Shown here piece after piece: positions 1-64,000 of a DNA stretch of 64,000 bases. The position numbers and the translations under genes are program-made. Source of the DNA: Geminicoccaceae bacterium (GTDB lineage: Bacteria; Pseudomonadota; Alphaproteobacteria; Geminicoccales; Geminicoccaceae); contig JANQNY010000016.1 of assembly GCA_028279345.1 (NCBI GenBank), positions 1 through 64,000 on the forward strand, given 5' to 3'. A model generated the notes under the pieces. The model saw only the letters and a list, made by a program, of their open reading frames with translations, was not told where the DNA came from and did no database searches. Positions within the stretch are counted from its first letter, which is position 1, and every line of letters begins with the position of its first letter.

Positions 1-1498
1 GCGCGGCACTTGCCGAAGCGAGCGCGTGAAATCCGGCGGCGACTAGGACACGGGCCGTGCCCACGTCCCAGGGGTTCGGCATGACCAAAAGCCCCGGCAC
101 CTCATGCAGCGCGCGAAACCGGGCGGCGGCGGGGCGATCGACCATCGCGCGACAGTAAGTCCGGAGCACCTGGGCGAGCTTGTCGAAGATCTCGTCGACA
201 TGCGCGCGCTCGGCGATCAAAGGCGGCGCGATGATGCCGGCATCGCCCGTGAACTTGACGTGGAGGCCGGCCTCGAAGAGGCGCTTTGTCGCGTCGAGCC
301 CGCGCGATCCCGGCGCACCGTCCGGCGCGAGATCGATGCCCCCCATCATTCCGTAGCCGCGGATATCGGTGACGATCGGCAGCTCCCTGAGCGCAAAGAG
401 TCGCTCTTGAACGTGGGGCGCCATCGCAGCGCCGCGCGCGAAGATGTCCTCTTGCTCGTAGATCTCTTGCACCACGATCCCTGCCGCACAGGCCGCAGGA
501 TGCCCGGAATAGGTATAGCCGTGGAACAGCTCGATTGCGCCCGCGGGCGACGCGTCGACCACCGTGTCGTAGATTCGCTCGTCGACGGCGACAGCACCCA
601 TCGGCTGACAGCCATTGGTGATCGCCTTGGCCATTGTGATGAGGTCGGGGCGTACACCGAAGCTCTGCGCGGCGAACGCCTGGCCTGTGCGGCCGAAGCC
701 CGTGATGACCTCGTCGAAGACGAGCAGGATGCCGTGCCGATCGCAGATCTCACGCAACCGATCCAGATAGCCGACGGGAGGGACCAGCGTGCCGGTAGAG
801 CCGGCGATCGGTTCGACGAAGCAGGCGGCGATCGTGTCGCCGCCGTAGAGCTGGCAGAAACGCCCTAGGTCCTCGGCGAGCTCGGCGCCCGAGGGTGGCT
901 GGCCGGGCGCGAAGCGGTTCTCTTCGAGCCAGGTGTGCCGCAGGTGCACGACAGGGAACGTCACCGGATCGAAGACCTGGCGGTTCTTGACGAGGCCCGA
1001 AAGCGACGTGCCGGCGATGTTGACGCCGTGATAGGCGCGCTCGCGTGAGGCAAAGCGTGTGCGTTGGGCCTCGCCGCGGGCGCGATGGTAGGCAAGGGCG
1101 ATCTTGAGGGCGGTGTCCACCGCTTCGGAGCCCGAGCAGCCGAAGAAGATTCGGTTCAGGCCATCGGGGAGAATGCGGGCGAGCCGGCTCGCCAGCTCGA
1201 ACGAGAGACGATGGCCGGCCTGGAAGTGCGGCGCATAGTCCATCGTGAGCAGCTGCTCATGAACCGCGTCGGCGATCTCGCGCCTGCCGTGACCGAGCGG
1301 GCAGCAGAAGAGGCCCGAGCTGCCGTCGATGATCTGTTCGCCGGTCTCGCTCCAATAGTAGACCCCTTCGCCCTTGGCCAGGAGGCGAGGCTTCGCCTTG
1401 AAGTCACGATTGGCGGTGAAGGGGCACCAATGGTGCTCCAGCGTGTTGCTGCGCATCAGCGCGCCGAACTCGTCCATCGTGGTTTCCTCGCTGACCAT
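1..1498 (-). CDS. class-III aminotransferase, open at left edge into a PEP-mutase-like domain (partial)
   Basis: PLP-dependent class-III (omega/acetylornithine type) aminotransferase. Reading from the ATG at 1498 (MVSEETTMDEFG), visible landmarks are GSEAVDTALKIA (PLP phosphate binding), FDEVITGFGRTG with the cofactor-contacting Asp, and MAKAITNG with the Schiff-base Lys. The aminotransferase fold should end near position 130 after about 455 residues, the normal family length. No stop occurs there: the frame continues through an internal ATG at about 142 into MVDRPAAARFRALHE and PNPWDVGTARVLV, the usual N-terminus of the isocitrate-lyase/PEP-mutase superfamily, and stays open to base 1. It is therefore either a natural two-enzyme fusion or two genes joined by a small indel. 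It is divergent from the cystathionine lyase gene across about 83 bp. The acceptor substrate cannot be assigned. Confidence 0.85.
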   Translation of the reverse strand, partial: MVSEETTMDEFGALMRSNTLEHHWCPFTANRDFKAKPRLLAKGEGVYYWSETGEQIIDGSSGLFCCPLGHGRREIADAVHEQLLTMDYAPHFQAGHRLSFELASRLARILPDGLNRIFFGCSGSEAVDTALKIALAYHRARGEAQRTRFASRERAYHGVNIAGTSLSGLVKNRQVFDPVTFPVVHLRHTWLEENRFAPGQPPSGAELAEDLGRFCQLYGGDTIAACFVEPIAGSTGTLVPPVGYLDRLREICDRHGILLVFDEVITGFGRTGQAFAAQSFGVRPDLITMAKAITNGCQPMGAVAVDERIYDTVVDASPAGAIELFHGYTYSGHPAACAAGIVVQEIYEQEDIFARGAAMAPHVQERLFALRELPIVTDIRGYGMMGGIDLAPDGAPGSRGLDATKRLFEAGLHVKFTGDAGIIAPPLIAERAHVDEIFDKLAQVLRTYCRAMVDRPAAARFRALHEVPGLLVMPNPWDVGTARVLVAAGFHALASASAA

Positions 1499-1581
1499 TG
1501 CCCATGTTGCACGTGAGAGCCCGGCCTCGACAAGACCGCGCCAGAGCGCGACAGTGCCACCGTGCCGTTCAGGGAGGCTCC

Positions 1582-2682
1582 GTGCCCGCATCGCTATCGC
1601 CCGGAAGTCTCGTCGTCGAAGCCGCCCGACCCCCGGAGGATGGCGACCCGCTGGCGCCGGCGGCCGTCTTCGCGAGCACCTATCGGCTCGTCGGTGAGGT
1701 CGGCGCCGGTCGGCCACGCTACGGCCGCTCGGACAACGCGGCCTGGCAGGCGCTGGAAGCGGTGCTTGGCCGACTAGAAGGCGGCGAGGCCACCCTCTTC
1801 GCATCGGGCATGGCCGCTTGCGTCGCCGCACTGCAACCCTTTCTCGCTCCGGGCGACACGTTGCTGATGCCCAGTGACGGCTATTACGGCGTGCGTAACT
1901 TCGCGGGCGAACTCGAGCGCATGGGCGTGCGCGTGCGGATGGAGCCGACCGCGACCATGGCGGCCGCCGATCTCGCGGGCGTGCGCCTCCTCTGGCTGGA
2001 GACGCCGAGCAATCCCGGTCTCGACTGCTGCGACATCGAGGCGCTCTCGGCGCGCGCCCACATGGCGGGTGCCAAGGTGGTCGTCGACAACACGACGCCG
2101 ACGCCGCTTGGCCAGACGCCCTTGCGGCTCGGCGCAGACATCACCGTGAGCGCCGACACCAAGGCCGTGGCCGGGCACAGCGACGTGCTGGTCGGGCATG
2201 TCACCTGCCGCGATCCCGAAGACGCCGAACGCGTGCGCGGCTGGCGTACGCTGACCGGCGCGATCCCGGGGCCCATGGCAACCTTCCTCGCGCATCGCGG
2301 CCTCGCGACCCTTGATGTCAGGCTCGCGCGCATGTGCGCCAACGCCAACGCTGTCGCGCGGCGCCTCCAAGCCCACCCGCGCGTGGCGGAGGTGCGCTAT
2401 CCAGGCCTTCCGGACGACCCGGCCCATGCGACGGCAATGCGGCAGATGCGAAACGCCGGCTTTGTCGTGGGCGTCACCTTCGTCGACGAGGCGTCTGCCC
2501 GTGCCTGTCTCGAACGGACACGGCTGGTGACCGAGGCCACCAGCTTCGGCGGCGTGCACAGCGTTGGCGAGCAGCGCGCGCGCTGGGGTGGCGATGCCGT
2601 ACCTTGGTGTTTCGTCCGCTTGAGCTTCGGCATCGAAGCGGGTGACGATCTGCTGGCGGACTTCGAAGAGGCGCTCGCATGA
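1582..2682 (+). CDS. cystathionine gamma-lyase-like PLP enzyme (Cys/Met metabolism family)
   Basis: Cytosolic PLP enzyme of the Cys/Met metabolism family (MetC/MetB/Cgl type), expected to carry out alpha,beta- or gamma-elimination on cystathionine or related sulfur amino acids. Visible landmarks: RYGRSDNAAW near the N-terminus, the FASGMAA segment, LETPSNPGLD, VVDNTTPTPLG, and SADTKAVAGHSDVLVG, which holds the PLP lysine. The C-terminal SFGGVHS and VRLSFGIE strands are typical. I place the start at GTG 1582 because AGGGAGG lies 4 bases upstream; the frame opens at 1498, but those extra residues look non-coding. About 366 residues, normal family length. The stop overlaps the next gene (ATGA), so it leads a tightly coupled five-gene run. 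Cystathionine gamma-lyase, beta-lyase and gamma-synthase cannot be told apart from motifs alone. Confidence 0.85.
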   Translation: MPASLSPGSLVVEAARPPEDGDPLAPAAVFASTYRLVGEVGAGRPRYGRSDNAAWQALEAVLGRLEGGEATLFASGMAACVAALQPFLAPGDTLLMPSDGYYGVRNFAGELERMGVRVRMEPTATMAAADLAGVRLLWLETPSNPGLDCCDIEALSARAHMAGAKVVVDNTTPTPLGQTPLRLGADITVSADTKAVAGHSDVLVGHVTCRDPEDAERVRGWRTLTGAIPGPMATFLAHRGLATLDVRLARMCANANAVARRLQAHPRVAEVRYPGLPDDPAHATAMRQMRNAGFVVGVTFVDEASARACLERTRLVTEATSFGGVHSVGEQRARWGGDAVPWCFVRLSFGIEAGDDLLADFEEALA

Positions 2683-3155
2683 GGCTCCTGGCGATACTCG
2701 TCCTACTCGTCGTCGCGACGCCTGCGGCAGCCGTGCAGGGCCTCTACCGGAGCGGCGACGGAAGCGTTCGCGTGTCGGTCAACCGCATTGCCGACAACGG
2801 CATCGAGGTCGTCTTCGAAGGGACGCGCCTGGGCGCCGCCCAGGTCTTCACGCTCTATCCAGACTCGGATCAGGATCTCCTGGTCGAGAAGGCCGCCACG
2901 CTCGGCTGGTTTGAACGGCTCATGGGGCGCGAGGCGGAGCGTCTGCCGTTCGACGGCAAGCGACTAGCGTTCGCCCGCGAGACGGCGGATCGGCTCGTCA
3001 TGACGACGCTCGTCGTCGACGATCGCGGCAGGCCCACGCTCGACCGGGTGGTGTTGGCTGCCGCGGGGGACAAGGCGCGGCTGGAGCACCAGCGCTTCAC
3101 CAAGGACGGGCTCGAGACGTTCGAGCCGGTCGAGCTCAGTGGAGACCAGCCGTGA
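2679..3155 (+). CDS. small exported protein of unknown function
   Basis: 158-residue protein not recognised as a named family. Residues 1-18 (MRLLAILVLLVVATPAAA) form a clear Sec signal peptide, so the mature protein of about 140 residues should be periplasmic. The remainder is hydrophilic, predicted mixed alpha/beta, with no cysteine and no second hydrophobic segment. The ATG overlaps the upstream lyase stop (ATGA) and its own stop overlaps the next GTG, so translation is probably coupled on both sides. It and the following gene look like a pair of secreted proteins. No function is proposed. Confidence 0.75.
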   Translation: MRLLAILVLLVVATPAAAVQGLYRSGDGSVRVSVNRIADNGIEVVFEGTRLGAAQVFTLYPDSDQDLLVEKAATLGWFERLMGREAERLPFDGKRLAFARETADRLVMTTLVVDDRGRPTLDRVVLAAAGDKARLEHQRFTKDGLETFEPVELSGDQP

Positions 3156-3691
3156 GAATGGCGGTGTGGGTGCTCGCTGGCTCGTTGGTGACGGCGCCGG
3201 CCTACGCGTTCGACGCTTTTCTGGGTACCTATGTCGGCGCGGCGGAGCTGGAGGACCTGACGACCGGGGCGATCGAGGAGCGCGACGTCTCGACCGAGAT
3301 CGAGCCCTATGGCGAGGGCGGCTTCGCGGTGGCCTGGACCAGTGTCATCCGGGTCGATGGAAGGCGCGATGTCCCGGGGGTCCGCGTGGTCGAGCGCCGG
3401 CTCTCCTTCCAGCCCGTCGACAACGGTGCCTACTATCTGCAGGTGCCAGACTACGACCCGTTCCGCCTGCGCGAAGCGCTGGAGCCGATGGAAGGCGATG
3501 CGCTCGCTTGGGCCTCGATCGATGGCGACACGCTCGATATCTGGGTCACGGCCCTGACCAACAAAGGTGAGGGCGAGCTGCAGCTGCACCGCCGCGTGCG
3601 CGACGAGGTCGGTCTCACGCTGGACTTCGAATCGTTCGTCGGTGGGATTGTGCGTGCACGCGGTGCCGGCCGCATGGTGAGGGTGGAGTGA
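3152..3691 (+). CDS. small exported protein of unknown function
   Basis: 179-residue protein starting at GTG 3152, four bases inside the upstream stop (GTGA overlap). It has a short signal peptide (RMAVWVLAGSLVTAPAYA) followed by a mature domain that opens with FDAFLGTYVGAAELED. This opening resembles lipocalin-like or META-type small periplasmic beta-barrel folds, but that is an impression of strand pattern, not a family match. No cysteine and no lipobox. It ends at 3691, overlapping the next start. Context with an exported neighbour and a thioredoxin-fold gene suggests envelope physiology, but no specific role can be argued. Confidence 0.75.
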   Translation: MRMAVWVLAGSLVTAPAYAFDAFLGTYVGAAELEDLTTGAIEERDVSTEIEPYGEGGFAVAWTSVIRVDGRRDVPGVRVVERRLSFQPVDNGAYYLQVPDYDPFRLREALEPMEGDALAWASIDGDTLDIWVTALTNKGEGELQLHRRVRDEVGLTLDFESFVGGIVRARGAGRMVRVE

Positions 3692-4350
3692 TGCGGGCCC
3701 GTACCCGGCGCCAGCTCGTCGTCGACGTCATCGCCGACCTCATCTGCCCCTGGTGCTATGTCGGGCGCCACAGGCTACGAGACGCGGCGGCGCTTTTGGA
3801 AAGCGAAGCCGAGATCGTATTGCGGCACTATCCGTTCGAACTCAATCCGGCGATGCCGACGAGCGGCATGGCGCGACGCGACTACCGCATCCGGAAGTTC
3901 GGTAGCTGGGAACGCTCACGCGAGCTCGATGCGCGCGTGGAGGCGGTTGCCGCCGCCGACGGCCTCCCCATGAGCCTCGAGCGGCAGGTGCGGACGCCGA
4001 GCACCTTCCGCGCCCATCGCCTGCTCTGGCACTATCGCGACGCGCCAGTGGCAAGGGCGCTGCTCGATGAGATCTATCGCGCGTATTTCGTCGACGGCCG
4101 CGACATCGGCCGGGTCGACGTGCTGGCGGAACTCGCGTTCGCCGCCGGCATCGGCGATGCGATGCTTGACGGCATCCTCGATGGCGAGGCGCACGCGGGC
4201 GAGGTTCGAGAGGCCGTCGACGCCGCCTATGCTGCGGGCATCCATGGCGTGCCGGCGATCGTGGTCGAGGGACGGCTCATCTCCGAAGGCGCCGAGGCCG
4301 CAGCCAGTCTCGCCGACCGGCTCCGCCAGCTGGCTGTGCCCGCTTCGTGA
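3691..4350 (+). CDS. DsbA-family (FrnE-like) thioredoxin-fold oxidoreductase
   Basis: Thioredoxin-fold protein of the DsbA/FrnE branch, about 219 residues, with no signal peptide, hence cytosolic. The redox motif C19-P-W-C22 lies in the expected beta1-alpha1 turn (LICPWCYVG), followed by the all-helical insertion and the C-terminal GIHGVPAIVVEGRLISEGA segment containing the cis-Pro loop (GVPAIVV). FrnE-like proteins are linked to polyketide-type disulfide chemistry or oxidative-stress thiol handling; the substrate is unknown. Two starts are possible: GTG 3688, overlapping the previous stop, or ATG 3691, directly adjacent. I prefer ATG with the purine-rich GAGGGTGGAG just upstream. The stop overlaps the following GTG. 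Confidence 0.88.
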   Translation: MRARTRRQLVVDVIADLICPWCYVGRHRLRDAAALLESEAEIVLRHYPFELNPAMPTSGMARRDYRIRKFGSWERSRELDARVEAVAAADGLPMSLERQVRTPSTFRAHRLLWHYRDAPVARALLDEIYRAYFVDGRDIGRVDVLAELAFAAGIGDAMLDGILDGEAHAGEVREAVDAAYAAGIHGVPAIVVEGRLISEGAEAAASLADRLRQLAVPAS

Positions 4351-5135
4351 GTACCCGTTCAACCACGTTGCAGCCGACCGCGGCGGTCGTCGTCATCGGC
4401 AACGAGATCCTGTCGGGGCGCACGCGTGACGCCAATCTCCCCTATCTCGCGACGAAGCTCGGCGAAGCGGGCATCCGCATGGTCGAGGCCCGCGTCGTAC
4501 CGGACATCCAAGTGCGGATCGTCGAAGCCGTGAACGCGCTTCGTTCGAGCAACACCTACGTTTTCACCACCGGCGGTATCGGCCCGACGCACGACGACAT
4601 TACGGCGCGTGCGATCGCCGCGGCCTTCGGGGTGCCGTTCGGGCGCAACGCGGAGGCGGAACGGCGGCTGCGCGGCTACTATGACCCGGAGATGATCAAC
4701 GACGCGCGGCTGTCGATGGCCGACATGCCCGCGGGCGCTGAGCTCATTGACAACCCCGTGAGCATCGCACCGGGCTTTCGCCTGGAGAACGTCCATGTCC
4801 TGCCGGGCGTGCCGAAGATCCTGCAGGCCATGGTCGATCTGCTCATTCCCGCGCTCGCCGGCGGCGCGCCCATTTCCAGCAGCGCGCTGACCGTCTTCGC
4901 CGCAGAGGGCGAGCTGGCATCCTTGCTGGCGGAGGTCCAGCTCAAGCATCCACAGGTAGACATTGGTTCCTATCCGTTCTTCCGGCAGGGACGCTTCGGG
5001 ACGACGATTGTCGCCCGCGCACCGGATGCCGCCCTGGTCCAATCAGCCCGAGAGGCGCTCGAAGCACGGGTTTTGGCGACGGGCTACGAATGGATGGCCT
5101 TCGACGCGGAAAGTGCGTTCCCCTCTCATTCATAA
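4347..5135 (+). CDS. CinA-like molybdopterin-binding (MoCF) domain protein
   Basis: 262-residue protein of the MoCF/MoaB-Mog fold found at the N-terminus of CinA. Visible signatures are VVIGNEILSGRTRDAN and FTTGGIGPTHDD, the classic ligand-binding loops of this fold, followed by VHVLPGVPKILQAM. It lacks the C-terminal NMN deamidase domain of full-length CinA (about 420 residues), so it is the short form annotated as competence/damage-inducible protein A or molybdopterin-binding protein. Nicotinamide-nucleotide recycling or a molybdopterin-related role are both conceivable; the sequence does not decide. GTG start overlapping the DsbA-like stop (GTGA). It ends the run that began at the cystathionine lyase. 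Confidence 0.88.
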   Translation: MSTRSTTLQPTAAVVVIGNEILSGRTRDANLPYLATKLGEAGIRMVEARVVPDIQVRIVEAVNALRSSNTYVFTTGGIGPTHDDITARAIAAAFGVPFGRNAEAERRLRGYYDPEMINDARLSMADMPAGAELIDNPVSIAPGFRLENVHVLPGVPKILQAMVDLLIPALAGGAPISSSALTVFAAEGELASLLAEVQLKHPQVDIGSYPFFRQGRFGTTIVARAPDAALVQSAREALEARVLATGYEWMAFDAESAFPSHS

Positions 5136-5226
5136 AGCTCAAAGGCGAATATATTGCCTGCTTAGCCACCTTGACGTTAGATTGGAGGTGCGTTCACGGT
5201 AGGTACGCGCCGCCGGATCACGTGTC

Positions 5227-7254
5227 ATGACACGCCATCTAGTCACAGCAGGGGGTGCGCCCGAAAGCCAACGGCAGCGCGAACCCTCGCTTGTGCTGCT
5301 CGATGAACTCTGGCGCCGTCAACCCCAACTTGCTCTGATCAACCTGCTGCTCGGCATCATCGTGGTGATCGTGCTGCTGCCGGTCGTCGGCTGGGAGCCG
5401 GTCAGGTTTTGGGCGGCGTTACTCCTGATTTCTCAGGCCCTCCGGCTCCACGATTGGCGGCTCGCACGCCAGTGGCCACCGGAGCTGCGCGATCGCCGCC
5501 TGCCGCCGTGGCGGCTTGCGCTGGTGTCTGGGGCGACCGGTATGGCCTGGGGGGTGCTCGCGCTGCTCCTCATCGGCACGCCGGAACCCACGGTCCGCGT
5601 GTTCGTGCCGTTCGTCATCGCTGGCATGGCCGCCGGCTCGATCACCGTTCTCTCGGCCTGTCCGCCTGCCTACGCGGCGTTTCTGGCCTGCGCGCTGGGA
5701 CCCTATGCGATCCAGCAATCCTTCCAACCGGGACCCGAGGCCGACTGGCTGGCGCTCATCACGGCGCTCTACGGTGTGGGTTTGGTGTTGGTTGGCCGGC
5801 ACTTGCACGCCGGTCAGCAGCGCCTAGCGGCTCTTTACGGGCGCAACGGGAGACTGGTTGCCGCGTTGACGATGGCGCGTGCTGCGCTCGAGGAGCGTGT
5901 GCGTGCGCGCTCGGAGGAGTTGGAAGAGGCCAACGCGGTGCTGGCAGAGGAGGTCCGCCGCCGACGCCACGGCGAGCAGCATGCACGCGAGCAAGCGCTC
6001 ATCGACCCGTTGACTGGATTGCCCAATCGCACACTCTTCCTGGATCGGTTGACCGTGGCGCTCGCTCGGGCGCGCCGCAAGGGTGGGCGCGTGGCCGTCG
6101 TGCTGATCGACGTCGACCGGTTCAAGCTGATCAACGACGGACTGGGGCATTTGGCCGGCGATGACGTCTTGCGGAAGCTCGCCCGGCGGCTCGTCAACAC
6201 CATCCGCGCGAGCGACACCTTAGGGCGTTTCGGGGGTGACGAGTTCATCGCACTCTTCGGCGATCTACGCACGGTCGACGACGCGCTGACCGCGACCGAT
6301 CACCTGCACGCGGCCGCAGCCGCCACCTGCGACGAGAATCCGCTGCCAGCCGACATATCCTTGAGTGTGGGTATTGCCGTTTATCCAGATCACGGCGAGG
6401 CGCCGGAAGAGTTGCTGGGTGGCGCCGACATCGCCCTCTACCAGGCGAAGGTCCGCGGTCGAGCGCGGACCGAGATGCTTGGTGACGCGCAGGTCGAAGC
6501 TATCAGAGCACGTCGCCAGAACGCTGTTGCTTGGCGTGAGGCGGTCCTCCGTGGGGACGTCGAGGTGGTTTGCGCGCGCCGGCGGCGCAGCGGCGGCCAG
6601 CGGGTCGCTGCAGTGGCGGTTTCTGCCGTCGACCGCCAGATCGGTCCCGGGATCGGGCTCTCCGAGACGGCTCGCAGCAGCGGCTACCTGCGCGAGTTCG
6701 AGACCGCCGTGCTGCGTCGGGCCGTGACCGCAGCGGGTCGCACGCGCGGACCGGCTCTTGCTGTCGCTATCTCACGGGCGACCTTGGTGGCCACCGGGTT
6801 CGAGGCCGAGCTGCTCGAGCTACTTGCACGGCATCAGCTAGCGCCGCATCGGTTGGAGCTAGCACTCCCCGAGGACGCTTGGACCGACCAGCTCGACGAC
6901 AATCCGGATCCGGTGATCGGCCGGCTACGCGCCGCCGGCATCCGCTTCCTCCTCGACGCGTTCGGCAGTGGAGCGGCGTCGCTCGACGTCTTGCGAGGTG
7001 CGCCGGTCGATGGCGTCCGGTTGGCGCCGGAACTCGTCTCGGGAGCGACGAGCGCGAAGCTGGCCAATGCGCTGCTGACCAGCGTCCTGAGCGTCGCCGC
7101 CGCGCGCAAGCTGAACGTGGTGCTGGCGAGGGTCGACGCATGGCCCCTGACGCTCGCGGCCCGTACCGGCGAGTGTTTCGTTGAGGACAACGCCGAGCTG
7201 AGCCTCAGGGCGGCCTTCGCAGCGGTTGAGGAAGTCAACGAGCTGCGAGCCTGA
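5227..7254 (+). CDS. membrane GGDEF diguanylate cyclase with degenerate EAL domain
   Basis: 675-residue signalling protein. Residues about 30-200 carry five to six hydrophobic segments (membrane sensor, unnamed type), then a charged coiled-coil-like helix (about 215-255, ALEERVRARSEELEEANAVL), then a GGDEF domain. The active site is intact: RFGGDEFIAL with GGDEF at 336-340, and an RxxD product-inhibition site (RASD, 327-330) exactly five residues upstream. The C-terminal about 230 residues align in pattern with EAL domains, but the catalytic EAL is missing and the DDFG loop reads LDAFGSGAASLDVL. Expected role: c-di-GMP synthesis with feedback control, the EAL remnant serving as a sensor or scaffold. 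It stands alone between two intergenic gaps. Confidence 0.88.
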   Translation: MTRHLVTAGGAPESQRQREPSLVLLDELWRRQPQLALINLLLGIIVVIVLLPVVGWEPVRFWAALLLISQALRLHDWRLARQWPPELRDRRLPPWRLALVSGATGMAWGVLALLLIGTPEPTVRVFVPFVIAGMAAGSITVLSACPPAYAAFLACALGPYAIQQSFQPGPEADWLALITALYGVGLVLVGRHLHAGQQRLAALYGRNGRLVAALTMARAALEERVRARSEELEEANAVLAEEVRRRRHGEQHAREQALIDPLTGLPNRTLFLDRLTVALARARRKGGRVAVVLIDVDRFKLINDGLGHLAGDDVLRKLARRLVNTIRASDTLGRFGGDEFIALFGDLRTVDDALTATDHLHAAAAATCDENPLPADISLSVGIAVYPDHGEAPEELLGGADIALYQAKVRGRARTEMLGDAQVEAIRARRQNAVAWREAVLRGDVEVVCARRRRSGGQRVAAVAVSAVDRQIGPGIGLSETARSSGYLREFETAVLRRAVTAAGRTRGPALAVAISRATLVATGFEAELLELLARHQLAPHRLELALPEDAWTDQLDDNPDPVIGRLRAAGIRFLLDAFGSGAASLDVLRGAPVDGVRLAPELVSGATSAKLANALLTSVLSVAAARKLNVVLARVDAWPLTLAARTGECFVEDNAELSLRAAFAAVEEVNELRA

Positions 7255-7736
7255 TCCAGGCGGCGAAGGCACATCGGGCACTGTTGGTCGGCGCTCGCGC
7301 GACATTTCACGGCAAGCGTGAAACGGCGAGCGCAGCAGTTCGGCTGAGAGCACGCGACCGGCGCCCCGTCAGGCGCTCGTCGCGGCGGCGCCGCTGGCGT
7401 CCCCAGGTGCGCCCGTGCGCCGGTGTCAAACGACACGCGACGAATGGACTGTTTTTCACAAATCAAACACCGATCATTCGCGTTGGAGCGTCGGATCGAA
7501 TATCCGCATGAACAAGACGTTCAGGGAGAAGCTTTAACCCTGCCCCCCGATCAGGGCCGGCTCGCACACCCTCTTAATGGCGTCGCCGTCATCTAGCCTC
7601 CAGCCCCATGATATGAGTCGCGCGCTTGGGCGGCCTCTTTCAAGTTTCGGCGGCGGACTCGAAGAGCTACAGTGTTGGAACAGGCTGGCCAGCACTACGT
7701 GCGAGAGCTAACGAAGAAGCCGATCAGGGAAGCATA
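7255..7736 (+). other. intergenic region between GGDEF gene and TRAP permease gene
   Basis: About 480 bases without a convincing gene. The stretch 7440-7510 is noticeably richer in A/T than its surroundings, as expected for a promoter region feeding the downstream TRAP genes. A 9-codon ATG frame at 7508-7537 (MNKTFREKL) lacks a convincing ribosome-binding site. No clear inverted repeat, tRNA or terminator with a T-run could be read. The upstream extension of the permease frame (from 7626) also lies here and is judged untranslated. Confidence 0.5.
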
Positions 7737-9929
7737 ATGGCCGAGTCGCGCGTGCCACTCGAAGACACCGCAGTTGACGGTCGCCCCGATGAAGCGCGGC
7801 GGTTAGCCCGTGAGAGCCGGGACGCCCGCGTGCTCAAGGGACCGTGGCGGTTGCTCACGGCGCTGCTCGGCGCGACCATGGTGCTCGTCTATCTTTATGG
7901 CGCCGGCTTTCAGGCTCTCGGGACCCAGTATCATCTGGGTGTCTACGTCCTAATCACCTTCGTGTTGGTCTTCCTCATCTATCCGGCGGGTGGTCGCACA
8001 GCGGTCCTGGCGATGGCAGTCGGCGGCGGCGTCCTACTGGCGGTGGCCGCGAGCGCCTTTCTCGTCTTCGATTCCCCGACCCAGTTCTACCAGCAAGTCA
8101 GCCGATTTCGCGACACGTGGTCGTATGACGGTTTCGCGGAGGCTGTGGCGAATGATCTGGGCCTCCTCTGGCTGACGCTGCTCTTGATCCCGATCGGCAC
8201 CGCCGTCCTGATGCCTTTGGACCTCTGGCTGACGCGGCGTGCTCCGAACGTGCCGACGGCCAGCGATCTGGTCATGACCGTGGCGATCGCCGCAGCGGTC
8301 CTCTACTGGATCAGCCAATTCGAGGCGCTGAACTATCGCGCCGGTGCCGAGACCCCGGTCGACAAGCTGGTCAGCATCATCGGTCTCGCGTTGTCGCTCG
8401 AGGTCTGCCGCCGCGTGCTCGGTTGGTCGATCACGCTGATCGGGCTCGCCATGATCGGCTTCGGCCTGTTCGGTCCCTACCTGCCTGATCTGATCGCGCA
8501 TCGCGGGTTTACCGTGGAGCGCCTGGCGACCGCGCTGTTTCTCACGACCAACGGCGTCTTCGGGGTGATGGCGAGCGTGCTCGCCACTTATGTCATCCTG
8601 TTCATCTTCTTCGGCGCGTTCCTGCAGAAATCGGGGGCGGGGCGCTTCTTCATCGATCTGCCGCTGGCCCTAGCCGGCCGTTCGACCGGCGGGCCGGCCA
8701 AGGTCGCGGTGATCTCTTCGGCGCTGTTCGGCTCCGTCTCCGGCAGCGCCATCGCCAACACCGTCTCATCGGGCGCGTTCACGATCCCGATGATGAAGCG
8801 CGCCGGCTTCAAGCCCAACGTTGCCGGAGCGATCGAACCGGCGGCCTCCATCGGCGGCATGTTCCTGCCGCCGGTGATGGGTGCGGGCGGCTTTCTTATG
8901 GCCGAGCTAACCGGCATTCCCTACGCGGAGATCATGCTGCTGGCGGTCGGTCCGGCGCTCCTCTACTTCCTCTCGGTCTTCTGCCTCGTCCATTTCGAGG
9001 CCAAACGCCACGGCCTACGCGGCATCGAAGATGGCAGCTTGCCGCATTGGCGCGAGGTGCTGCGTCGGGGCTGGTTCTTCGCCTTGCCGCTGATCGTTAT
9101 CACCGTCCTCATGCTGATGGGCCGCTCTCCCGGCAACGCTGCCTTCTGGGCGACGCTCGCCTGCGTCGCCGTGAGCTGGCTCCGCTCCGACACGCGCATG
9201 GGGCCAGTGCAGATCTGGGACGCCGTGCAGACCGGCGCGCGCAACACGCTCCTGATCGGCGCCACGGTCGGCGTCATCGGCGTCATCGTTGGCGTCATCT
9301 CGCTCACCGGCATGGGCCTCAAGTTCTCCGACCTCGTCATCTCTGCCGCGGGCGACAATTTGTTGGTGGCGCTCGTCCTGATCGGCCTCGCCTCGCTTGT
9401 GCTCGGCATGGGCGTGCCGGTCACGGCTTCCTACCTGATCGTCGCCGTGCTGGCCGTACCGGCGCTCGGTGCCATGGGCGTCTCGATCATCGCCTCGCAT
9501 ATGATCGTTTACTGGCTGTCGCAGGATTCCAACATCACTCCACCCGTCTGCGTTGCTGCCTACGCCGGCGCCGCGATAGCCGGCGGCGACCCTTGGCGAA
9601 CCGGCTGGACCGCCTTCAAGTTCGCCAAGATGCTCTACATCATGCCGCTCCTCTTCGCGTACGTGCCGGCTATCCTCCTCGACGGGACGACGTTCGAGAT
9701 CCTGAGCGCCTTCGTCTCGGCGACGCTCGGCACCATGGCTTTCGGCGCCTTCGCGATGCGCTTCTTGCGCCGCCACGCCAGCCTGCCCGAGTGGTTCATC
9801 CTCGCCGTCGCGACCGTGCTGCTGTTTTGGCCGACGTTCGCGACCGACGCCGCGGGCATTGTGCTCGTGGCGCTCGTCTGGTGGCTACAGCGCGACGCGC
9901 GAGCCGCCCATACCGTGGCCCCGGCCTAG
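7737..9929 (+). CDS. TRAP transporter fused permease (4TM/12TM, TAXI type)
   Basis: Fused small-plus-large permease of a TAXI-type TRAP transporter, about 730 residues. TRAP systems use an ion gradient, not ATP, to import carboxylates or similar solutes delivered by a periplasmic receptor. The hydrophobicity pattern gives an N-terminal DctQ-like block of about 4-6 helices and a DctM-like block of about 12-14. DctM hallmarks are visible: GGPAKVAVISSALFGSVSGS, SGAFTIPMMKRAGF, GGMFLPPVMGAG and ASHMIVYW. I start at ATG 7737 (preceded by GGGA) and not 7626, because the first 37 residues of the longer frame are not membrane-like. The receptor gene follows 39 bases downstream. Confidence 0.9.
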   Translation: MAESRVPLEDTAVDGRPDEARRLARESRDARVLKGPWRLLTALLGATMVLVYLYGAGFQALGTQYHLGVYVLITFVLVFLIYPAGGRTAVLAMAVGGGVLLAVAASAFLVFDSPTQFYQQVSRFRDTWSYDGFAEAVANDLGLLWLTLLLIPIGTAVLMPLDLWLTRRAPNVPTASDLVMTVAIAAAVLYWISQFEALNYRAGAETPVDKLVSIIGLALSLEVCRRVLGWSITLIGLAMIGFGLFGPYLPDLIAHRGFTVERLATALFLTTNGVFGVMASVLATYVILFIFFGAFLQKSGAGRFFIDLPLALAGRSTGGPAKVAVISSALFGSVSGSAIANTVSSGAFTIPMMKRAGFKPNVAGAIEPAASIGGMFLPPVMGAGGFLMAELTGIPYAEIMLLAVGPALLYFLSVFCLVHFEAKRHGLRGIEDGSLPHWREVLRRGWFFALPLIVITVLMLMGRSPGNAAFWATLACVAVSWLRSDTRMGPVQIWDAVQTGARNTLLIGATVGVIGVIVGVISLTGMGLKFSDLVISAAGDNLLVALVLIGLASLVLGMGVPVTASYLIVAVLAVPALGAMGVSIIASHMIVYWLSQDSNITPPVCVAAYAGAAIAGGDPWRTGWTAFKFAKMLYIMPLLFAYVPAILLDGTTFEILSAFVSATLGTMAFGAFAMRFLRRHASLPEWFILAVATVLLFWPTFATDAAGIVLVALVWWLQRDARAAHTVAPA

Positions 9930-9968
9930 TGCGAGGTCGAGGCACATGTTTCAACCAGGGAGAATCCT

Positions 9969-10979
9969 ATGCAAAAAGCAAGAACAGGCCGTCCCCTAAC
10001 CCGGCGCCATGTGCAGGTCGGGCTTGCCGCCTTGGTCCTGGCAGTCGTCGCCGGCGCGCCCGCGGTCGAGGCACAGACCGAGCGTTTGGCCTTTTCGGGC
10101 GGACCCGATGGCGGCACCTTCCAGTTCTTCTCCAACGGCATGGCAACGCTCCTGTCGCGCAACCTTGAAGGTGTTGAGGTCTCGAACATGGCGTCTGCCG
10201 GCTCGGTCGAGAACCTGCGCCGCGTGAACTCCCAAGACGCCGACTTCGGCATCGTCTACTCGGGCGACCTGTTCCTCGGGCGAGAGGGCCGGCTTACCGA
10301 CGACCCCAACGCCTACACGAACGTGCACGCCGTCGCCTATCTCTATGGCGCCCCGGCGCACTTGGTCGTGCTCGATGACTCCGGCATCGAGAGCGTCCAG
10401 GACCTCGCCGATGAGCAGGTCGCGGTCGGTCCCGCCGGCTCCGGCGCCGCCGCCTCCGCGCAGCGTTTCTTCGAGAGCCTCGACCTGTGGGACAAGATCA
10501 GCCCGCAGTTCATCGGCTACGCGCAAGGCGCTTCGGCTCTTGGCGACCGCCAGGTCGACGCGCTCTGGGTGTTCGCCGGATTTCCGAATGCCTCGGTGAT
10601 CCAGGCGGCATCGACCAACGACGTCCGTCTCTTGCAGGTCTACGAGGCCGCGGGCGAAGGCACGTTGTTCACCGACCACCCCTACTACTCGCAAGTTACG
10701 ATCCCCGCCGGAACCTACCCGGGCGTGGACTACGACGTCGTGTCGATCCAGGATTCCGCGCTCTGGGTGGCCGGCCGTCACCTCCCCGAGGATCGCGTCC
10801 AGTCCGCCGTCGAGGTGGTCTACAGCGAGGATGGCCTGGACTTCATGCACGGAGTCGCCAAGGCCGCGCAGGCGATGTCGGTCGACAGTGCACTGAACGG
10901 GATCGTCACGCCGGTCCACAAGGGCGCCCAGGCCGTCTGGATCGAGCACGGCAAGACGCTCAGCGACGCTCAGCAGTGA
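9969..10979 (+). CDS. TAXI-family TRAP solute-binding protein
   Basis: Periplasmic receptor of the TRAP system encoded just upstream, 336 residues. A signal peptide covers about residues 1-35 (ending PAVEAQ), preceded by an arginine-containing n-region (RRHVQVG), which could even be a Tat-like signal. The mature protein has TAXI-family landmarks: SGGPDGGTFQFFSNGMA in place of the usual GGxTGxYYP loop, GSVENLRRVN, and DFGIVYSG. An AGGGAG ribosome-binding site lies 7 bases before the ATG. Substrate unknown; TAXI proteins have been linked to glutamate, dicarboxylates and other acids. It is followed at once by a strong hairpin and then by a DctM-like remnant. Confidence 0.9.
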   Translation: MQKARTGRPLTRRHVQVGLAALVLAVVAGAPAVEAQTERLAFSGGPDGGTFQFFSNGMATLLSRNLEGVEVSNMASAGSVENLRRVNSQDADFGIVYSGDLFLGREGRLTDDPNAYTNVHAVAYLYGAPAHLVVLDDSGIESVQDLADEQVAVGPAGSGAAASAQRFFESLDLWDKISPQFIGYAQGASALGDRQVDALWVFAGFPNASVIQAASTNDVRLLQVYEAAGEGTLFTDHPYYSQVTIPAGTYPGVDYDVVSIQDSALWVAGRHLPEDRVQSAVEVVYSEDGLDFMHGVAKAAQAMSVDSALNGIVTPVHKGAQAVWIEHGKTLSDAQQ

Positions 10980-10983
10980 GGTA

Positions 10984-11012
10984 GGCGCGGGCCGCGAGCC
11001 GCGGTCCGCGCC
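10984..11012 (+). promoter_or_regulatory. 13-bp stem-loop after TAXI receptor gene
   Basis: Arms 10984-10996 (GGCGCGGGCCGCG) and 11000-11012 (CGCGGTCCGCGCC) pair over 13 bp with one G-U wobble and a 3-base loop, starting five bases after the receptor stop codon. No T-run follows, so it is not a classical terminator. Intercistronic hairpins of this kind commonly stabilise the upstream binding-protein message relative to downstream transport genes; that role is inferred. Confidence 0.7.
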
Positions 11013-11034
11013 GACGCTGGCAGGGCGTCTCCAA

Positions 11035-11179
11035 CTGCCCGTATCTTCGCGGAGCGTGGCGTGCGGCGCTGCCCTTCCTCGGCGTGCCCTTCCTGTTCTT
11101 GATCATGGTCACCTACATCCCGTGGCTTTCGACCTTCCTCCCGACGACGCTGATGGGACCGGAGGTGATCGTCCAGTAG
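11035..11179 (+). pseudogene. remnant: C-terminus of a TRAP large permease (DctM)
   Basis: In the frame ending at the TAG 11177-11179, the translation reads LRGAWRAALPFLGVPFL, then FLIMVTYIPWLSTFLPTTLM. This matches the last helix of DctM permeases, which typically run YRGVxPFxxA...LVTYxPxLSLWLP. Only about 45 codons are recognisable; the upstream 13 or so transmembrane helices are absent and there is no start codon, so this is a gene scrap. It lies directly after the receptor gene and its hairpin, where a DctM gene would sit in a conventional TRAP operon. An internal deletion is the simplest explanation. Too short for certainty. Confidence 0.6.
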
Positions 11180-11340
11180 GCGCCGACCGGCCGCGATCCC
11201 GCAGTCGGTCAACACTGGTTTGGGATGGGAACTCTTGGCTGGGACCAGCCGTGCGATCTCCCTTCCGCCCGCGAAATTGGGTTGGCATCGTGCGCTGAAG
11301 GGAGGATCAGGGGCGGGTCGCGCAAGTGGCGGGCGACACG

Positions 11341-13575
11341 CTAAGCCGCCGGCTGCACCGCCTTGCGGTTGGCCCGGCGCTGCGGCAGCAGCACCGCCAA
11401 CCCGATCGCGACGCCGATCGCGTCCGTAAGAATCCCGCCCTGGATCATCAACACCGCGCCGGCGATGAGCGCCAACCGCTGCAGGATGCCCAGTGAAGCA
11501 AGCAGGTAGCCCTGTACGGCGGCCGACAGGAAGTAGACGCCGACAAGCGCCGTTGCCGCGACCTGGAGGGCCTGAAACAGCGAACCCTCCAGCAGCATGG
11601 CGGGGCTGTAGAAGAACACGAACGGCACGATGAAGGCGGCGAGGCCAGTGCTGAAGGCGCGGAAGGAGGTCCGCATCGGATCGGCGCCGGCAATGCCCGC
11701 GCCGGCATAGGCTGCGAGTGCCACAGGTGGCGTGATCGCCGAGATCACCGCGAAGTAGAAGACGAAGAAGTGCGCGATGAGCCGCGACGTGCGGTCAGGG
11801 TCAGCGTAGCCGACGAGCGTCGGCTCGATCAGCGACGCGAGGCCGGGGGCGACGACCGAGGCAGCGACGGCGTAGGCTGCGGTGGTCGGCATGCCCATGC
11901 CGAGGATGATTGCGACGATCATGGCGAAGATCATCGCGAGCAACAGGCCGATCGCTTCAGGGAAGAACGGTGACGAGGCCACGCCCAGCAGCAGCGACGA
12001 GAACCTGGCGCCCACGCCCGTGAGCGCGATGACGCCAACGATGAGCCCGGAGCAGGCGCAGACCGCGATGATCTGGATCGACATCTCGGCGCCGATGCGA
12101 AGCGCCTTCAAGATGGCACGCGGACCCATCGCATAGGGCGTCAGCCAGCTCACCACGGCCGCGGCGGCGGTAGCCAGCGTGCCGGCGCGTATCACCGAAT
12201 AGCCGGCGAAGAGCGCCGTAATCAGGATGACGATCGGAATGAAGAGGTAGGCCTGACGCATCAAGATCGCCATCTTGGGCAGCTCGTCGTCGCTCATGCC
12301 GCGCATGCCCGTTCGCGACGCTTCGAAGTCGACCATGAAGTAGATCGAGGCGAAGTAGAGGATCGCCGGAATCAGCGCCGCCAGCACCAACTCGGTGTAA
12401 GGGATGCCGGTGATCTCAGCCATGATGAAGGCGCCGGCGCCCATGATCGGCGGCATGATCTGGCCGCCCGTGGAGGCGGCCGCCTCGATCGCACCGGCCG
12501 ATGGCGGGCGGTAGCCGACCTTCTTCATGAGCGGAATGGTCAAGGAGCCGGTGGCCACGACATTGCCCGCCGACGTGCCGTTGATCATCCCCATAAGGCC
12601 CGACGCGAAGACCGCCACCTTGGCGGGCCCGCCACGCGCCCGGCCTGCCGCCGCGAAGGCGAAGTTGACGAAATAGTCACCAACCTTGGACGCCTGGAGA
12701 AAGGCCGCAAAGATGATGAACAGGATGATGTAGGTCGACGAGACCGCCGTCGTCGGGCCCAGAATACCCTTGTCGGAATAGATGTAGGTGATGGTCTCGG
12801 TGACGGAGAATCCTTCGTGGCGCAGAAAGCCCGGCATGAACGGACCGACAAACGCATAGGCTACGAACACGGCGGCGATGCTGACGAGCGCCATGCCGGC
12901 GACGCGTCGGGTGAGCTCGACGATGAGCAGCATGCCCGCAAGACAGATCCAGACATCAGCAGCAGGTGCGAAGCTGGTGCCGTTCGAAAACCGATGCCGG
13001 TCGAGGATCAGCAGCAGATAGGCGAGCACGACGAGCGCAGCTGCCATCAGGATCCAGTCGGTCCAGAGGACGCGGTCGCGCCGCATCGAGCTCGTCCAAC
13101 CAGCAACGATGCCGATCACGGTGGCGAGAGCGACCGCTGGGGCACCAAGCGGGAACAAGCCCTCGGCCGCATTGACCATGCCACCTGCGGCGTGGGTCAT
13201 GTAACCTTGGACGAGTGGTATGGCGGCGAAAGCGAGCAGCGCGCCTGAAGCTACGGCGAGCCAGAGATCGACGGTAGAGGAGATCAGCGAACGCGACTGA
13301 CCGTCCGCAAGGAACACGCGCGCCGCAACCAGGCCAAAGCCGAGGACAAGCGCGCCCGCGACATGAACCAGACGAAATGTCCATGTCTCGAGCGGGGCAA
13401 TGTTGAGCGCGTAGAGGTGGAAGCTCGTATACGCGATGCAGAGCGTGCCGAAGAAGACCCAGAGCCAGCCACTGAACGTGCGCTGGTTGTTGGCCACCCG
13501 CTCGTCGTCCACATCCTGGGCGATCAGCTTCGCGTCATCGGTGGCCGACTGGGCCGCCGCGCGGTCCTGAGCCAT
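11341..13575 (-). CDS. TRAP transporter fused permease (second system)
   Basis: 744-residue fused 4TM/12TM TRAP permease, paralogous to the one at 7737-9929. DctM landmarks: GGPAKVAVFASGLMGMINGT, SLTIPLMKKVGYRPP, STGGQIMPPIMGAG, GMPTTAAYAVAAS and ITPPVALAAYAGAGI. It starts at ATG 13575 behind a purine tract (eight Gs then AAGGG on the coding strand), a strong ribosome-binding region. Its receptor gene lies immediately upstream, separated by a hairpin, so order here is receptor then permease, the reverse of the first system. The two systems converge. Substrate unknown. Confidence 0.9.
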   Translation of the reverse strand: MAQDRAAAQSATDDAKLIAQDVDDERVANNQRTFSGWLWVFFGTLCIAYTSFHLYALNIAPLETWTFRLVHVAGALVLGFGLVAARVFLADGQSRSLISSTVDLWLAVASGALLAFAAIPLVQGYMTHAAGGMVNAAEGLFPLGAPAVALATVIGIVAGWTSSMRRDRVLWTDWILMAAALVVLAYLLLILDRHRFSNGTSFAPAADVWICLAGMLLIVELTRRVAGMALVSIAAVFVAYAFVGPFMPGFLRHEGFSVTETITYIYSDKGILGPTTAVSSTYIILFIIFAAFLQASKVGDYFVNFAFAAAGRARGGPAKVAVFASGLMGMINGTSAGNVVATGSLTIPLMKKVGYRPPSAGAIEAAASTGGQIMPPIMGAGAFIMAEITGIPYTELVLAALIPAILYFASIYFMVDFEASRTGMRGMSDDELPKMAILMRQAYLFIPIVILITALFAGYSVIRAGTLATAAAAVVSWLTPYAMGPRAILKALRIGAEMSIQIIAVCACSGLIVGVIALTGVGARFSSLLLGVASSPFFPEAIGLLLAMIFAMIVAIILGMGMPTTAAYAVAASVVAPGLASLIEPTLVGYADPDRTSRLIAHFFVFYFAVISAITPPVALAAYAGAGIAGADPMRTSFRAFSTGLAAFIVPFVFFYSPAMLLEGSLFQALQVAATALVGVYFLSAAVQGYLLASLGILQRLALIAGAVLMIQGGILTDAIGVAIGLAVLLPQRRANRKAVQPAA

Positions 13576-13613
13576 GAACCCTTCCCCCCCCTTTTGCGCC
13601 GGTCGCCCGGCGA

Positions 13614-13646
13614 GGCGGGCTCACGCTCCTCCTGCGCGAACCCGCC
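13614..13646 (-). promoter_or_regulatory. 13-bp stem-loop between TAXI receptor and permease
   Basis: Arms 13614-13626 and 13634-13646 pair over 13 bp with two G-U wobbles in the RNA (coding-strand arms GGCGGGTTCGCGC and GCGTGAGCCCGCC). The 7-base loop reads AGGAGGA on the coding strand. It sits 24 bases after the receptor stop and about 38 before the permease ATG. The loop could also act as a ribosome-standby or decoy sequence; the differential-expression role is inferred from position. Confidence 0.65.
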
Positions 13647-13670
13647 GGCCGTCAGCTTATCGTTTCAAGA

Positions 13671-14663
13671 TCAGCCCTTGAGCTCATCCGGGACGTCGAA
13701 GCCGTTGTCCTCGTACCACTTCCAAGCACCGGGGTGGAACGGCAGGAAGGTGTTGCGATCCCAGTACTCTGGCTTGGTCGACTGAGCGGCCCGATGGATC
13801 TCGATCATGCGCTCGTTTTGGCCGAGCACGGTCTCCATCACGTTGTAGACGAAGCTCTCGGGCAGATCGGCGTTGGCGATCGCAAAGTTCCACATCGACA
13901 CCGTCTTCTTGTCCTCGTCGAGCGACTGGTAGGTGCCCGCGGGGACGACGAACGGCGAGACAGGGAAGCTGTCTTGGATCGTCGCCAGCTCCTCGTCGGT
14001 GAAGTTGGGCAACAGGATCGCGTTCTGCGCTTCGAGCTGGCTGACGGCGGGTGTCGGGATGCCCGCGGCGAAAGCGATGACGTCGGCGAGACCGTCTTGC
14101 AACTGGCCGGCAAGGTCGGCCCAGCTGCCGTTGCGCTTGTCGAACTCCACACCGACCGTTTCCAGCATCGCCGGGAAGTAGGTATCGGAGGTCGAACCGG
14201 CGGGGCCGAATCCAATGACGGCGCCGTCGGGGATCTCCGAGATCTGCTCGACCCCGGAGTTCGCGAGCACGGTGACGACGAACGGAGTCTCGTACATCGG
14301 GAACAACGCCTGCACCTTGTCGTGCGGGTTGCCCGGGGCGAGGGGGCTGCGCCCGTTGACCGCCTCGTAAGCCGGCCCCATCGTCGTCATGGCCATTTCG
14401 ACGTCGCCGGTATGGACGAGCGCCATATTCTGCACTGGTCCGCCGGTGACTTGGCCGCCAGCCGCGAGACCCAGCTCCTCGGCCACGAGATTGGCCCATC
14501 CGGAACCGTAGGTGAAGTATGTGCCACCCTGGCTTGCTGTGCCGACGGTGAAGCTCTCGGGCCAGCCCGTCCGATCCTCGACGTCTACGGACTGTGCCAA
14601 TGCGGCACCGCTCAGCGCCACCGAGAGACCGGCGCCGAGCACAAGCTTGTTGTTGATGATCAC
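13671..14663 (-). CDS. TAXI-family TRAP solute-binding protein (second system)
   Basis: Periplasmic receptor of about 330 residues for the adjacent fused permease. The start is set at GTG 14663 because AGGAG lies just upstream and the product then begins with a proper signal peptide (IINNKLVLGAGLSVALSGAALAQ). The longer frame to 14738 would bury it behind 25 polar residues. Family landmarks are VGTASQGGTYFTYGSGWANL (the TAXI ligand loop) and IGFGPAGSTSDTYFPAML. It differs clearly from the first receptor, so ligands probably differ. The upstream region holds a CGTGAC-N5-GTCACG palindrome that may be an operator. Confidence 0.9.
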   Translation of the reverse strand: MIINNKLVLGAGLSVALSGAALAQSVDVEDRTGWPESFTVGTASQGGTYFTYGSGWANLVAEELGLAAGGQVTGGPVQNMALVHTGDVEMAMTTMGPAYEAVNGRSPLAPGNPHDKVQALFPMYETPFVVTVLANSGVEQISEIPDGAVIGFGPAGSTSDTYFPAMLETVGVEFDKRNGSWADLAGQLQDGLADVIAFAAGIPTPAVSQLEAQNAILLPNFTDEELATIQDSFPVSPFVVPAGTYQSLDEDKKTVSMWNFAIANADLPESFVYNVMETVLGQNERMIEIHRAAQSTKPEYWDRNTFLPFHPGAWKWYEDNGFDVPDELKG

Positions 14664-15030
14664 GAGGCTCTCCTGACCTAGCGTAAGGTTCAAGTTCTTG
14701 GTTGCGTCGGCTCGGTAGCTGACGCGAGGCGGGAACATGGCTTATTCCTCATGGCGTGCAAGCAACATTCAAACGTCCGTGACCAAGTGTCACGAAAGTG
14801 CCGCATCGATACTGCATGACGGAATAATGAATGACGCCTTCACACTAAGCGAAGCCTCATCTCCATGAGGTCGGCGCCGCCGATCATTTCGCGACAATTA
14901 GTCGCGGTATTGCGTGCTGGCCTACATCTTGCGCGCGGCATCTATGGCTTAATGGCCGAGAACACCACGTTCGCAAGATCACGCTTGCGTCGACGCGACC
15001 CGAAGACCAACCGAGGCCACGTCGGTGCAG
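14664..15030. other. intergenic region upstream of second TAXI receptor
   Basis: About 365 bases between the receptor start and the stop of the lipoprotein gene, both on the minus strand. It is relatively A/T-rich between 14740 and 14960. Apart from the palindrome at 14778-14794 I see no gene, no tRNA and no convincing terminator. The short plus-strand frame at 14865-15074 has no ribosome-binding site or recognisable product. Confidence 0.5.
14778..14794. promoter_or_regulatory. perfect CGTGAC-N5-GTCACG palindrome (possible operator)
   Basis: Arms 14778-14783 and 14789-14794 are perfect inverted repeats separated by CAAGT, about 115 bases upstream of the GTG start of the second TAXI receptor, in an A/T-enriched stretch. 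The size and spacing fit a dimeric helix-turn-helix regulator. No regulator gene is adjacent, so the binding protein is unknown. Confidence 0.4.
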
Positions 15031-15630
15031 CTAAGAGTCCAGGCGCAGCTCGACATCGTCTGTTGTGTAGGTGACGAGTTCAGGCGGCGTGCCGAGCACC
15101 GCGTCGCCAGCGGGCGTGTAGGTTTCGGTTCGGTACTGCGCTGGGACGTCAGTGCGGAAGTAGGCGCCGCAGACCTCACCGATCGAGGCGAACATCTCCA
15201 TCACCTGCGCCGCTACCGTGGCGGCAATGTCGGCGTCGACGGCGTCGTCCGACATGATGTCGAGATCCGCGTTGGCGAAATCCGCGCAAGCGAAGCCGGT
15301 ATCGTTGACCGTGAACGGTACCGTACCGATGGCGGTCGTATCTTCATCGACCTGGAACTCCGCGATCGAGGAGCCGGACGACCCGGCCAACACGTAGTTC
15401 GTAACCAATGTGCAGGTCTGGCTGGCCGGATCGTAGTCGGTGCACTCGGTGTCCGAGGCCTCATTCTCGCGCAAGACCTCGGGAAAGGGCACGAAATCGG
15501 GACGCGCGGCGATGGCGTCGAGACCGCCCGTCTCGGTCATGCCGCCCTGCGTCGTCGCGCAGCCAGCGGCGAGCAGAAGTGCCGGGAGCGCGCTGAGCGC
15601 CGCACGGCATCGCCAGATTTCGTCGGTCAT
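15031..15630 (-). CDS. putative lipoprotein of unknown function
   Basis: 199-residue predicted lipoprotein. From ATG 15630 the product begins MTDEIWRCRAALSALPALLL and then AAGCATTQGG, a textbook lipobox with the lipidated Cys24. The mature part is acidic, holds two closely spaced cysteines (TECTDYDPASQTC) that could form a disulfide, and a third and fourth further on (ACADF, EVCGAYF). No family is recognised. The longer frame to 15699 lacks a signal peptide at its N-terminus and is rejected. Likely anchored in the periplasmic face of a membrane. It is monocistronic as far as can be seen. Confidence 0.75.
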   Translation of the reverse strand: MTDEIWRCRAALSALPALLLAAGCATTQGGMTETGGLDAIAARPDFVPFPEVLRENEASDTECTDYDPASQTCTLVTNYVLAGSSGSSIAEFQVDEDTTAIGTVPFTVNDTGFACADFANADLDIMSDDAVDADIAATVAAQVMEMFASIGEVCGAYFRTDVPAQYRTETYTPAGDAVLGTPPELVTYTTDDVELRLDS

Positions 15631-15831
15631 GACATGGTTCCCACTACTGTGATTTATGAGCTGCTGATGATCCGAGTTGAATCGAGGGCATCGAAGCAAT
15701 CGGCCAGATTGAACTATCGGAATAAGCTTGGATTTCGCACGTGGCTACCTCGCGTTCGGTCGATGTAGCCGCCGAAAGGCCGGAGCCGCAAACGAGCGCG
15801 CGTTGCGCCTCAGCAAAGGAAGTCACATCCC

Positions 15832-17013
15832 GTGCGCGTCGAACCGAGAATTGCAGCCTTTCACGACGAGATGACCGCGTGGCGGCGCGACCTGCACGCC
15901 CATCCGGAACTCGGCTTCGAGGAGCACCGCACGAGCGCCTTGGTCGCCGAGAAGCTGGCGGACTGGGGGCTGGAGGTGCATCGCGGGCTTGCTGGCACCG
16001 GCGTCGTCGGCACGCTCGAGGGCGCGAGCGGCAAGAGCAACGGTGCGATCGCCCTGCGCGCCGACATGGACGCGCTACCAATGACCGAGCAATCGGGCGT
16101 GCCGCACGCCTCGACCTCGCCGGGCAAGATGCACGGCTGCGGCCATGACGGGCACACGACGATGCTGCTCGGTGCCGCCAAATATCTCAGTGAAACCAAA
16201 AGGTTCGCGGGACGTGTTCACTTCATCTTTCAACCCGCCGAGGAGATGTTTGCGGGCGGCGGACGGATGGTCGAGGAGGGGCTCTTCGAGCTGTTTCCGT
16301 CCGATCAGGTCTACGGCATGCACAACGCGCCACAATTCAAGGTAGGCGAGATCGGCGTGCGCGTAGGGCCGATTTTGGCCTCGGCCGACTCCTTCGAGAT
16401 CGTCATCACCGGCCGCGGTGGCCATGGCGCCTATCCGCACCATACGGTCGATCCGATCCTGGTCGGCGCGCAGGTGATCACGGCGCTACAGAGCCTGGTC
16501 GCGCGCGAGGTCGACCCACTGGACTCAGGCGTGGTGTCGGTAACCCGCATGCACGCGGGCTCTGCCGACAACGTCATCGCACCGACGGCGGTGCTCGGGG
16601 GCACTGTACGCGCCTTCAAGCCGGAAACACGGCGACGGCTGATCGACGGCGTTCATCGCATCGCGAACGCCATCGCCGAGGGGCTCCGGGCACGCGCGAG
16701 CGTGCGTTTCAGCGACGCCGTCTACCCACCGACCATCGCGACTGAGGAGGAGGCACGCCACGCGGCGCGGATCGCTGCCGAAGTCGTCGGCGCCGATGGC
16801 GTCGTCTGGGACCACCCGCCGGCGATGGGCGGGGAGGATTTCGCCTTCATGCTCCAGAAGGTGCCTGGCGCGTTCGTCATGCTGGGCCAGGACGGCAGCG
16901 ACGACCCCATTCAGTGCCACGACGCGCGCTACGACTTCAACGACGCCATTCTGCCGATCGGCGCCACCTTCTGGGCGCGTCTCGTGGAGCGCACGTTGGC
17001 ACCGGCGACGTGA
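15832..17013 (+). CDS. M20 family amidohydrolase (hippurate/N-acyl amino acid hydrolase type)
   Basis: 393-residue dinuclear metal amidohydrolase of the M20D group, which cleaves N-acyl amino acids (hippurate, indoleacetyl-amino acids, acetylated amino acids). Metal-site motifs are visible in order: ALRADMDALPM, MHGCGHDGHTTMLLGAA, FQPAEE (catalytic Glu then metal Glu), and GGEDFAFML near the C-terminus. No signal peptide, hence cytosolic. GTG start preceded by AAGGAAG. The exact acyl group and amino acid cannot be told. It lies about 3 kb from a GH3/penicillin-acylase pair that would act on the same class of bond. Confidence 0.9.
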   Translation: MRVEPRIAAFHDEMTAWRRDLHAHPELGFEEHRTSALVAEKLADWGLEVHRGLAGTGVVGTLEGASGKSNGAIALRADMDALPMTEQSGVPHASTSPGKMHGCGHDGHTTMLLGAAKYLSETKRFAGRVHFIFQPAEEMFAGGGRMVEEGLFELFPSDQVYGMHNAPQFKVGEIGVRVGPILASADSFEIVITGRGGHGAYPHHTVDPILVGAQVITALQSLVAREVDPLDSGVVSVTRMHAGSADNVIAPTAVLGGTVRAFKPETRRRLIDGVHRIANAIAEGLRARASVRFSDAVYPPTIATEEEARHAARIAAEVVGADGVVWDHPPAMGGEDFAFMLQKVPGAFVMLGQDGSDDPIQCHDARYDFNDAILPIGATFWARLVERTLAPAT

Positions 17014-17019
17014 GCGCGC

Positions 17020-17205
17020 TCAGCGCGCTGAGCGTGGGCCGAAAATGAGCCAGGCGATGAAGCCGATGAGCGGGAAGACGATGATACCGACCGTCCACAG
17101 CGCCTTGGCGAGCGTTGAAGCGTTGCTGCCGATCACGTGAAAGAGCGCGTAAACGATCAGGACGAGGAAGATCAGGCCGATGATGCCGAATTCGATACCG
17201 AACAT
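17020..17205 (-). CDS. small PLDc_N-type membrane protein
   Basis: 61-residue membrane peptide beginning MFGIEFGIIGLIFLVLIVYA with two hydrophobic helices, then ending in the IVFPLIGFIAWLIFGPR block characteristic of the PLDc_N (phospholipase D nuclease N-terminal) family of stand-alone two-helix proteins. The longer frame reaching 17274 adds a polar, proline-rich stretch and is not used; GGGGAAGCGG lies just before the chosen ATG. Function of the free-standing PLDc_N proteins is not known. It converges with the amidohydrolase. Confidence 0.75.
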   Translation of the reverse strand: MFGIEFGIIGLIFLVLIVYALFHVIGSNASTLAKALWTVGIIVFPLIGFIAWLIFGPRSAR

Positions 17206-17324
17206 ACCGCTTCCCCGCTGGCGTTGACGCCCGGGCGTAGCGCCCAGGCGCGGCAGCTGCAAGGCCTTGCGCACGCAAGCCTCGGCCGTGCATCACGAAG
17301 AGGAACCGTAGGGAGGTGAGAACC

Positions 17325-18074
17325 ATGGAGCTCGAGGGAAGCGTCGCGCTCGTGACCGGCGCTGCGTCCGGCTTCGGTCGAGCGATCGCAGAAGCCTATG
17401 TCCGCGAGGGTGCGCGTGTGGCATGTCTCGATATCGATGCCGAGGGCGCCGAAGCGGTAGTGGCGGGACTGGGGGACGCGGCCATCGCCATCGGCGGCGA
17501 CGTCGCCGACGGCGCGTCGGTGGCGAGCGCCGTCGATGCAGCGCACAACGCGTTCGGCCGGGTCGACATCGTCGTCAACAATGCGGGCATCAGCCATCGA
17601 AACCAGCCGATGCTCGACGTGGACGAGGCTACTTTCGATAGGGTTTTCGCCGTCAACGTGAAGTCGATCTTCCACATGGCGCACAGCGTCGTGCCGATCA
17701 TGCGGGAGCAGGGCGGCGGCGTGATCATCAACGTCGGCTCGACGGCCGGTATAAGGCCGCGGCCCGGGCTTACCTGGTACAACGCGTCGAAGGGGGCCGT
17801 GAACATCGCCTCGAAGTCGATGGCGGTCGAACTCGCGCCCGACGGCATTAGGGTGAATTGCATTGCGCCGGTGATGGGTGAGACGGCGCTGCTCGAGACG
17901 TTCATGGGCGCGCCGGACACACCGGAAAACCGGGCCAAGTTCGTCGCCACGATCCCCATGGGCCGCATGAGCCGTCCGGAGGACATCGCCCAGGCGGCCG
18001 TTTACCTAGCGTCCGAGCGGGCGAACTTCGTCACCGGCGTCGTGCTGCAGGTCGACGGCGGCCGCTGCGTCTAG
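17325..18074 (+). CDS. short-chain dehydrogenase/reductase (SDR)
   Basis: 249-residue classical SDR with NAD(P)-binding TGAASGFG near the N-terminus, the NNAG motif, catalytic Ser in NVGSTAG, and the YNASK catalytic Tyr/Lys pair. The acidic residue after beta2 (CLDID) points to NAD rather than NADP. C-terminal VTGVVLQVDGGRCV is standard. Start at ATG 17325 behind a strong GGGAGGTGAG. Such glucose-1-dehydrogenase/3-oxoacyl-reductase-like enzymes act on sugars, alcohols or acyl groups; the substrate is not determined. It stands alone and converges with the GNAT gene three bases away. Confidence 0.9.
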   Translation: MELEGSVALVTGAASGFGRAIAEAYVREGARVACLDIDAEGAEAVVAGLGDAAIAIGGDVADGASVASAVDAAHNAFGRVDIVVNNAGISHRNQPMLDVDEATFDRVFAVNVKSIFHMAHSVVPIMREQGGGVIINVGSTAGIRPRPGLTWYNASKGAVNIASKSMAVELAPDGIRVNCIAPVMGETALLETFMGAPDTPENRAKFVATIPMGRMSRPEDIAQAAVYLASERANFVTGVVLQVDGGRCV

Positions 18075-18652
18075 GCGTTCGCACCGATCCTCCCGGAGAG
18101 GCGTTCCCGCAAGTCAGGCCACTCGTCCTTGAGGATCGAGAAGACGACGGTGTCCTGGATGCGCCCGGTCCACGTCGGCTTCTCGCGTCGGATCGTGCCT
18201 TCCTCGACAGCACCGAGCTTCGCGACCGCCGCCCGGGAGCGTGCGTTGAGCGCGTCGACACGGAACTGGACGCGCCGCGCGCCCGACGAGAAGGCGTGGT
18301 CCAGCAGGAGCAGCTTGGCCGTCGGATTGACCACGCCACCGCGTACGTCGGGCTGGTAGTAGGTCGAGCCGATATCGACGCTACGCCACGCCGCGTTGAT
18401 CCGGAGATAGCAAGTGATGCCGACGACGTGGCTCTCGAGCAGAACAGCGAAAGGCAGCGCATAGCCCAACGCCCGCTTGCTCAGGAGGCCTTCCCAGAAG
18501 GGCGCGAAATGCTCGCCGGCCATCGGGAACGGGTAGAGCGTCCAGATGTCGGGATCGGTATCGACCGCGCGGCGCAAGCCCTCGCGATGGACCGCGTCGA
18601 GCGGTTCCAGGCGGGTCTGCCGAAGCGCTAACGTTCGGCCACGAAGCTGCAT
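18071..18652 (-). CDS. GNAT-family N-acetyltransferase (RimJ/RimL-like)
   Basis: 193-residue acetyltransferase of the RimJ/RimL type. It opens MQLRGRTLALRQTRLEPLD, has the central YLRINAAWRSVDIGSTYYQP strand typical of this group, and the late NARSRAAVAKLGAVEEGTIR acetyl-CoA motif. Start chosen at ATG 18652, overlapped by GGAGAG; the frame to 18739 would overlap the upstream gene extensively. It follows the GNAT-HAD fusion gene in the same direction, its start lying 11 bases before that gene's stop. Target (protein N-terminus or small molecule) unknown. Confidence 0.85.
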   Translation of the reverse strand: MQLRGRTLALRQTRLEPLDAVHREGLRRAVDTDPDIWTLYPFPMAGEHFAPFWEGLLSKRALGYALPFAVLLESHVVGITCYLRINAAWRSVDIGSTYYQPDVRGGVVNPTAKLLLLDHAFSSGARRVQFRVDALNARSRAAVAKLGAVEEGTIRREKPTWTGRIQDTVVFSILKDEWPDLRERLSGRIGANA

Positions 18653-18662
18653 CTCTCCAAGC

Positions 18663-19799
18663 TCACCCGATGAACGCCACGACATCGAGCAGGCGCTCGA
18701 CACAGGCGTCGGCGCCGGCCGCGCGCAGGCTCGCCTCATCCGTCGTGCGGTGATCCGGACCGGCGAGCGCGATGGCCGTCATGCCGGCGGCTTTCGCGGC
18801 GCGGATCCCGTGGTCGCTGTCTTCGACCACGACACACCGGTCGGTCGGAACGTCCAGCATGCGCGCTGCGTGGAGGAACACGTCGGGCGCCGGTTTGCCC
18901 TGGGCGACCTGGGCACTGCTATAGAGATGCGGGGCGAACGCCGCGGTGAGGCCGGTCCGATCGAGCGAGCACCTCAGCCGCTCGGGCCCGCTGTTGGAGG
19001 CGATGGCGAGCGGCACCTTCAGACGCGCCACGAGCTCCAACGCCCCTGGCATGGGTCGGAGTTCTGCCGCGAGACGTTCGATCGCCAGCTCGTCGATCCG
19101 CGCCACGGCCGCGTCGATCGGCACGTCGATCGCCTGCTCGCCTGCCAGGATCGTCGCGATCTCGTGATCCTGTAGCCCCGTGAAGCGCCGGCGCATGGAA
19201 GCGACGTCGATCTGGAGGTCGAATTCGGCGAGCGCGTCTACCGCTGCAGCGGCGGCAATCGGCTCGCTGTCGACGAGCGTGCCATCGAGATCGAAGATGA
19301 CCGCGGCGGCGGCGAAGGGAAGCTCTCGACGTTGCGCCAGCTCCTTCAGGAGAAGAACGCGCGGATGCGCGTCGCGGCCATGCGGGTCGGGCCCTCGGCA
19401 CACCTCGCGGAAGCCATGCCGCGCATAGAAGGCGCGGAGGTGATCCATCATCACGGCAGTCTGCAGGCGCAAGGTGACCGCACCTGCGTTGCGCGCCCGC
19501 GCCTCGACGGCGCCGAGCAGCAGCGAGCCGAAGCGCCGCCCCTGGTGGGCCGGGTTGACGGCCAGCCAGTCGATCTCCCAGGCGGCGCCATCGACGGTCG
19601 TCACCACGACGGCCGCCAGCCGGCCGTCGATCTCCAGGCCCCATACCTGGCCGGAAGCGAGCGCCTGCGGCAGCCGCGCATACGCATCCGGAGCGGACGT
19701 GCGCCCCAGGCGCGCGACATAGTCGGCGAATGCGGCGCGCAGCAGCGCCTCGCAAGCGGCTGCCTCGTCGGCTCGAAGAACTCGTACGTCGTTCGTCAT
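18663..19799 (-). CDS. GNAT acetyltransferase - HAD hydrolase fusion
   Basis: 378-residue two-domain protein. Residues about 1-155 are a GNAT acetyltransferase (VNPAHQGRRFGSLLL at 81-95 is the acetyl-CoA loop; AFYARHGF the late motif). Residues about 165-378 are a HAD phosphatase of the beta-phosphoglucomutase/CbbY type: FDLDGTLVDSEP with nucleophile D170 and acid/base D172, then SNSG, GKPAPDVF with the motif-III Lys, and VVEDSDHGIRAA. Both domains keep their key residues. ATG start with GGGAGGTG upstream. A linked acetylation/dephosphorylation role, for example on a sugar phosphate or antibiotic, is possible but unproven. Confidence 0.85.
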   Translation of the reverse strand: MTNDVRVLRADEAAACEALLRAAFADYVARLGRTSAPDAYARLPQALASGQVWGLEIDGRLAAVVVTTVDGAAWEIDWLAVNPAHQGRRFGSLLLGAVEARARNAGAVTLRLQTAVMMDHLRAFYARHGFREVCRGPDPHGRDAHPRVLLLKELAQRRELPFAAAAVIFDLDGTLVDSEPIAAAAAVDALAEFDLQIDVASMRRRFTGLQDHEIATILAGEQAIDVPIDAAVARIDELAIERLAAELRPMPGALELVARLKVPLAIASNSGPERLRCSLDRTGLTAAFAPHLYSSAQVAQGKPAPDVFLHAARMLDVPTDRCVVVEDSDHGIRAAKAAGMTAIALAGPDHRTTDEASLRAAGADACVERLLDVVAFIG

Positions 19800-19880
19800 C
19801 CACCTCCCGTGCTGCTGCCGGCCAACCGATAGCGAGTAGGCCGCAGCGCGTCATCGGCTACGAGCTTCAGGCTGGTCGCG

Positions 19881-21413
19881 TCAGGTGTGATCCGCCGCCT
19901 CGGTGGAGGCCGCATCGATCGCGGCCGCGGCCTCGGCGAACCGCTCCGCGTCGGCGATGACGCGCGGCACCTTGTGCTGCCCACCGAGCTTGCCCTCGCG
20001 CCTGAGCCAGGCCGTGCAGGTGCCGGGAGGCAGCAGACGGACCTCGGGCGCGCCCATGCCGACATCACCCTGTCGGTGCGCCGCATAGTCGTCGTTCAGC
20101 TCGCTGAGGCGCTGGTCGATACGCCCGGCCACCTCAGCCGCGTCAAGCGTCGTCGGACTGCCGGTTTCGACATAGATGATGTGATGGCCCAGTCCGCGCA
20201 CGGGCAGGACGGGCCCGGCCACATATTCGGTCAGTTGCGCGCCGCCAGCCTCGACTGCTGCGGTCACTGCCGCGTCGAGTTCGCTCTGGATCAGATGCTC
20301 CCCGAAGGCCGAGAGCATGTAGGCGGTGCGGCCGGTGATCCGGAGCCGCGGCGGTCGGGTCTCCAGGAACGAGACCGTATCCCCGAGCACGTACGAGAAG
20401 AGCCCGCTGGGACTCGTCAGGACGACCGCGTAGTCGACGCCGGCCTCGACCGTCGCGAGCCAATGACGCGTAGGGTTCTCAAGGTCCAACTCTTCGGTCG
20501 GCACGAACTCGAAGAAAAGACCGGTATCGTACGAGAGAAGCAAGCCTTCGCCGGGTCCGCGGTCCTGAAAGGCGATGAAGCCCTCACTCGCCGGATACAC
20601 CTCGCGCGTCTTGGCACCGGAACGCCCGAGATAGCCCTTGAAGCGCTCGGCATAGGGCGCCCAGGCGACGCCCCCGTGGATGAGCAGTTCGAGGTCCGGA
20701 AGCGGCCAACGCTCGTAGAGCCCGTCGAGCCGATCGAAGAGGACCAGCACCCAGGCCGGGACACCGGAAAGCGCGGTGATGCGTCGTCCGGCGAGACCCT
20801 GCGCCAGCGTCTCGAGCTTCGCGTCCCAATCGTCCATGAGCGCCACGTCGGGTGGTGGGTAGGTGAGTGGCCGCATCCAGCGGGGCGCCGACTTCGCGGC
20901 AATACCCGACAGGTCGCCGCTCCAGACGCCGGGGGCCTCCTCCACGAGCGCGGTCGAGCCGCCCAAGAAGAAGCTGCGCCCGGCGAACAAGCGACTGCCG
21001 GGCGTGGCGACGAGATGGGCGCCCAGCATGTCGAGCGCCGTTCGGTGGTTCTGCTGCAGCGTTGCGCGCGTCAGGGGAATGTACTTGGTGCGGCCGCTGG
21101 TCGTGCCTGAGGTGACCGCGAAGAAGGGCACGCGACCGGGCCAGCTGACATTGTCCAGGACGGGGAACCGCTCCTGCCAGTAGTCCTGCCAGAAGGCCTC
21201 ATAGGCGCGCACCGGCACTGCGGCCTGGAAGTCCTCGATCGTACGCACGCGGTCGAACCCGTGGTCGCGGCCGAAGCGGGTGTCCTGCGCGCGTTCGACC
21301 AAACGCCGCAGCAGGCGCGCTTGCGCTGCCACCGGGTCGTTTGACCAGAGTCGGCCCAATCGCCGGTGTGCCAGCGGGCGCACCAGCCCAGTCGGATTGA
21401 AGAGTCCGCTCAT
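19881..21413 (-). CDS. GH3 family acyl-acid amido synthetase
   Basis: 510-residue GH3 (auxin-responsive promoter family) enzyme. Plant GH3 proteins adenylate a carboxylic acid (indoleacetate, jasmonate) and join it to an amino acid. The three nucleotide motifs are visible: TSGTTSGRTKYIP (101-113), the YPASEGFIAF segment, and YVLGDTVSF followed by RITGRTAYML. Length matches the bacterial family. No signal peptide, so cytosolic. Its ATG overlaps the stop of the upstream penicillin-acylase-like gene (ATGA), showing coupled translation. Bacterial GH3 substrates are mostly unknown. Confidence 0.9.
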   Translation of the reverse strand: MSGLFNPTGLVRPLAHRRLGRLWSNDPVAAQARLLRRLVERAQDTRFGRDHGFDRVRTIEDFQAAVPVRAYEAFWQDYWQERFPVLDNVSWPGRVPFFAVTSGTTSGRTKYIPLTRATLQQNHRTALDMLGAHLVATPGSRLFAGRSFFLGGSTALVEEAPGVWSGDLSGIAAKSAPRWMRPLTYPPPDVALMDDWDAKLETLAQGLAGRRITALSGVPAWVLVLFDRLDGLYERWPLPDLELLIHGGVAWAPYAERFKGYLGRSGAKTREVYPASEGFIAFQDRGPGEGLLLSYDTGLFFEFVPTEELDLENPTRHWLATVEAGVDYAVVLTSPSGLFSYVLGDTVSFLETRPPRLRITGRTAYMLSAFGEHLIQSELDAAVTAAVEAGGAQLTEYVAGPVLPVRGLGHHIIYVETGSPTTLDAAEVAGRIDQRLSELNDDYAAHRQGDVGMGAPEVRLLPPGTCTAWLRREGKLGGQHKVPRVIADAERFAEAAAAIDAASTEAADHT

Positions 21414-23638
21414 CCGCTCGACGCGGTTGTCGTCCGCACGACGCGCGGAAAAGCCTTCTCGACCGCGGCAGGGGTGAGTGGCAACTGCAGATAGCGGCCC
21501 TCACGCCAGAGCTCGATCTGATCGGCGAAGTTCTTCGAGCCGAGCCAACCGTCCTGCCCGCCGAACAGGACAAACCAGTTGGCGTCGGGGTCGGCCATGT
21601 CGCTGATGTGGCGTGACTGCGCGCCGAAGGTGGCGCGATGGCGTCCGTTCACCAGGTTGTGGCTGCGCTTCATCAAGGTCTCGCGTGAGCCTGCGCTCGG
21701 CAGGTCGGAGACGCGAAAGGCCCGCCCGAGGCCCGGGATGTTGCCGAGCAGGTGCTGCACGCGCACCCGATGCATTTCACCCCAGACCGGAAAGTCTGCG
21801 GCATCGGCCTCGGCCGCCTCAAGCGCCTGTTGGAGAAGCTGAAGCCGTGCCGGCGGAGGCCGCGCGTCGAGATCCGCCAACAGGAAGGTCTGGAGGTTGG
21901 CCCAGCTACCGTCGAAACGCGAAACCTCGCCATTCGCTCCGTAAAGCGCGCGCGTGAGGTGAAAGAGGAGGGTCTCGAACACCACGGGCCCGCGATCGTC
22001 GATCCCGTAGGCGCCGTCCCAATTCTCGAGCTCGTCGAGCAGCGGGTGCAGCAGGCTGAGCGCCTGGGCGCGTTCGCGGACACCTCGTGCGAGCGCTGCC
22101 GCGGGCTCGGAGACGACATCCACCTGTACCGCCCGCAGCTCCTCGAAGCCGACACCATCCGCACTCTCTACGAGGTGCGCCATACGGTCCACGCGGTCCT
22201 TGGGGCTGAAGAAGTAGCCCGCGGGCCGTCCGATGTAGTCCGGGCGATCATTGGCCGAGGTGATGAACCCAGACTCGGGGTTCTTGAGCCAGTCCATCGT
22301 CGTGGACGTGTCGTAGCCTTGCCAGCCGGCCGTGCCCCTCAAGACGAAGTCGCGCTCCTTGAGCGGGCCGCGGATGGGGAGCTTCGCCGCCATGAGCTTG
22401 GCAATGTCGCCGTCCTTGTCGACCGCCAGCATGTTCTGGGCGCTCACGCCATAGCTTTCGAAAGCCGCACGAAACGCGTCCACATTCTCGGCCCGCGCTC
22501 CCGCAAGAAAGGCGCTAATCTCGTCGGTAGGCTCATGGCCGACCCAGCGGAGCGCCAGATCCTCGCCGGGGCGCGCCGGGACGAAGCGCGAATCGGAGAG
22601 GATCGGGCCTTCGGGTGACTGGCGGCGGACGATGTCGGTGTCACGCCAGAAGCGGGTCTTGAGCGTGATGCGCTCGTTGATGGTCCCATCGGCGCCCGCG
22701 ACGTCAACGATGTCCGAGGAAAGCGCGCGTGCATTGGTGCCGCCCCAGGCGAGATCCGGAGAACGACCTAACGCGAAGAAGGGCAGCCCTGGGATCATCA
22801 TGCCGACGACCTCGTAGGAGGGCGAGCGCGCACCGACCAGCAGCCAGAGGTTCGGCAGATTCAAGCCCAGATGGGGGTCGTTGGCGAGCAGGGCGCCGCC
22901 CGAGGCCGAAAGGTCCGGTGCCACCGCCAGCGAGTTGCTGCCGGCCTTGCTTGTGCTCGCCAGCAATGCGGCCAGAGCAGTGGCATCGGGCGTGTCCACC
23001 AGCTCCGCGTCACCTGCGGCCAGGCCCGCCACCTTCAGCCGCTGCCAGGTTGTGGGCCAATCGTCCTCAAGCCGGGCGCGCAAGGCGCCGAAGAAGGCGA
23101 GCCAGTTGACATCAGTGCCGGCGAGCCGGCCGATGGTGACCAGGTCCTCCGGGCGCCAAGGCTCGGGGCCAAGACCCAAGAGCCCGAACTCCGGCGGCGG
23201 CCGGCTATGGGCCTGGTGCCAGTTGAGGCCCGCGGTGAAGCGCTCGACGAAAACGCGCGTATCCGCGGGCCAGGACGCGACGACATCCGGCGCAGCCTTG
23301 CCGTAGTCGAGCATGCGGAGCGCTTCGTCGATGCCGCGTGCGGGCGGTCCCGCGAGCTCGGCGAGCCGGCCTTGGCTGATGTGCTTGAGGACGCGGAGCT
23401 GGCCGGCACGGAGGTGGTGGTGAACGACGCCGAGCGCGAAGGCGAGGTCGGTGTCGGTCTCGGCCTCGATGTACGGGACCGCGTAGTCGTTCCAGCGGAT
23501 CGTCACCGGCTGCTCGGTCGGCCAATCGCGCGCGGGCAAAGCGTCGATCCGGTCGCCGACGGAACGCTTGGCGGGAAAGAGAGCGCTACAAGCACCGATC
23601 AGCAGCATCATGCTCAATACGACAACGAATCGAACCAC
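21410..23638 (-). CDS. penicillin acylase family lipoprotein (Ntn amidase)
   Basis: 742-residue precursor of the penicillin/acyl-homoserine-lactone acylase family, which self-cleaves and uses an N-terminal Ser to hydrolyse amide bonds of N-acyl compounds. A lipobox (LLIGAC, lipidated Cys17) puts it on the periplasmic side of a membrane. The spacer/beta junction is visible as KAGSNSLAVAP: Ser234 after Gly233 would be the nucleophile. Further conserved pieces are LLANDPHLGLNLP and the GRSPDLAWGGTN loop. It is first in a two-gene unit with GH3. Substrates may be N-acyl amino acids, quorum signals or beta-lactams; not decided by sequence. Confidence 0.9.
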   Translation of the reverse strand: MVRFVVVLSMMLLIGACSALFPAKRSVGDRIDALPARDWPTEQPVTIRWNDYAVPYIEAETDTDLAFALGVVHHHLRAGQLRVLKHISQGRLAELAGPPARGIDEALRMLDYGKAAPDVVASWPADTRVFVERFTAGLNWHQAHSRPPPEFGLLGLGPEPWRPEDLVTIGRLAGTDVNWLAFFGALRARLEDDWPTTWQRLKVAGLAAGDAELVDTPDATALAALLASTSKAGSNSLAVAPDLSASGGALLANDPHLGLNLPNLWLLVGARSPSYEVVGMMIPGLPFFALGRSPDLAWGGTNARALSSDIVDVAGADGTINERITLKTRFWRDTDIVRRQSPEGPILSDSRFVPARPGEDLALRWVGHEPTDEISAFLAGARAENVDAFRAAFESYGVSAQNMLAVDKDGDIAKLMAAKLPIRGPLKERDFVLRGTAGWQGYDTSTTMDWLKNPESGFITSANDRPDYIGRPAGYFFSPKDRVDRMAHLVESADGVGFEELRAVQVDVVSEPAAALARGVRERAQALSLLHPLLDELENWDGAYGIDDRGPVVFETLLFHLTRALYGANGEVSRFDGSWANLQTFLLADLDARPPPARLQLLQQALEAAEADAADFPVWGEMHRVRVQHLLGNIPGLGRAFRVSDLPSAGSRETLMKRSHNLVNGRHRATFGAQSRHISDMADPDANWFVLFGGQDGWLGSKNFADQIELWREGRYLQLPLTPAAVEKAFPRVVRTTTASSG

Positions 23639-23710
23639 AGGAAGAACCGGCTAGGGCGAAGCGATGGTAGGCATCGCAGAAGTGTGGCGCCCGAAGCCAT
23701 GCGCAAGGGC

Positions 23711-24151
23711 TCACATGCCGGTCAGTCCTTCGAGGGCGCGCAGCGCATCTTCCAGGACGACGCACGCCGCCATGGCGTCGCCGCCGCCGCGGTCCGTGGC
23801 TTCGACCGTGCTCCAGCGCTCGTCCTCGAGCCAGATCGGCAGGCCGAGCGCCGCGTCGATGGCCTTCGCCGTGTCTTTCACGGCCTGCGCGCGAGGGCCG
23901 AAGCTGCCGTCGGCATTCAAGGGAAAACCAACGACCAGGGCCACGGCCTCGCGCACCCGAACGTGATGGTCGATCTGTCGCAGGTCATCGGCGAAGCGAC
24001 GCCGCTGCCAGGTCTCGACGGGGGTAGCCAACAGCCGCGTCATGTCGGTGCCGGCGAAGCCGATCCGTCGCTTGGAGATGTCGAGCGCCAGCAATGAACC
24101 GAACTTCGGCAGGCCAGCGGCGAAGGTCGCGAGATCATCAACGAGGGGCAT
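23711..24151 (-). CDS. ruvX: Holliday junction resolvase-like RuvX/YqgF
   Basis: 146-residue RNase H-like protein of the YqgF family, involved in 16S rRNA 3' processing and proposed Holliday junction resolution. Visible: LLALDISKRRIGFAGTD (first catalytic Asp in LALD), ALVVGFPLNADGSFGPRA (family GxPxxxDG loop), WLEDERWSTVEA (catalytic Glu/Asp region) and the final DAMAACVVLEDAL. The frame can be extended to 24592, but that part overlaps antisense to gatC and is rejected; ATG 24151 gives the normal family length. It diverges from gatCAB, a common alphaproteobacterial arrangement. Confidence 0.88.
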   Translation of the reverse strand: MPLVDDLATFAAGLPKFGSLLALDISKRRIGFAGTDMTRLLATPVETWQRRRFADDLRQIDHHVRVREAVALVVGFPLNADGSFGPRAQAVKDTAKAIDAALGLPIWLEDERWSTVEATDRGGGDAMAACVVLEDALRALEGLTGM

Positions 24152-24340
24152 GGCTTCGCCGTGCCGTGGCTCGTCAGGCGGAGCAAGTGAAAAGACGCGG
24201 GTGTCGTGCTGACTCAGCCATCGTGTGACGCGTTCCAGGGGCACGGCCGTCCGCTTGTTCGCCGTCCAGCGGCCGTGTAGCGTTCGAAGCGGATTTCGGT
24301 TCGCCGCTGCCGGCAACCGTCTGGACATCAAGGAAAGAGT

Positions 24341-24628
24341 ATGTCGCTCGACGAAGCTACGGTCGCGCGCATTGCGCGCTTGGCCCGCATCGAGGTGGAG
24401 GACGATCGCTTGCCCGAGCTGGCACGCGAGCTCTCCAACATTCTCGGCTGGGTGGAACAGCTCGGCGAGGTCGACACGAACGCCGTGGAGCCGCTCCGCG
24501 CCGTGATGCCGATCCCGTCGCGCCGGCGCGCCGACGTCGTCACGGACGGCGACCGGCAAGCCGACGTTCTCGCCAACGCGCCGGCGTCGCATGACGGCTA
24601 CTATGTCGTGCCGCGGGTCGTCGAATGA
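24341..24628 (+). CDS. gatC: Asp/Glu-tRNA amidotransferase subunit C
   Basis: 95-residue GatC, the small subunit wrapping GatA and GatB in the GatCAB complex, which converts Glu-tRNA(Gln) and Asp-tRNA(Asn) to their amidated forms. Family pattern is complete: [47 protein letters not shown] and the C-terminal [18 protein letters not shown] precedes the ATG. The stop overlaps the gatA start (ATGA), so subunits are made in step. First gene of the gatCAB operon. Confidence 0.95.
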
Positions 24629-26109
24629 CCGCGTCGCTCACGGATCTCACGCTCAAGGACGCCCGCGCCAAGCTGCGCGCCCGCGAAATCAGCTCGACCG
24701 AGCTGACGCAAGCCTATCTCGACGCCGTGGCCCGGTATCGGGACTGGAACGCCTTCATCACCGAGACGCCGGAAAAGGCGCTCGCCATGGCCGACGCCTC
24801 GGACCGGAAGCTCGCCGTGGGCGAGGGCGGGCCGATGGAGGGGCTGCCCATCGGTATGAAGGATCTCTTTTGCACGGCCGGCACGCGCACGACCGCCGGC
24901 TCGCACATCCTCGACGGCTTCACCCCGCCTTACGAATCAACGGTGAGCGGCAAGCTCTGGGCGGCCGGCGCTGTATGTCTCGGGAAGACCAACATGGACG
25001 AGTTCGCGATGGGCTCGTCCAACATCACCTCCTATCGCGGCCCGGTCGCGAGCCCGTGGACGAAACGCGCCGAGAACAAGCCGCTGGTCCCGGGCGGCAG
25101 CTCCGGCGGCTCGGCAGCAGCGGTCGCGGGCCGGCTGTGTGTCGCCGCCACGGGCACCGACACCGGTGGCTCGATCCGCCAGCCCGCGGCGTTTGCCGGC
25201 ATCTGCGGCGTCAAGCCGACCTACGGCCGCTGCTCGCGCTTCGGCATCGTCGCCTTCGCGAGCTCGCTCGACCAGGCCGGCGCCATGGCGCGCACGGTGG
25301 AGGACTGCGCGATCATGCTGGAGGCGATGGCCGGCTTCGATCCCCACGACAGCACCAGCGCCGATTTGCCGGTCCCCGACTGGACCGCCGCGTGTGCCAA
25401 GCCCGTTCGCGGCCTCAAGATCGGCATTCCCAAGGAGTATCGCGTCGAGGGCATGGACCCGGAGATCGATGCTGTCTGGCAGGGCGGGATCGACTGGCTT
25501 AAAGCCGAGGGCTGCGAGATCAAGGACATCTCGCTGCCGCACACGAAGTATGCGTTGCCGACCTACTACATCATCGCGCCCGCCGAGGCGTCCTCTAACC
25601 TCGCGCGCTATGACGGCATGCGCTATGGCCTGCGGGTGCCCGGCCGGAACCTCGTCGAAACCTATGGCAAGACACGCGGGGAGGGCTTCGGCGTGGAGGT
25701 GCAGCGGCGCGTTTTGATCGGCACCTACGTGCTGTCGGCCGGCTACTACGACGCCTACTATCTCAAGGCGCAGAAGGTACGCCGGCTCATCTCCGACGAT
25801 TTTCTCAAGGCGTTCGAAGACGTCGATCTCATCCTCACGCCGACGGCACCCTCCGCCGCCTTTCGCGAGGGCGACAAGATGGACGACCCCGTCGCCATGT
25901 ACCTCAACGACGTGTTCACCGTGCCGTCGAGTCTGGCGGGTCTACCTGCGATGAGCGTGCCGGGCGGGCTCAACGGCGACGGACTGCCCCTGGGTCTGCA
26001 CCTGATCGGCAAGCCTTGGGACGAGGCGACGGTCTTCGCCGGTGCGGCAGCGCTCGAACGCGCCGCGGACTTCGATGTGGTGCCGTACGGCTTGGAGCGG
26101 GCGGCATGA
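24625..26109 (+). CDS. gatA: Asp/Glu-tRNA amidotransferase subunit A
   Basis: 494-residue glutaminase/amidase subunit that releases ammonia from glutamine or asparagine for transfer to tRNA-bound Glu/Asp. Amidase-signature catalytic triad is readable: Lys in PIGMKDLF, the Gly/Ser-rich [14 protein letters not shown], and the nucleophile region [15 protein letters not shown]. Length and C-terminus ([19 protein letters not shown]) are standard. Coupled on both sides by ATGA overlaps with gatC and gatB. The enzyme is cytosolic. Confidence 0.96.
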
Positions 26110-27563
26110 CCTACACGATCAAGGGTGCCACCGGCGAGTGGGAGGTGGTCTGCGGGCTGGAGGTGCACGCGCAGGTGACTTCCGAGGCGAAGCTCTTTTC
26201 GGGTGCGGCCACCGTCTATGGCGGCGCCCCGAACAGCCAGGTGTCGCCAATCGATGCCGGCATGCCGGGCATGTTGCCGGTGGTGAACCGGGAGTGCGTC
26301 GCTCAGGCGGTGCGCACCGGGCTCGGGCTCGAGGCCGAGATCAACAAGGTCTCGGTGTTCGAGCGGAAGAACTACTTCTACCCGGATTTGCCGCAGGGCT
26401 ATCAGATCAGCCAGTACCAGCACCCGATCGTCGGAAAGGGCGAGATCCACCTCGATCTCGAGGGCGGTGACACGAAGACGGTCGGCATCACGCGGCTGCA
26501 TCTCGAGCAGGACGCCGGCAAGTCGATGCATGATGCGCAGGACGGCGCGTCGCTGATCGACCTCAATCGGTCGGGCGTGGCACTCATGGAGATCGTCTCC
26601 GAGCCCGACATCCGCTCGCCCGATGAAGCCGTGCTCTACATGCGGAAGCTGAGAACGATCCTCCGATATCTCGGGACCTGCGACGGCAACATGGAAGAAG
26701 GCTCGCTTCGTTGCGATGCCAACGTCTCGGTGAGGCAGGTGGGCGAAGACGGCTTCCGCACACGTTGCGAGATCAAGAACGTCAACTCGATGCGCTTCGT
26801 CGCCCGCGCGATCGAGTACGAGGCCAAGCGCCAGATCGAGCTTTATGAACAGGGCGGCGACGTCGAGCAAGAGACGCGGCTCTTCGACAGCAACAAGGGC
26901 GAGACGCGGTCGATGCGCTCCAAGGAAGAAGCGCACGACTATCGCTACTTCCCCGACCCCGATCTCTTGCCGGTCGAACTCACGGATGACGAGATCGAGG
27001 GCTGGCGCGCGGGTCTACCCGAGTTGCCCGACGCCAAGAAGCAGCGCTTCATCGACGACTTCGGCCTCGGCGCCTATGACGCCGGGGTGCTGGTCGCCGA
27101 GCGGGCGACGGCTGACTATTTCGAAGCGGTCGCCGCCAAGGCCGAGCCCAAGGCCGCGGCCAACTGGTGCATCAACGAGCTGGGCGGGCTCCTCAACAAG
27201 GCCGGAAAGGGCATCGAGCAGAGCCCGATCGCACCCGACCAGCTCGCTGCGCTCCTGGCGCTCCTCAAGGATGGCACGCTCTCGGGCAAGCTCGCCAAGG
27301 ACGTCTTCGCGCTGATGTTCGAGACCGGCGACGATCCCCAGAAGATCGTCAAGGATCGTGCCCTCGAACAGGTCACCGACATGTCGTCGATCGAGCCGAT
27401 CATCGACCAGCTCATCAAGGACAATCCCGGCCAGGTCGAGACCTACAAGAAAAACCCAAAGGTGATCGGCTGGTTCACGGGCCAAGTGATGAAGGCCACC
27501 GGCGGCAAGGCCAACCCACAGGCCGTGCAACAAGTCCTCAAGCCGAAGCTTGATGCCGCGTAG
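26106..27563 (+). CDS. gatB: Asp/Glu-tRNA amidotransferase subunit B
   Basis: 485-residue subunit that binds tRNA and phosphorylates the Glu/Asp side chain. Landmarks: [53 protein letters not shown], and the C-terminal YqeY-like helical tail ending [20 protein letters not shown]. Start at ATG 26106 overlapping the gatA stop; the frame runs back to 26016 only inside gatA. Last gene of gatCAB; downstream lies a decayed IS630 copy on the opposite strand. Confidence 0.96.
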
Positions 27564-27626
27564 CACCGATGGCGCAACGCGTCCGAAAGCAACGTCGGAA
27601 GGGAAGCCGAACGCCACGACGACCCT

Positions 27627-28504
27627 CTAGTGGTTCGCCCGTAACGCTTGGAACGCTCTGGTGCGAGCGGCGATGATGGCGTCGGGGTGGGCGCGCCAGA
27701 CAATGGGTCGGGGCCTGGTGTCGTGCTCCTCGACGAAGCGGTTGATGGCGGCTTGCAGGTCAACGACAGAGCGGAAGACGCCGTGCTTGAGCCTTCGGCG
27801 CGAGAGCTTGGCGAAGAAGCCTTCGACCGCGTTGAGCCATCGATCGTCAGGAAGACGATCGATCCATCCGCGAAGCGGCGCAGGTCAATAGACCTGCGCG
27901 GGAGCCGGAGGTGGGCGTGAAGTGGAAGGTCCAGGCGTTGAGCAACCGAATGAACGCCTGGTGCCGGTGGCGCTGCTTATTCCGGCCGATGACGGTGCCG
28001 TCGAGCACGTTGAGCGTGGTGGTGCCGTGGCGCCTGCAATCGTGGGTCATCGTGGCCCCGCGCCCTTTCTTCATCGGCAGGCCCGGCCCTTGGCGGTCTT
28101 GCTGACCGCCGCTCCTCCGGAGGCGGATCATCCGCCTACTGGCGGATGATGGGTGCGATCCAGGGCTTGGATCTGGCTCTTCTCGTCGAGGGAGAGGACG
28201 ACCGCGTGCGCCGGCGGGTCGACATAGAGGCCGACGATGGCCTCGAGCTTGTCGGCGCAGGCCGGATCGGTGGAGAGCTTGAAGGCGCGGAAGCGATGTG
28301 GCGCCAGACCGTGCGTCTTCCAGATCTTCTGCACGGTCGAGACGGCGAGCCCCATCCGCTTCGCCATCGCCTGAGCCGTCCAGTGCGTCGCCGCGCGCGG
28401 CGGCGGCGCCAGACGTGCTTCTGCGGCGTGTTTCGATCGGCGACGATGGCTTCCAACCGCCGCCGAGCCGCGTCATCGAGAGTGATCGTCGTTCCTGCCC
28501 GCAT
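27627..28504 (-). pseudogene. decayed IS630-family transposase
   Basis: Pieces of an IS630-type DDE transposase in order on the minus strand but in different frames. The N-terminus (MRAGTTITLDDAARRRLEAI, from ATG 28504) runs to KHVWR, where the HTH region is missing. Next comes MAKRMGLAVSTVQKIWKTHG to LSLDEKSQIQALDRT (first catalytic Asp), then MTHDCRRHGTTTLNVLDG with a small deletion, then HRHQAFIRLLNA joined to WTFHFTPTS with the second Asp segment deleted. The last piece is WLNAVEGFFAKLSRRRLKHG through to RTRAFQALRANH and stop at 27627. Several deletions and frameshifts make it non-functional. Intact IS630 transposases are about 340-360 residues. Terminal repeats were not identified. Confidence 0.85.
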
Positions 28505-28698
28505 GCGCCAATCTCGCACGCGGCGATGGCAACGGCTGTCCCAAAAGGGATGCATCCGTTCCGGTTGAAACACTAGGGCTGGGGATCAGAGCAGATGACC
28601 ACAGGATTCCGGTTCCGATTGGATGAGGAACCGGGGTCACGTCACCGCCAAAAGACTGAGGAGAAGTATCGCAGCTTCACCGCGGGCGTCGTTCGCGT

Positions 28699-28998
28699 TT
28701 AGTGCATTCGGTGGTGCAAGTTGCTGAGGATCCAAATTGTCCCACCTATGAGTATTACCATGATCAGCGTGGCGAAGAGAATCAATTCCAGATCTTCGCG
28801 CTTTTGTTTGGAAGTACTGATGTGCAAGAAGAAGTGTGCGTGGACGACGACCTGAACAAAAGCACACACGCCTATCACGGCTGCTGCCCGCATGCCCGCA
28901 AGCGCCTCGGTCCAAACAACCCAAAAAGGAATAGCCGTCAGCAATAGGGCGAGGATGAATCCCATGACGTATTGCGCGTGTTCGGAGTGTTTTTCCAT
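28699..28998 (-). CDS. cyoD: cytochrome bo3 ubiquinol oxidase subunit IV
   Basis: 99-residue CyoD, the small subunit assisting Cu-B assembly in cytochrome bo3. Three hydrophobic helices; family pieces are YVMGFILALLLTAIPFWVVW, FVQVVVHAHFFLHIS and ATLIMVILIGGTIWI. ATG 28998 overlaps the cyoC stop by one base (TGATG); the longer frame to 29043 lies inside cyoC. Last gene of cyoABCD. Composition here is less G/C-rich than in neighbouring housekeeping genes. Confidence 0.93.
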   Translation of the reverse strand: MEKHSEHAQYVMGFILALLLTAIPFWVVWTEALAGMRAAAVIGVCAFVQVVVHAHFFLHISTSKQKREDLELILFATLIMVILIGGTIWILSNLHHRMH

Positions 28999-29633
28999 CA
29001 GAGTAAGCCTCCAAGGAACACCACTGAGAAAATGCCGATCCAAATGATATCGAGGAAATGCCAGTAGAGTGCCCAGACCATCAGGCGCTGTTTGATCACG
29101 CCGCGAAGTGACTGCATCCCAATTTGGTTAATCAGCACGAGGATCCAGATCAGCCCCACCGTGATGTGCAGCCCGTGCAGGCCCACCAGCGCCGTGAAGG
29201 ACGACATCCAAGCGCTACGCATCGGTGGCGATCCCGCTGCGAACATCTCGACGAAGTCGCGGATCTCAAGAGCGAGGAAAACCGCACCGAAGAAGAAGGT
29301 GAGCGCGAGCCATCTGCCGAGACTGCGCGGGGGAACCGGCGCGTCGGAGACATGGTCGTATTTCAGTGCGAGGCTAGCCATCCCGCAGGTGAGGCTGCTG
29401 AGCAGCAGGGCTGCGGTCTGCAGAGCGACACTGCCGAGGTCGAACAGCTCTTTCGGCCCTGGACCGCCGGCGGTCGCGTCGCGCATCACCACGTAGGTGC
29501 CGAAGAGCATCCCGAACAGCACGAGATCGCTCATCAAGAACACCCAAAACCCGAAGACGAACGTCTCGCTCTTCGCGTGGTCTGGGCCGTGAGCCTCGCC
29601 GAGATTGAGCCCGGGGTAGAGCTGCATCGTCAT
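28998..29633 (-). CDS. cyoC: cytochrome bo3 ubiquinol oxidase subunit III
   Basis: 211-residue heme-copper oxidase subunit III with five to six transmembrane helices, starting MTMQLYPGLNLGEAHGPDHA. Family landmarks: FGFWVFLMSDLVLFGMLFGT, TALVGLHGLHITVGLIWI and ALYWHFLDIIWIGIFSVVFL. It stabilises the proton-pumping core in the cytoplasmic membrane. ATGA overlap with cyoB upstream and TGATG with cyoD downstream. Confidence 0.95.
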   Translation of the reverse strand: MTMQLYPGLNLGEAHGPDHAKSETFVFGFWVFLMSDLVLFGMLFGTYVVMRDATAGGPGPKELFDLGSVALQTAALLLSSLTCGMASLALKYDHVSDAPVPPRSLGRWLALTFFFGAVFLALEIRDFVEMFAAGSPPMRSAWMSSFTALVGLHGLHITVGLIWILVLINQIGMQSLRGVIKQRLMVWALYWHFLDIIWIGIFSVVFLGGLL

Positions 29634-31711
29634 TCGGCGGCCACCATGTCGGGAGCGGCGCGGCCATGATTGAGCGCCGAGATCTCCTCGTCACGCGTGA
29701 CGCCCCTGTCCTGACGCGCGCTTTCACGCCATTTTCGGTCTTCGCGGGCAACGTCGTCGGCGGGAATGGTGATCTCGGTTGGCGGATAGAAGGACCCAAC
29801 CACGATCGCGCCGACCAATAGCGCCAGTGCGACGATGGCCAGCCACCAGAGCCACCATACCATTGCAAAGCCGAGCAAGGTCGTCGTCACGAGCACAACG
29901 AAACCGATCGACGTCTTGGCGGGCATCGTGATCGGCTCATAGTGGTCGAGCGGCGCGTAGACGTCGCCGCGTTCCTTGGCCGCCGCAAATGCGTCGACCC
30001 CGGTGACCTGGGGGCGTACGGCGAAGTTCCACGGCGGTGGCGGCGCCGACGTCCACCATTCGAGCGTTCGTCCATCCCAGGGATCGCCCAGGGGTGTGGC
30101 CAGATGTCGTCGATAGACGATGCTCACGACGATCGTCAGCACGACCGTGGTGAGGGCGAGCAGGATGATGAGCGAGCCGTAGAATGCGACCTGCATCAGG
30201 GGCTCGTAGCTCGGGTCTTGGAAGCTCGCCGAGCGGCGCGGCATGCCCATCAGGCCGAGCCCATAGAGCGGAAAGAAGGTCACAGAAAACCCGACGATCC
30301 AGAGGACGGCCGCCAGCTTGCCAAGCCCTTCATGGAGGCGAAATCCGAACACCTTGGGAAACCAGTAGTGGATCGCCGCCAAGATCCCGAACAAGACGCC
30401 GGGGATAATCACGTTGTGGAAATGGCCGACGAGAAACAGCGAATTGTGTACCTGGAAGTCGATGCTCGGGTTCGCCAGCATGATACCCGAGAGCCCGCCG
30501 ATGACAAAAAGAAAGAAAAACCCGGTCATGTAGACGATCGGCACGGTCATCCGAATTCGCCCAAGATTGAGCGTGGCCATCCAATCGTAGATCTTCACGC
30601 CGGTTGGGATGGCAATCAGCAATGTGGCGATGCCAAAGGCGGCGTTGATGGTTGCGCTCTGGCCCATCGTGAAGAAATGATGAACCCAGACCATGAAAGA
30701 GATGACCGCGATGCACAGCGTCGCGCCGACCAGTGTTTCGTAGCCGTAGAGCCGTTTGGCCGCGAAGGTCGCGGAAATCTCCGAATACACACCAAAAGCA
30801 GGAAGAATAAGAATGTAGACTTCCGGATGGCCAAACATCCAGAATAGGTTGGCGTAGACCATCATGTTGCCGCCCAGATCGTTCGTGAAGAAATGGAAGT
30901 CCAGATAACGATCAAGTGCCTGAAGTGCGGCTGCAGCAGTCAATGGAGGAAGTGCAAAGACGACCAAGATTGAGGTGACAAGCGCTGTCCAGCAAAAAAG
31001 AGGCATGCGCATCAGCGTCATGCCCGGCGCGCGCTCTTTGTAGATCGTGACAGCAAAGTTGAGGCCAGTCAGTGTTGATCCTACCCCAGATAATAATATG
31101 GCCCAAATCCAATAGTCCGGGCCAACGCCTGGGCTAAACACAGCACCCGTGTAGGGCGGGTATGCGGTCCATCCGCCGGTGGTGAACTCACCTACGACCA
31201 ACGAGATCATCAACAACGCCGCGCCCGTTGCGGTGAGGGCCAGGCTGATTTGATTCAGCACGGGGAAGGCCATGTCCCGCGCACCGATCTGCAGCGGCAC
31301 AACGAAGTTCATCAGGCCAAAGATGAACGGCATGGCGACGAAGAAAATCATGATCGTGCCATGGGTGCTGAAGAGCTGGCCGAAGTGATCGGGGTCGAGC
31401 GGGCCGCCGCCGAGCGCCGCCGATTGATTCCAGCGCATGACGACGCCTTCGATGACGCCGCGCGCGAGCATGACCAAAGCCAGCGCCATGTACATGACGC
31501 CGATCCGCTTGTGATCGACGCTGAAGAGCCAGTCCCGGAACAGCGGCGTCCACAGCCGAAAAACCTTGAGAACCAAAATCGCCGCGACGCTGCCAACGAT
31601 GACCAGACCTGCAGCGCCACTGTCTACCATGTTGTTGATCGTGGCGTCCTCAAACACGTGGAGAACGGCCAGTGAGTCGACGCTGAGCCGGCCGAACAAT
31701 GCATCAGCCAT
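29630..31711 (-). CDS. cyoB: cytochrome bo3 ubiquinol oxidase subunit I
   Basis: 693-residue catalytic subunit of the bo3-type quinol oxidase, which reduces O2 to water with ubiquinol and pumps protons. Cu-B/heme ligands are present: His in FSTHGTIMIFF (low-spin heme), WMFGHPEVYILI (Cu-B His-Tyr pair and proton-gate Glu), VWVHHFFTMG (two Cu-B His) and GHFHNVIIPGV (heme His pair). The K-channel Lys (TGVKIYDW) and D-channel Asp (LQIGARDMAF) are kept. Of the quinol-site residues, Arg, His and Gln are conserved, while the position of E. coli Asp75 is Glu (RGVIEGVVMR). It overlaps cyoA by a few bases and cyoC by ATGA. Confidence 0.96.
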   Translation of the reverse strand: MADALFGRLSVDSLAVLHVFEDATINNMVDSGAAGLVIVGSVAAILVLKVFRLWTPLFRDWLFSVDHKRIGVMYMALALVMLARGVIEGVVMRWNQSAALGGGPLDPDHFGQLFSTHGTIMIFFVAMPFIFGLMNFVVPLQIGARDMAFPVLNQISLALTATGAALLMISLVVGEFTTGGWTAYPPYTGAVFSPGVGPDYWIWAILLSGVGSTLTGLNFAVTIYKERAPGMTLMRMPLFCWTALVTSILVVFALPPLTAAAALQALDRYLDFHFFTNDLGGNMMVYANLFWMFGHPEVYILILPAFGVYSEISATFAAKRLYGYETLVGATLCIAVISFMVWVHHFFTMGQSATINAAFGIATLLIAIPTGVKIYDWMATLNLGRIRMTVPIVYMTGFFFLFVIGGLSGIMLANPSIDFQVHNSLFLVGHFHNVIIPGVLFGILAAIHYWFPKVFGFRLHEGLGKLAAVLWIVGFSVTFFPLYGLGLMGMPRRSASFQDPSYEPLMQVAFYGSLIILLALTTVVLTIVVSIVYRRHLATPLGDPWDGRTLEWWTSAPPPPWNFAVRPQVTGVDAFAAAKERGDVYAPLDHYEPITMPAKTSIGFVVLVTTTLLGFAMVWWLWWLAIVALALLVGAIVVGSFYPPTEITIPADDVAREDRKWRESARQDRGVTRDEEISALNHGRAAPDMVAAE

Positions 31712-32756
31712 GATCGGCGTGCTCCATGGGGCCGCAGCCGGCCGCGCCAGCGCCGTGCATCACCATCGGCTCTTCCGGAAGCTGTGATCGCTCTGGGTCG
31801 TAGGTGTCGCTGCCGGGCTGGTGTGACGGGTCCAGCGCGGCACCGGTGTGGTAGCGGGCCATGATCCGACCGAAGAGATCTGGCGAAGGCGCGCTGAGGT
31901 GTATCGGACCGTCGGTCTCGCTGCCGATCGCCTTGCCCGTCGTTGAGAGATCGCCGCGGATACCGATCCGCGCGTAGGTTGCGTCGGTGAGGCTTAGGTC
32001 CGACTCACGGACAGCCTGCACCCAATCGAGCCAGTCCGCTTTGGGGACCGCTCGAACCGGAAAGCGCTGCTCAGGAAAACCGTCGCCGTTGTATTGCGTA
32101 TTCTCGCCGCGGGTCTCGCCCTCTTCGCTGGCCTTGAAGTGCAGCGCCGTGCGCATCCCCGGCATGGCGTAGATCTGCCCGGCCAGGGCCGAAATGCGGA
32201 AGCTCTGCATCACCGTGTCGGTCGTAAGTTCCATCGCGACGGGACGGCCCACCGGCACCACAAGCTCACCGACCGTCGCGATCCCTTCGTTCGGAAAAAT
32301 GAACAGCCACTTCCAGTCCAGCCCTACGGCTTGCACGCAGACGGGGTCGCCGGGGAGCGGCTTGTAGGGATCGAGCCGATGCGTCGCAGTCCAAAGCTGT
32401 GCCGCGAGAGCAATCACGATGACAATCGGCACGCCCCAGATGAAGACCTCGAGCTTCGGGTTGTACGCCGAATGCGGACGATAGGTGGCGCGGGCCGATC
32501 GGCGATAGCGGATCAGGATGATCGGCGTGAAAAGAAAAACCGGCAGGATTGCGATGCTCGTCCAGGCAATGACTCGGAAAAAATGATCGCGTTGATGCTC
32601 CGCAATGGGGCCGAGCGGACTCAAAAACGTGTGCGACGGCTGCGCAAGTGTATCGGCAGCGAAACTCGATGCTGTAAATGCAAAAAAGAGGACAAGCCCC
32701 ACGGCTTTTGCGGCTTTAGCTCGAGCGGCTCGATCGTTCACTCGGCTGACTAACAT
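31704..32756 (-). CDS. cyoA: cytochrome bo3 ubiquinol oxidase subunit II
   Basis: 350-residue subunit II, without the Cu-A cysteines, as expected for quinol oxidases. From ATG 32756 the product has an N-terminal hydrophobic signal (GLVLFFAFTASSFAADTLAQ), two membrane helices (VIAWTSIAILPVFLFTPIIL and VFIWGVPIVIVIALAAQLW), then a periplasmic cupredoxin domain (VGLDWKWLFIFPNEGIATV, MELTTDTVMQSFRISALAGQ, YAMPGMRT). Unlike E. coli CyoA, no lipobox cysteine is seen. The C-terminus ends in a Gly/His-rich tail (HGAGAAGCGPMEHADHG). The frame reaches 32948 but the extra part is not protein-like. First gene of cyoABCD. Confidence 0.94.
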   Translation of the reverse strand: MLVSRVNDRAARAKAAKAVGLVLFFAFTASSFAADTLAQPSHTFLSPLGPIAEHQRDHFFRVIAWTSIAILPVFLFTPIILIRYRRSARATYRPHSAYNPKLEVFIWGVPIVIVIALAAQLWTATHRLDPYKPLPGDPVCVQAVGLDWKWLFIFPNEGIATVGELVVPVGRPVAMELTTDTVMQSFRISALAGQIYAMPGMRTALHFKASEEGETRGENTQYNGDGFPEQRFPVRAVPKADWLDWVQAVRESDLSLTDATYARIGIRGDLSTTGKAIGSETDGPIHLSAPSPDLFGRIMARYHTGAALDPSHQPGSDTYDPERSQLPEEPMVMHGAGAAGCGPMEHADHG

Positions 32757-33226
32757 GAATTCTTGCTGACCCAGAAGTTCGTTTATCGCGTGACCGGAGT
32801 CTTCGACGTATCGCAAGGTGCTGTGCTTGTGTCCGGGAGTTTTCCTCCGCGATGGTCGAGGACATGTCGCCGCTTCTCGCGGTGGTGGGACCCAGGTCGC
32901 CCACGCGCGCACGAGAAATGAGTGGACGGGAGATGGGTGCAGAGTCAATACGGAATTAAGATGCGGTCAGGTCAAATAAAGTAAGTCAATTGCAATACTA
33001 AAGTAGAGAGGCCGTATCTGATCTGTCGCTCCTGGGCCGTTGACTTCTGATGACCTGGGTCGTTGATGCCACCGTGAGCGCCCCGACGGAGCTTGTCGAC
33101 CTGTTCGTCGGTTGCAGGTGCGCTGGAGGTTCACCTGTGTCGGGCCGGCACCGAGACGCCCGGTCCGGGCCGAGAGAGCAGCCGGTCTCCGCGAGGGGCG
33201 CACGCCAGCCCTCCGATACGGGCGCC
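32757..33226. other. intergenic region upstream of cyoABCD
   Basis: About 470 bases between cyoA and the pgm stop, both minus strand. Bases 32955-33010 are strikingly A/T-rich (for example TCAAATAAAGTAAGTCAATT) and contain two TTGAC elements nine bases apart on the cyo coding strand; a cyo promoter here is likely, but no convincing -10 could be fixed. I found no gene or tRNA; scattered frames have no recognisable product. Confidence 0.45.
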
Positions 33227-34903
<1,677 letters not shown>

Positions 34904-34948
34904 TTACTAGCCGGATATCGCTGTCGCGCAACCGGGGGGGGGGTACGC

Positions 34949-35587
34949 TCAGCCCCCTCTCATCGCTCGGGCCGCCTTGGCGAGGGCGGTCACCTGCGCC
35001 CAGTCGCGACGCGCGACGGCGGCGCGCGGTGTCAGCCATGACCCGCCGACGCAGCGGACATTGCCCAGCGCGAGATAGGTTGGCGCCGACGCCGGCGTGA
35101 TCCCGCCGGTTGGACAGAACGCCGCCTTCGGCAACGGCGAGGCCAATGCCCGGAGTGCGGCGACACCACCCGCAGGCTCGGCAGGGAAGAACTTCATCGC
35201 GCGCCAGCCTCGCTCCAGCAGCCGCATGATCTCGCTCGCGGTCGCAGCCCCCGGCAAGAGCGGAAGGCCGCCATCCTGGGCGGCGTCCAGCAGGTTGGGC
35301 GCGGCGCCCGGGCTGACGGCAAAGGCCGCGCCTGCGCGCCGCGCCTCCACCAGTTGATGTCCGTCGAGGACGGTGCCGACGCCTGTCGTCATCGCCGGCA
35401 CTGCGGCGGTTACCGCTCGGACGCAGTCAAGCGCCTGTGCCGTCCGGAGCGTGATCTCGATCGTGTCGATCCCGCCCGCGAGGAGGGCGTTCGCCAGGTC
35501 GACCGCAAGCGGAGGCTCTTCAACCGTGACCACGGGGAGCACCGGGCCCCGGGCCATCACTGCGAGCAGCGCCTCGTTCTGCACCAC
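34949..35587 (-). CDS. eda: KDPG/KHG aldolase
   Basis: 212-residue 2-dehydro-3-deoxyphosphogluconate aldolase, the cleaving enzyme of the Entner-Doudoroff pathway (KDPG to pyruvate and glyceraldehyde-3-phosphate). Active-site residues are in place: Glu in DTIEITLRT, Lys in AMKFFPAE (Schiff base), and the phosphate loop FCPTGGIT. GTG start with GGAGGGACGAGC upstream. The edd partner is not in this window. It lies downstream of a gap and upstream of pgm on the same strand. Confidence 0.93.
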   Translation of the reverse strand: MVQNEALLAVMARGPVLPVVTVEEPPLAVDLANALLAGGIDTIEITLRTAQALDCVRAVTAAVPAMTTGVGTVLDGHQLVEARRAGAAFAVSPGAAPNLLDAAQDGGLPLLPGAATASEIMRLLERGWRAMKFFPAEPAGGVAALRALASPLPKAAFCPTGGITPASAPTYLALGNVRCVGGSWLTPRAAVARRDWAQVTALAKAARAMRGG

Positions 35588-35739
35588 GCTCGTCCCTCCT
35601 CGAACTCGCGCCGGCCTCGTCCTCGCGCGGCATGCGCGCTAGGCATTAGCGGACGAGACGGGTTGCTGCTCCCCAATCGCGCATTTGAAGGTCCGGTGAA
35701 CGTCTCATCGCGCCGGTCACTTGGCAATCGGCCTAGGAG

Positions 35740-36594
35740 CTATGCGGCGTCGACCAGTTCGGCGATGAAGGCTGGCAGCGCGAATGCGGCTTGGTGGACG
35801 GCGGGGGTGTAGTAGCGGGTGCCGATGCCGGCAGCAGCGAAGCGCTCGGTCAGCGTCGCGCGTTCGGGTGCGGGCGCCGGGGTGCCAGCGTAACCGAGCG
35901 TCATGTGCCCGCCGAAATAGGTGGGAACGGCGATGATGTAGGCGGTCGCCTCGGGTAAGGCGCGGCGGAGATTGCCGAGGCCCGCCTTCAGCTCGCCGGG
36001 CTGCAGGAACGGCACCCCATTTTGCGTCACGACGACGCCGCCGGGCTTCAGGATGCGCGCCACGTCCCGGTAGAAGGGTTCCTGGAACAAAACCTCACCG
36101 GGCCCGATGGGGTCGGTCGAATCGACGAGCACAGCGTCGAACCATCGCTCGGTTTGGGCAGCGAAAACGCTCCCGTCGGCGATCACGACTTCGAGCCGCG
36201 GGTCGTCGAAGGTGCCGCGATGGATCGATCCGAGGTGCCGCTCGGCGAAACCGATGACGTCGGCGTCGAGCTCCACCAGCGTCACTCGCTCGATGGCACG
36301 ATGGCGCAGCACCTCGCGGGCGAGCCCGCCATCGCCGCCGCCGATGATGAGCACCTCGCGCGCCTTGCCGTGGGCGAACAAGGGCACGTGGGCCATCATC
36401 TCATGGTAGACGAACTCGTCGCCCGTGGTGACCTGGGTGACGCCGTCTAGCATGAGCACGTCGCCGAACGTCACGTTCTTGAAGAGCGCCAGATGCTGAT
36501 GGTCCCCCGCTTGCTCGGCTAGGACCTCGGTCGCGCGGAATGTCAGGCGCACGTCGTCGTGGAGGGTCTCCTCGAACCAACGGCCATCGCTCAC
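35740..36594 (-). CDS. speE: spermidine synthase
   Basis: 284-residue aminopropyltransferase that transfers aminopropyl from decarboxylated SAM to putrescine. Family signatures: VMLDGVTQVTTGDEFVYHEM with the substrate Asp and Tyr, VLIIGGGDGGLAREVLRH (nucleotide loop), LVELDADVI, and VLVDSTDPIGPGEVLF (catalytic Asp). The GTG start at 36594 overlaps the speD stop (GTGA). The track back to 36693 lies inside speD and is rejected. Cytosolic; second gene of speDE. Confidence 0.94.
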   Translation of the reverse strand: MSDGRWFEETLHDDVRLTFRATEVLAEQAGDHQHLALFKNVTFGDVLMLDGVTQVTTGDEFVYHEMMAHVPLFAHGKAREVLIIGGGDGGLAREVLRHRAIERVTLVELDADVIGFAERHLGSIHRGTFDDPRLEVVIADGSVFAAQTERWFDAVLVDSTDPIGPGEVLFQEPFYRDVARILKPGGVVVTQNGVPFLQPGELKAGLGNLRRALPEATAYIIAVPTYFGGHMTLGYAGTPAPAPERATLTERFAAAGIGTRYYTPAVHQAAFALPAFIAELVDAA

Positions 36595-37067
36595 GCGAGC
36601 GCACCGCGACGCAGGGTCTGGACCTCGACGCGGTCCGGCCGGAACGCCTGCTCGAGCACGTCGACGCAGCGCTCCGGACGAGCGCCACCGCACATGAAGA
36701 CGTCGAGCGCTGCGTAGTCGCGCTCGGGCCAGGAGTGTATCGAGATGTGGCTCTCAGCGAGTACCGCGACACCGCTCAGGCCGCCATTCGGCTCGAACGG
36801 GTGCAGGTGGATGTGCAAGAGCGTGGCGCCGGCGGCTTCGACGCAAGCGCGCATGGCCCGCTCGACGTGGGCCTGATCGTCGATGCGATCGGCCCCGTAG
36901 AGGTCGATGATCAGGTGCACGCCGGCGAAGGTCGCACCGTCGCGCTCGATGAAATAGTCCTGACGCGCCGCTGTCGCGACGGTGGCATCCAGGGTCTCGG
37001 CTTCCGTTTGGGAGGTTTCGCGCCGCTGCGCACCCATCCCCAATTGGAAGAGGGCGTCTGACGACAT
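36591..37067 (-). CDS. speD: S-adenosylmethionine decarboxylase proenzyme
   Basis: 158-residue SpeD proenzyme, which self-cleaves to make a pyruvoyl cofactor and decarboxylates SAM for spermidine synthesis. The cleavage/active-site segment LAESHISIHSWPE is present with the Ser that becomes pyruvoyl, plus the conserved FMCGG cysteine region. It carries a somewhat long N-terminal extension (about 35 residues, polar) compared with the 120-residue bacterial form. GGGAGGAC precedes the ATG. Coupled to speE by a GTGA overlap. Confidence 0.93.
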   Translation of the reverse strand: MSSDALFQLGMGAQRRETSQTEAETLDATVATAARQDYFIERDGATFAGVHLIIDLYGADRIDDQAHVERAMRACVEAAGATLLHIHLHPFEPNGGLSGVAVLAESHISIHSWPERDYAALDVFMCGGARPERCVDVLEQAFRPDRVEVQTLRRGALA

Positions 37068-37158
37068 GGCGTCCTCCCCAACCAGCAGATGTCCCCGCGC
37101 CTTCGCGGGAAGCGCCTTCTAGGGGTGGAGCGCCCGGTGGGTCAACGGGTGTCTCACC

Positions 37159-39630
<2,472 letters not shown>

Positions 39631-39658
39631 CGAGAGCTCCTCGTCCGAGACGCCGCGC

Positions 39659-39973
39659 TCAGGCGCCGGCGATGTCCTTGATCCGCAACACCGTGAGCGA
39701 TTGACGGTGCCCGGCCTTGCGTCGCGAGTTCTTGCGCCGCCGCTTCTTGAAGATCACAAGCTTCGGTCCTTTGACCTGCTCGAGCACCTCGGCCGTCACC
39801 GCGGCGCCGTCGACCGCAGGCGCGCCGATTTTCGCCTGCCCGTTTCCGCCGATCATCAACACATCGGTCAGCTTGATCTCGCTGCCGGCCTCGGCCTCCA
39901 GCCGTTCCACCTGAATGACGTCGTCGGCGGCGACACGGTACTGCTTGCCGCCCGTCTTGATTACTGCGTACAT
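39659..39973 (-). CDS. rplU: 50S ribosomal protein L21
   Basis: 104-residue L21 starting [20 protein letters not shown], with [20 protein letters not shown]-like basic C-terminal motif for 23S rRNA binding (here [20 protein letters not shown]). First gene of the rplU-rpmA-obgE-proB unit. A sigma-70-type promoter can be read about 50-80 bases upstream (40026-40053). Confidence 0.97.
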
Positions 39974-40025
39974 GGCTTGACCGAAGCAAAGAGAGGGGCA
40001 CGCCCGAATCGGGCGGCGGGGCGAG

Positions 40026-40053
40026 AAAATACTTCGGTGGGTGCCGTTGTCAA
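40026..40053 (-). promoter_or_regulatory. sigma-70-like promoter of rplU-rpmA-obgE-proB
   Basis: On the minus strand a perfect -35 TTGACA (40048-40053) is followed after 16 bases by TATTTT (40026-40031), four of six matches to TATAAT. It sits 53 bases upstream of the rplU ATG, as expected for the only promoter of this cluster. Confidence 0.6.
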
Positions 40054-40092
40054 CGGCGTCGCCGGCATCGCCCTTCGGGAGGTGGTGACGTC

Positions 40093-41274
40093 TTGAGCCA
40101 GTTCAGCCTCGGCATTGAAGAAGAGTACCTGCTGGTCGACCCCGAGACCCGCGATCTGGTGGCCTCACCGGATCCGGCGTTCATGGATGCCTGCCGCGAT
40201 ATCGCGGGCGATCGCGTGACCAACGAGCTCCTCCAGGCCCAGGTCGAGATCGACACGCCCGCCTGTTCCGACGTCGCAACGGCGGCGAAGGAGCTGCGCC
40301 GGCTACGCGCTGCCGTCATCACGGCGGCGGGCGCTCACGGGATGGCGGTGATCGCCAGCTCGACCCACCCCTTTGCCCAGTGGCGCTCGCTCAAGCGCGT
40401 CACCAAGCAGCGCTACGACCAGCTCGCGCGCGACTTCCGCATCATCGCCGATCGGCTCGCTATCTGTGGCATGCACGTCCACGTCGGCATCGATGACGCG
40501 GACGAGCGCATCGATCTGATGAACCAGGCGACCTACTTCCTGCCCCATTTGTTGACGCTCTCGACCAGCTCGCCGTTCTGGCAAGGCGAGCACAGTGGCC
40601 TAATGGCGTATCGGCCGACCGTCTTTCGCGACCTGCCACGTAGTGGCTTGCCGGAGCATCTCGAAAACGACCGTCAGTGGCAGGATCTTCTCGGCACGCT
40701 CGAGGAGACGGGCCTCTGCGACGACGGCTCCAAGATCTGGTGGGACCTTCGGCCTTCGATCAACTTCCCGACCCTTGAGCTGCGGGTCTGCGACATCTGC
40801 ACGCGCGTCGAGGATGCCGTCGCCATCTCGGCCCTCTTCCAGTCGCTGGTTGCCACCCTGCATCGGCTTCGACAACGCAATCAGTCCTGGCGCTACTACC
40901 GCCACCTGCTGATCGAGGAGAACAAGTGGCGCGCGCAGCGCTATGGCGTGCGTGGCGACCTAGCGGACTTCGGCTGTCGGAACCTAAAGCCCTTCAGTGA
41001 CTTGATCGAGGAGTTGATCGAGATCGTCGAGGAGGCAGCCCTTGAGCTTGGGTGCCTCGCTGAGGTCTCGCGAGTCCGGGCAATCGTCGCCGAAGGAACG
41101 TCGGCGGACCATCAGCTCCGCGTCCATCAAGAGAGCCTCGATGCGGGGGCCGACGGCAAGGAAGCCCTCATTGCCGTGGTCGATTGGCTGATCGAGACGA
41201 CCCGCGCCGGCATCGGTAGCGACGAGCCGACCACGACCGCCGACTTGCTGGCCAAGCGCGCCACCACGTCCTAG
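40093..41274 (+). CDS. YbdK-type carboxylate-amine ligase (glutamate-cysteine ligase family 2)
   Basis: 393-residue ATP-dependent ligase of the GCS2/YbdK family, which joins a carboxylate (often glutamate) to an amine, with weak glutamate-cysteine ligase activity in E. coli YbdK. Landmarks: [36 protein letters not shown] and [20 protein letters not shown]. The start is TTG 40093, chosen because GGGAGGTG lies 10 bases upstream and the product begins exactly at the family N-terminus. It diverges from rplU and precedes ribBX with a 29-base gap. True substrate unknown. Confidence 0.88.
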
Positions 41275-41303
41275 GTCTCGCTCTCCGTTTCAACAGGTGA
41301 GCG

Positions 41304-42410
41304 ATGTCTGATCTCGATCCCATAGAGGACGCCATCCGCGCGATTGGCGAGGGCCGCATGGTGGTTGTCGTCGACGACGACGACCGCGAGAACGAGGGCG
41401 ATCTGGTCATGGCGGCCGACCGTTCGACGCCGGAGCAGACGGCGTTCATCATCCGCCACACCAGCGGCATCCTCTGCGTACCGATGACCGCAGGCGAAGC
41501 GCGGCGGTTGCGGCTCGACCCTATGGTGAGCGCCAACGACGCCCCGCTCAGAACCGCGTTCACAGTCTCGGTGGACTATCGCGAGGGCCTGACGACGGGC
41601 ATCTCCGCGGACGAGCGGACGGCGACGATCCGCGCACTCGCCAACCGCAATTGCGGTGCCGAAGACTTCGTGCGACCCGGCCATGTGTTCCCGCTGGTCG
41701 CTCGCGACGGCGGCGTGCTCGTGCGCTCGGGACACACCGAGGCGGCGGTCGACCTTGCGCGACTGGCCGGCGCGGCGCCGGCGGCGGTGATCGGCGAACT
41801 GGTCAACGACGACGGCACGGTGAAGCGGCTGCCCGACTGCCGTGCCTTCGCCACGGAGCATGGCCTCAAGATCGTCTCCATCGCCGACCTGATCGACTAC
41901 CGCCAGCAACGCGAGCACCTCGTCGAGCGGGTCACCGTCTTCCCGGTGGACACGCCGGCAGGGCGTGCCGAGGCACATGTCTACAAGACACCCTTCGACA
42001 ACCTTCAGCAGGTGGCGCTGGTCTTCGGCGACACCGCGGGGCCGGTTCCGGTTTTGGCGCGTATCCACCGCGAGCAGGTCGTGGCGGACTTGTTCGTCAG
42101 GGCACCTGGCGAGGAGCCGACGCGCCGGGCGCTGGAGCGGATCGGCCGCGAAGGCAGGGGCGTCTTGATCTATCTCAGGGATGGGCTCGCCGTTCCACCC
42201 CGCGCTCTTGAGCCCGAGAGCGGCGACCATGAGGACCATGGCAGCGCCCAGGCGCGACGCGACCGCTGGCGCGAGGTCGGCATCGGCGCGCAGATCCTGC
42301 GCGAGTTGGGCATCACCCGCATCAGGCTCCTGAGCTCGAGCCAGCGCCAGTATGTCGGGCTCGATGGCTTCGGCATCGAGATCACCGCGACGGAGCCGCT
42401 GGAACACTAG
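41304..42410 (+). CDS. ribBX: DHBP synthase with degenerate GTP cyclohydrolase II domain (RibBX)
   Basis: 368-residue flavin-synthesis protein. Residues 1-205 are an intact 3,4-dihydroxy-2-butanone-4-phosphate synthase: DDDDRENEGDLVMA (24-37), RHTSGILCVPM, TTGISADERT, RPGHVFPLVA, GHTEAAVDL and NDDGTVKRLPD. The C-terminal half has the GTP cyclohydrolase II fold (VALVFGD, ARIHREQVVADLF, GIGAQILRELGI), but the zinc-binding cysteine triad and surrounding GTP motif are absent, so it should not hydrolyse GTP. This combination is the RibBX type known in many proteobacteria. A separate ribA should exist elsewhere. The name RibBX rests on the missing cysteines. Confidence 0.88.
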   Translation: MSDLDPIEDAIRAIGEGRMVVVVDDDDRENEGDLVMAADRSTPEQTAFIIRHTSGILCVPMTAGEARRLRLDPMVSANDAPLRTAFTVSVDYREGLTTGISADERTATIRALANRNCGAEDFVRPGHVFPLVARDGGVLVRSGHTEAAVDLARLAGAAPAAVIGELVNDDGTVKRLPDCRAFATEHGLKIVSIADLIDYRQQREHLVERVTVFPVDTPAGRAEAHVYKTPFDNLQQVALVFGDTAGPVPVLARIHREQVVADLFVRAPGEEPTRRALERIGREGRGVLIYLRDGLAVPPRALEPESGDHEDHGSAQARRDRWREVGIGAQILRELGITRIRLLSSSQRQYVGLDGFGIEITATEPLEH

Positions 42411-42580
42411 AAGTCCGGCTACCGGTCCCCCGGTGCGCGGACGGGCCAGCCGACCCGAAGAACGCGGCCGTGGTGCAAAAATCCTTGGCTCAAGGGACGC
42501 GAGCTTTCTACAACAGATTCCGCGTAAAGCGGGTCCCGGCGGCAACGTGCGGAGCCCCACTTGTGATCAGGGAGAGAATC

Positions 42581-43546
42581 ATGACGTTCTGGCAGACCCT
42601 GCGTTGCGGCGTCTTCGCGGCGGTTCTCGTCGCGGGACCGGCGGCCGCAGCCGAGGTCGACAGCATCCACTTCCTCGTGCCGGGCGGTGCCGGTGGCGGT
42701 TGGGACGGTACGGCGCGTGGCACGGGAGAGGCGCTCACGAAGTCTGGGCTGGTCGATCAGGCGACCTACGAGAACATGTCCGGCGGCGGCGGTGGCAAGG
42801 CGATTGCGTACTTGATCGAGAACGCCGAATCGAGCCACGGCACGCTGATGGTGAACTCGACCCCGATCGTGATCCGCTCGCTCACCGGCGTCTTCCCGCA
42901 GAGCTTCCGCGACCTCACGCTTGTTGCGGGCACCATCGGCGACTATGCGGCCCTGGTCGTGCTGCCGGACAGCCCGTTCGAGAGCTTCACCGAGGTCGTC
43001 GAGCAGTACGAGTCCGACCCGCGCTCGTTCGCGGTCGGTGGCGGCTCGGTGCCGGGCGGCATGGATCACCTCGTGGCCGCCATGGCCTTCGAGGCCGCCG
43101 GCCAGGAGCCGACGGCGGTCAAGTACATTCCGTTCGACGCGGGTGGCGATGCCATGGCGGCGTTGCTCTCGGGCGAGATCCAGGTGCTATCGACGGGCTT
43201 CTCCGAGGCGGTCGAGCTCGCGCGCTCGGGTGACGTGCGGATCATCGGCATCACCGCGACAGAGCGGGTACCCGCCTTCGAGGAAGCGCCGACGCTCAAG
43301 GAGCAGGGCTACGACGTGGACTTCGTCAACTGGCGCGGCTTTTTCGGTGCGCCCGGCCTGCCGGAAGAACAGCGCCAAGCCTATATCGAGGTCCTCGAGG
43401 CGATGTACGAGACGCCTGAGTGGGAAGACGTGCGGGCGCGCAACGGGTGGGTCAATATCTGGCACCCGGGCGACGACTTCACGGTCTTTCTGGAGGCGCA
43501 GGAGGCGCAGCTAGGCGACCTCATGAAGAAGCTCGGCTTCCTCTAA
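42581..43546 (+). CDS. tctC: tripartite tricarboxylate transporter receptor
   Basis: 321-residue periplasmic receptor of a Tct (TTT) uptake system. A signal peptide (MTFWQTLRCGVFAAVLVAG, cleaved near AAAAEVD) is followed by the family ligand loop HFLVPGGAGGGWDGTARGTG, VGGGSVPGGMDHL and YIPFDAGGDAMAALLSG. The start ATG 42581 follows GGGAGAG; the frame back to 42470 is non-coding. Ligand is probably a di- or tricarboxylate, unproven. A hairpin separates it from tctB, suggesting higher receptor expression. Confidence 0.92.
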   Translation: MTFWQTLRCGVFAAVLVAGPAAAAEVDSIHFLVPGGAGGGWDGTARGTGEALTKSGLVDQATYENMSGGGGGKAIAYLIENAESSHGTLMVNSTPIVIRSLTGVFPQSFRDLTLVAGTIGDYAALVVLPDSPFESFTEVVEQYESDPRSFAVGGGSVPGGMDHLVAAMAFEAAGQEPTAVKYIPFDAGGDAMAALLSGEIQVLSTGFSEAVELARSGDVRIIGITATERVPAFEEAPTLKEQGYDVDFVNWRGFFGAPGLPEEQRQAYIEVLEAMYETPEWEDVRARNGWVNIWHPGDDFTVFLEAQEAQLGDLMKKLGFL

Positions 43547-43554
43547 GACTCTCC

Positions 43555-43587
43555 GAGAGGGTGGCGCGCCACCTGCGCCATCCTCTC
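43555..43587 (+). promoter_or_regulatory. 13-bp stem-loop between tctC and tctB
   Basis: Arms 43555-43567 (GAGAGGGTGGCGC) and 43575-43587 (GCGCCATCCTCTC) pair over 13 bp with one G-U wobble and a 7-base loop, beginning eight bases after the tctC stop. The tctB ribosome-binding site AAGGAG starts two bases after the stem. No T-run, so an RNA-stability or partial-attenuation element is more likely than a terminator. Confidence 0.7.
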
Positions 43588-43601
43588 CAAGGAGCGATGC
43601 T

Positions 43602-44087
43602 TTGGCGGCAGATCGCTGGATCGCCCTCGGGTTTCTCGTCCTCTCACTCGTCTATGGCTGGGCGGCCTGGAACTACCCGATCCTACCCTTCGAGCAGAAC
43701 AACCCCTTCAAGCCGAACACCTTGCCTATGGGCCTGGCGGTTGCGGGCGCCCTGCTGTCGCTGATCATCCTCCTCGGCGGTCGTGGCGACGCGGCGGCCG
43801 ACACCAAAGGTGCGCAAGGCCTCACCCTTGCGCGGCTGATGAACTACGCCTGGGGCGAGGCGCTCGGGCTCATCCTGGCGATGATTGCCTACGCGCTGCT
43901 CTTACGCCCGTTGGGCTTCCTGCTCGCCACCGTGCTCTTTCTGGGTGGTTCAGCGGTGATCCTCGGCGAGCGCCGTTGGCACTTGCTCGTCCCGGTGGTC
44001 GTCATCGGCGCAGGCAGCATCTGGTATCTGGTCGACGAGGTGTTGGGGATCTTCCTGCGCCCCTGGCCCTGGTTTCTCGCAGGATAG
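43602..44087 (+). CDS. tctB: tripartite tricarboxylate transporter small membrane subunit
   Basis: 161-residue small permease subunit with four predicted helices (WIALGFLVLSLVYGWAAW, LPMGLAVAGALLSLIILL, ALGLILAMIAYALLLRPLGF, LLVPVVVIGAGSIWYLV). The RPLGF(L)LATVLFL motif is typical of TctB. Start is TTG 43602, nine bases downstream of AAGGAG; no ATG or GTG would keep the first helix intact. It sits between tctC and tctA. Confidence 0.9.
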   Translation: MAADRWIALGFLVLSLVYGWAAWNYPILPFEQNNPFKPNTLPMGLAVAGALLSLIILLGGRGDAAADTKGAQGLTLARLMNYAWGEALGLILAMIAYALLLRPLGFLLATVLFLGGSAVILGERRWHLLVPVVVIGAGSIWYLVDEVLGIFLRPWPWFLAG

Positions 44088-44096
44088 GCGGCTTCC

Positions 44097-45608
44097 ATGC
44101 TCGACGGCGTCCTCGCGGGTCTCGGCACTGCCTTCTCGTTCTACAACATCCTCATGGTGGTTGCCGGCTGTCTGATCGGCACCCTGATCGGCATGCTCCC
44201 GGGGCTCGGGCCCATGTCGATCATCGCCATCATGATCCCCGTGGCGATCCAGCTTGGTGACCCGTCCAGCGCGCTGATCATGCTCGCGGGCGTCTACTAT
44301 GGCGCCATCTTTGGCGGCTCGACCTCGTCGATTCTCATCAACGCGCCCGGCGTGGCCGGCACGGTTGCGACCTCGTTCGACGGCTATCCGATGGCGATGC
44401 GGGGCGAGGCCGGCAAGGCGCTCACCATCGCCGCGGTCGCCTCCTTCGCCGGGGGTACGGTGGGCGCGGTCCTCTTGTTTCTCTTCGCACCCGCCCTGTC
44501 ATCAGTGGCGGTGCTCTTCTGGTCCGCCGAGTACTTCGCGTTGATGCTCGTGGGCCTCTCGGCGATCGCTGCCTTTGCCGGCCGCGGCAAGGTGGTGAAG
44601 GCGCTCTTGATGACCGTCTTCGGGCTCATGCTGGCCACCGTCGGCGAGAGTGCCCTCTTCAACGCGCCACGCTTCACCATGGGCCTATTAGACCTGCAGA
44701 GCGGGTTCAACTTCGTCACCTTGGCCATGGCGCTCTTTGCGCTCCCTGAGGCAATCCACCTGATCCTCGATCCGTCCCGCGGTGCGGCGGCCAGATCGGG
44801 CGGCACGGACATCAAGAACCTGCGGATCACGCGAGCAGAGGCCCGCCGCATCGCACCGGTCGTGGGCCGTCAGTCGATCCAGGGCTTTCTCATCGGCGTG
44901 ATGCCCGGCGCGGGCGCGACGCTGGCTTCGTTCCTGGGCTATGCGGTCGAGCGCAACCTGGCGAAGGACGACGAGCGGGGCGAGTTCGGCAAGGGCTCGA
45001 TCAAGGGCCTTGCTGCGCCCGAGACCGCCAACAACGCCGCCTGCACGGGCTCCTTCGTGCCACTCCTGACCCTCGGCATCCCGGGCTCTGGCACCACCGC
45101 GATCCTCTTGGGCGCACTCATCGCGCTCAATGTCAATCCGGGCCCGCGGCTGATGATCGATCGTCCGGAGGTCTTCTGGGCGGTCATCATCTCCATGTAT
45201 CTCGGCAACATCGTGCTCTTGGTGCTCAACCTGCCGCTGATCCCCTACATCGCCAAGCTGCTGGCGGTGCCCAGGAACTTCCTCATCCCGTTCATCCTCT
45301 TCTTCGCCATGGCCGGCGCCTATATCGGCCAGAACAACTCGACCGAGCTCTTGATCCTCGTTGGCCTCGGCGTGATCGCGACCATCCTGCGCTTCGCGGA
45401 CTACCCGCTGCCGCCACTCCTGATCGGCTTCATCCTCGGACCGATGCTTGAGAACAACTTCAGTCGCGCCATGCTCAATGCCGACGGCATCAGCTTTCTG
45501 TGGGAACGGCCAGGGACGCTGGCGCTGGTCATCCTGGGCATCATCCTCGTGCTACTGCCGTACATAGGCCAGTTCCGCGCCCCGCGCAGGGCGGCGCAAG
45601 CGGACTGA
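44097..45608 (+). CDS. tctA: tripartite tricarboxylate transporter large membrane subunit
   Basis: 503-residue permease with about 12 helices. TctA hallmarks: GTLIGMLPGLGPMSIIAIMI, YYGAIFGGSTSSILINAPG, QSIQGFLIGVMPGAGATLAS, ETANNAACTGSFVPLLTLGI and PGSGTTAILLGAL. The paired glycine-proline loops form the transport core. Ion-driven import of a carboxylate delivered by TctC is expected. Last gene of tctCBA; beyond it base composition drops sharply at the island. Confidence 0.94.
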   Translation: MLDGVLAGLGTAFSFYNILMVVAGCLIGTLIGMLPGLGPMSIIAIMIPVAIQLGDPSSALIMLAGVYYGAIFGGSTSSILINAPGVAGTVATSFDGYPMAMRGEAGKALTIAAVASFAGGTVGAVLLFLFAPALSSVAVLFWSAEYFALMLVGLSAIAAFAGRGKVVKALLMTVFGLMLATVGESALFNAPRFTMGLLDLQSGFNFVTLAMALFALPEAIHLILDPSRGAAARSGGTDIKNLRITRAEARRIAPVVGRQSIQGFLIGVMPGAGATLASFLGYAVERNLAKDDERGEFGKGSIKGLAAPETANNAACTGSFVPLLTLGIPGSGTTAILLGALIALNVNPGPRLMIDRPEVFWAVIISMYLGNIVLLVLNLPLIPYIAKLLAVPRNFLIPFILFFAMAGAYIGQNNSTELLILVGLGVIATILRFADYPLPPLLIGFILGPMLENNFSRAMLNADGISFLWERPGTLALVILGIILVLLPYIGQFRAPRRAAQAD

Positions 45609-45793
45609 CGCGGGCGCGGCCCCGGCCCTTCCTTGGACAACCGGCCTCGCCTATCCCACGATCTTCCTTCTTAATCCTCATGTCCGACAAACCGATGTCG
45701 GCACGTCACATATGGCACAGGAGATTGACATGCCATCAACAACGAGATAATCGCCAAAAGCGTGGTTTATTTCGCGGATCGTATCGTATTCCG

Positions 45794-45822
45794 TTGAATG
45801 TAGCCGCGTATGTAAATATATT
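45794..45822 (+). promoter_or_regulatory. predicted promoter of island operon
   Basis: TTGAAT (45794-45799) and TATATT (45817-45822) are separated by exactly 17 bases, near-consensus for sigma-70. The start point would fall near 45829, leaving about 20 bases of leader before the ATG at 45848. A second candidate, TTGACA at 45725 with GATAAT 15 bases on, lies further upstream. Confidence 0.6.
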
Positions 45823-45847
45823 AACAATTAGCGTGACTGGAAACAGG

Positions 45848-46135
45848 ATGACCTCCGACAATCAAACAATTAGTTATCTTGATGTCATAGGTTCCGAAGA
45901 GGATATTGCGGATATCCAAGATCTTGTTAAGAATTTTAAAGATGTAAAAATTAGTGATTCCGATGTTTTTTCACCAACTGACAGTGAATTTAGCGGCGCG
46001 GAGGTCGTAATCGGTTTAAAGATTGTTGTCCTTTGTATCAGTGGAGCGGCCGCCACCGTCAAGCTTTTGAATGAATTGCACAGATACCGAAACCGATCAC
46101 CTAGTTTATTTGTGAGGCCGAACGAAACGAATTGA
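45848..46135 (+). CDS. small single-TM protein, possibly EACC1-like (island)
   Basis: 95-residue protein of unrecognised family. Layout: a short N-terminal strand (TISYLDVIGSEED), an acidic helix (about 17-30, EEDIADIQDLVKNF), a linker, one hydrophobic helix (about 53-71, VVIGLKIVVLCISGAAATV) and a basic tail ending in a strand (RSPSLFVR). This order resembles the small EACC1 constant components described next to conflict-system effectors, but the resemblance is by eye only. ATG 45848 follows GGAAACAGG and a near-consensus promoter. It precedes the 579-residue HExxH protein by 65 bases, same strand, same A/T-rich composition. Function unknown; a membrane-linked partner of the larger protein is inferred. 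Confidence 0.7.
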   Translation: MTSDNQTISYLDVIGSEEDIADIQDLVKNFKDVKISDSDVFSPTDSEFSGAEVVIGLKIVVLCISGAAATVKLLNELHRYRNRSPSLFVRPNETN

Positions 46136-46200
46136 ATCAACCGGTGGTTGAGAATTTCCATTCTCTAGTTCTACGCTCAACGTTGTAGATTGTTCAGCCG

Positions 46201-47940
46201 ATGCCTGCTTGGGCGCAACTTGATACGGCCACACTCTGTATCCGGTGGGATTATGGTTCCCTCACGCGACCGAACGGATATCCGCAACGCTTTGATTTTT
46301 CCGCCCCCGACCACAAATTACATGCGAACCTCTTTTACTTGGACGATTCTTCGTGTTCCGAATATCTGTGTCAGATCGATGACTACGAGCAGCGTCTTCG
46401 AAGCGGCTTTCTTTGCGCAATGCAATGGCATGAGCAGCGACATTTCGTAGATTTTGTACTCACGAATTTCGGAGCAAGTCGCGTCCGCGCATACCTTGAG
46501 ATGTATAGCAGTTTTGATCACCTCCTTGGTGCACTGTGCGATGTGGGTCCTGATGTGGGATTCCCATTGAGTGTGTACGGGGACGAGGTAAGGCGATCTC
46601 GCCTAGGTGCGAGAGAACCAAGTGAACGTCTCGCCGACATTGCACGTTACGTGAAATTAAGAGCTACGTTTTTTGACGGCGATCATTACGAGCTCAGGGG
46701 TCCGAGCGGTTCAGTCTATTTTGGTGGTCCCGCGCAACTTGAAGCGTTGGCATTCTATGCACAGTTCGGGGTGACACAAAGCGTCTTTGGTCTCAACTTC
46801 GCTCGTGAGGTCTGGCACCGCACACCGTCATCTTCGCGCTCCGCTCCGATAAATAGATCAATTGAATCACTCTTCAGAATTTTTGGCATAGAATTTATTA
46901 CAGAAACTTCTAGCGGAGACTTCCTTGATGTCAGATTCATTCACGCGCTGTTGTTGGGTTCTCTTTTTTGCACACGAAAGGATTCATCTACGGAGATGGA
47001 CGAGCACGAAATGGCGCGCTATTCGCCGTCAAGAAGGCTGTTGAAACTTCTTGAGTTCTTTCACGCTGCTGGTTTTGCAGGACGTGTCGAGAGACCACTT
47101 GAAGCTTGGGAAAGGGTGGAGGACGCGAGTCTCAAGCTTTGGGGCCGAACTTGTACTGAAGAGATGCAAGAAGATGTAAAGTTTGAGGGCGAGTTTTTAC
47201 AGGAGGTGGTGAAACGCGATCAGACAAGGTCGTACGCACTCGATGTGTTTCGTGATTTTCACCGCATGAGGTGTCTGCTTTTGAATTGCCTTATTGAAGA
47301 TCCTTCGAGCGTTGTCGAGCCAAGTCGTTATTATGAAGAGACGCGTTTGAAGGTGCGGCCATCTCAGGTTCTTTGCTTTAGGTCGCCTCTCAGCGGAGAT
47401 TTGGATGCTCAATCGGTCCTGTTTTGGTCTTTGGACATGTTTGGAGAACCTAGTGCGTCGGCACTGTTAGTTGATCGGTGCCCCGACGAAGGAACTATTG
47501 CAGATAATTTTATAGAGCCCGTTTGCAAAGAAAGCTGGAAACTGGTAACGCTGAAAATGGCACCTCTTGCGAGGCTGTCGCAATCTGGCCGCCGTGTTAG
47601 AAGTCTTTTGGATCGTGAAATATTGGAAGCGGAAGGGCACCTACAGCAGTTGGGTCTTAAACCGATGTACGAACCATTGTATCGGTATCCGATAACTGAT
47701 CGAAGTGCCGCACTTTATTTTGAGATGGTGAACTTAGATACGATGAATTGCGATTTCACCGGCGAAGAGTTGGTGTCGGAACAAGCAATTCTTATTTCAT
47801 CGTGGGATTTTGTTGCCTTTCGAAGATTGCGTGACCATGCAATTCTTGGGCGACGTTCTGCGAACATTATTAGGGATATGCAAAATGGTGAATTCGGGCT
47901 GTGGATGACTCACCGGAGGTATTGGGAGCTTGTTCAGTAA
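46201..47940 (+). CDS. unknown protein with HExxH zincin signature (island)
   Basis: 579-residue protein of no recognised family, no signal peptide and no transmembrane helix, so probably cytosolic. Its most telling feature is WHEQRH (HExxH: H77, E78, H81) followed after 18 residues by E100 (AYLEMY), the spacing of gluzincin metallopeptidases. The segment HEQRHFVDFVLTNFGASRVR also looks like helical active-site packing. The rest is mixed alpha/beta and rich in aromatic residues and Arg, without P-loop or repeats. Codon usage and A/T-richness match the small upstream gene and differ from all neighbours. The start ATG 46201 has no good ribosome-binding site, so coupling or another start is possible. 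Peptidase activity is a prediction only. Confidence 0.75.
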   Translation: MPAWAQLDTATLCIRWDYGSLTRPNGYPQRFDFSAPDHKLHANLFYLDDSSCSEYLCQIDDYEQRLRSGFLCAMQWHEQRHFVDFVLTNFGASRVRAYLEMYSSFDHLLGALCDVGPDVGFPLSVYGDEVRRSRLGAREPSERLADIARYVKLRATFFDGDHYELRGPSGSVYFGGPAQLEALAFYAQFGVTQSVFGLNFAREVWHRTPSSSRSAPINRSIESLFRIFGIEFITETSSGDFLDVRFIHALLLGSLFCTRKDSSTEMDEHEMARYSPSRRLLKLLEFFHAAGFAGRVERPLEAWERVEDASLKLWGRTCTEEMQEDVKFEGEFLQEVVKRDQTRSYALDVFRDFHRMRCLLLNCLIEDPSSVVEPSRYYEETRLKVRPSQVLCFRSPLSGDLDAQSVLFWSLDMFGEPSASALLVDRCPDEGTIADNFIEPVCKESWKLVTLKMAPLARLSQSGRRVRSLLDREILEAEGHLQQLGLKPMYEPLYRYPITDRSAALYFEMVNLDTMNCDFTGEELVSEQAILISSWDFVAFRRLRDHAILGRRSANIIRDMQNGEFGLWMTHRRYWELVQ

Positions 47941-47984
47941 GTCTGTTTTGAATGTCGGTATTATTGAGTTAGGAGGTAAGGAGA

Positions 47985-48053
47985 TTGTATTACGTGAATA
48001 TGGGACAGCGTATAGGGTCGGACGCAGTAACTGAGATGGAGGGCCGGCATTAG
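47985..48053 (+). CDS. possible 22-codon ORF with strong RBS (island)
   Basis: TTG 47985 to TAG 48053 encodes 22 residues beginning YYVNMGQRIGSD. It is preceded by AGGAGGTAAGGAG, by far the strongest ribosome-binding sequence in the island. The peptide resembles no known family and could be chance, a decayed gene start or a small peptide. Low confidence. Confidence 0.25.
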   Translation: MYYVNMGQRIGSDAVTEMEGRH

Positions 48054-48168
48054 GGCCAAAGAAAATTGATCAAGCAATAGGCGTTTTTTTCCGGCACTTT
48101 ATAATTGTGCACTGAAGTATCTGATTAGGAATATCTGTCGACGTTCTCCAGCGCTGCGGAGTCTGGCG

Positions 48169-49170
48169 CTACCCGCCGGTGACGCTCATGTGCCGAGCGA
48201 CGGCCGGCCGCTTGCGGCGGCGGTCGATGACGAAGTCGTGGCCCTTGGGCTTGCGGGTGATGCCTTCTCGGATGGCAGCGATGAGGGCTGCGTCGTCGGC
48301 GTGGGCGCGCAGGGGCGCCCTCAGGTCGGCCGCGTCCTCCTGACCCAGGCACATGTACATGGTGCCGGTACAGGTGACGCGCACGCGGTTGCAGCTCTCG
48401 CAGAAATTGTGGCTCAGCGGCGTGATGAAGCCGAGCCGGCCGCCGGTCTCCTCGATCCGCACGTAGCGCGCCGGCCCGCCGGTCGAGTAGGGGATATCCG
48501 TCAGTCGCCACCGCTGTTCGAGGTCGGCGCGGACACGCGAGAGAGGCAGGTACTGATCGGTCCGGTCCTCGTCGATCTCACCCAAGGGCATCGTCTCGAT
48601 GAGGGTGAGGTCGTAACCCTCCGCACCGCACCAGGTGATCATCCGGTCCAGCTCGTGCTCGTTCACGCCCTTGAGCGCCACGGCGTTGATCTTGATCTTG
48701 AGCCCGGCACGCTTGGCGGCCTCGATCCCGCTGGTCACCTTGTGGAAGTCGCCCCAGCGGGTGATCTGGCGAAAGGTCTGTGCGTCAAGCGTGTCGAGCG
48801 AGACGTTGATGCGTCTTACGCCCGCGGCGACCAGCGCGTCGGCGTGGCGCTCGAGCTGGCTGCCATTGGTGGTCATGGTCAGCTCGTCGAGGGCGCCGCT
48901 GGTGACATGCCGACCGATCGCTTGGACCAATTGCATGATGTTGCGACGGACCAGCGGCTCTCCGCCTGTGAGCCGGATCTTGCGCACACCGAGCGCGATG
49001 AACGCCCCGGCGAGGCGCTCCAGCTCCTCCAACGTGAGCAGCTCACGCTTCGGCAGAAACGTCATGTGCTCGGCCATGCAGTAGCCGCAGCGGAAATCGC
49101 AGCGGTCGGTGACCGAGAGACGGACGTAGGTGATACGCCGCTGGAACGGATCGACGAGCGGGGTTGTCAA
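48169..49170 (-). CDS. moaA: GTP 3',8-cyclase (molybdenum cofactor synthesis)
   Basis: 333-residue radical-SAM enzyme of the first step of molybdopterin synthesis (GTP to 3',8-cH2GTP, together with MoaC). The N-terminal [4Fe-4S] motif CDFRCGYC (C24, C28, C31) and the C-terminal second cluster ([14 protein letters not shown]) are both intact, as is the functional C-terminal Gly-Gly (SVTGG). Its position at the right margin of the A/T-rich island marks the return to chromosomal sequence. It shares purpose with modABC and the molybdoenzyme at the right edge. Confidence 0.95.
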
Positions 49171-49273
49171 GCTGGCCTTCCCTGGTTCTTGCGCCCGACC
49201 GCGGATTCGTATCTAGGGGCTCGCCGGGCGGAAGGGAACGCCCGAGCGTCGTTCTGCGTGGGGACCGAACACG

Positions 49274-50032
49274 TTGAAGCTCCATTTCTGTGCTGCGGAC
49301 ACGCCTCATGCGCGGGCTGCACAGCGCACGCTCGCCGGCCGCTACGGCCAAGCGGATGTCGGCGAGGCGGACGTGCTGGTGTCGCTCGGCGGCGACGGCT
49401 TCATGTTAGAGACGCTGCACGGCACGATCGACGGGCCGCGCCCCATCTACGGCATGAACCTGGGTACGGTGGGCTTTCTGATGAATGGCTACCACCAGGA
49501 GGACCTGCCCGAGCGCATCGCGCGCGCCGAGCCGACGCTGCTCTACCCGCTGCGCATGCGCGCGCTGCTAGCGAACGGCGAGGCTGAAGAGGCGCTCGCC
49601 TTCAACGAAGTCTCCCTCTTGCGCGAGACCCGTCAGACGGCCGTGCTGACGGTGTTCGTCGACGGCGTCGAGCGAATGAGCGAGCTCGTTTGCGATGGGC
49701 TGATCGTCGCCACGCCGGCGGGCTCGACGGCCTACAACCTCTCGGCCCAGGGCCCCATTCTGCCGATCGGCGCGTCGCTTCTCGCGGTCACGGCGATCAG
49801 TCCGTTCCGGCCGCGTCGCTGGCGCGGCGCGCTGTTGCCGGACACGGTCCGCATCAACATCCGCGTCAACCAGCCGAAGAAACGGCCGGTGAGTGCGGTG
49901 GCCGACTACACGGAGGTCCGCGACATCTCGGGCGTGGACGTCTGGCAGGATCGAAGCGTCAACCTGCAGGTCCTGTTCGACCCGGAACACAATCTCGAGG
50001 AACGCATCCTCAAAGAGCAGTTCGAATTCTGA
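49274..50032 (+). CDS. nadK: NAD kinase
   Basis: 252-residue NAD kinase making NADP. Signatures: [16 protein letters not shown] (GGDG catalytic motif), [22 protein letters not shown] and [20 protein letters not shown]. Length equals the alphaproteobacterial family. The start is TTG 49274, since the next in-frame start would remove the first beta strand. It is divergent from moaA and ends just before the convergent DMT transporter gene. Confidence 0.92.
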
Positions 50033-50046
50033 CCCCGGCGGTCTTG

Positions 50047-51087
50047 CTACCCGATTGGTGGGCCTGGGGGGCCGACCGCACGGGCACGGGCACTGCCGCG
50101 GGGCAGGCCGAGGCGGCGCTCGCGATAGAAGATGAAGAGGCCGGCACCGATCACCAGGCCGGCTCCGAGCATGGTGGCGAGCGCCAACCGGTCGCCGAAG
50201 ACGAAGACGCCGATCAGCGTCGCGTAGACCATCGCCGAGTAGTCGAACGGCGCGACGGCACTCGCCGGTGCGTGCACATAGGCGCGGGTCATGAGGATTT
50301 GGCCGAGGCCGCCCAGGAGGCCAATGCCAAGCAGCGTCAGGCCCTCTTCGAACGTCGGCCAGATCGCATCGAAAGGCAGCGTGGCCCCCGACACCACGGT
50401 GCAGGTGAAGGCGAACCAGAAGATGATCGCTGCAGGCTCCTCCCGGGTCGCGAGCGCGCGGACGCTGATGGTCGCGAGTGCGACACAGAAAGCGCCCGCC
50501 AGCGCGATGAGGAGGCCGATCGAGCTGGTGTTCGCGGCGGCCAGTCCGTCACCTAGCAACGCGAGTCCGGCGGGCTGGAGCATCAACAGAATGCCGACGA
50601 AGCCGACCCCGACGGCACTCCATCGGTAGACGCCAACGCGCTCGCGAAGGACCAGAGCCGCCAACATCGGCGTGAAAACGGTGGCCGCGAAGCCGATGGC
50701 CACGACGTCCGGCAAGGGTGCCAGGCTCAAGGCTGTGAAACCACAGAACATGGCTGCGAGCCCGGCGGCCGAGCGTAGCGCGTGCCCGAGCGGGCGGCTG
50801 GTTCTGAGCGAGCGAACCCCGCCCGCGCGCCAGATCAGCCAGGCGATCGGCAAAAGCGCAAAGAAGGAGCGGGCGAAGACGACCTGACCGGTGGGTATGG
50901 CGCCGTCGAGCGATTTGACCAAGGCTGACATGCACGAGAACAGCCCGACCGCGCCGAGCTTGAGCACTATGGCGCGGAGAACGCGACTTTCGTCGGTCGA
51001 ATGTCGGGTGAGGTGGCCAGCCAGCGAACATGCTCCGTCACGAGCTGGCGTGCGTAACGTGTCCACAGGTGTGACGCCTTGGACCAA
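50047..51087 (-). CDS. EamA/DMT-type membrane transporter
   Basis: Membrane protein with ten predicted helices in two EamA repeats (LKLGAVGLFSCMSALVKSL; ARSFFALLPIAWLIWRAGG; ALVLRERVGVYRWSAVGVGF; PFDYSAMVYATLIGVFVFGD). DMT-superfamily members export or import metabolites such as amino acids; the substrate is open. The frame begins with TTG at 51087, but its first about 40 residues are polar. The true start is probably nearer the first helix (GTG 50967); no clear ribosome-binding site decides. Convergent with nadK. Confidence 0.85.
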   Translation of the reverse strand: MVQGVTPVDTLRTPARDGACSLAGHLTRHSTDESRVLRAIVLKLGAVGLFSCMSALVKSLDGAIPTGQVVFARSFFALLPIAWLIWRAGGVRSLRTSRPLGHALRSAAGLAAMFCGFTALSLAPLPDVVAIGFAATVFTPMLAALVLRERVGVYRWSAVGVGFVGILLMLQPAGLALLGDGLAAANTSSIGLLIALAGAFCVALATISVRALATREEPAAIIFWFAFTCTVVSGATLPFDAIWPTFEEGLTLLGIGLLGGLGQILMTRAYVHAPASAVAPFDYSAMVYATLIGVFVFGDRLALATMLGAGLVIGAGLFIFYRERRLGLPRGSARARAVGPPGPPIG

Positions 51088-51231
51088 TGGTCGAAGGCCT
51101 GCTTGATTCGGCGCAAGGACGCCGAAGTTATCGCGACGTAATGTCGCACAGGCGATGCTGCGATCCGCTTAGACAGGGATTCTCGGCGTCGGTCGGTTGC
51201 GGTCGCCAATCGCGGCCGAGAGGAGGTGCCG

Positions 51232-51720
51232 ATGACGATCGAACTCGTCGACGTGCTCAACGAACTGCCCGCCAACGCGGCTATCGTGGGTCCTGATGGG
51301 ACCATTGCCGAGGTCAACGAAGGCTGGCGCCGCTTCGCTGCGGAAAATGGTCTCGACGACGGCATTTACGGGCGCGGCAGCAACTACCTCAAGGTGTGCG
51401 CTGCCTGCGCGACCGACGACCCGTTCGCCGAGGAGGCAAGCCAAGCGCTGAGCGCTGTCCTCGATGGCCGGCTCGAGCGCTTCGCGTTCACCTATCCGTG
51501 CCACTCCGCGCATGAGCGCCGCTGGTTCTTCTGCCTCTTCCTGGCGGTTCCGTACGGTGCTGTCGTGCTGCACTTCAACCACCTGCAGCAGATGGACGGC
51601 CATCGCCTCATGCGCGACGCGACGTCACGCATTCGCCGCTTCTTCGGCGTGGTGCCAGAGACGCTCTTTGTCGGGCCGGCGGCCAACGACGACGCACAGT
51701 CTGCAGCGCACGGCGACTGA
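51232..51720 (+). CDS. PAS-fold protein of unknown function
   Basis: 162-residue single-domain protein resembling a PAS sensor: IVGPDGTIAEVNEGWRRFAAENG is the typical PAS core opening, followed by helix and strands (WFFCLFLAVPYGAVVLHFN). Two cysteines (VCAACA) lie in the middle, a possible ligand or redox site. No output domain is attached. ATG 51232 follows a strong GAGAGGAGGTG. It may bind a small molecule or pass a signal to a partner; nothing in the neighbourhood names one. Confidence 0.75.
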   Translation: MTIELVDVLNELPANAAIVGPDGTIAEVNEGWRRFAAENGLDDGIYGRGSNYLKVCAACATDDPFAEEASQALSAVLDGRLERFAFTYPCHSAHERRWFFCLFLAVPYGAVVLHFNHLQQMDGHRLMRDATSRIRRFFGVVPETLFVGPAANDDAQSAAHGD

Positions 51721-52021
51721 TCGAGTACTGCCCTCGGCCGCAAGCGCGGTTCTGGCTGAAGGCACCGTCCCAAAGGCGGTCCGACCGTCGTCCGACCCAG
51801 CCGTGGCCAGGTCTTGAGAGGTGCGATCCGCACGTCGACAGGAAGATGCGGACGCCACTGCGCGACATCGATCAAGTGGCAGTTCGCTCTCGGCAACGCA
51901 CGCGCCGTCCGCTGTCATCGGCCGGAAGGCGGCTGAAACAATCCGTCGAACGGGTCGCTGAGCTGCCTTGCGCCGCTCTTGCGGGCGCACACATCAAGAT
52001 CGGGAGATCTGGAGCGGCAGG
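51721..52021 (+). other. intergenic region between PAS gene and exoD
   Basis: About 300 bases with no convincing gene on either strand. Short frames on both strands lack ribosome-binding sites and protein-like composition. No inverted repeat with a T-run was seen. It probably holds the exoD promoter, but I could not fix one. Confidence 0.45.
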
Positions 52022-52640
52022 ATGGCGAACGGCATGGCGATGGGACGACGGCCGGCATCGCTGGCAGCAGCGCTGGCCTCGCTGCGTCGTGACAGTGCCA
52101 CGGCGCGGACGGTCGGTGACGTCGTCCACCGCCTCGCGGATCGCTCGGCCATTCTCGTCATTATGCTCGCGGGGGCATTCGCGGTGATCCCGTCGCCGGG
52201 TCTGCCGGTGGGGCTTGTCTTCGGCTCGGTCGCGGCTCTGGTTGCGCTGCGCATGGCGTTCCGCCCGGGTCGGGTGACGTTGCCCCATGTGATCGCGCGG
52301 CGGCCGGTGCCGCAGGCCGCACTCGAGCTGGTGGCGCGCCGGGCGGTGCCGCTGCTACGGCGCCTCGAACGTGTCACGCGTCCGCGCCTGCGGGCCGTCG
52401 CCAGCGGCATCGGTGCTACGGCGGCCTATCTAATGGTTGTTGTGCAGGCAGTCCTGGTGGCGCTGCCGATTCCTTTTCGGCAACACCATCCCCGGCTTGG
52501 CCATCCTGCTCCTGGGTCTCGGTCTCGGCCGGCAGGACGGCGCCGTTACCCTCGTCGGTCACGCTACCGGGCTGGTCGCCTTGGGGGCCTTGGGCGTGCT
52601 CGTGCTTGCGGTCGTGACAGGGATCAATACGGCAACCTAG
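52022..52640 (+). pseudogene. exoD: exopolysaccharide synthesis protein ExoD, broken by a one-base frameshift
   Basis: ExoD-family membrane protein read in two frames. Frame one (ATG 52022) carries MGRRPASLAAALASLRRD, AGAFAVIPSPGLPVGLVFGS and VVVQAVLVALPIPF. The family continues in the next frame with GNTIPGLAILLLGLGLGRQD and LVALGALGVLVLAVVTGINT, stopping at TAG 52640. The break falls in the four-T run 52474-52477: three Ts would give the family-typical LPIPFGN joint and an intact protein of about 205 residues. Either the genome has a true lesion or one T is a sequencing or assembly error. ExoD proteins are linked to exopolysaccharide production and stress tolerance. Confidence 0.8.
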
Positions 52641-52729
52641 CGGGTGGCCGAGTGTCAGCTTCTCAAGATGAGCACCGCGTTGTCGGAGCGCGTCAGTGGT
52701 CGCCCAGATGCGACTGCTGAACAGACCTG

Positions 52730-53800
<1,071 letters not shown>

Positions 53801-53811
53801 GCTCGGCTCTC

Positions 53812-55431
53812 CTAGCGACGGTCGGCGACAAGAACGCCGTGCGGCTGGAAGGTGACTAGGCGCCCCTCGACCACGGCGGGCTGTGGGACCGGCGCCGTTG
53901 GGGCATTGAGTTCAAAGTCGATCGCCCACGTGGCCGGCGTATCCGAGAGATTGAACGCGCAGACCACGCTCGTGCCGTCGAGACGGCGTTCGAACGCGAA
54001 TAGGGGTGCCGGCGCCTCAAGGCGGGACCATGCCCCGAGCCGCAGTGCCGGTTGCTCCCGGCGCCAAGTCAGAAACCGCCGCGTGCTCGCCAGCACGGAT
54101 GCGGGATCGCCGACCTGCACGTCCACGGCGCGCACGCGATGCGTGTCCGCCATCGGCAGCCAAGGCGTGCCGGTCGTGAACCCCGCCTCGGCGGCGTCGG
54201 CCTGCCACGGCATCGGCGTACGGCAGCCGTCGCGACCTCGGAAGGTCGGCCAGAACTCGATCCCATAAGGGTCGTGCAGCTGTTCGAAGGGTACGTCCGC
54301 TTCTTCAAGCCCCAACTCACAGCCCTGGTAGAGGCAGATCGAGCCGCGCAGACACGTCAAGAGCACCGGCAGTTGCCGTCTGAGCGTGTCCGGCGGATTG
54401 TCGCCGCCCAAACGTGTCGGCGCGCGCACGATGTCGTGGTTTGAGAAAGACCAGCAGGGCCAGCCATCAGCGATGCCCACCTCGAGCTCGTCGATCACGT
54501 CACCGATGGCATCTGGTCGGTAAGCGGCCGAAAGCAGATCGAAGGTGTAGGCCATGTGGATGCCGCGCCCGGCTGCGCCGTAGGCGATGACGTTCTCGAA
54601 GGCACGGTCGCCGGTGATCTCACCAAGGAGCAGGATGTCGCCATACCCGTCGGCAACCTGTCGCAGCGGCTCAAGTAACAGTGGAGCAACGTCCTTCAAC
54701 CCTTTGTTATGCAACTGTATTTGTCGGCCAAATGGGGCGCCGTCGGCGAGGCCGCCCGGGATGCGGGCGTCGGGTGGTCGGACGGGGTTGGAGCGCAGCT
54801 CTGGGTCGTGTACCGCACAGTCGATGGCATCCAGCCGAAAGCCGTCGACGCCGCGCTCGAGCCAGAAGCGCGCGACGTCCATGAGCGCTGCCACGACATC
54901 CGGGCAATGCACGTTGAGGTCCGGCTGCTCCTTGAAAAAGTTGTGCAGGTAGTACTGTCGGCGCACGGGGTCCCATTGCCAGGAGACCCCGCCGAACACC
55001 GACAACCAGTTGTTGGGCGGCGTGCCGTCGGGCGACGCATCCGCCCAGACGTACCAATTGGCCTTAGGATTGGTCCGATCCTGCCGGCTTTCGCGGAACC
55101 AGGGGTGGCGGTTGCTGGTGTGGCTGAGCACGAGGTCGACGAGCACCTTTAGACGACGCGAATGCGCCGCTTCGATCAGACGGTCCGCATCCGCAAGCGC
55201 CCCGAACATCGGGTCTACGTCGCAATAGTCCTCGACGTCGTAGCCGTAATCACGCTGCGGGGACTTGAAGAAGGGCGAGATCCAGATCGCATCGACACCC
55301 AGATCGCGAACATAGTCGAGCTGCCGGACGATCCCCGGCAGATCGCCGATGCCGTCGCCATTCGTGTCGAGAAACGACCGCGGATAGATCTGGTAGATGA
55401 CGGCGCCGCGCCACCAGGGAGAACCGTTCAT
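53812..55431 (-). CDS. aglA: alpha-glucosidase (GH13)
   Basis: 539-residue GH13 alpha-amylase-family hydrolase, cytosolic, expected to split imported alpha-glucosides (sucrose, maltose, trehalose or similar). Catalytic triad visible: nucleophile D201 in GFRLDAIDC, acid/base E271 in LLLGEIT, and D333 in SNHDI; the family Tyr-Gly motif [13 protein letters not shown] and VDLVLSHTS are present too. ATG 55431 overlaps the aglG stop (ATGA); the frame back to 55542 is antisense clutter. Fourth gene of aglEFGAK. Confidence 0.92.
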
Positions 55432-56255
55432 CCTTTGACCGCTCCTGCGGTGAGTCCCGAGACGATCCGGCGCTGGAAGATCAGCACGAGCACGATGAGC
55501 GGCACCGTCACCACCACCGAGGCGGCCATGATGTTGGCCCACGGAAGCTCGAAGGCGGAGGCGCCCGAGATGAGCGCGATGGCGACGGGAACGGTGCGCT
55601 GCTCCGAACTCAGGGTGAACGTCAACGCGAAGAGGAACTCATTCCACGCCGCGATGAAGGCCAGTAGCCCGGTCGTCACGAGCGCAGGCCCCATCAGTGG
55701 CAGGAACACCTGCGTGACGATCACGAATGGCGACGCCCCGTCGACGAAGGCTGCCTCCTCCAGCTCCTTGGGCAATTCGCGCATGAAGGTCGTGAGCACC
55801 CACACCGTGAAGGGCACGGTGAAGATCATGTAGGAGAGCACAAGCGACAGGAGGTTATTGTAGAGCCCCAGCGAGCGGACGAGCTCGAACATGCCGGAGA
55901 GGACGGCGATCTGTGGAAACATCGAGACGCCGAGGATGGTGAAGAGTAGGAGGCGCCGGCCTCGGAACTGGATGCGGCCGAGCGCATAGGCGGCGAGCAC
56001 CGAAAGGCTCAGCGCCAGCAGCACAACGCTCACAGCAACGAAGACCGAATTGAGGATCTGGCGGCCGAACGGCTGTTCTCTGAAGATCGAGACGTAGTTG
56101 GACCATGCAGGATCGGGCGGCCACGGGCGGGCCTCGAACAGCTCGCTGCCACTCATCAACGAGGTGTTGATCGCCCAGTAGAACGGAAAGACCGTATAGA
56201 TGAAGAGGATGATGAGGAGGGCGTAGAAGACCCAGCGCCGCCAAGCTCCGTTCAC
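55428..56255 (-). CDS. aglG: sugar ABC transporter permease (MalG type)
   Basis: 275-residue CUT1 permease with six helices. The EAA loop reads [20 protein letters not shown], contacting the ATPase; first helix [20 protein letters not shown]. Overlaps aglF (ATGA) and aglA (ATGA), so translation is coupled across three genes. Second of two permeases in the alpha-glucoside system. Confidence 0.92.
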
Positions 56256-57151
56256 GCCTTTTCCTCCCGCCCGACGCCGCCCGCGGTCAGGTAGATCACG
56301 GTGAAGACGGCGATGATCATGAAGACGAGCGTGGCGGCCGCCGAGCCGTAGCCGACGTCCTGGAAATCGACGAGCTGCTGCCGCGCGTAGATCGACATGG
56401 TCATCGTGTCGACCTTGTTCCCCTGCATGACATAGACGAGGTCGAACATGCGCAAGGCGTCGAGCGTCCGGAAGATGATCGCCACGAGCAGCGCGGGCTT
56501 GAGCAGGGGCAGGGTGACGCGGAAGAAGGTCGTCACGGGGTGCACGCCGTCGATCCTCGCGTTCTCATAGCAGTCCTGCGGCAGCATCTGCAGCCCGGCG
56601 AGGATCAGGAGCGCCATAAAGGGCGTCGTCTTCCACACATCGACGGCGATCACGGCGGCCATGGAGAGCTGCGGGTCGGCGAGCCAGGCCCAGGGCTCGC
56701 TCGTGAGGCCGACGAACAGCATGATCTCGTTGATCACGCCGTAGACGTCGTTGAACATCCACCGCCACATCTGGGCCGATACCACCGTGGGAATCGCCCA
56801 GGGAATGAGGATCGCCGCGCGTAGGAGCCCCCGCCCTTTGAAATGCTCATGGAGGGCGAGTGCGATCATGAGACCCAGGACCGTCTCAATCGAGACCGAA
56901 ACGACCGTGAAGAAGACCGTGTTCCAGACCGAGCGCCACCAGTCCGGATCGGTCATCAGGAATTCGTAGTTCAAGAGCCCGACGAACTGGCGCGCCTGCA
57001 GGTCGGCCAGGTTGGCGTCGGTGAAGCTCAGGGCGATGGTGCGCGCCAACGGCCAGCCGGCGACCATCAGCAAGACCACGATCATGGGCGTCAAGAAGAG
57101 CCACGCGCTGCGCAGCCGCTGGCGCGTGAGCTCGGTCTCCCGCCTTGCCAC
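56252..57151 (-). CDS. aglF: sugar ABC transporter permease (MalF type)
   Basis: 299-residue CUT1 permease with six helices, first [19 protein letters not shown]. Its EAA loop reads [20 protein letters not shown], with the conserved Gly. The MalF-like periplasmic insertion is short. It follows the receptor gene by 14 bases and overlaps aglG. Together with AglG it forms the membrane channel of the importer. Confidence 0.92.
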
Positions 57152-57165
57152 GGCCGGACCCGCGC

Positions 57166-58449
57166 CTACCAGTTGCGCGCGAGGCGGTCGAGGCGGCGTT
57201 CGAGTTGGGCGAGCGACTGTTCGGCGGTGACGGTGCCGTTGAGCGTCGCGTGGACCGCATTCCAGAACTCGGTCGAGACCTGATTGTAGCGTGTACCGGT
57301 GACGCTAGACGGCCTGGCGACTGCGTTAACGAACGTGTCGTACAGCTCGCCGAAGAACGGATTGGCGTCGAGCACCTGCGGGTCCTCATAGAGCGCGGTG
57401 ATCGTCGGGTTGTAGGCACCTTCGATGGCGCGACGCTTCTGCTCCTCGTAGGAGGTGAGGTAGGCGACGAGCTCCACCGCCTCCTCCTGCATGTCGGAGT
57501 ATTTCGACACGGCTAGGTTCCAGCCACCGAGGACGCCGGTGCGTTGGCCGTCGGCGCCACCCTTGGGCAAGGCCACGACGCCGACCTTGTCCTTGACCGG
57601 GCTGTCGTCAGCGTTGGCGAGCGCCCATGCATAGGGCCAGTTACGCATGAAGACGGAGTGCCCTGCCTGGAAGACGCCCCGCGCCTCCTCCTCCTGGTAG
57701 GCAAGCACGCCCTGTGGGGAGATGGTCCCGATCCAGCCCGCTGCCTCGTCGAGCGCCGCAACGGCTTCCGGGTTGTTGATGGTCACCTCGCCGGCCTCGT
57801 CGACGATCGTGCCACCGCCATAGCTGTAGACCCACTCGAGCGCGTTGCAGGTGAGCCCCTCATAGGCGTTGCCCTGAAAGACCAAGCCTTGCATCCGGCT
57901 GTTGCCGGCTGCTCGTTCGGCTGCCTGGATTTCTTCGGCCGCTGCCGTGAGCTCCTCCCAGGTCGTCGGCGGCTCGTGCCCATACTGTTCCAGCAGGTCG
58001 GCGCGATAGTAGAGCAATCCAACATCGGTGAACCAAGGGATCATCTTGAGTTCGCCGTTGACCGTGTTGTTCTGGACGAGGCTGGGAAAGTACGCGGACA
58101 TCACCTCCTCGTCGAAGTCTGCGCCGAGATCGACGAAGTGCGTGCCGAGGATGCCGGGCCAGATCACGTCGACCTGGTAGACGTCGATGTCGCCGCTGCC
58201 TGACGCGAGGATCTGTTGGTAGAGCGCCAAGCGCTCGCTGCTCGAATTGGGCGTGGACACCACCGTAACGGGCACGCCGCTCTGCTCCGACCATGCGGCG
58301 ACGCCTTCCTGGCACAGCGCCAGCTCTTGCCCCACGGCACCGCAGGAAATGGCGAGTTCCTGGGCCGCGGTGGGGCTACCATGACCACAGAGGGTCAACG
58401 TCGCGCCGCAGATGGCGCCTAGCACCAAGACGTTTCTGTCCGACCGCAT
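57166..58449 (-). CDS. aglE: sugar ABC transporter substrate-binding protein
   Basis: 427-residue periplasmic receptor of the importer. The start is ATG 58449 behind a GGGAGGGGATG purine tract; the frame to 58836 is non-coding. Signal peptide about 1-30 (VLVLGAICGATLTLCGHGSP, cleaved near TAAQE). Family 1 extracellular binding-protein landmarks: YQQILASGSGDIDVYQVDVI, LKMIPWFTDVGLLYYRADLL, FMRNWPYAWAL and LGGWNLAVSKYS. The ligand is probably an alpha-glucoside because the operon holds a GH13 hydrolase. No LacI-type regulator is adjacent. Confidence 0.92.
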   Translation of the reverse strand: MRSDRNVLVLGAICGATLTLCGHGSPTAAQELAISCGAVGQELALCQEGVAAWSEQSGVPVTVVSTPNSSSERLALYQQILASGSGDIDVYQVDVIWPGILGTHFVDLGADFDEEVMSAYFPSLVQNNTVNGELKMIPWFTDVGLLYYRADLLEQYGHEPPTTWEELTAAAEEIQAAERAAGNSRMQGLVFQGNAYEGLTCNALEWVYSYGGGTIVDEAGEVTINNPEAVAALDEAAGWIGTISPQGVLAYQEEEARGVFQAGHSVFMRNWPYAWALANADDSPVKDKVGVVALPKGGADGQRTGVLGGWNLAVSKYSDMQEEAVELVAYLTSYEEQKRRAIEGAYNPTITALYEDPQVLDANPFFGELYDTFVNAVARPSSVTGTRYNQVSTEFWNAVHATLNGTVTAEQSLAQLERRLDRLARNW

Positions 58450-58635
58450 CCATCCCCTCCCTGACTTCATGCTTCGTTCGCTTGGGCTGAGCCTAGGCAT
58501 CTCGACGGCTCTAGTACAACCTCGACGCGCGATTTTTTTCTCGCTTGTCCGTCGAGCGACCTCGTGATGGCTTCCTTGCCCCGACACGACCTGGCAGACG
58601 CGGTCGTAGACGAACGACGGAGGCGCGCGTCGGCC

Positions 58636-58962
58636 ATGGGCGCAAAGCTCTGGATCCGCATCGATCTGGGCGCACGGGGACGGATCGGACCAGGCAAGAT
58701 CGGGCTCTTGAAGGCGATCGACCGACACCGCTCGATCTCCGCGGCGGCCCGGGCGACAAGCATGTCCTACCGCCGCGCCTGGAACCTTGTGAGCGCGCTC
58801 AACGAAACCGCCGGCGAGCCCGTGGTCGCGACGCATGTCGGCGGAGCGAGCCAGGGAGGCGCCTCACTGACGCCAGCGGGCGAGCGCCTCGTGGAGCTCT
58901 ACGACCGGGTACAGGCGGAAGCCGAAGCCGCCGCACGGCCGACCCTCGATGCCTTGGGCTGA
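58636..58962 (+). CDS. modE: ModE-type molybdate regulator (single wHTH)
   Basis: 108-residue winged-helix protein with the ModE N-terminal pattern: KLWIRIDLGARGRIGPGKIG, LLKAIDRHRSISAAARATSM, SYRRAWNLVSALNET and the late GGASLTPAGERLVELYDR. It lacks the C-terminal MOP molybdate-binding domains of E. coli ModE, so it is the short form, which may sense molybdate differently. Start at ATG 58636 gives the family N-terminus; the frame to 58564 is longer by 24 polar residues. It lies just upstream of modABC with a ModE-like palindrome between. Confidence 0.85.
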   Translation: MGAKLWIRIDLGARGRIGPGKIGLLKAIDRHRSISAAARATSMSYRRAWNLVSALNETAGEPVVATHVGGASQGGASLTPAGERLVELYDRVQAEAEAAARPTLDALG

Positions 58963-58963
58963 A

Positions 58964-58969
58964 TTGACA
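58964..58969 (+). promoter_or_regulatory. -35 element TTGACA upstream of modABC
   Basis: A perfect TTGACA at 58964-58969 ends five bases before the left arm of the ModE-like palindrome (58974-58997). The matching -10 would lie within or beside the right arm (CATGCA at 58987-58992, a weak match), so a bound regulator would block the promoter. The -10 assignment is uncertain. Confidence 0.4.
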
Positions 58970-58973
58970 CGAT

Positions 58974-58997
58974 CGTTATGCGTGATCATGCATAGCG
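58974..58997. promoter_or_regulatory. ModE-like operator palindrome
   Basis: CGTTATGC (58974-58981) and GCATAGCG (58990-58997) are inverted repeats with one mismatch, separated by 8 bases. They resemble the E. coli ModE half-site pattern CGnTATAT...ATATAACG. The site lies between the modE-like gene and modA, 27 bases before the modA ATG. Repression of modABC when molybdate is plentiful is the likely function. Confidence 0.6.
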
Positions 58998-59023
58998 CCA
59001 AGGACCGAGCGGAGCGATCGACC

Positions 59024-59764
59024 ATGCGCTCGACATTGCTCGCCGCGATGCTCGTTGCCGCCCACGGCGGCCTTGCCCGCGCTGAGCCCATCACCGTATT
59101 CGCTGCGGCGAGCCTCACGGACGCGCTGGAGGCGGTCGGCGCGGCCTACGGTGCGAGGACCGGCGCCGAGCTCCGCTTTGCCTTCGCCTCGTCATCAACG
59201 CTCGCGCGGCAGATCGAGGCGGGGGCGCCGGCGCACATCTACGTGTCGGCCGACGAGCGCTGGATGGACGATCTCGAGGCCCAAGGCCTCATCGAACCGG
59301 GGACACGGGTGAGCCCGATCGGCAATCGGCTCGTGGTGATTGCCGCCGACGAGCCTAAGGGTGCTGCCGGTGACATCGGGGCTCTCCTCAATGTGGACGG
59401 TCGTCTCGCGGTTGGTGATCCGGAGCATGTGCCCGCCGGTCGCTATGCGCGCGACGCCTTGGAAACACTGGAGATTTGGGACGATGTCGAGCCGCGGCTG
59501 GCGCGCGCCGACAACGCGCGGGCGGCCCTCGCGCTCGTCGAGCGAGGCGAGGCGCCCTATGGCGTCGTCTATGCAACCGATGCGGCAGTCGTCGACCATA
59601 TCGACGTGGTGAGCACCTTTCCGGCCGATAGCCACACGCCGATCACCTATCCCTTCGCCATCGTCGCGGGCGGCGACGGCGCGGATGTACGCGACTTCTT
59701 TACCTTCATGACCGGCGACGAGGCGCTCGCGATCTATGCGCGTTTCGGCTTCGTCGTCGGCTGA
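59024..59764 (+). CDS. modA: molybdate ABC transporter substrate-binding protein
   Basis: 246-residue periplasmic molybdate/tungstate receptor. From ATG 59024 it has a short signal peptide (MRSTLLAAMLVAAHGGLARA) followed at once by EPITVFAAASLTDALEAVG, the family N-terminus with the oxyanion Ser. The SSSTLARQIEAGAPAHIYVS segment and VYATDAA tyrosine site are also typical. The frame back to 58949 adds no signal. It is followed by modB with a 9-base gap. Confidence 0.94.
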   Translation: MRSTLLAAMLVAAHGGLARAEPITVFAAASLTDALEAVGAAYGARTGAELRFAFASSSTLARQIEAGAPAHIYVSADERWMDDLEAQGLIEPGTRVSPIGNRLVVIAADEPKGAAGDIGALLNVDGRLAVGDPEHVPAGRYARDALETLEIWDDVEPRLARADNARAALALVERGEAPYGVVYATDAAVVDHIDVVSTFPADSHTPITYPFAIVAGGDGADVRDFFTFMTGDEALAIYARFGFVVG

Positions 59765-59773
59765 GGGGCGCTC

Positions 59774-60460
59774 GTGCTTTCCGAAGCGGAGTGGCAGGCG
59801 CTTGCCCTGAGCCTCAAGATCTCGCTCGTGGCCGTGGGCGTGGCCCTGCCTTTCGCGGTGCTGGCGGCGCTCGCGCTCGCTCGTGGGCGCTTTCCGGGCC
59901 GCGCGCTCCTCGACGGGCTCGTGCATTTGCCGCTCGTCTTGCCACCGGTGGTGATGGGCTATCTCTTGCTCGTCACCTTCGGCACCCGTGGACCGCTTGG
60001 CGGCTGGCTTCTCGAGACGTTCGGCATTCGCTTTGTCTTCAGCTGGACGGGTGCCGCGCTCGCGGCTGCGGTCGTCACCTTTCCCTTTCAGGTGCGCGCC
60101 ATCCGCCTCGCCATCGAAGCCATCGATCCGGGGCTGATGCAGGCCGCGGAAACGCTGGGCGCAGGCCCGGTCGACCGGTTCGTCAATGTGATCCTGCCGT
60201 TGGCGTTGCCCGGGATCATCGCCGGCGCCATCACCGCGTTCGCCGCGAGCCTCGGCGAGTTCGGCGCGATCATCACCTTCGTCTCGAACATCCCGGGCGA
60301 GACGCGCACGATCCCGCTGGCCATCTACACGGCCATCCAGACGCCCGGCGGCGAAGCCGCCGCTGCGCGACTCGTCGCCTTGGCGATCATGCTCGCCTGT
60401 CTGGGCCTCGTGCTTTCCGAGGTGGCGGCACGCCGCGTGCGGACGCTGATGGGTCAGTGA
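59774..60460 (+). CDS. modB: molybdate ABC transporter permease
   Basis: 228-residue permease with five to six helices (LKISLVAVGVALPFAVLAAL; LVLPPVVMGYLLLVTFG; ALAAAVVTFPFQVRAIRLAI). The EAA-like loop is MQAAETLGAGPVDRFVNVIL and the ModB motif FAASLGEFGAIITFVSNIPG is intact. GTG start 59774. Its stop overlaps the modC GTG (GTGA). Forms the membrane channel for molybdate. Confidence 0.94.
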   Translation: MLSEAEWQALALSLKISLVAVGVALPFAVLAALALARGRFPGRALLDGLVHLPLVLPPVVMGYLLLVTFGTRGPLGGWLLETFGIRFVFSWTGAALAAAVVTFPFQVRAIRLAIEAIDPGLMQAAETLGAGPVDRFVNVILPLALPGIIAGAITAFAASLGEFGAIITFVSNIPGETRTIPLAIYTAIQTPGGEAAAARLVALAIMLACLGLVLSEVAARRVRTLMGQ

Positions 60461-61548
60461 GCCTCGAGGTTGCCGTCTGCCATCGCCTGGGCGCCTTCAC
60501 GTTGGATGCGGCCTTCACCGTCGACGAGCCGGGCGTCACGGCGCTCTTCGGTCCGTCGGGGGCGGGCAAGTCGACGCTCGTGCAGGCGGTGGCGGGGCTC
60601 ATCCGCCCGGACAAGGGACGCATCGTGCTGGATGGCGAGGTCGTCTTCGACGCCGGGAGCGGTCGTCACCTGCCGGCACGCCGACGGCGCATCGGCTATG
60701 TCTTCCAGGAGGGGCGGCTCTTTCCGCATCGCTCGGTTGCCGACAATCTGCGCTTCGGCGCTAGGCGCGCCGGCGGGCGGCCGGCGACGGTCGGGTTCGA
60801 CGAGACGGTCGAGCTCTTGGGCATCGACCACCTGCTCGGTCGCAGGCCACGGGCGCTCTCGGGCGGTGAACGTCAGCGTGTGGCGCTCGGCCGTGCGCTG
60901 CTCTCGTCGCCGCGGCTGCTTCTCCTCGACGAGCCGCTCGCCGCACTCGACCAGGCGCGCAAGGCTGAGATCCTGCCATTCCTCGCTCGGCTCCGCGACG
61001 AGGCGCGGGTGCCGATGGTCTACGTCACCCACGCGCTCGACGAGATCACCCAGCTCGCCGACACGCTCGTCCTGTTGAACGAGGGCCGGGTCGTGGCCAC
61101 GGCACCGGTGCTCGATGCGATGGCGCGGCTCGACCTCTTGCCATTCACCGGCGAAGCGGAGGCGGGCGCCGTCATCGCGTGCACGGTCGAACGACACGAC
61201 ACGGCGGACGCGTTGACCGCCCTCGCATTTCCCGGCGGCACGATTTGGGTGTCGGCGCTGCCCGCACCGATCGGGGCCCGGCTCCGCGTGCGCATCCGGG
61301 CGCGCGACGTGCTCCTGGCGGTGACGGCTGATGTCTCGACCAGCGCGAACACCGTGCTGGAGGGTCGCGTCGAGGCGATCCGGGACGAGGGCAGGGGCGT
61401 CGTCGACCTGCAGCTCCGAGTAGGTGCGGCGCTCATTGTCGCGCGGCTGACGCGCCGTTCGCTGGCGCGGCTCGGCCTTGTCGTGGGCGCACGAGCAACG
61501 GCCCTTGTCAAAGCGGTCTCGATCGAGGCTCGCGCCTATTCGAGCTGA
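60457..61548 (+). CDS. modC: molybdate ABC transporter ATP-binding protein
   Basis: 363-residue ATPase. Walker A GPSGAGKSTLV, Q-loop YVFQEGRLFPH, signature LSGGERQRVALGRA, Walker B LLLLDEPLAALD, H-loop YVTHAL; then a C-terminal MOP domain (about 290-360) for molybdate sensing. The start is GTG 60457 overlapping the modB stop. The frame is open back to 59791 through modB, but that part is out of frame with the real ModB protein and is rejected. Last gene of modABC. Confidence 0.94.
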   Translation: MSLEVAVCHRLGAFTLDAAFTVDEPGVTALFGPSGAGKSTLVQAVAGLIRPDKGRIVLDGEVVFDAGSGRHLPARRRRIGYVFQEGRLFPHRSVADNLRFGARRAGGRPATVGFDETVELLGIDHLLGRRPRALSGGERQRVALGRALLSSPRLLLLDEPLAALDQARKAEILPFLARLRDEARVPMVYVTHALDEITQLADTLVLLNEGRVVATAPVLDAMARLDLLPFTGEAEAGAVIACTVERHDTADALTALAFPGGTIWVSALPAPIGARLRVRIRARDVLLAVTADVSTSANTVLEGRVEAIRDEGRGVVDLQLRVGAALIVARLTRRSLARLGLVVGARATALVKAVSIEARAYSS

Positions 61549-61556
61549 GCGAACCC

Positions 61557-62396
61557 TCAACCGACGAAGGCGACGATGGCGCCCGCGGCATCCTCTGCCG
61601 CGACCGCGAAGCCGCGCTGCGTCTCGTGAGTGGCGACGCCATTGCCGGCAACGCAGCGGCGCGCCTCGGCAAGGTCGGTGCAGCGAATCTCGACAGCCGC
61701 GTAGGGTGCGGGTGACGGACGCAGGCCCGGAAATCGCTGGCGAAGCGCGCGGGGTTCCAAGAGGACGATGGCGGCGGTCCCGGTCGCGACTTCGAATCCG
61801 CCCGCGACGGGCGTCGTGCGACCAGCGCCGAATAGGCCGGCAAGAGCATGCGCTGCGCCCTCCGGGTGGTCGATGGCCGCGAACAAGCCCGCCAGAGCGC
61901 GTGCACCGTTCGCGTGCCGCCTCAGGCCCGGCTGCCAGACGGTCTCGCGGGTGTGGTGCTGGCAGAGGAAGGCATGGCCCAGCGGGACCGCGTCGGGCGC
62001 GAACGATGCCACGGTGAATGCCGCGCGGCTGGTGGTTCCGTCGCTGAGCTCGACGGGTCGCTCGAAGTCCACGGGATCGCCGATGGAGACACCTCGCGCT
62101 CTGAGAACCTGCACGCCCTCGCGCGTGTCGGCGATTTGGCAGGCGACGGTGGCGATCCCTTCATCGGCGGCGAGCGTTGCGCGGTAGGCGGCATTGGCCG
62201 GTGTCGGAGCAACGATGCCGAGCAGTTCGACATAGTCCTCCTCAAACATGATCGTGTGGTTAGCCGTTCCCATATGCGCGCTGTGCCAGCCCTTGGGGCT
62301 CACGGTGAACCCGAGGCGTCGCCATTGCTCGGCCGCGGCATCTAGGTTGTGAACGAGCAGGAAGACGTGATCGATGCCGGTGACCGGGTGCGGCAT
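61557..62396 (-). CDS. VOC-superfamily (glyoxalase-like) protein
   Basis: About 279 residues with two glyoxalase/bleomycin-resistance half domains: GIDHVFLLVHNLDAAAEQWR near the N-terminus and a second repeat around AAVEIRCTDLAEARRCV. Potential metal ligands include the first His (IDHVF) and later His/Glu residues (LCQHH). This layout is the Glyoxalase_3-like group, whose substrates are largely unknown. ATG 62396 is used; a TTG at 62411 overlapping the molybdoenzyme stop would add five residues and would couple the two genes. Its place after the molybdoenzyme suggests a shared pathway. Confidence 0.82.
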   Translation of the reverse strand: MPHPVTGIDHVFLLVHNLDAAAEQWRRLGFTVSPKGWHSAHMGTANHTIMFEEDYVELLGIVAPTPANAAYRATLAADEGIATVACQIADTREGVQVLRARGVSIGDPVDFERPVELSDGTTSRAAFTVASFAPDAVPLGHAFLCQHHTRETVWQPGLRRHANGARALAGLFAAIDHPEGAAHALAGLFGAGRTTPVAGGFEVATGTAAIVLLEPRALRQRFPGLRPSPAPYAAVEIRCTDLAEARRCVAGNGVATHETQRGFAVAAEDAAGAIVAFVG

Positions 62397-62407
62397 GGCT
62401 GGGGGAT

Positions 62408-64000
62408 TCAAGACGCGGCCATCGCGGCGGGCTCATCTTTCATGAGCCAGACCGCCGTGTCGTGGAAGACCGCGCCGCGGGCGGGGCGGGCCGGCTCGGC
62501 GCTGATCAGGCGGTTGATCCCGACACCCTCGATGAAGGCGTCGTTGGGCCAGATGCTCTCGATCGTCAGCGTGCCCGCGAGCGCGCCCTCCCGGCGTTCG
62601 GCGTGGAGCAGGATCGAGCCCAAGCGATTGCCGATGCGGACGAGGTCACCGTCGGCGATGGCGAGCGCGTCGGCATCGGTGGGCGGGATCAGCAAGGTCG
62701 GACGCCCCATCTTGGCGCGGCTCGTCCGGGTTTCGCTAAAGCTCGTGTTGAGGAATTCGCGCGCCGGCCCGGCAACGAGGCGATAGGGGTGCTGTTCCGT
62801 CCGCTCGTCGATGATGGGCGCGTGGTCCGGGAAGGCTGAGATGCCGTCCGCATCCACGCCGAGCGCGGCCCAGGGCGCCTTGAAGCGGAACTTGCCATGC
62901 TCGGTCGGAAACCCGTCGAGGAAGTGGGCCGTCCGGAAATCGGGCGCGAGGTCGAGGCCTTCGTTGGCGACGATGGTGTCGAAATCGGGCCAGCCGGAAG
63001 CTCTAAGGCTCGCCTCGATCAACTCGCGCGCGGTCATGCCGAAGCCAGGGTGCTGCGCGCCGACGCGCCTCGCAATCTCCTGGATGACCCAGTGGTTCTC
63101 CCGACACTCGGCCGGCGGGTCGAAGCGTTTGGGGCTAATCTGCAGGATCGTGTGCCCCGAGGCGCGATAGATGTCGTCGTGCTCGAGGAACATGGTCGCC
63201 GGCAGCACGAGGTCTGCGTGCTTGGCCGTGTCGGTCATGAACTGCTCATGCACCGCGACGAACAGGTCGTCACGTTTGAGGCCCCCGAGCACGCGATCGA
63301 GCTCGGGCGCGACACAGGCTGGGTTGACGTTCTGCACGAGCATCGCCTCGACCGGCGGACCTCCCTTGAGCGCGTCATCATCGCCCGTCAGCACGCGACC
63401 GATCTGCGACATGTCCAGCATGCGGACCCGATGGTCGTGCACATCCGCACCGTTGATGAGCGTCAGCTCATGGGCGTACAGGTCACCCTGGTTGTAGAGC
63501 GCACCACCACCCTCTACTTGCCAGGCGCCCGTGACCGCCGGCAGGCACGCCGCGGCATGCATGCTCATGGCGCCGTTGCGCGAGCGCGTGAAACCGAAGC
63601 CGAGCCGGATGTAGCTCCGCTGCGTCGCGCCGTAGAGCCGCGCGAAGTCGCGAATCGACTGAGGCTCTAGGCCGCAGATCTCGGCCGCCCATTCGGGTGT
63701 TCGCGTTTCGAGGTGCGCTTCGAGCCCCTGTGGGTCGTCGGTGTAGCGCTCCAGATAGGAACGGTCGGCCAAGCCTTCTTTGAACAGGACGTGCATCACG
63801 CCGCAGGCGAGCGCTGCGTCGGTGCCCGGGCGCACCGGCAGATGCAGGTCTGCCTGCTGCGCCGTCGGCGACCGGTAGGGATCGACGACCACGAGCTTGG
63901 CACCCTTGCGCCGCGCCTGGGCGATGAAGCTCATCAGCTGGACCTGCGTCGCCACGGCATTGAGGCCCCAGAGGACGATCACCTCCGAGTGCGGGATCTC
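62408..64000 (-). CDS. molybdopterin-dependent oxidoreductase, C-terminal part (partial, open at right edge)
   Basis: At least 530 residues of a DMSO-reductase-superfamily molybdoenzyme; the frame is open to base 64000, so its N-terminus lies outside. Visible: EVIVLWGLNAVATQ and KLVVVDPYRSPTAQQADLHL (cofactor dinucleotide binding), RPGTDAALACGVMHVL, MLVQNVNPACVAPE, TAKHADLVLPATMFLEHDD, and the C-terminal beta-barrel domain (YRLVAGPAREFLNTSFS, ALAIADGDLVRIGN). No signal-peptide evidence is available. The N-terminal [4Fe-4S] motif and metal ligand are outside the window, so formate-dehydrogenase, transhydroxylase or other activity cannot be told apart. Adjacent to modABC, fitting a molybdenum need. 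Confidence 0.9.
   Translation of the reverse strand, partial: EIPHSEVIVLWGLNAVATQVQLMSFIAQARRKGAKLVVVDPYRSPTAQQADLHLPVRPGTDAALACGVMHVLFKEGLADRSYLERYTDDPQGLEAHLETRTPEWAAEICGLEPQSIRDFARLYGATQRSYIRLGFGFTRSRNGAMSMHAAACLPAVTGAWQVEGGGALYNQGDLYAHELTLINGADVHDHRVRMLDMSQIGRVLTGDDDALKGGPPVEAMLVQNVNPACVAPELDRVLGGLKRDDLFVAVHEQFMTDTAKHADLVLPATMFLEHDDIYRASGHTILQISPKRFDPPAECRENHWVIQEIARRVGAQHPGFGMTARELIEASLRASGWPDFDTIVANEGLDLAPDFRTAHFLDGFPTEHGKFRFKAPWAALGVDADGISAFPDHAPIIDERTEQHPYRLVAGPAREFLNTSFSETRTSRAKMGRPTLLIPPTDADALAIADGDLVRIGNRLGSILLHAERREGALAGTLTIESIWPNDAFIEGVGINRLISAEPARPARGAVFHDTAVWLMKDEPAAMAAS

Follow-up and report, generated by a model that had tools for sequence, protein, structure and literature searches.

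Between tctA and moaA, the window (the whole 64,000-nucleotide stretch of DNA that was analysed) contains an AT-rich island, located by composition profile at 45750..48150 and assigned to no strand. G+C falls from ~0.65 to 0.43–0.51 between ~45.6 and 48.1 kb, and then returns sharply. Two forward-strand open reading frames (ORFs) occupy this island: P0002 (45848..46135, +), a 95-residue protein with one hydrophobic segment, which is EACC1-like by layout, and, separated from it by 65 bases, P0001 (46201..47940, +), a 579-residue HExxH protein whose family is absent from the libraries scanned.

Over the two genes (~2.1 kb) G+C is 0.475 (47.5%), against a window mean of 65.5%. When 310 segments of 2,090 bases were taken in steps of 200 across the 64 kb (mean G+C 0.655, sd 0.039), only one was as low as the two-gene stretch (0.473, 45801–47890), and this is the island itself; the lowest segment clear of both genes had a G+C of 0.593. 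GC3 is 0.39 in P0002 and 0.47 in P0001, versus 0.885 in tctA and 0.883 in moaA. The abrupt compositional drop, the shared foreign codon use, and the two ORFs, all reported in the original prediction, were thereby borne out. The same is not true of a near-consensus promoter, which was rejected: the sequence TTGAAT-N17-TATATT is present (45794..45822, +, 9/12 matches), but at a frequency expected by chance, with three sites of such quality in 45500–48300 versus 2.5 (sd 1.5) in shuffles. A proposed comparison with an empty tctA–moaA site was also abandoned, as three tctA orthologues with extended flanks have no moaA within ~4–8 kb downstream, and the junction itself is thus not conserved there.

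A conserved, sporadic gene pair

When 84,980 species, each represented by one genome, were scanned for the motif, 39 loci were obtained. Of these, 31 proved unrelated and were set aside, including five (L116, L117, L113, L104 and L124) with E-values of 0.0015–0.0062 in the 39-sequence set, whose ORFs resemble the family in little beyond the motif itself. The eight relatives of P0001 that were found belong to the Alphaproteobacteria, Acidobacteria and Actinomycetota. Seven are full length, at 21–26% identity, and the broken large gene of locus L112 was excluded from the large-protein alignment, A1. The loose motif HExRHFxD matched in 38 of 398 genomes, and among the 30 loci inspected (eight matches without a locus being left out) only the window held a family member, the others scoring E 0.24 or worse. 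No family member was found by single-sequence search in 95 other near relatives (0/95), nor by profile search in 189 other genomes of the same class (0/189), where the best few first-look candidates were scored per genome and absences are not exhaustive; these two genome sets overlap. A marginal match in genome G1120 (61 positions, E 9.7e-4) was not counted as a relative.

A P0002 homologue lies directly upstream of the large gene in the window and in 7/8 relatives, where the two genes either overlap, by 4 to 23 bases, or stand 2 to 9 bases apart; the Kineococcus copy (L102) has no such partner upstream. The partner alignment, A2, covers all eight partners, including that of L112. A leave-one-out profile of the other seven partners finds P0002 at E = 3.3e-5 among 1358 ORFs. 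The other seven partners were found in their own loci at 8.5e-10 to 8e-35, those of L112 and L115 being helped by their closeness to each other, and each of the eight full-length large proteins was recovered at E 1.9e-85 or better. Together, the upstream homologues and their confirmation by leave-one-out profiles establish the pair as a conserved, sporadic module, rare and widely scattered. It is constrained at the protein level: the proteins of the closest pair of copies are 72% and 76% identical, and dN is 0.18 for the partner and, over 131 large-gene codons, 0.17, the synonymous sites having diverged too far for dS to be calculated. The original prediction, of a foreign two-gene module, has therefore held up. 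Rather than never co-occurring, or forming a core, vertically inherited pair of matching composition, the homologues are paired, sporadically distributed and, in the window, of foreign G+C.

Copies of the module are often found in mobile-looking places. The L106 copy adjoins hsdM and hsdS (type I restriction genes); a tRNA-Ser, an integrase and a subtilase lie beside that of L111; and the L088 copy lies ~380 bases after a tRNA-Arg. At L112, transposase-bearing DNA was seen by eye within the large gene, which a transposon seems to have interrupted. At all eight loci the flanks are richer in G+C than the large gene or what is left of it, although the difference at L088 is only 0.005. L102, L115 and L123 showed no clear mobile or defence neighbour, the Pfam scan of the relatives' neighbours having covered 20 ORFs, none from L102. 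No relative of P0001 was found in viral contigs, plasmids or phages, nor of P0002 in plasmids, nor, with the Bradyrhizobium relative as query, in plasmids. Profile A1 picked out 98 stretches in viral contigs, and a P0001 peptide scan five in genome contigs, none of which were confirmed. The only phage match to P0002, in Pseudomonas phage Achelous (two records, E 0.5), was rejected.

Features of the two proteins

P0001 contains the motif WHEQRHFVD (residues 76–84; 46426..46452, +), in which HEQRH, residues 77–81, provides two candidate zinc ligands, H77 and H81, and a candidate catalytic residue, E78. A candidate third ligand, E181, was recognised from the alignment and an AlphaFold2 model, and ends the stretch GGPAQLE (residues 175–181; 46723..46743, +). 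H77, E78, H81 and E181 are intact in 8/8 full-length members of alignment A1, the conservation of the first three being biased because relatives were found with an HExxH-containing motif. G175, G176 and E181, which lie outside the search pattern, are also invariant in 8/8. The C-terminal half (residues ~300–579; 47098..47937, +) is conserved and alignable throughout, with W303, G315, D325, R357, P387 and C517 invariant in 8/8; in four relatives it bears a CxxC...CxxC arrangement, absent from P0001.

Modelled by AlphaFold2 with the alignment (pLDDT 76.5, pTM 0.81; pLDDT 33.5 from the single sequence), P0001 has the HExxH in the middle of helix 62–87, and E181 near the start of helix 176–196. 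Foldseek gave no fold match at E <= 0.001. GPCR bundles topped the VIA-align list, with Z as high as 5.6, and were put down to common helical packing. Rows 45 and 48 of this list, leukotriene A4 hydrolase and aminopeptidase N, align model residues 3–294 and 3–293 with 3fts 267–441 and 9cao 351–531, ranges which we take to hold the catalytic site, at a Z of 3.7, below unrelated GPCR rows. The shared HExxH and invariant downstream E181 suggest a gluzincin-like metallopeptidase. Gluzincins of the M1 type, such as leukotriene A4 hydrolase and aminopeptidase N, likewise place a Glu-bearing helix after the HExxH helix, but the Glu of P0001 is ~100 residues downstream of the HExxH, and no sequence similarity to gluzincins was reported for the large proteins.

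The original prediction placed P0001 in no known family, and neither it nor P0002 was matched convincingly by any entry of Pfam, NCBIfam, PADLOC or PHROGs. PADLOC 2.0.0 returned nothing for P0001 and, for P0002, the only small partner scanned, solely Cas10_Id (E 0.022), taken as chance. Across the eight large proteins, the only Pfam match was VMAP-M8 (1/8, E 0.031), too weak to use, and a PADLOC orphan methyltransferase (1/8, E 0.0057) was not a relevant model. Weak AFP_2 (0.084), PHROGs (0.041–0.33) and galU (0.28) matches were attributed to chance. Against PDB sequences, profile A1 reached a best E of 0.58, while P0002 and profile A2 matched designed repeat proteins (best E 0.0051) and designed helices (best E 0.059), respectively, both rejected. 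No paper on the family of either protein was found by title or abstract in the open literature searched.

The hydrophobic segment of P0002 (residues 53–71; 46004..46060, +) has a Kyte-Doolittle mean of 2.31 and includes a small-residue patch, SGAAAT. Best 19-mer means range from 1.36 to 2.31 across the eight partners, and reach the transmembrane threshold of 1.6 in four; hydropathy is below this value in the other four, which leaves it uncertain whether the helix is truly transmembrane. P0002 has a shorter C-terminus than the partners in the seven relatives (117–132 aa, with starts as in alignment A2). Single-partner matches to the NCBIfam models PRK06763 (F0F1 ATP synthase alpha, E 0.0005, lower than any EACC1 match, and unrelated) and PRK12681 (CysB-type, E 0.1), and to SSU0593 (E 0.13), were taken as chance, as were weak Pfam matches to Pro_Al_protease and FAD_binding_4. 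A membrane-linked small protein with a peptidase-like partner is a plausible description of the pair.

A possible conflict module and its alternatives

EACC1 (Pfam PF19953) is described by Kaur et al. (2020, eLife 9:e52696, PMC7159879) as the invariable membrane part of System 4, a conflict system of two genes that they predict. As there, a small 5′ gene directly precedes a larger 3′ gene, in the window and in 7/8 relatives; the small protein has one hydrophobic segment, a putative helix that contains a small-residue patch and is flanked by short alpha/beta ends, the larger has a peptidase-like N-terminus, and distribution is sporadic. The systems differ in that the 3′ protein here has an HExxH instead of a caspase or cyclase, and a conserved C-terminal half where that of EACC1 systems is a swappable, variable effector. 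Among Pfam families, EACC1 alone was hit by more than one partner (2/8, E 0.036 and 0.13), and the best score, 14.5 bits at E 0.036, falls short of the PF19953 cut-off of 23.6 bits, which 0/8 passed. By hhalign, the eight-partner profile scored 24.2 (26.0 without P0002) against a profile of three EACC1 proteins, versus a maximum of 17.1 in 100 column shuffles, but the probability is only 12–20%, and 2/100 shuffles of 10-column blocks also reach 26.0. Searches for EACC1 proteins in plasmids and viral contigs led nowhere. The small protein at most weakly resembles EACC1. This qualifies the original claim of an undescribed system: the family has no name in the libraries, but its layout resembles a two-gene prediction already in print. 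The peptide-processing Metallopeptidase/FxSxx pairs that the same paper links with VMAP and FtsH ternary systems also set a zincin-like peptidase gene beside a small-protein gene; there, however, the small protein is a precursor that is cleaved and diverges rapidly, unlike the conserved hydrophobic helix here, and inspection by eye found no such C-terminal motif in the partner alignment.

The reading preferred, at a probability of roughly 0.4, is a horizontally acquired, membrane-associated two-gene conflict module, probably anti-phage or abortive-infection in nature, formed from a tethered sensor and a metallopeptidase. The 5′ gene would encode a small protein whose single helix, flanked by short alpha/beta ends, sits in the membrane or on its surface; this protein may anchor or sense in an EACC1-like manner. 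The first ~300 residues of P0001 would form a gluzincin-like zinc peptidase, with H77, H81 and E181 as ligands and E78 as base, and the conserved C-terminal half, of ~280 residues, may bind the partner or substrate. On sensing membrane or invader stress, the small protein would release or activate the peptidase, which could then cleave itself or a protein of the host or phage.

A related reading, somewhat unlikely on our estimate, retains the tethered sensor in a mobile immune module that has so far gone unrecognised and shares no ancestry with EACC1, with a new HExxH zinc peptidase family whose conserved C-terminal half would recognise substrate, spread across at least three bacterial phyla. 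Conversely, the pair could be a true but very divergent EACC1 system, in which an HExxH peptidase domain replaces the usual caspase; gene order, partner size, the putative hydrophobic helix with its patch and the sub-threshold matches agree with this. It is nonetheless unlikely, given that all eight partners fall below the Pfam cut-off, that Pfam reports no caspase or cNMP cyclase domain in the eight large proteins, that the C-terminal half is conserved rather than variable, and that shuffles preserving local composition (10-column blocks) reach the profile score of 26.0 in 2/100.

The small gene coming first, its tight coupling or overlap in 7/8 relatives, the mobile contexts of some copies and the sporadic distribution would also suit a toxin-antitoxin-like stability gene on mobile islands, with the HExxH protein a toxic peptidase restrained by its small upstream partner. 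This too is improbable, since a toxin of 570–630 aa would be unusual, the partner carries a hydrophobic segment, Pfam reports no DNA-binding domain in any of the eight (the CysB-named NCBIfam match being confined to one), no relative occurs in the plasmids or phages searched, and the L102 copy lacks a partner. Least probable is a catalytically dead structural or scaffold protein, with a vestigial HExxH, in a module acting by binding. In the related vWA-MoxR systems, most caspase-like and nearly all trypsin-like domains at the effector position are inactive, according to Kaur et al. (2020, PMC7159879), and the fold search offers no confirmation of a zincin; against this stands the intact quartet of putative active-site residues, with the search bias that affects its first three.

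The analysis defines a family of proteins and a conserved module of two genes to which none of the scans against Pfam, NCBIfam, PADLOC and PHROGs gave a name, and the small size of the pair (~2.1 kb) makes it directly testable in laboratory strains. If the module is EACC1-like, the caspase of such predicted immune modules would be replaceable by a metal-dependent peptidase domain.

An AT-rich island holding two genes

Between tctA (44097–45608, + strand) and moaA (48169–49170, − strand) the G+C content of the window falls abruptly and then recovers, as the original prediction had described. The island contains two genes on the same strand, separated by 65 bases: one for P0002, a 95-residue protein with one hydrophobic segment (45848–46135, +), and one for P0001, a 579-residue HExxH protein (46201–47940, +). 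Their combined G+C is 47.5%, whereas the window averages 65.5% (sd 3.9; 310 sliding windows of 2,090 bases); of these sliding windows only the one on the island drops as far, and none clear of both genes falls below 59.3%. The foreign composition claimed for both was also apparent from GC3, at 0.39 (P0002) and 0.47 (P0001) vs 0.88 in tctA and moaA. The proposed near-consensus promoter fared worse, such sites occurring at chance frequency in 45500–48300, an interval in which no terminator-like site was detected. ARAGORN found no tRNA genes in the window, and the genes flanking the island are ordinary. As moaA is absent within ~4–8 kb downstream of three extended tctA orthologues (genomes G005, G001 and G016), an empty tctA–moaA site could not be demonstrated.

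Several further features of the surrounding sequence were recorded. A second, milder G+C dip spans 28601–32490; it reaches ~0.59–0.60 in 2,090-base windows, and nothing else beyond the island goes lower. Antisense within tctA (45141–45268, −) lies a match to the Rfam family Cis8_sRNA (RF02646, named for Ruegeria), at 95.7 bits vs a cut-off of 58. This genome has nine tctA-like genes at E ≤ 1e-60, a number exceeded in only three of the 31 family genomes searched.

Relatives of P0001 and their small partners

P0001 was predicted to belong to no known family, and it has no match in Pfam, NCBIfam or PADLOC at E up to 10, and one weak match in PHROGs (E 0.13). Library matches of P0002 are all weak (AFP_2, 0.084; Cas10_Id, 0.022; two PHROGs, best 0.041). 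Neither protein was found in 95 other near relatives or matched among the plasmids searched; P0001 was likewise missing from the phages searched and from 384 other genomes of the same class (a set overlapping with the 95), and a phage match of P0002 at E 0.5 was rejected. Exact peptide scans of viral contigs and of genome_contigs (one genome per species, 84,980 species) yielded no relative of P0001. Translated into a degenerate codon pattern, the motif W-H-E-x-[RS]-H-F-x-D matched once in viral contigs, which was read as chance, and at 39 stretches of genome_contigs. By phmmer, eight of the 39 encode clear relatives, with E-values between 7.8e-13 and 3.4e-49 in this small 39-sequence set. These come from Mesorhizobium carmichaelinearum (L088), Kineococcus indalonis (L102), an Acidobacteriia MAG (L106), Edaphobacter (L111), Acidisphaera (L112, broken), Bradyrhizobium uaiense (L115), an Acidimicrobiales MAG (L122) and Sphingomonas kyeonggiensis (L123), which we take to belong to the phyla that their names indicate. 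Seven are full length, with 21–26% identity to P0001. Because the pattern was the search filter, the conservation of WHExRHFxD reflects ascertainment, and eight is a lower bound. A family profile detected no additional member in the same class (189 other genomes) or in the Bradyrhizobium family (227 others); in the Edaphobacter class (214 others) one genome gave a marginal 61-position match, which was left out of the count. Within the reach of these searches, the family is rare and sporadic.

The expectation that both genes would co-occur in other genomes was confirmed: in 7/8 relatives a small same-strand ORF, coding for a single hydrophobic segment, sits immediately upstream of the large gene, overlapping it by 4 bases (L088, L106, L111) or 23 (L115), or separated from it by 2 (L123), 7 (L122) or 9 (L112). 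Leave-one-out profiles, in which each partner was sought in its own locus by a profile built without it (1358 ORFs), recovered P0002 at E 3.3e-5 and its seven counterparts at E between 8.5e-10 and 8e-35, although L112 and L115, being 72% identical, easily detect each other. For this closest pair, dN is 0.18 in the partner and 0.17 over 131 codons of the large gene, with synonymous sites too divergent for computing dS, which indicates protein-level constraint on both genes. The Kineococcus copy (L102:3869–5602, −) has no such partner, and its product may act alone or with another gene. The window copy may itself be slightly or partly decayed, since P0002 ends earlier than its counterparts (117–132 residues) and the intergenic gap, 65 bases within 46133–46200, is wider than at the other loci, which range from an overlap to a gap of 9.

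In all eight loci the large gene is lower in G+C than its own flanks, by 0.005 (L088) to 0.115 (L112, a fragment). L088 starts ~380 bases past a tRNA-Arg; L111 has a tRNA-Ser and a tyrosine integrase nearby; and in L112, which also carries an IS110 transposase, the large gene is split by what looks, on inspection by eye, like transposase DNA. L122 adjoins a protein with a GmrSD C-terminal domain. The suggested co-location with defence genes held in part: L106 adjoins hsdM and hsdS of a type I restriction system, on the opposite strand, and among the few ORFs scanned in L115 and L123, which include a UvrD-type helicase two genes off and RF3, respectively, there is no clear mobile or defence neighbour. 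The neighbouring ORFs scanned came from loci other than L102. An S8 subtilase gene (L111:4977–6395, −) directly adjoins the Edaphobacter module, on an apparent tRNA-Ser/integrase island.

Predicted architecture and possible function

In layout the small proteins run from strand–helix through a linker to a single hydrophobic helix that carries small residues, and then a strand. This resembles EACC1, the constant membrane component of a predicted two-gene conflict system (Kaur 2020; Pfam PF19953). EACC1 is the sole Pfam family to recur among the eight partners (L112, E 0.036; L123, E 0.13), all such matches falling under the cut-off, and one partner has a lower E-value (0.0005) for the unrelated NCBIfam family PRK06763. 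The partner profile scored 24.2 against three EACC1 proteins (L034, L035, L137), and 26.0 without P0002; 100 column shuffles gave at most 17.1, and reversal gave 8.4; without P0002, shuffles within three blocks reach at most 16.5, and those within 10-column blocks attain 26.0 in 2/100. The EACC1 system has a caspase and a variable C-terminus; no caspase family was found by Pfam in the large proteins, and their C-terminal half is conserved. As the Pfam matches of the partners also stay under the cut-off, the pair is not assigned to EACC1, and is best called EACC1-like.

Outside the search motif, the residues invariant in 8/8 large proteins are M1, D8, L87, G91, R96, P122, D161, G175, G176, E181, Q188, L255, R279, W303, G315, D325, R357, P368, P387, P455, G463, E473 and C517. 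A C-terminal CxxC...CxxC is present in L102, L106, L111 and L122 and, save C517, missing in P0001, L088, L115 and L123. An AlphaFold2 model (pLDDT 76.5, pTM 0.81 with the eight-sequence alignment; pLDDT 33.5 from the single sequence) places HExxH in the middle of helix 62–87 and E181 in helix 176–196, after a hairpin (163–174). Gluzincins require this order, an HExxH helix followed by a Glu-bearing helix; the large protein may be such an enzyme. Searches of PDB and viral models with Foldseek yielded nothing at E ≤ 0.001. GPCR helix bundles top the VIA-align list, with Z as high as 5.6, and the M1 gluzincins leukotriene A4 hydrolase (rank 45; Z 3.7, rmsd 4.8, 135 residues) and aminopeptidase N (rank 48; Z 3.7, rmsd 4.2, 145 residues) appear only below them, a lead to the fold and not proof.

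With regard to the original prediction of a membrane-linked small protein and a peptidase effector, possibly in defence, the pairing, the protein-level constraint, the foreign composition and the HExxH with its invariant Glu stand as observations; membrane insertion, zinc binding, proteolysis and a defence role are inferred. The same pair could be read as a toxin–antitoxin-like stability pair or as a true, divergent EACC1 system, or the large protein as a catalytically dead scaffold, readings that we consider less likely. Most likely, the two genes form a module in which the small protein, tethered to the membrane, would act as a sensor controlling the large protein as a metallopeptidase effector, which would act against phage or in self-sacrifice.

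Follow-up and report, generated by a model that had tools for sequence, protein, structure and literature searches.

In the genome of a Geminicoccaceae bacterium, we identified a cassette of two genes that probably represents a divergent EACC1 two-gene conflict system with a new family of putative metallopeptidases in the place of the caspase. The EACC1-caspase pair was predicted as a two-gene conflict system, designated System 4, by Kaur and co-workers (Kaur et al. 2020; PMC7159879; Pfam PF19953). In the passages of that paper's text dealing with EACC1, the 3' partner is a caspase and less often a cNMP cyclase, and a metallopeptidase is not named (PMC7159879). Likewise, the text passages on EACC1 examined in relevant open papers do not mention a pairing with a metallopeptidase, although a listing in supplementary tables is still possible. 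The cassette is located within the window, i.e. the whole stretch of 64,000 nucleotides that was analysed, and has the following features:

45610 to 48160: low-GC island carrying both genes (GC content 0.43-0.51, compared with 0.62-0.68 in the flanks)
45848 to 46135, forward strand: P0001, a small gene of 95 codons for a predicted, divergent EACC1-like component
46201 to 47940, forward strand: P0002, an open frame of 579 codons whose product is a putative HExxH metallopeptidase, the C-terminal region being long and mostly helical
46429 to 46443, forward strand: HEQRH (H77, E78, R80 and H81), the predicted catalytic metal-binding motif in helix 62-87, whose invariance among homologues was imposed by the search pattern
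46498 to 46500, forward strand: E100, proposed as third ligand in the initial annotation and not conserved
46723 to 46764, forward strand: G175-G-P-A-Q-L-E181-A-L-A-F-Y-A-Q188 with a conserved GG and the invariant residues E181 and Q188; E181, in helix 176-196, is the candidate third metal ligand

The island has a size of about 2.5 kb and lies between the tripartite-transporter gene tctA, which ends at 45608, and the moaA gene (48169 to 49170, reverse strand). The DNA similarity to five related genomes breaks off at the end of moaA. Moreover, the P0002 gene was not found in one genome of the same genus and in 29 genomes of the same family, and the P0002 family as a whole is very rare and patchily distributed. 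The GC content and this distribution suggest that both genes have been acquired horizontally.

The initial annotation had stated that the P0002 protein resembles no known family, and this could be confirmed: searches of Pfam, PADLOC, NCBIfam and PHROGs, sequence searches against the PDB and tblastn gave no usable match. The homologues described below were also unmatched by Pfam, NCBIfam and PADLOC, with PHROGs being run for the window protein only. Direct searches with P0002 in viral contigs, genome contigs, plasmids, phages, 60 related genomes and 385 genomes of the same class revealed nothing convincing, and matches with E-values of 0.02-0.6 were treated as chance and ignored. Relatives were obtained by scanning DNA with degenerate motifs. 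The pattern HExxHFx[QD]xxxTxxG served only as a lead in a first scan of viral contigs, which yielded long in-frame ORFs, including that of locus L043 with HEMRHFHDLLITPYG. The narrower motif HE.RH[FY].[DE]...T.[FY]G was then scanned over 85,000 genome assemblies. Among the 19 loci retrieved, about ten encode relatives of P0002, whose hosts belong to the Rhizobiales, Acidobacteria, Actinobacteria and Spirosoma; the viral contig (L043) contributes one more. The homologues are those of L048, L049, L051, L054 (in part), L058, L060, L062, L063, L065, L043 and L061. The closest set comprises the proteins from Mesorhizobium (L048), Bradyrhizobium (L063), Acidobacteria (L060, L062 and L054, the last being a fragment), Acidimicrobiales (L065), Kineococcus (L058), Spirosoma (L049) and Rhodopila (L051), which share 19-25% identity with P0002 over its length. 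When the window protein and the motif region were excluded, residues 105-579 of P0002 still reached 226 bits with an HMM built from eight homologues. Thus, the homology is independent of the motif. The analysis supports that P0002 and its homologues constitute a new family that is absent from the Pfam, NCBIfam and PADLOC models. Of the peptidase family envisaged by the initial annotation, the novelty, the HExxH motif near the N-terminus and the long C-terminal region have been borne out, whereas the designation as a peptidase is putative.

No further members of the family emerged from motif-free profile searches of the genomes of the same class and of the class of the Acidobacteriia copy, from scanning viral sequences for the E181 motif or from tblastn searches of plasmids with four homologues. 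The ORFs in L052, L056 and L059 that matched the motif were regarded as chance findings, the Acinetobacter proteins of L053, L055 and L064 and the protein of L066 are distant relatives at best, and a VMAP-M8 match of one family member (E 0.03) was too weak to be used. Proteins of the type HExxH[FY]xxxxxTx[FY]G that have an ExxA motif further downstream form a broader and more varied group, with members in viral contigs, Acinetobacter and one member of the Rhodobacteraceae (L046, 2433-3734; L047, 4645-6060; L066, 3428-4960; L053, 6099-7457), and L046 adjoins an IetA/IetS pair. The homologue from Acidobacteriaceae (L054, 143-1995) is split over two overlapping frames, owing either to a frameshift in this copy or to an error in the assembly.

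The HEQRH motif occurs once in P0002, at residues 77-81, and exactly 18 residues separate H81 from E100, as had been pointed out in the initial annotation. By itself, an HExxH motif is weak evidence because it arises in 2.4% of the shuffles at the composition of P0002 (0.19% for HExxH-18x-E). However, the motif is not due to chance, since full-length homologues carry it as well, even though they were collected with a pattern demanding HExxH. H77, E78 and H81 are present in all homologues, as the pattern required. The scan pattern demanded, or nearly demanded, the identity of H77, E78, R80, H81, T88 and G91 and an acidic residue at position 84, so that agreement at these positions cannot be counted. 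Outside the motif, twelve sequences agree without exception at D8, P122, E181, Q188 and P387, which the scan did not impose. The invariance that the initial annotation expected of the metal site does not extend to E100: most relatives have Q, R, I or S at this position, and only 5 of the 16 proteins examined have a glutamate (a glutamate at +19 is also found in L051, L054, L066 and L046). E100 was therefore rejected as the third ligand, which leaves the classical gluzincin spacing of 18 residues unsupported, and the '18x-E' part of the motif is probably a coincidence. In contrast, E181 is invariant in our sample. It belongs to a 'GGxxQLEALAxxxQ' helix, and its distance from H81 is about 100 residues, with a spacing of 98-103 residues to the second histidine in the core members. 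In the more distant HExxH proteins L046, L047, L053 and L066, a comparable [hydrophobic]-E-x-x-A motif follows after 112-127 residues. Because E181 is invariant, E100 is variable and the distant HExxH proteins possess a similar ExxA motif, E181 is the better candidate, and most likely this residue provides the third ligand for the metal that the P0002 family is predicted to bind.

An AlphaFold2 model built from twelve family sequences (pLDDT 76, pTM 0.81) assigns residues 62-87, 89-103 and 176-196 to helices, which hold the HExxH motif, E100 and E181, respectively. Thus, the segment around the motif is indeed modelled as helical, as the initial annotation had proposed, and H77/H81 and E181 are positioned on separate helices. 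A model from the single P0002 sequence was discarded (pLDDT 34). A Foldseek search with the model of pTM 0.81 against the PDB, whose outcome is provisional because the model is a prediction, gave no match at E<=0.001 and no gluzincin or zincin fold, and a search against viral models gave no usable match. The P0002 family resembles the gluzincins (clan MA(E), including thermolysin M4, M1, M48 and BlaR1/M56) in having HExxH on one helix and a conserved downstream glutamate on another. It differs from them by the spacing in its core members, by the additional conserved residues R80, D84, T88 and G91, which were selected by the pattern, and Q188, and by the lack of a sequence or fold match to solved structures. 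Because neither a gluzincin nor any other PDB fold matched the model, membership of P0002 in the gluzincins is unproven.

The small gene P0001, which is conserved in most relatives, had been overlooked in the initial annotation. Its product consists of an N-terminal segment of the alpha/beta type followed by one strongly hydrophobic helix with a patch of small residues (VVIGLKIVVLCISGAAATV; Kyte-Doolittle maximum 2.3 in a 19-residue window). With an HMM built from seven homologous small genes, P0001 obtains 24.1 bits, while the best of 1000 shuffles reached 12.3 bits. It ends about 20-30 residues before most of its homologues and lacks their C-terminal beta/alpha part. Moreover, 65 nucleotides separate it from P0002, whereas a short gap or an overlap is usual; a shortening of the window copy is possible (region 46120-46200). 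The large gene is directly preceded by a small gene in the same orientation in the window and in L048, L049, L051, L060, L062, L063, L065 and L043. These small genes comprise 95-144 codons, encode one hydrophobic helix and end between 23 nucleotides inside the large gene and 65 nucleotides before it, the latter in the window; an overlap of 4 nucleotides occurs in four loci. Thus, the small and the large gene are paired, with the L043 small gene (only 3.5 bits against the family HMM) being assigned by position and layout. There is no adjacent small gene in the Kineococcus locus L058, and the upstream region of L054 is cut by the contig end. The Variovorax locus L061 has an upstream gene for a membrane protein of 187 amino acids with a hydrophobic stretch (5552-6115), which is of a different type from the EACC1-like gene and possibly reflects a partner swap.

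The profile of eight small-gene family members, all of which possess the hydrophobic helix, was compared by hhalign with an EACC1 alignment of about 30 sequences, mostly from actinobacteria. The two are co-linear along their length (P 1.8e-6, score 34.5-34.8), whereas 150 shuffled alignments scored at most 17.2 and the reversed alignment 13.6. At the level of sequence profiles, the small-gene family is thus similar to EACC1. None of the single small proteins passes the Pfam EACC1 model (best score 14.7 bits, cut-off 23.6 bits), and in this respect P0001-family proteins differ from EACC1 by being too divergent for the model. The cassette shares with EACC1-caspase systems a small 5' gene with one transmembrane-type helix that includes small residues and is flanked by alpha/beta elements, a larger 3' gene with a predicted peptidase in its N-terminal part, and a patchy occurrence. 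However, no caspase-family match to Pfam was obtained for P0002 or its homologues, which instead have an HExxH domain of no known family. Conversely, the 3' partners at the sampled EACC1 loci are caspase-like where they could be read by eye, and HExxH is absent from all downstream ORFs taken there.

The neighbourhoods of several relatives contain genes related to defence or to mobile elements. For instance, the Acidobacteriia copy has HsdR, HsdS and IetA nearby, the Edaphobacter copy a phage integrase and a subtilase, and the Rhodopila copy toxin-type genes of the RES and PIN families, while the L043 copy adjoins a phage minor tail gene. Genes for Prok-E2_E, ThiF/JAB, TCAD9, DUF6527 and patatin lie within about 13 kb of the Bradyrhizobium copy; upstream of the pair (L086, 1238-5187), Prok-E2_E, a ThiF/JAB fusion, a TCAD9 protein and DUF6527 make up a cassette for ubiquitin-like conjugation that includes a ternary-system domain. 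As the copies from Mesorhizobium, Spirosoma and Acidimicrobiales have no obvious defence neighbours, this context is suggestive, not proof. The cassette probably has an anti-phage role of the abortive-infection type, and we infer this defence function together with membrane sensing by P0001 and proteolysis by P0002. By analogy with the EACC1-caspase systems, the small EACC1-like component with its one membrane-type hydrophobic helix would act as a sensor for a membrane change that accompanies infection and would then free the protease. The latter would be soluble and belong to a metallopeptidase family not described so far; H77, H81 and most likely E181 would coordinate its zinc, E78 would be the general base, and a long helical region may be regulatory or select substrates. 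The freed protease could then cleave a cellular, phage or self target, whereupon growth would stop.

It is unlikely that the HExxH protein of the same conflict system is not a hydrolase and either performs other metal chemistry, such as an oxidative peptide modification as in RiPP HEXXH enzymes with the small protein as substrate, or carries a structural or sensory metal site. A spacing of 98-103 residues between the second histidine and the glutamate, as for E181, is unusual for gluzincins and would fit such an enzyme. Furthermore, supposed HEXXH peptidases have proved to be alpha-ketoglutarate-dependent oxygenases, and in the RiPP systems of PflC, PosC and ChlH, the HEXXH protein is also encoded beside a small gene, a layout that our cassette resembles (PMC12636437). 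However, no member of the P0002 family matches an NCBIfam model, and a scan of 12 members gave nothing relevant. The small protein, in contrast to a precursor peptide, contains a membrane-type helix, and its similarity to EACC1 runs the length of the protein. Moreover, no RiPP enzymes are evident among the neighbour genes read by eye, and the neighbourhood of the family is more defence-like than biosynthetic.

The window copy might be inactive or in decay, with HExxH kept while the system is defunct; this possibility is raised by the shortened EACC1-like gene and the loss of the C-terminal zinc-ribbon cysteines of some relatives. In addition to the missing C-terminal beta/alpha part of P0001 and the gap of 65 nucleotides, C517 (47749-47751) is the sole cysteine left in P0002 of the zinc-ribbon-like CxxC...CxxC found in L058, L060, L062 and L065. 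We regard this decay as quite unlikely, for P0002 is open over 579 codons and retains all family-invariant residues, and the full set of cysteines is also missing from L048, L049 and L063. Finally, a classical HExxH-18x-E gluzincin, in which the third zinc ligand would be E100 while E181 would have a structural role, is very improbable despite the exact spacing in P0002, since a ligand should stay constant among active members and E100 is replaced in most close homologues.

Bacterial EACC1-caspase pairs are predicted immune systems that are centred on caspase-like proteases. With an HExxH motif, a glutamate about 100 residues on and an unmatched fold, the P0002 proteins may, with an even chance in our estimation, be a new metallopeptidase family that has replaced the caspase as the executioner of EACC1-type immune systems linked to the membrane, the protease class being interchangeable behind one conserved sensor. 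If this is true, the constant element of these systems would be the EACC1-like protein rather than the caspase, and a protease family missing from the defence and domain libraries searched here would be added.
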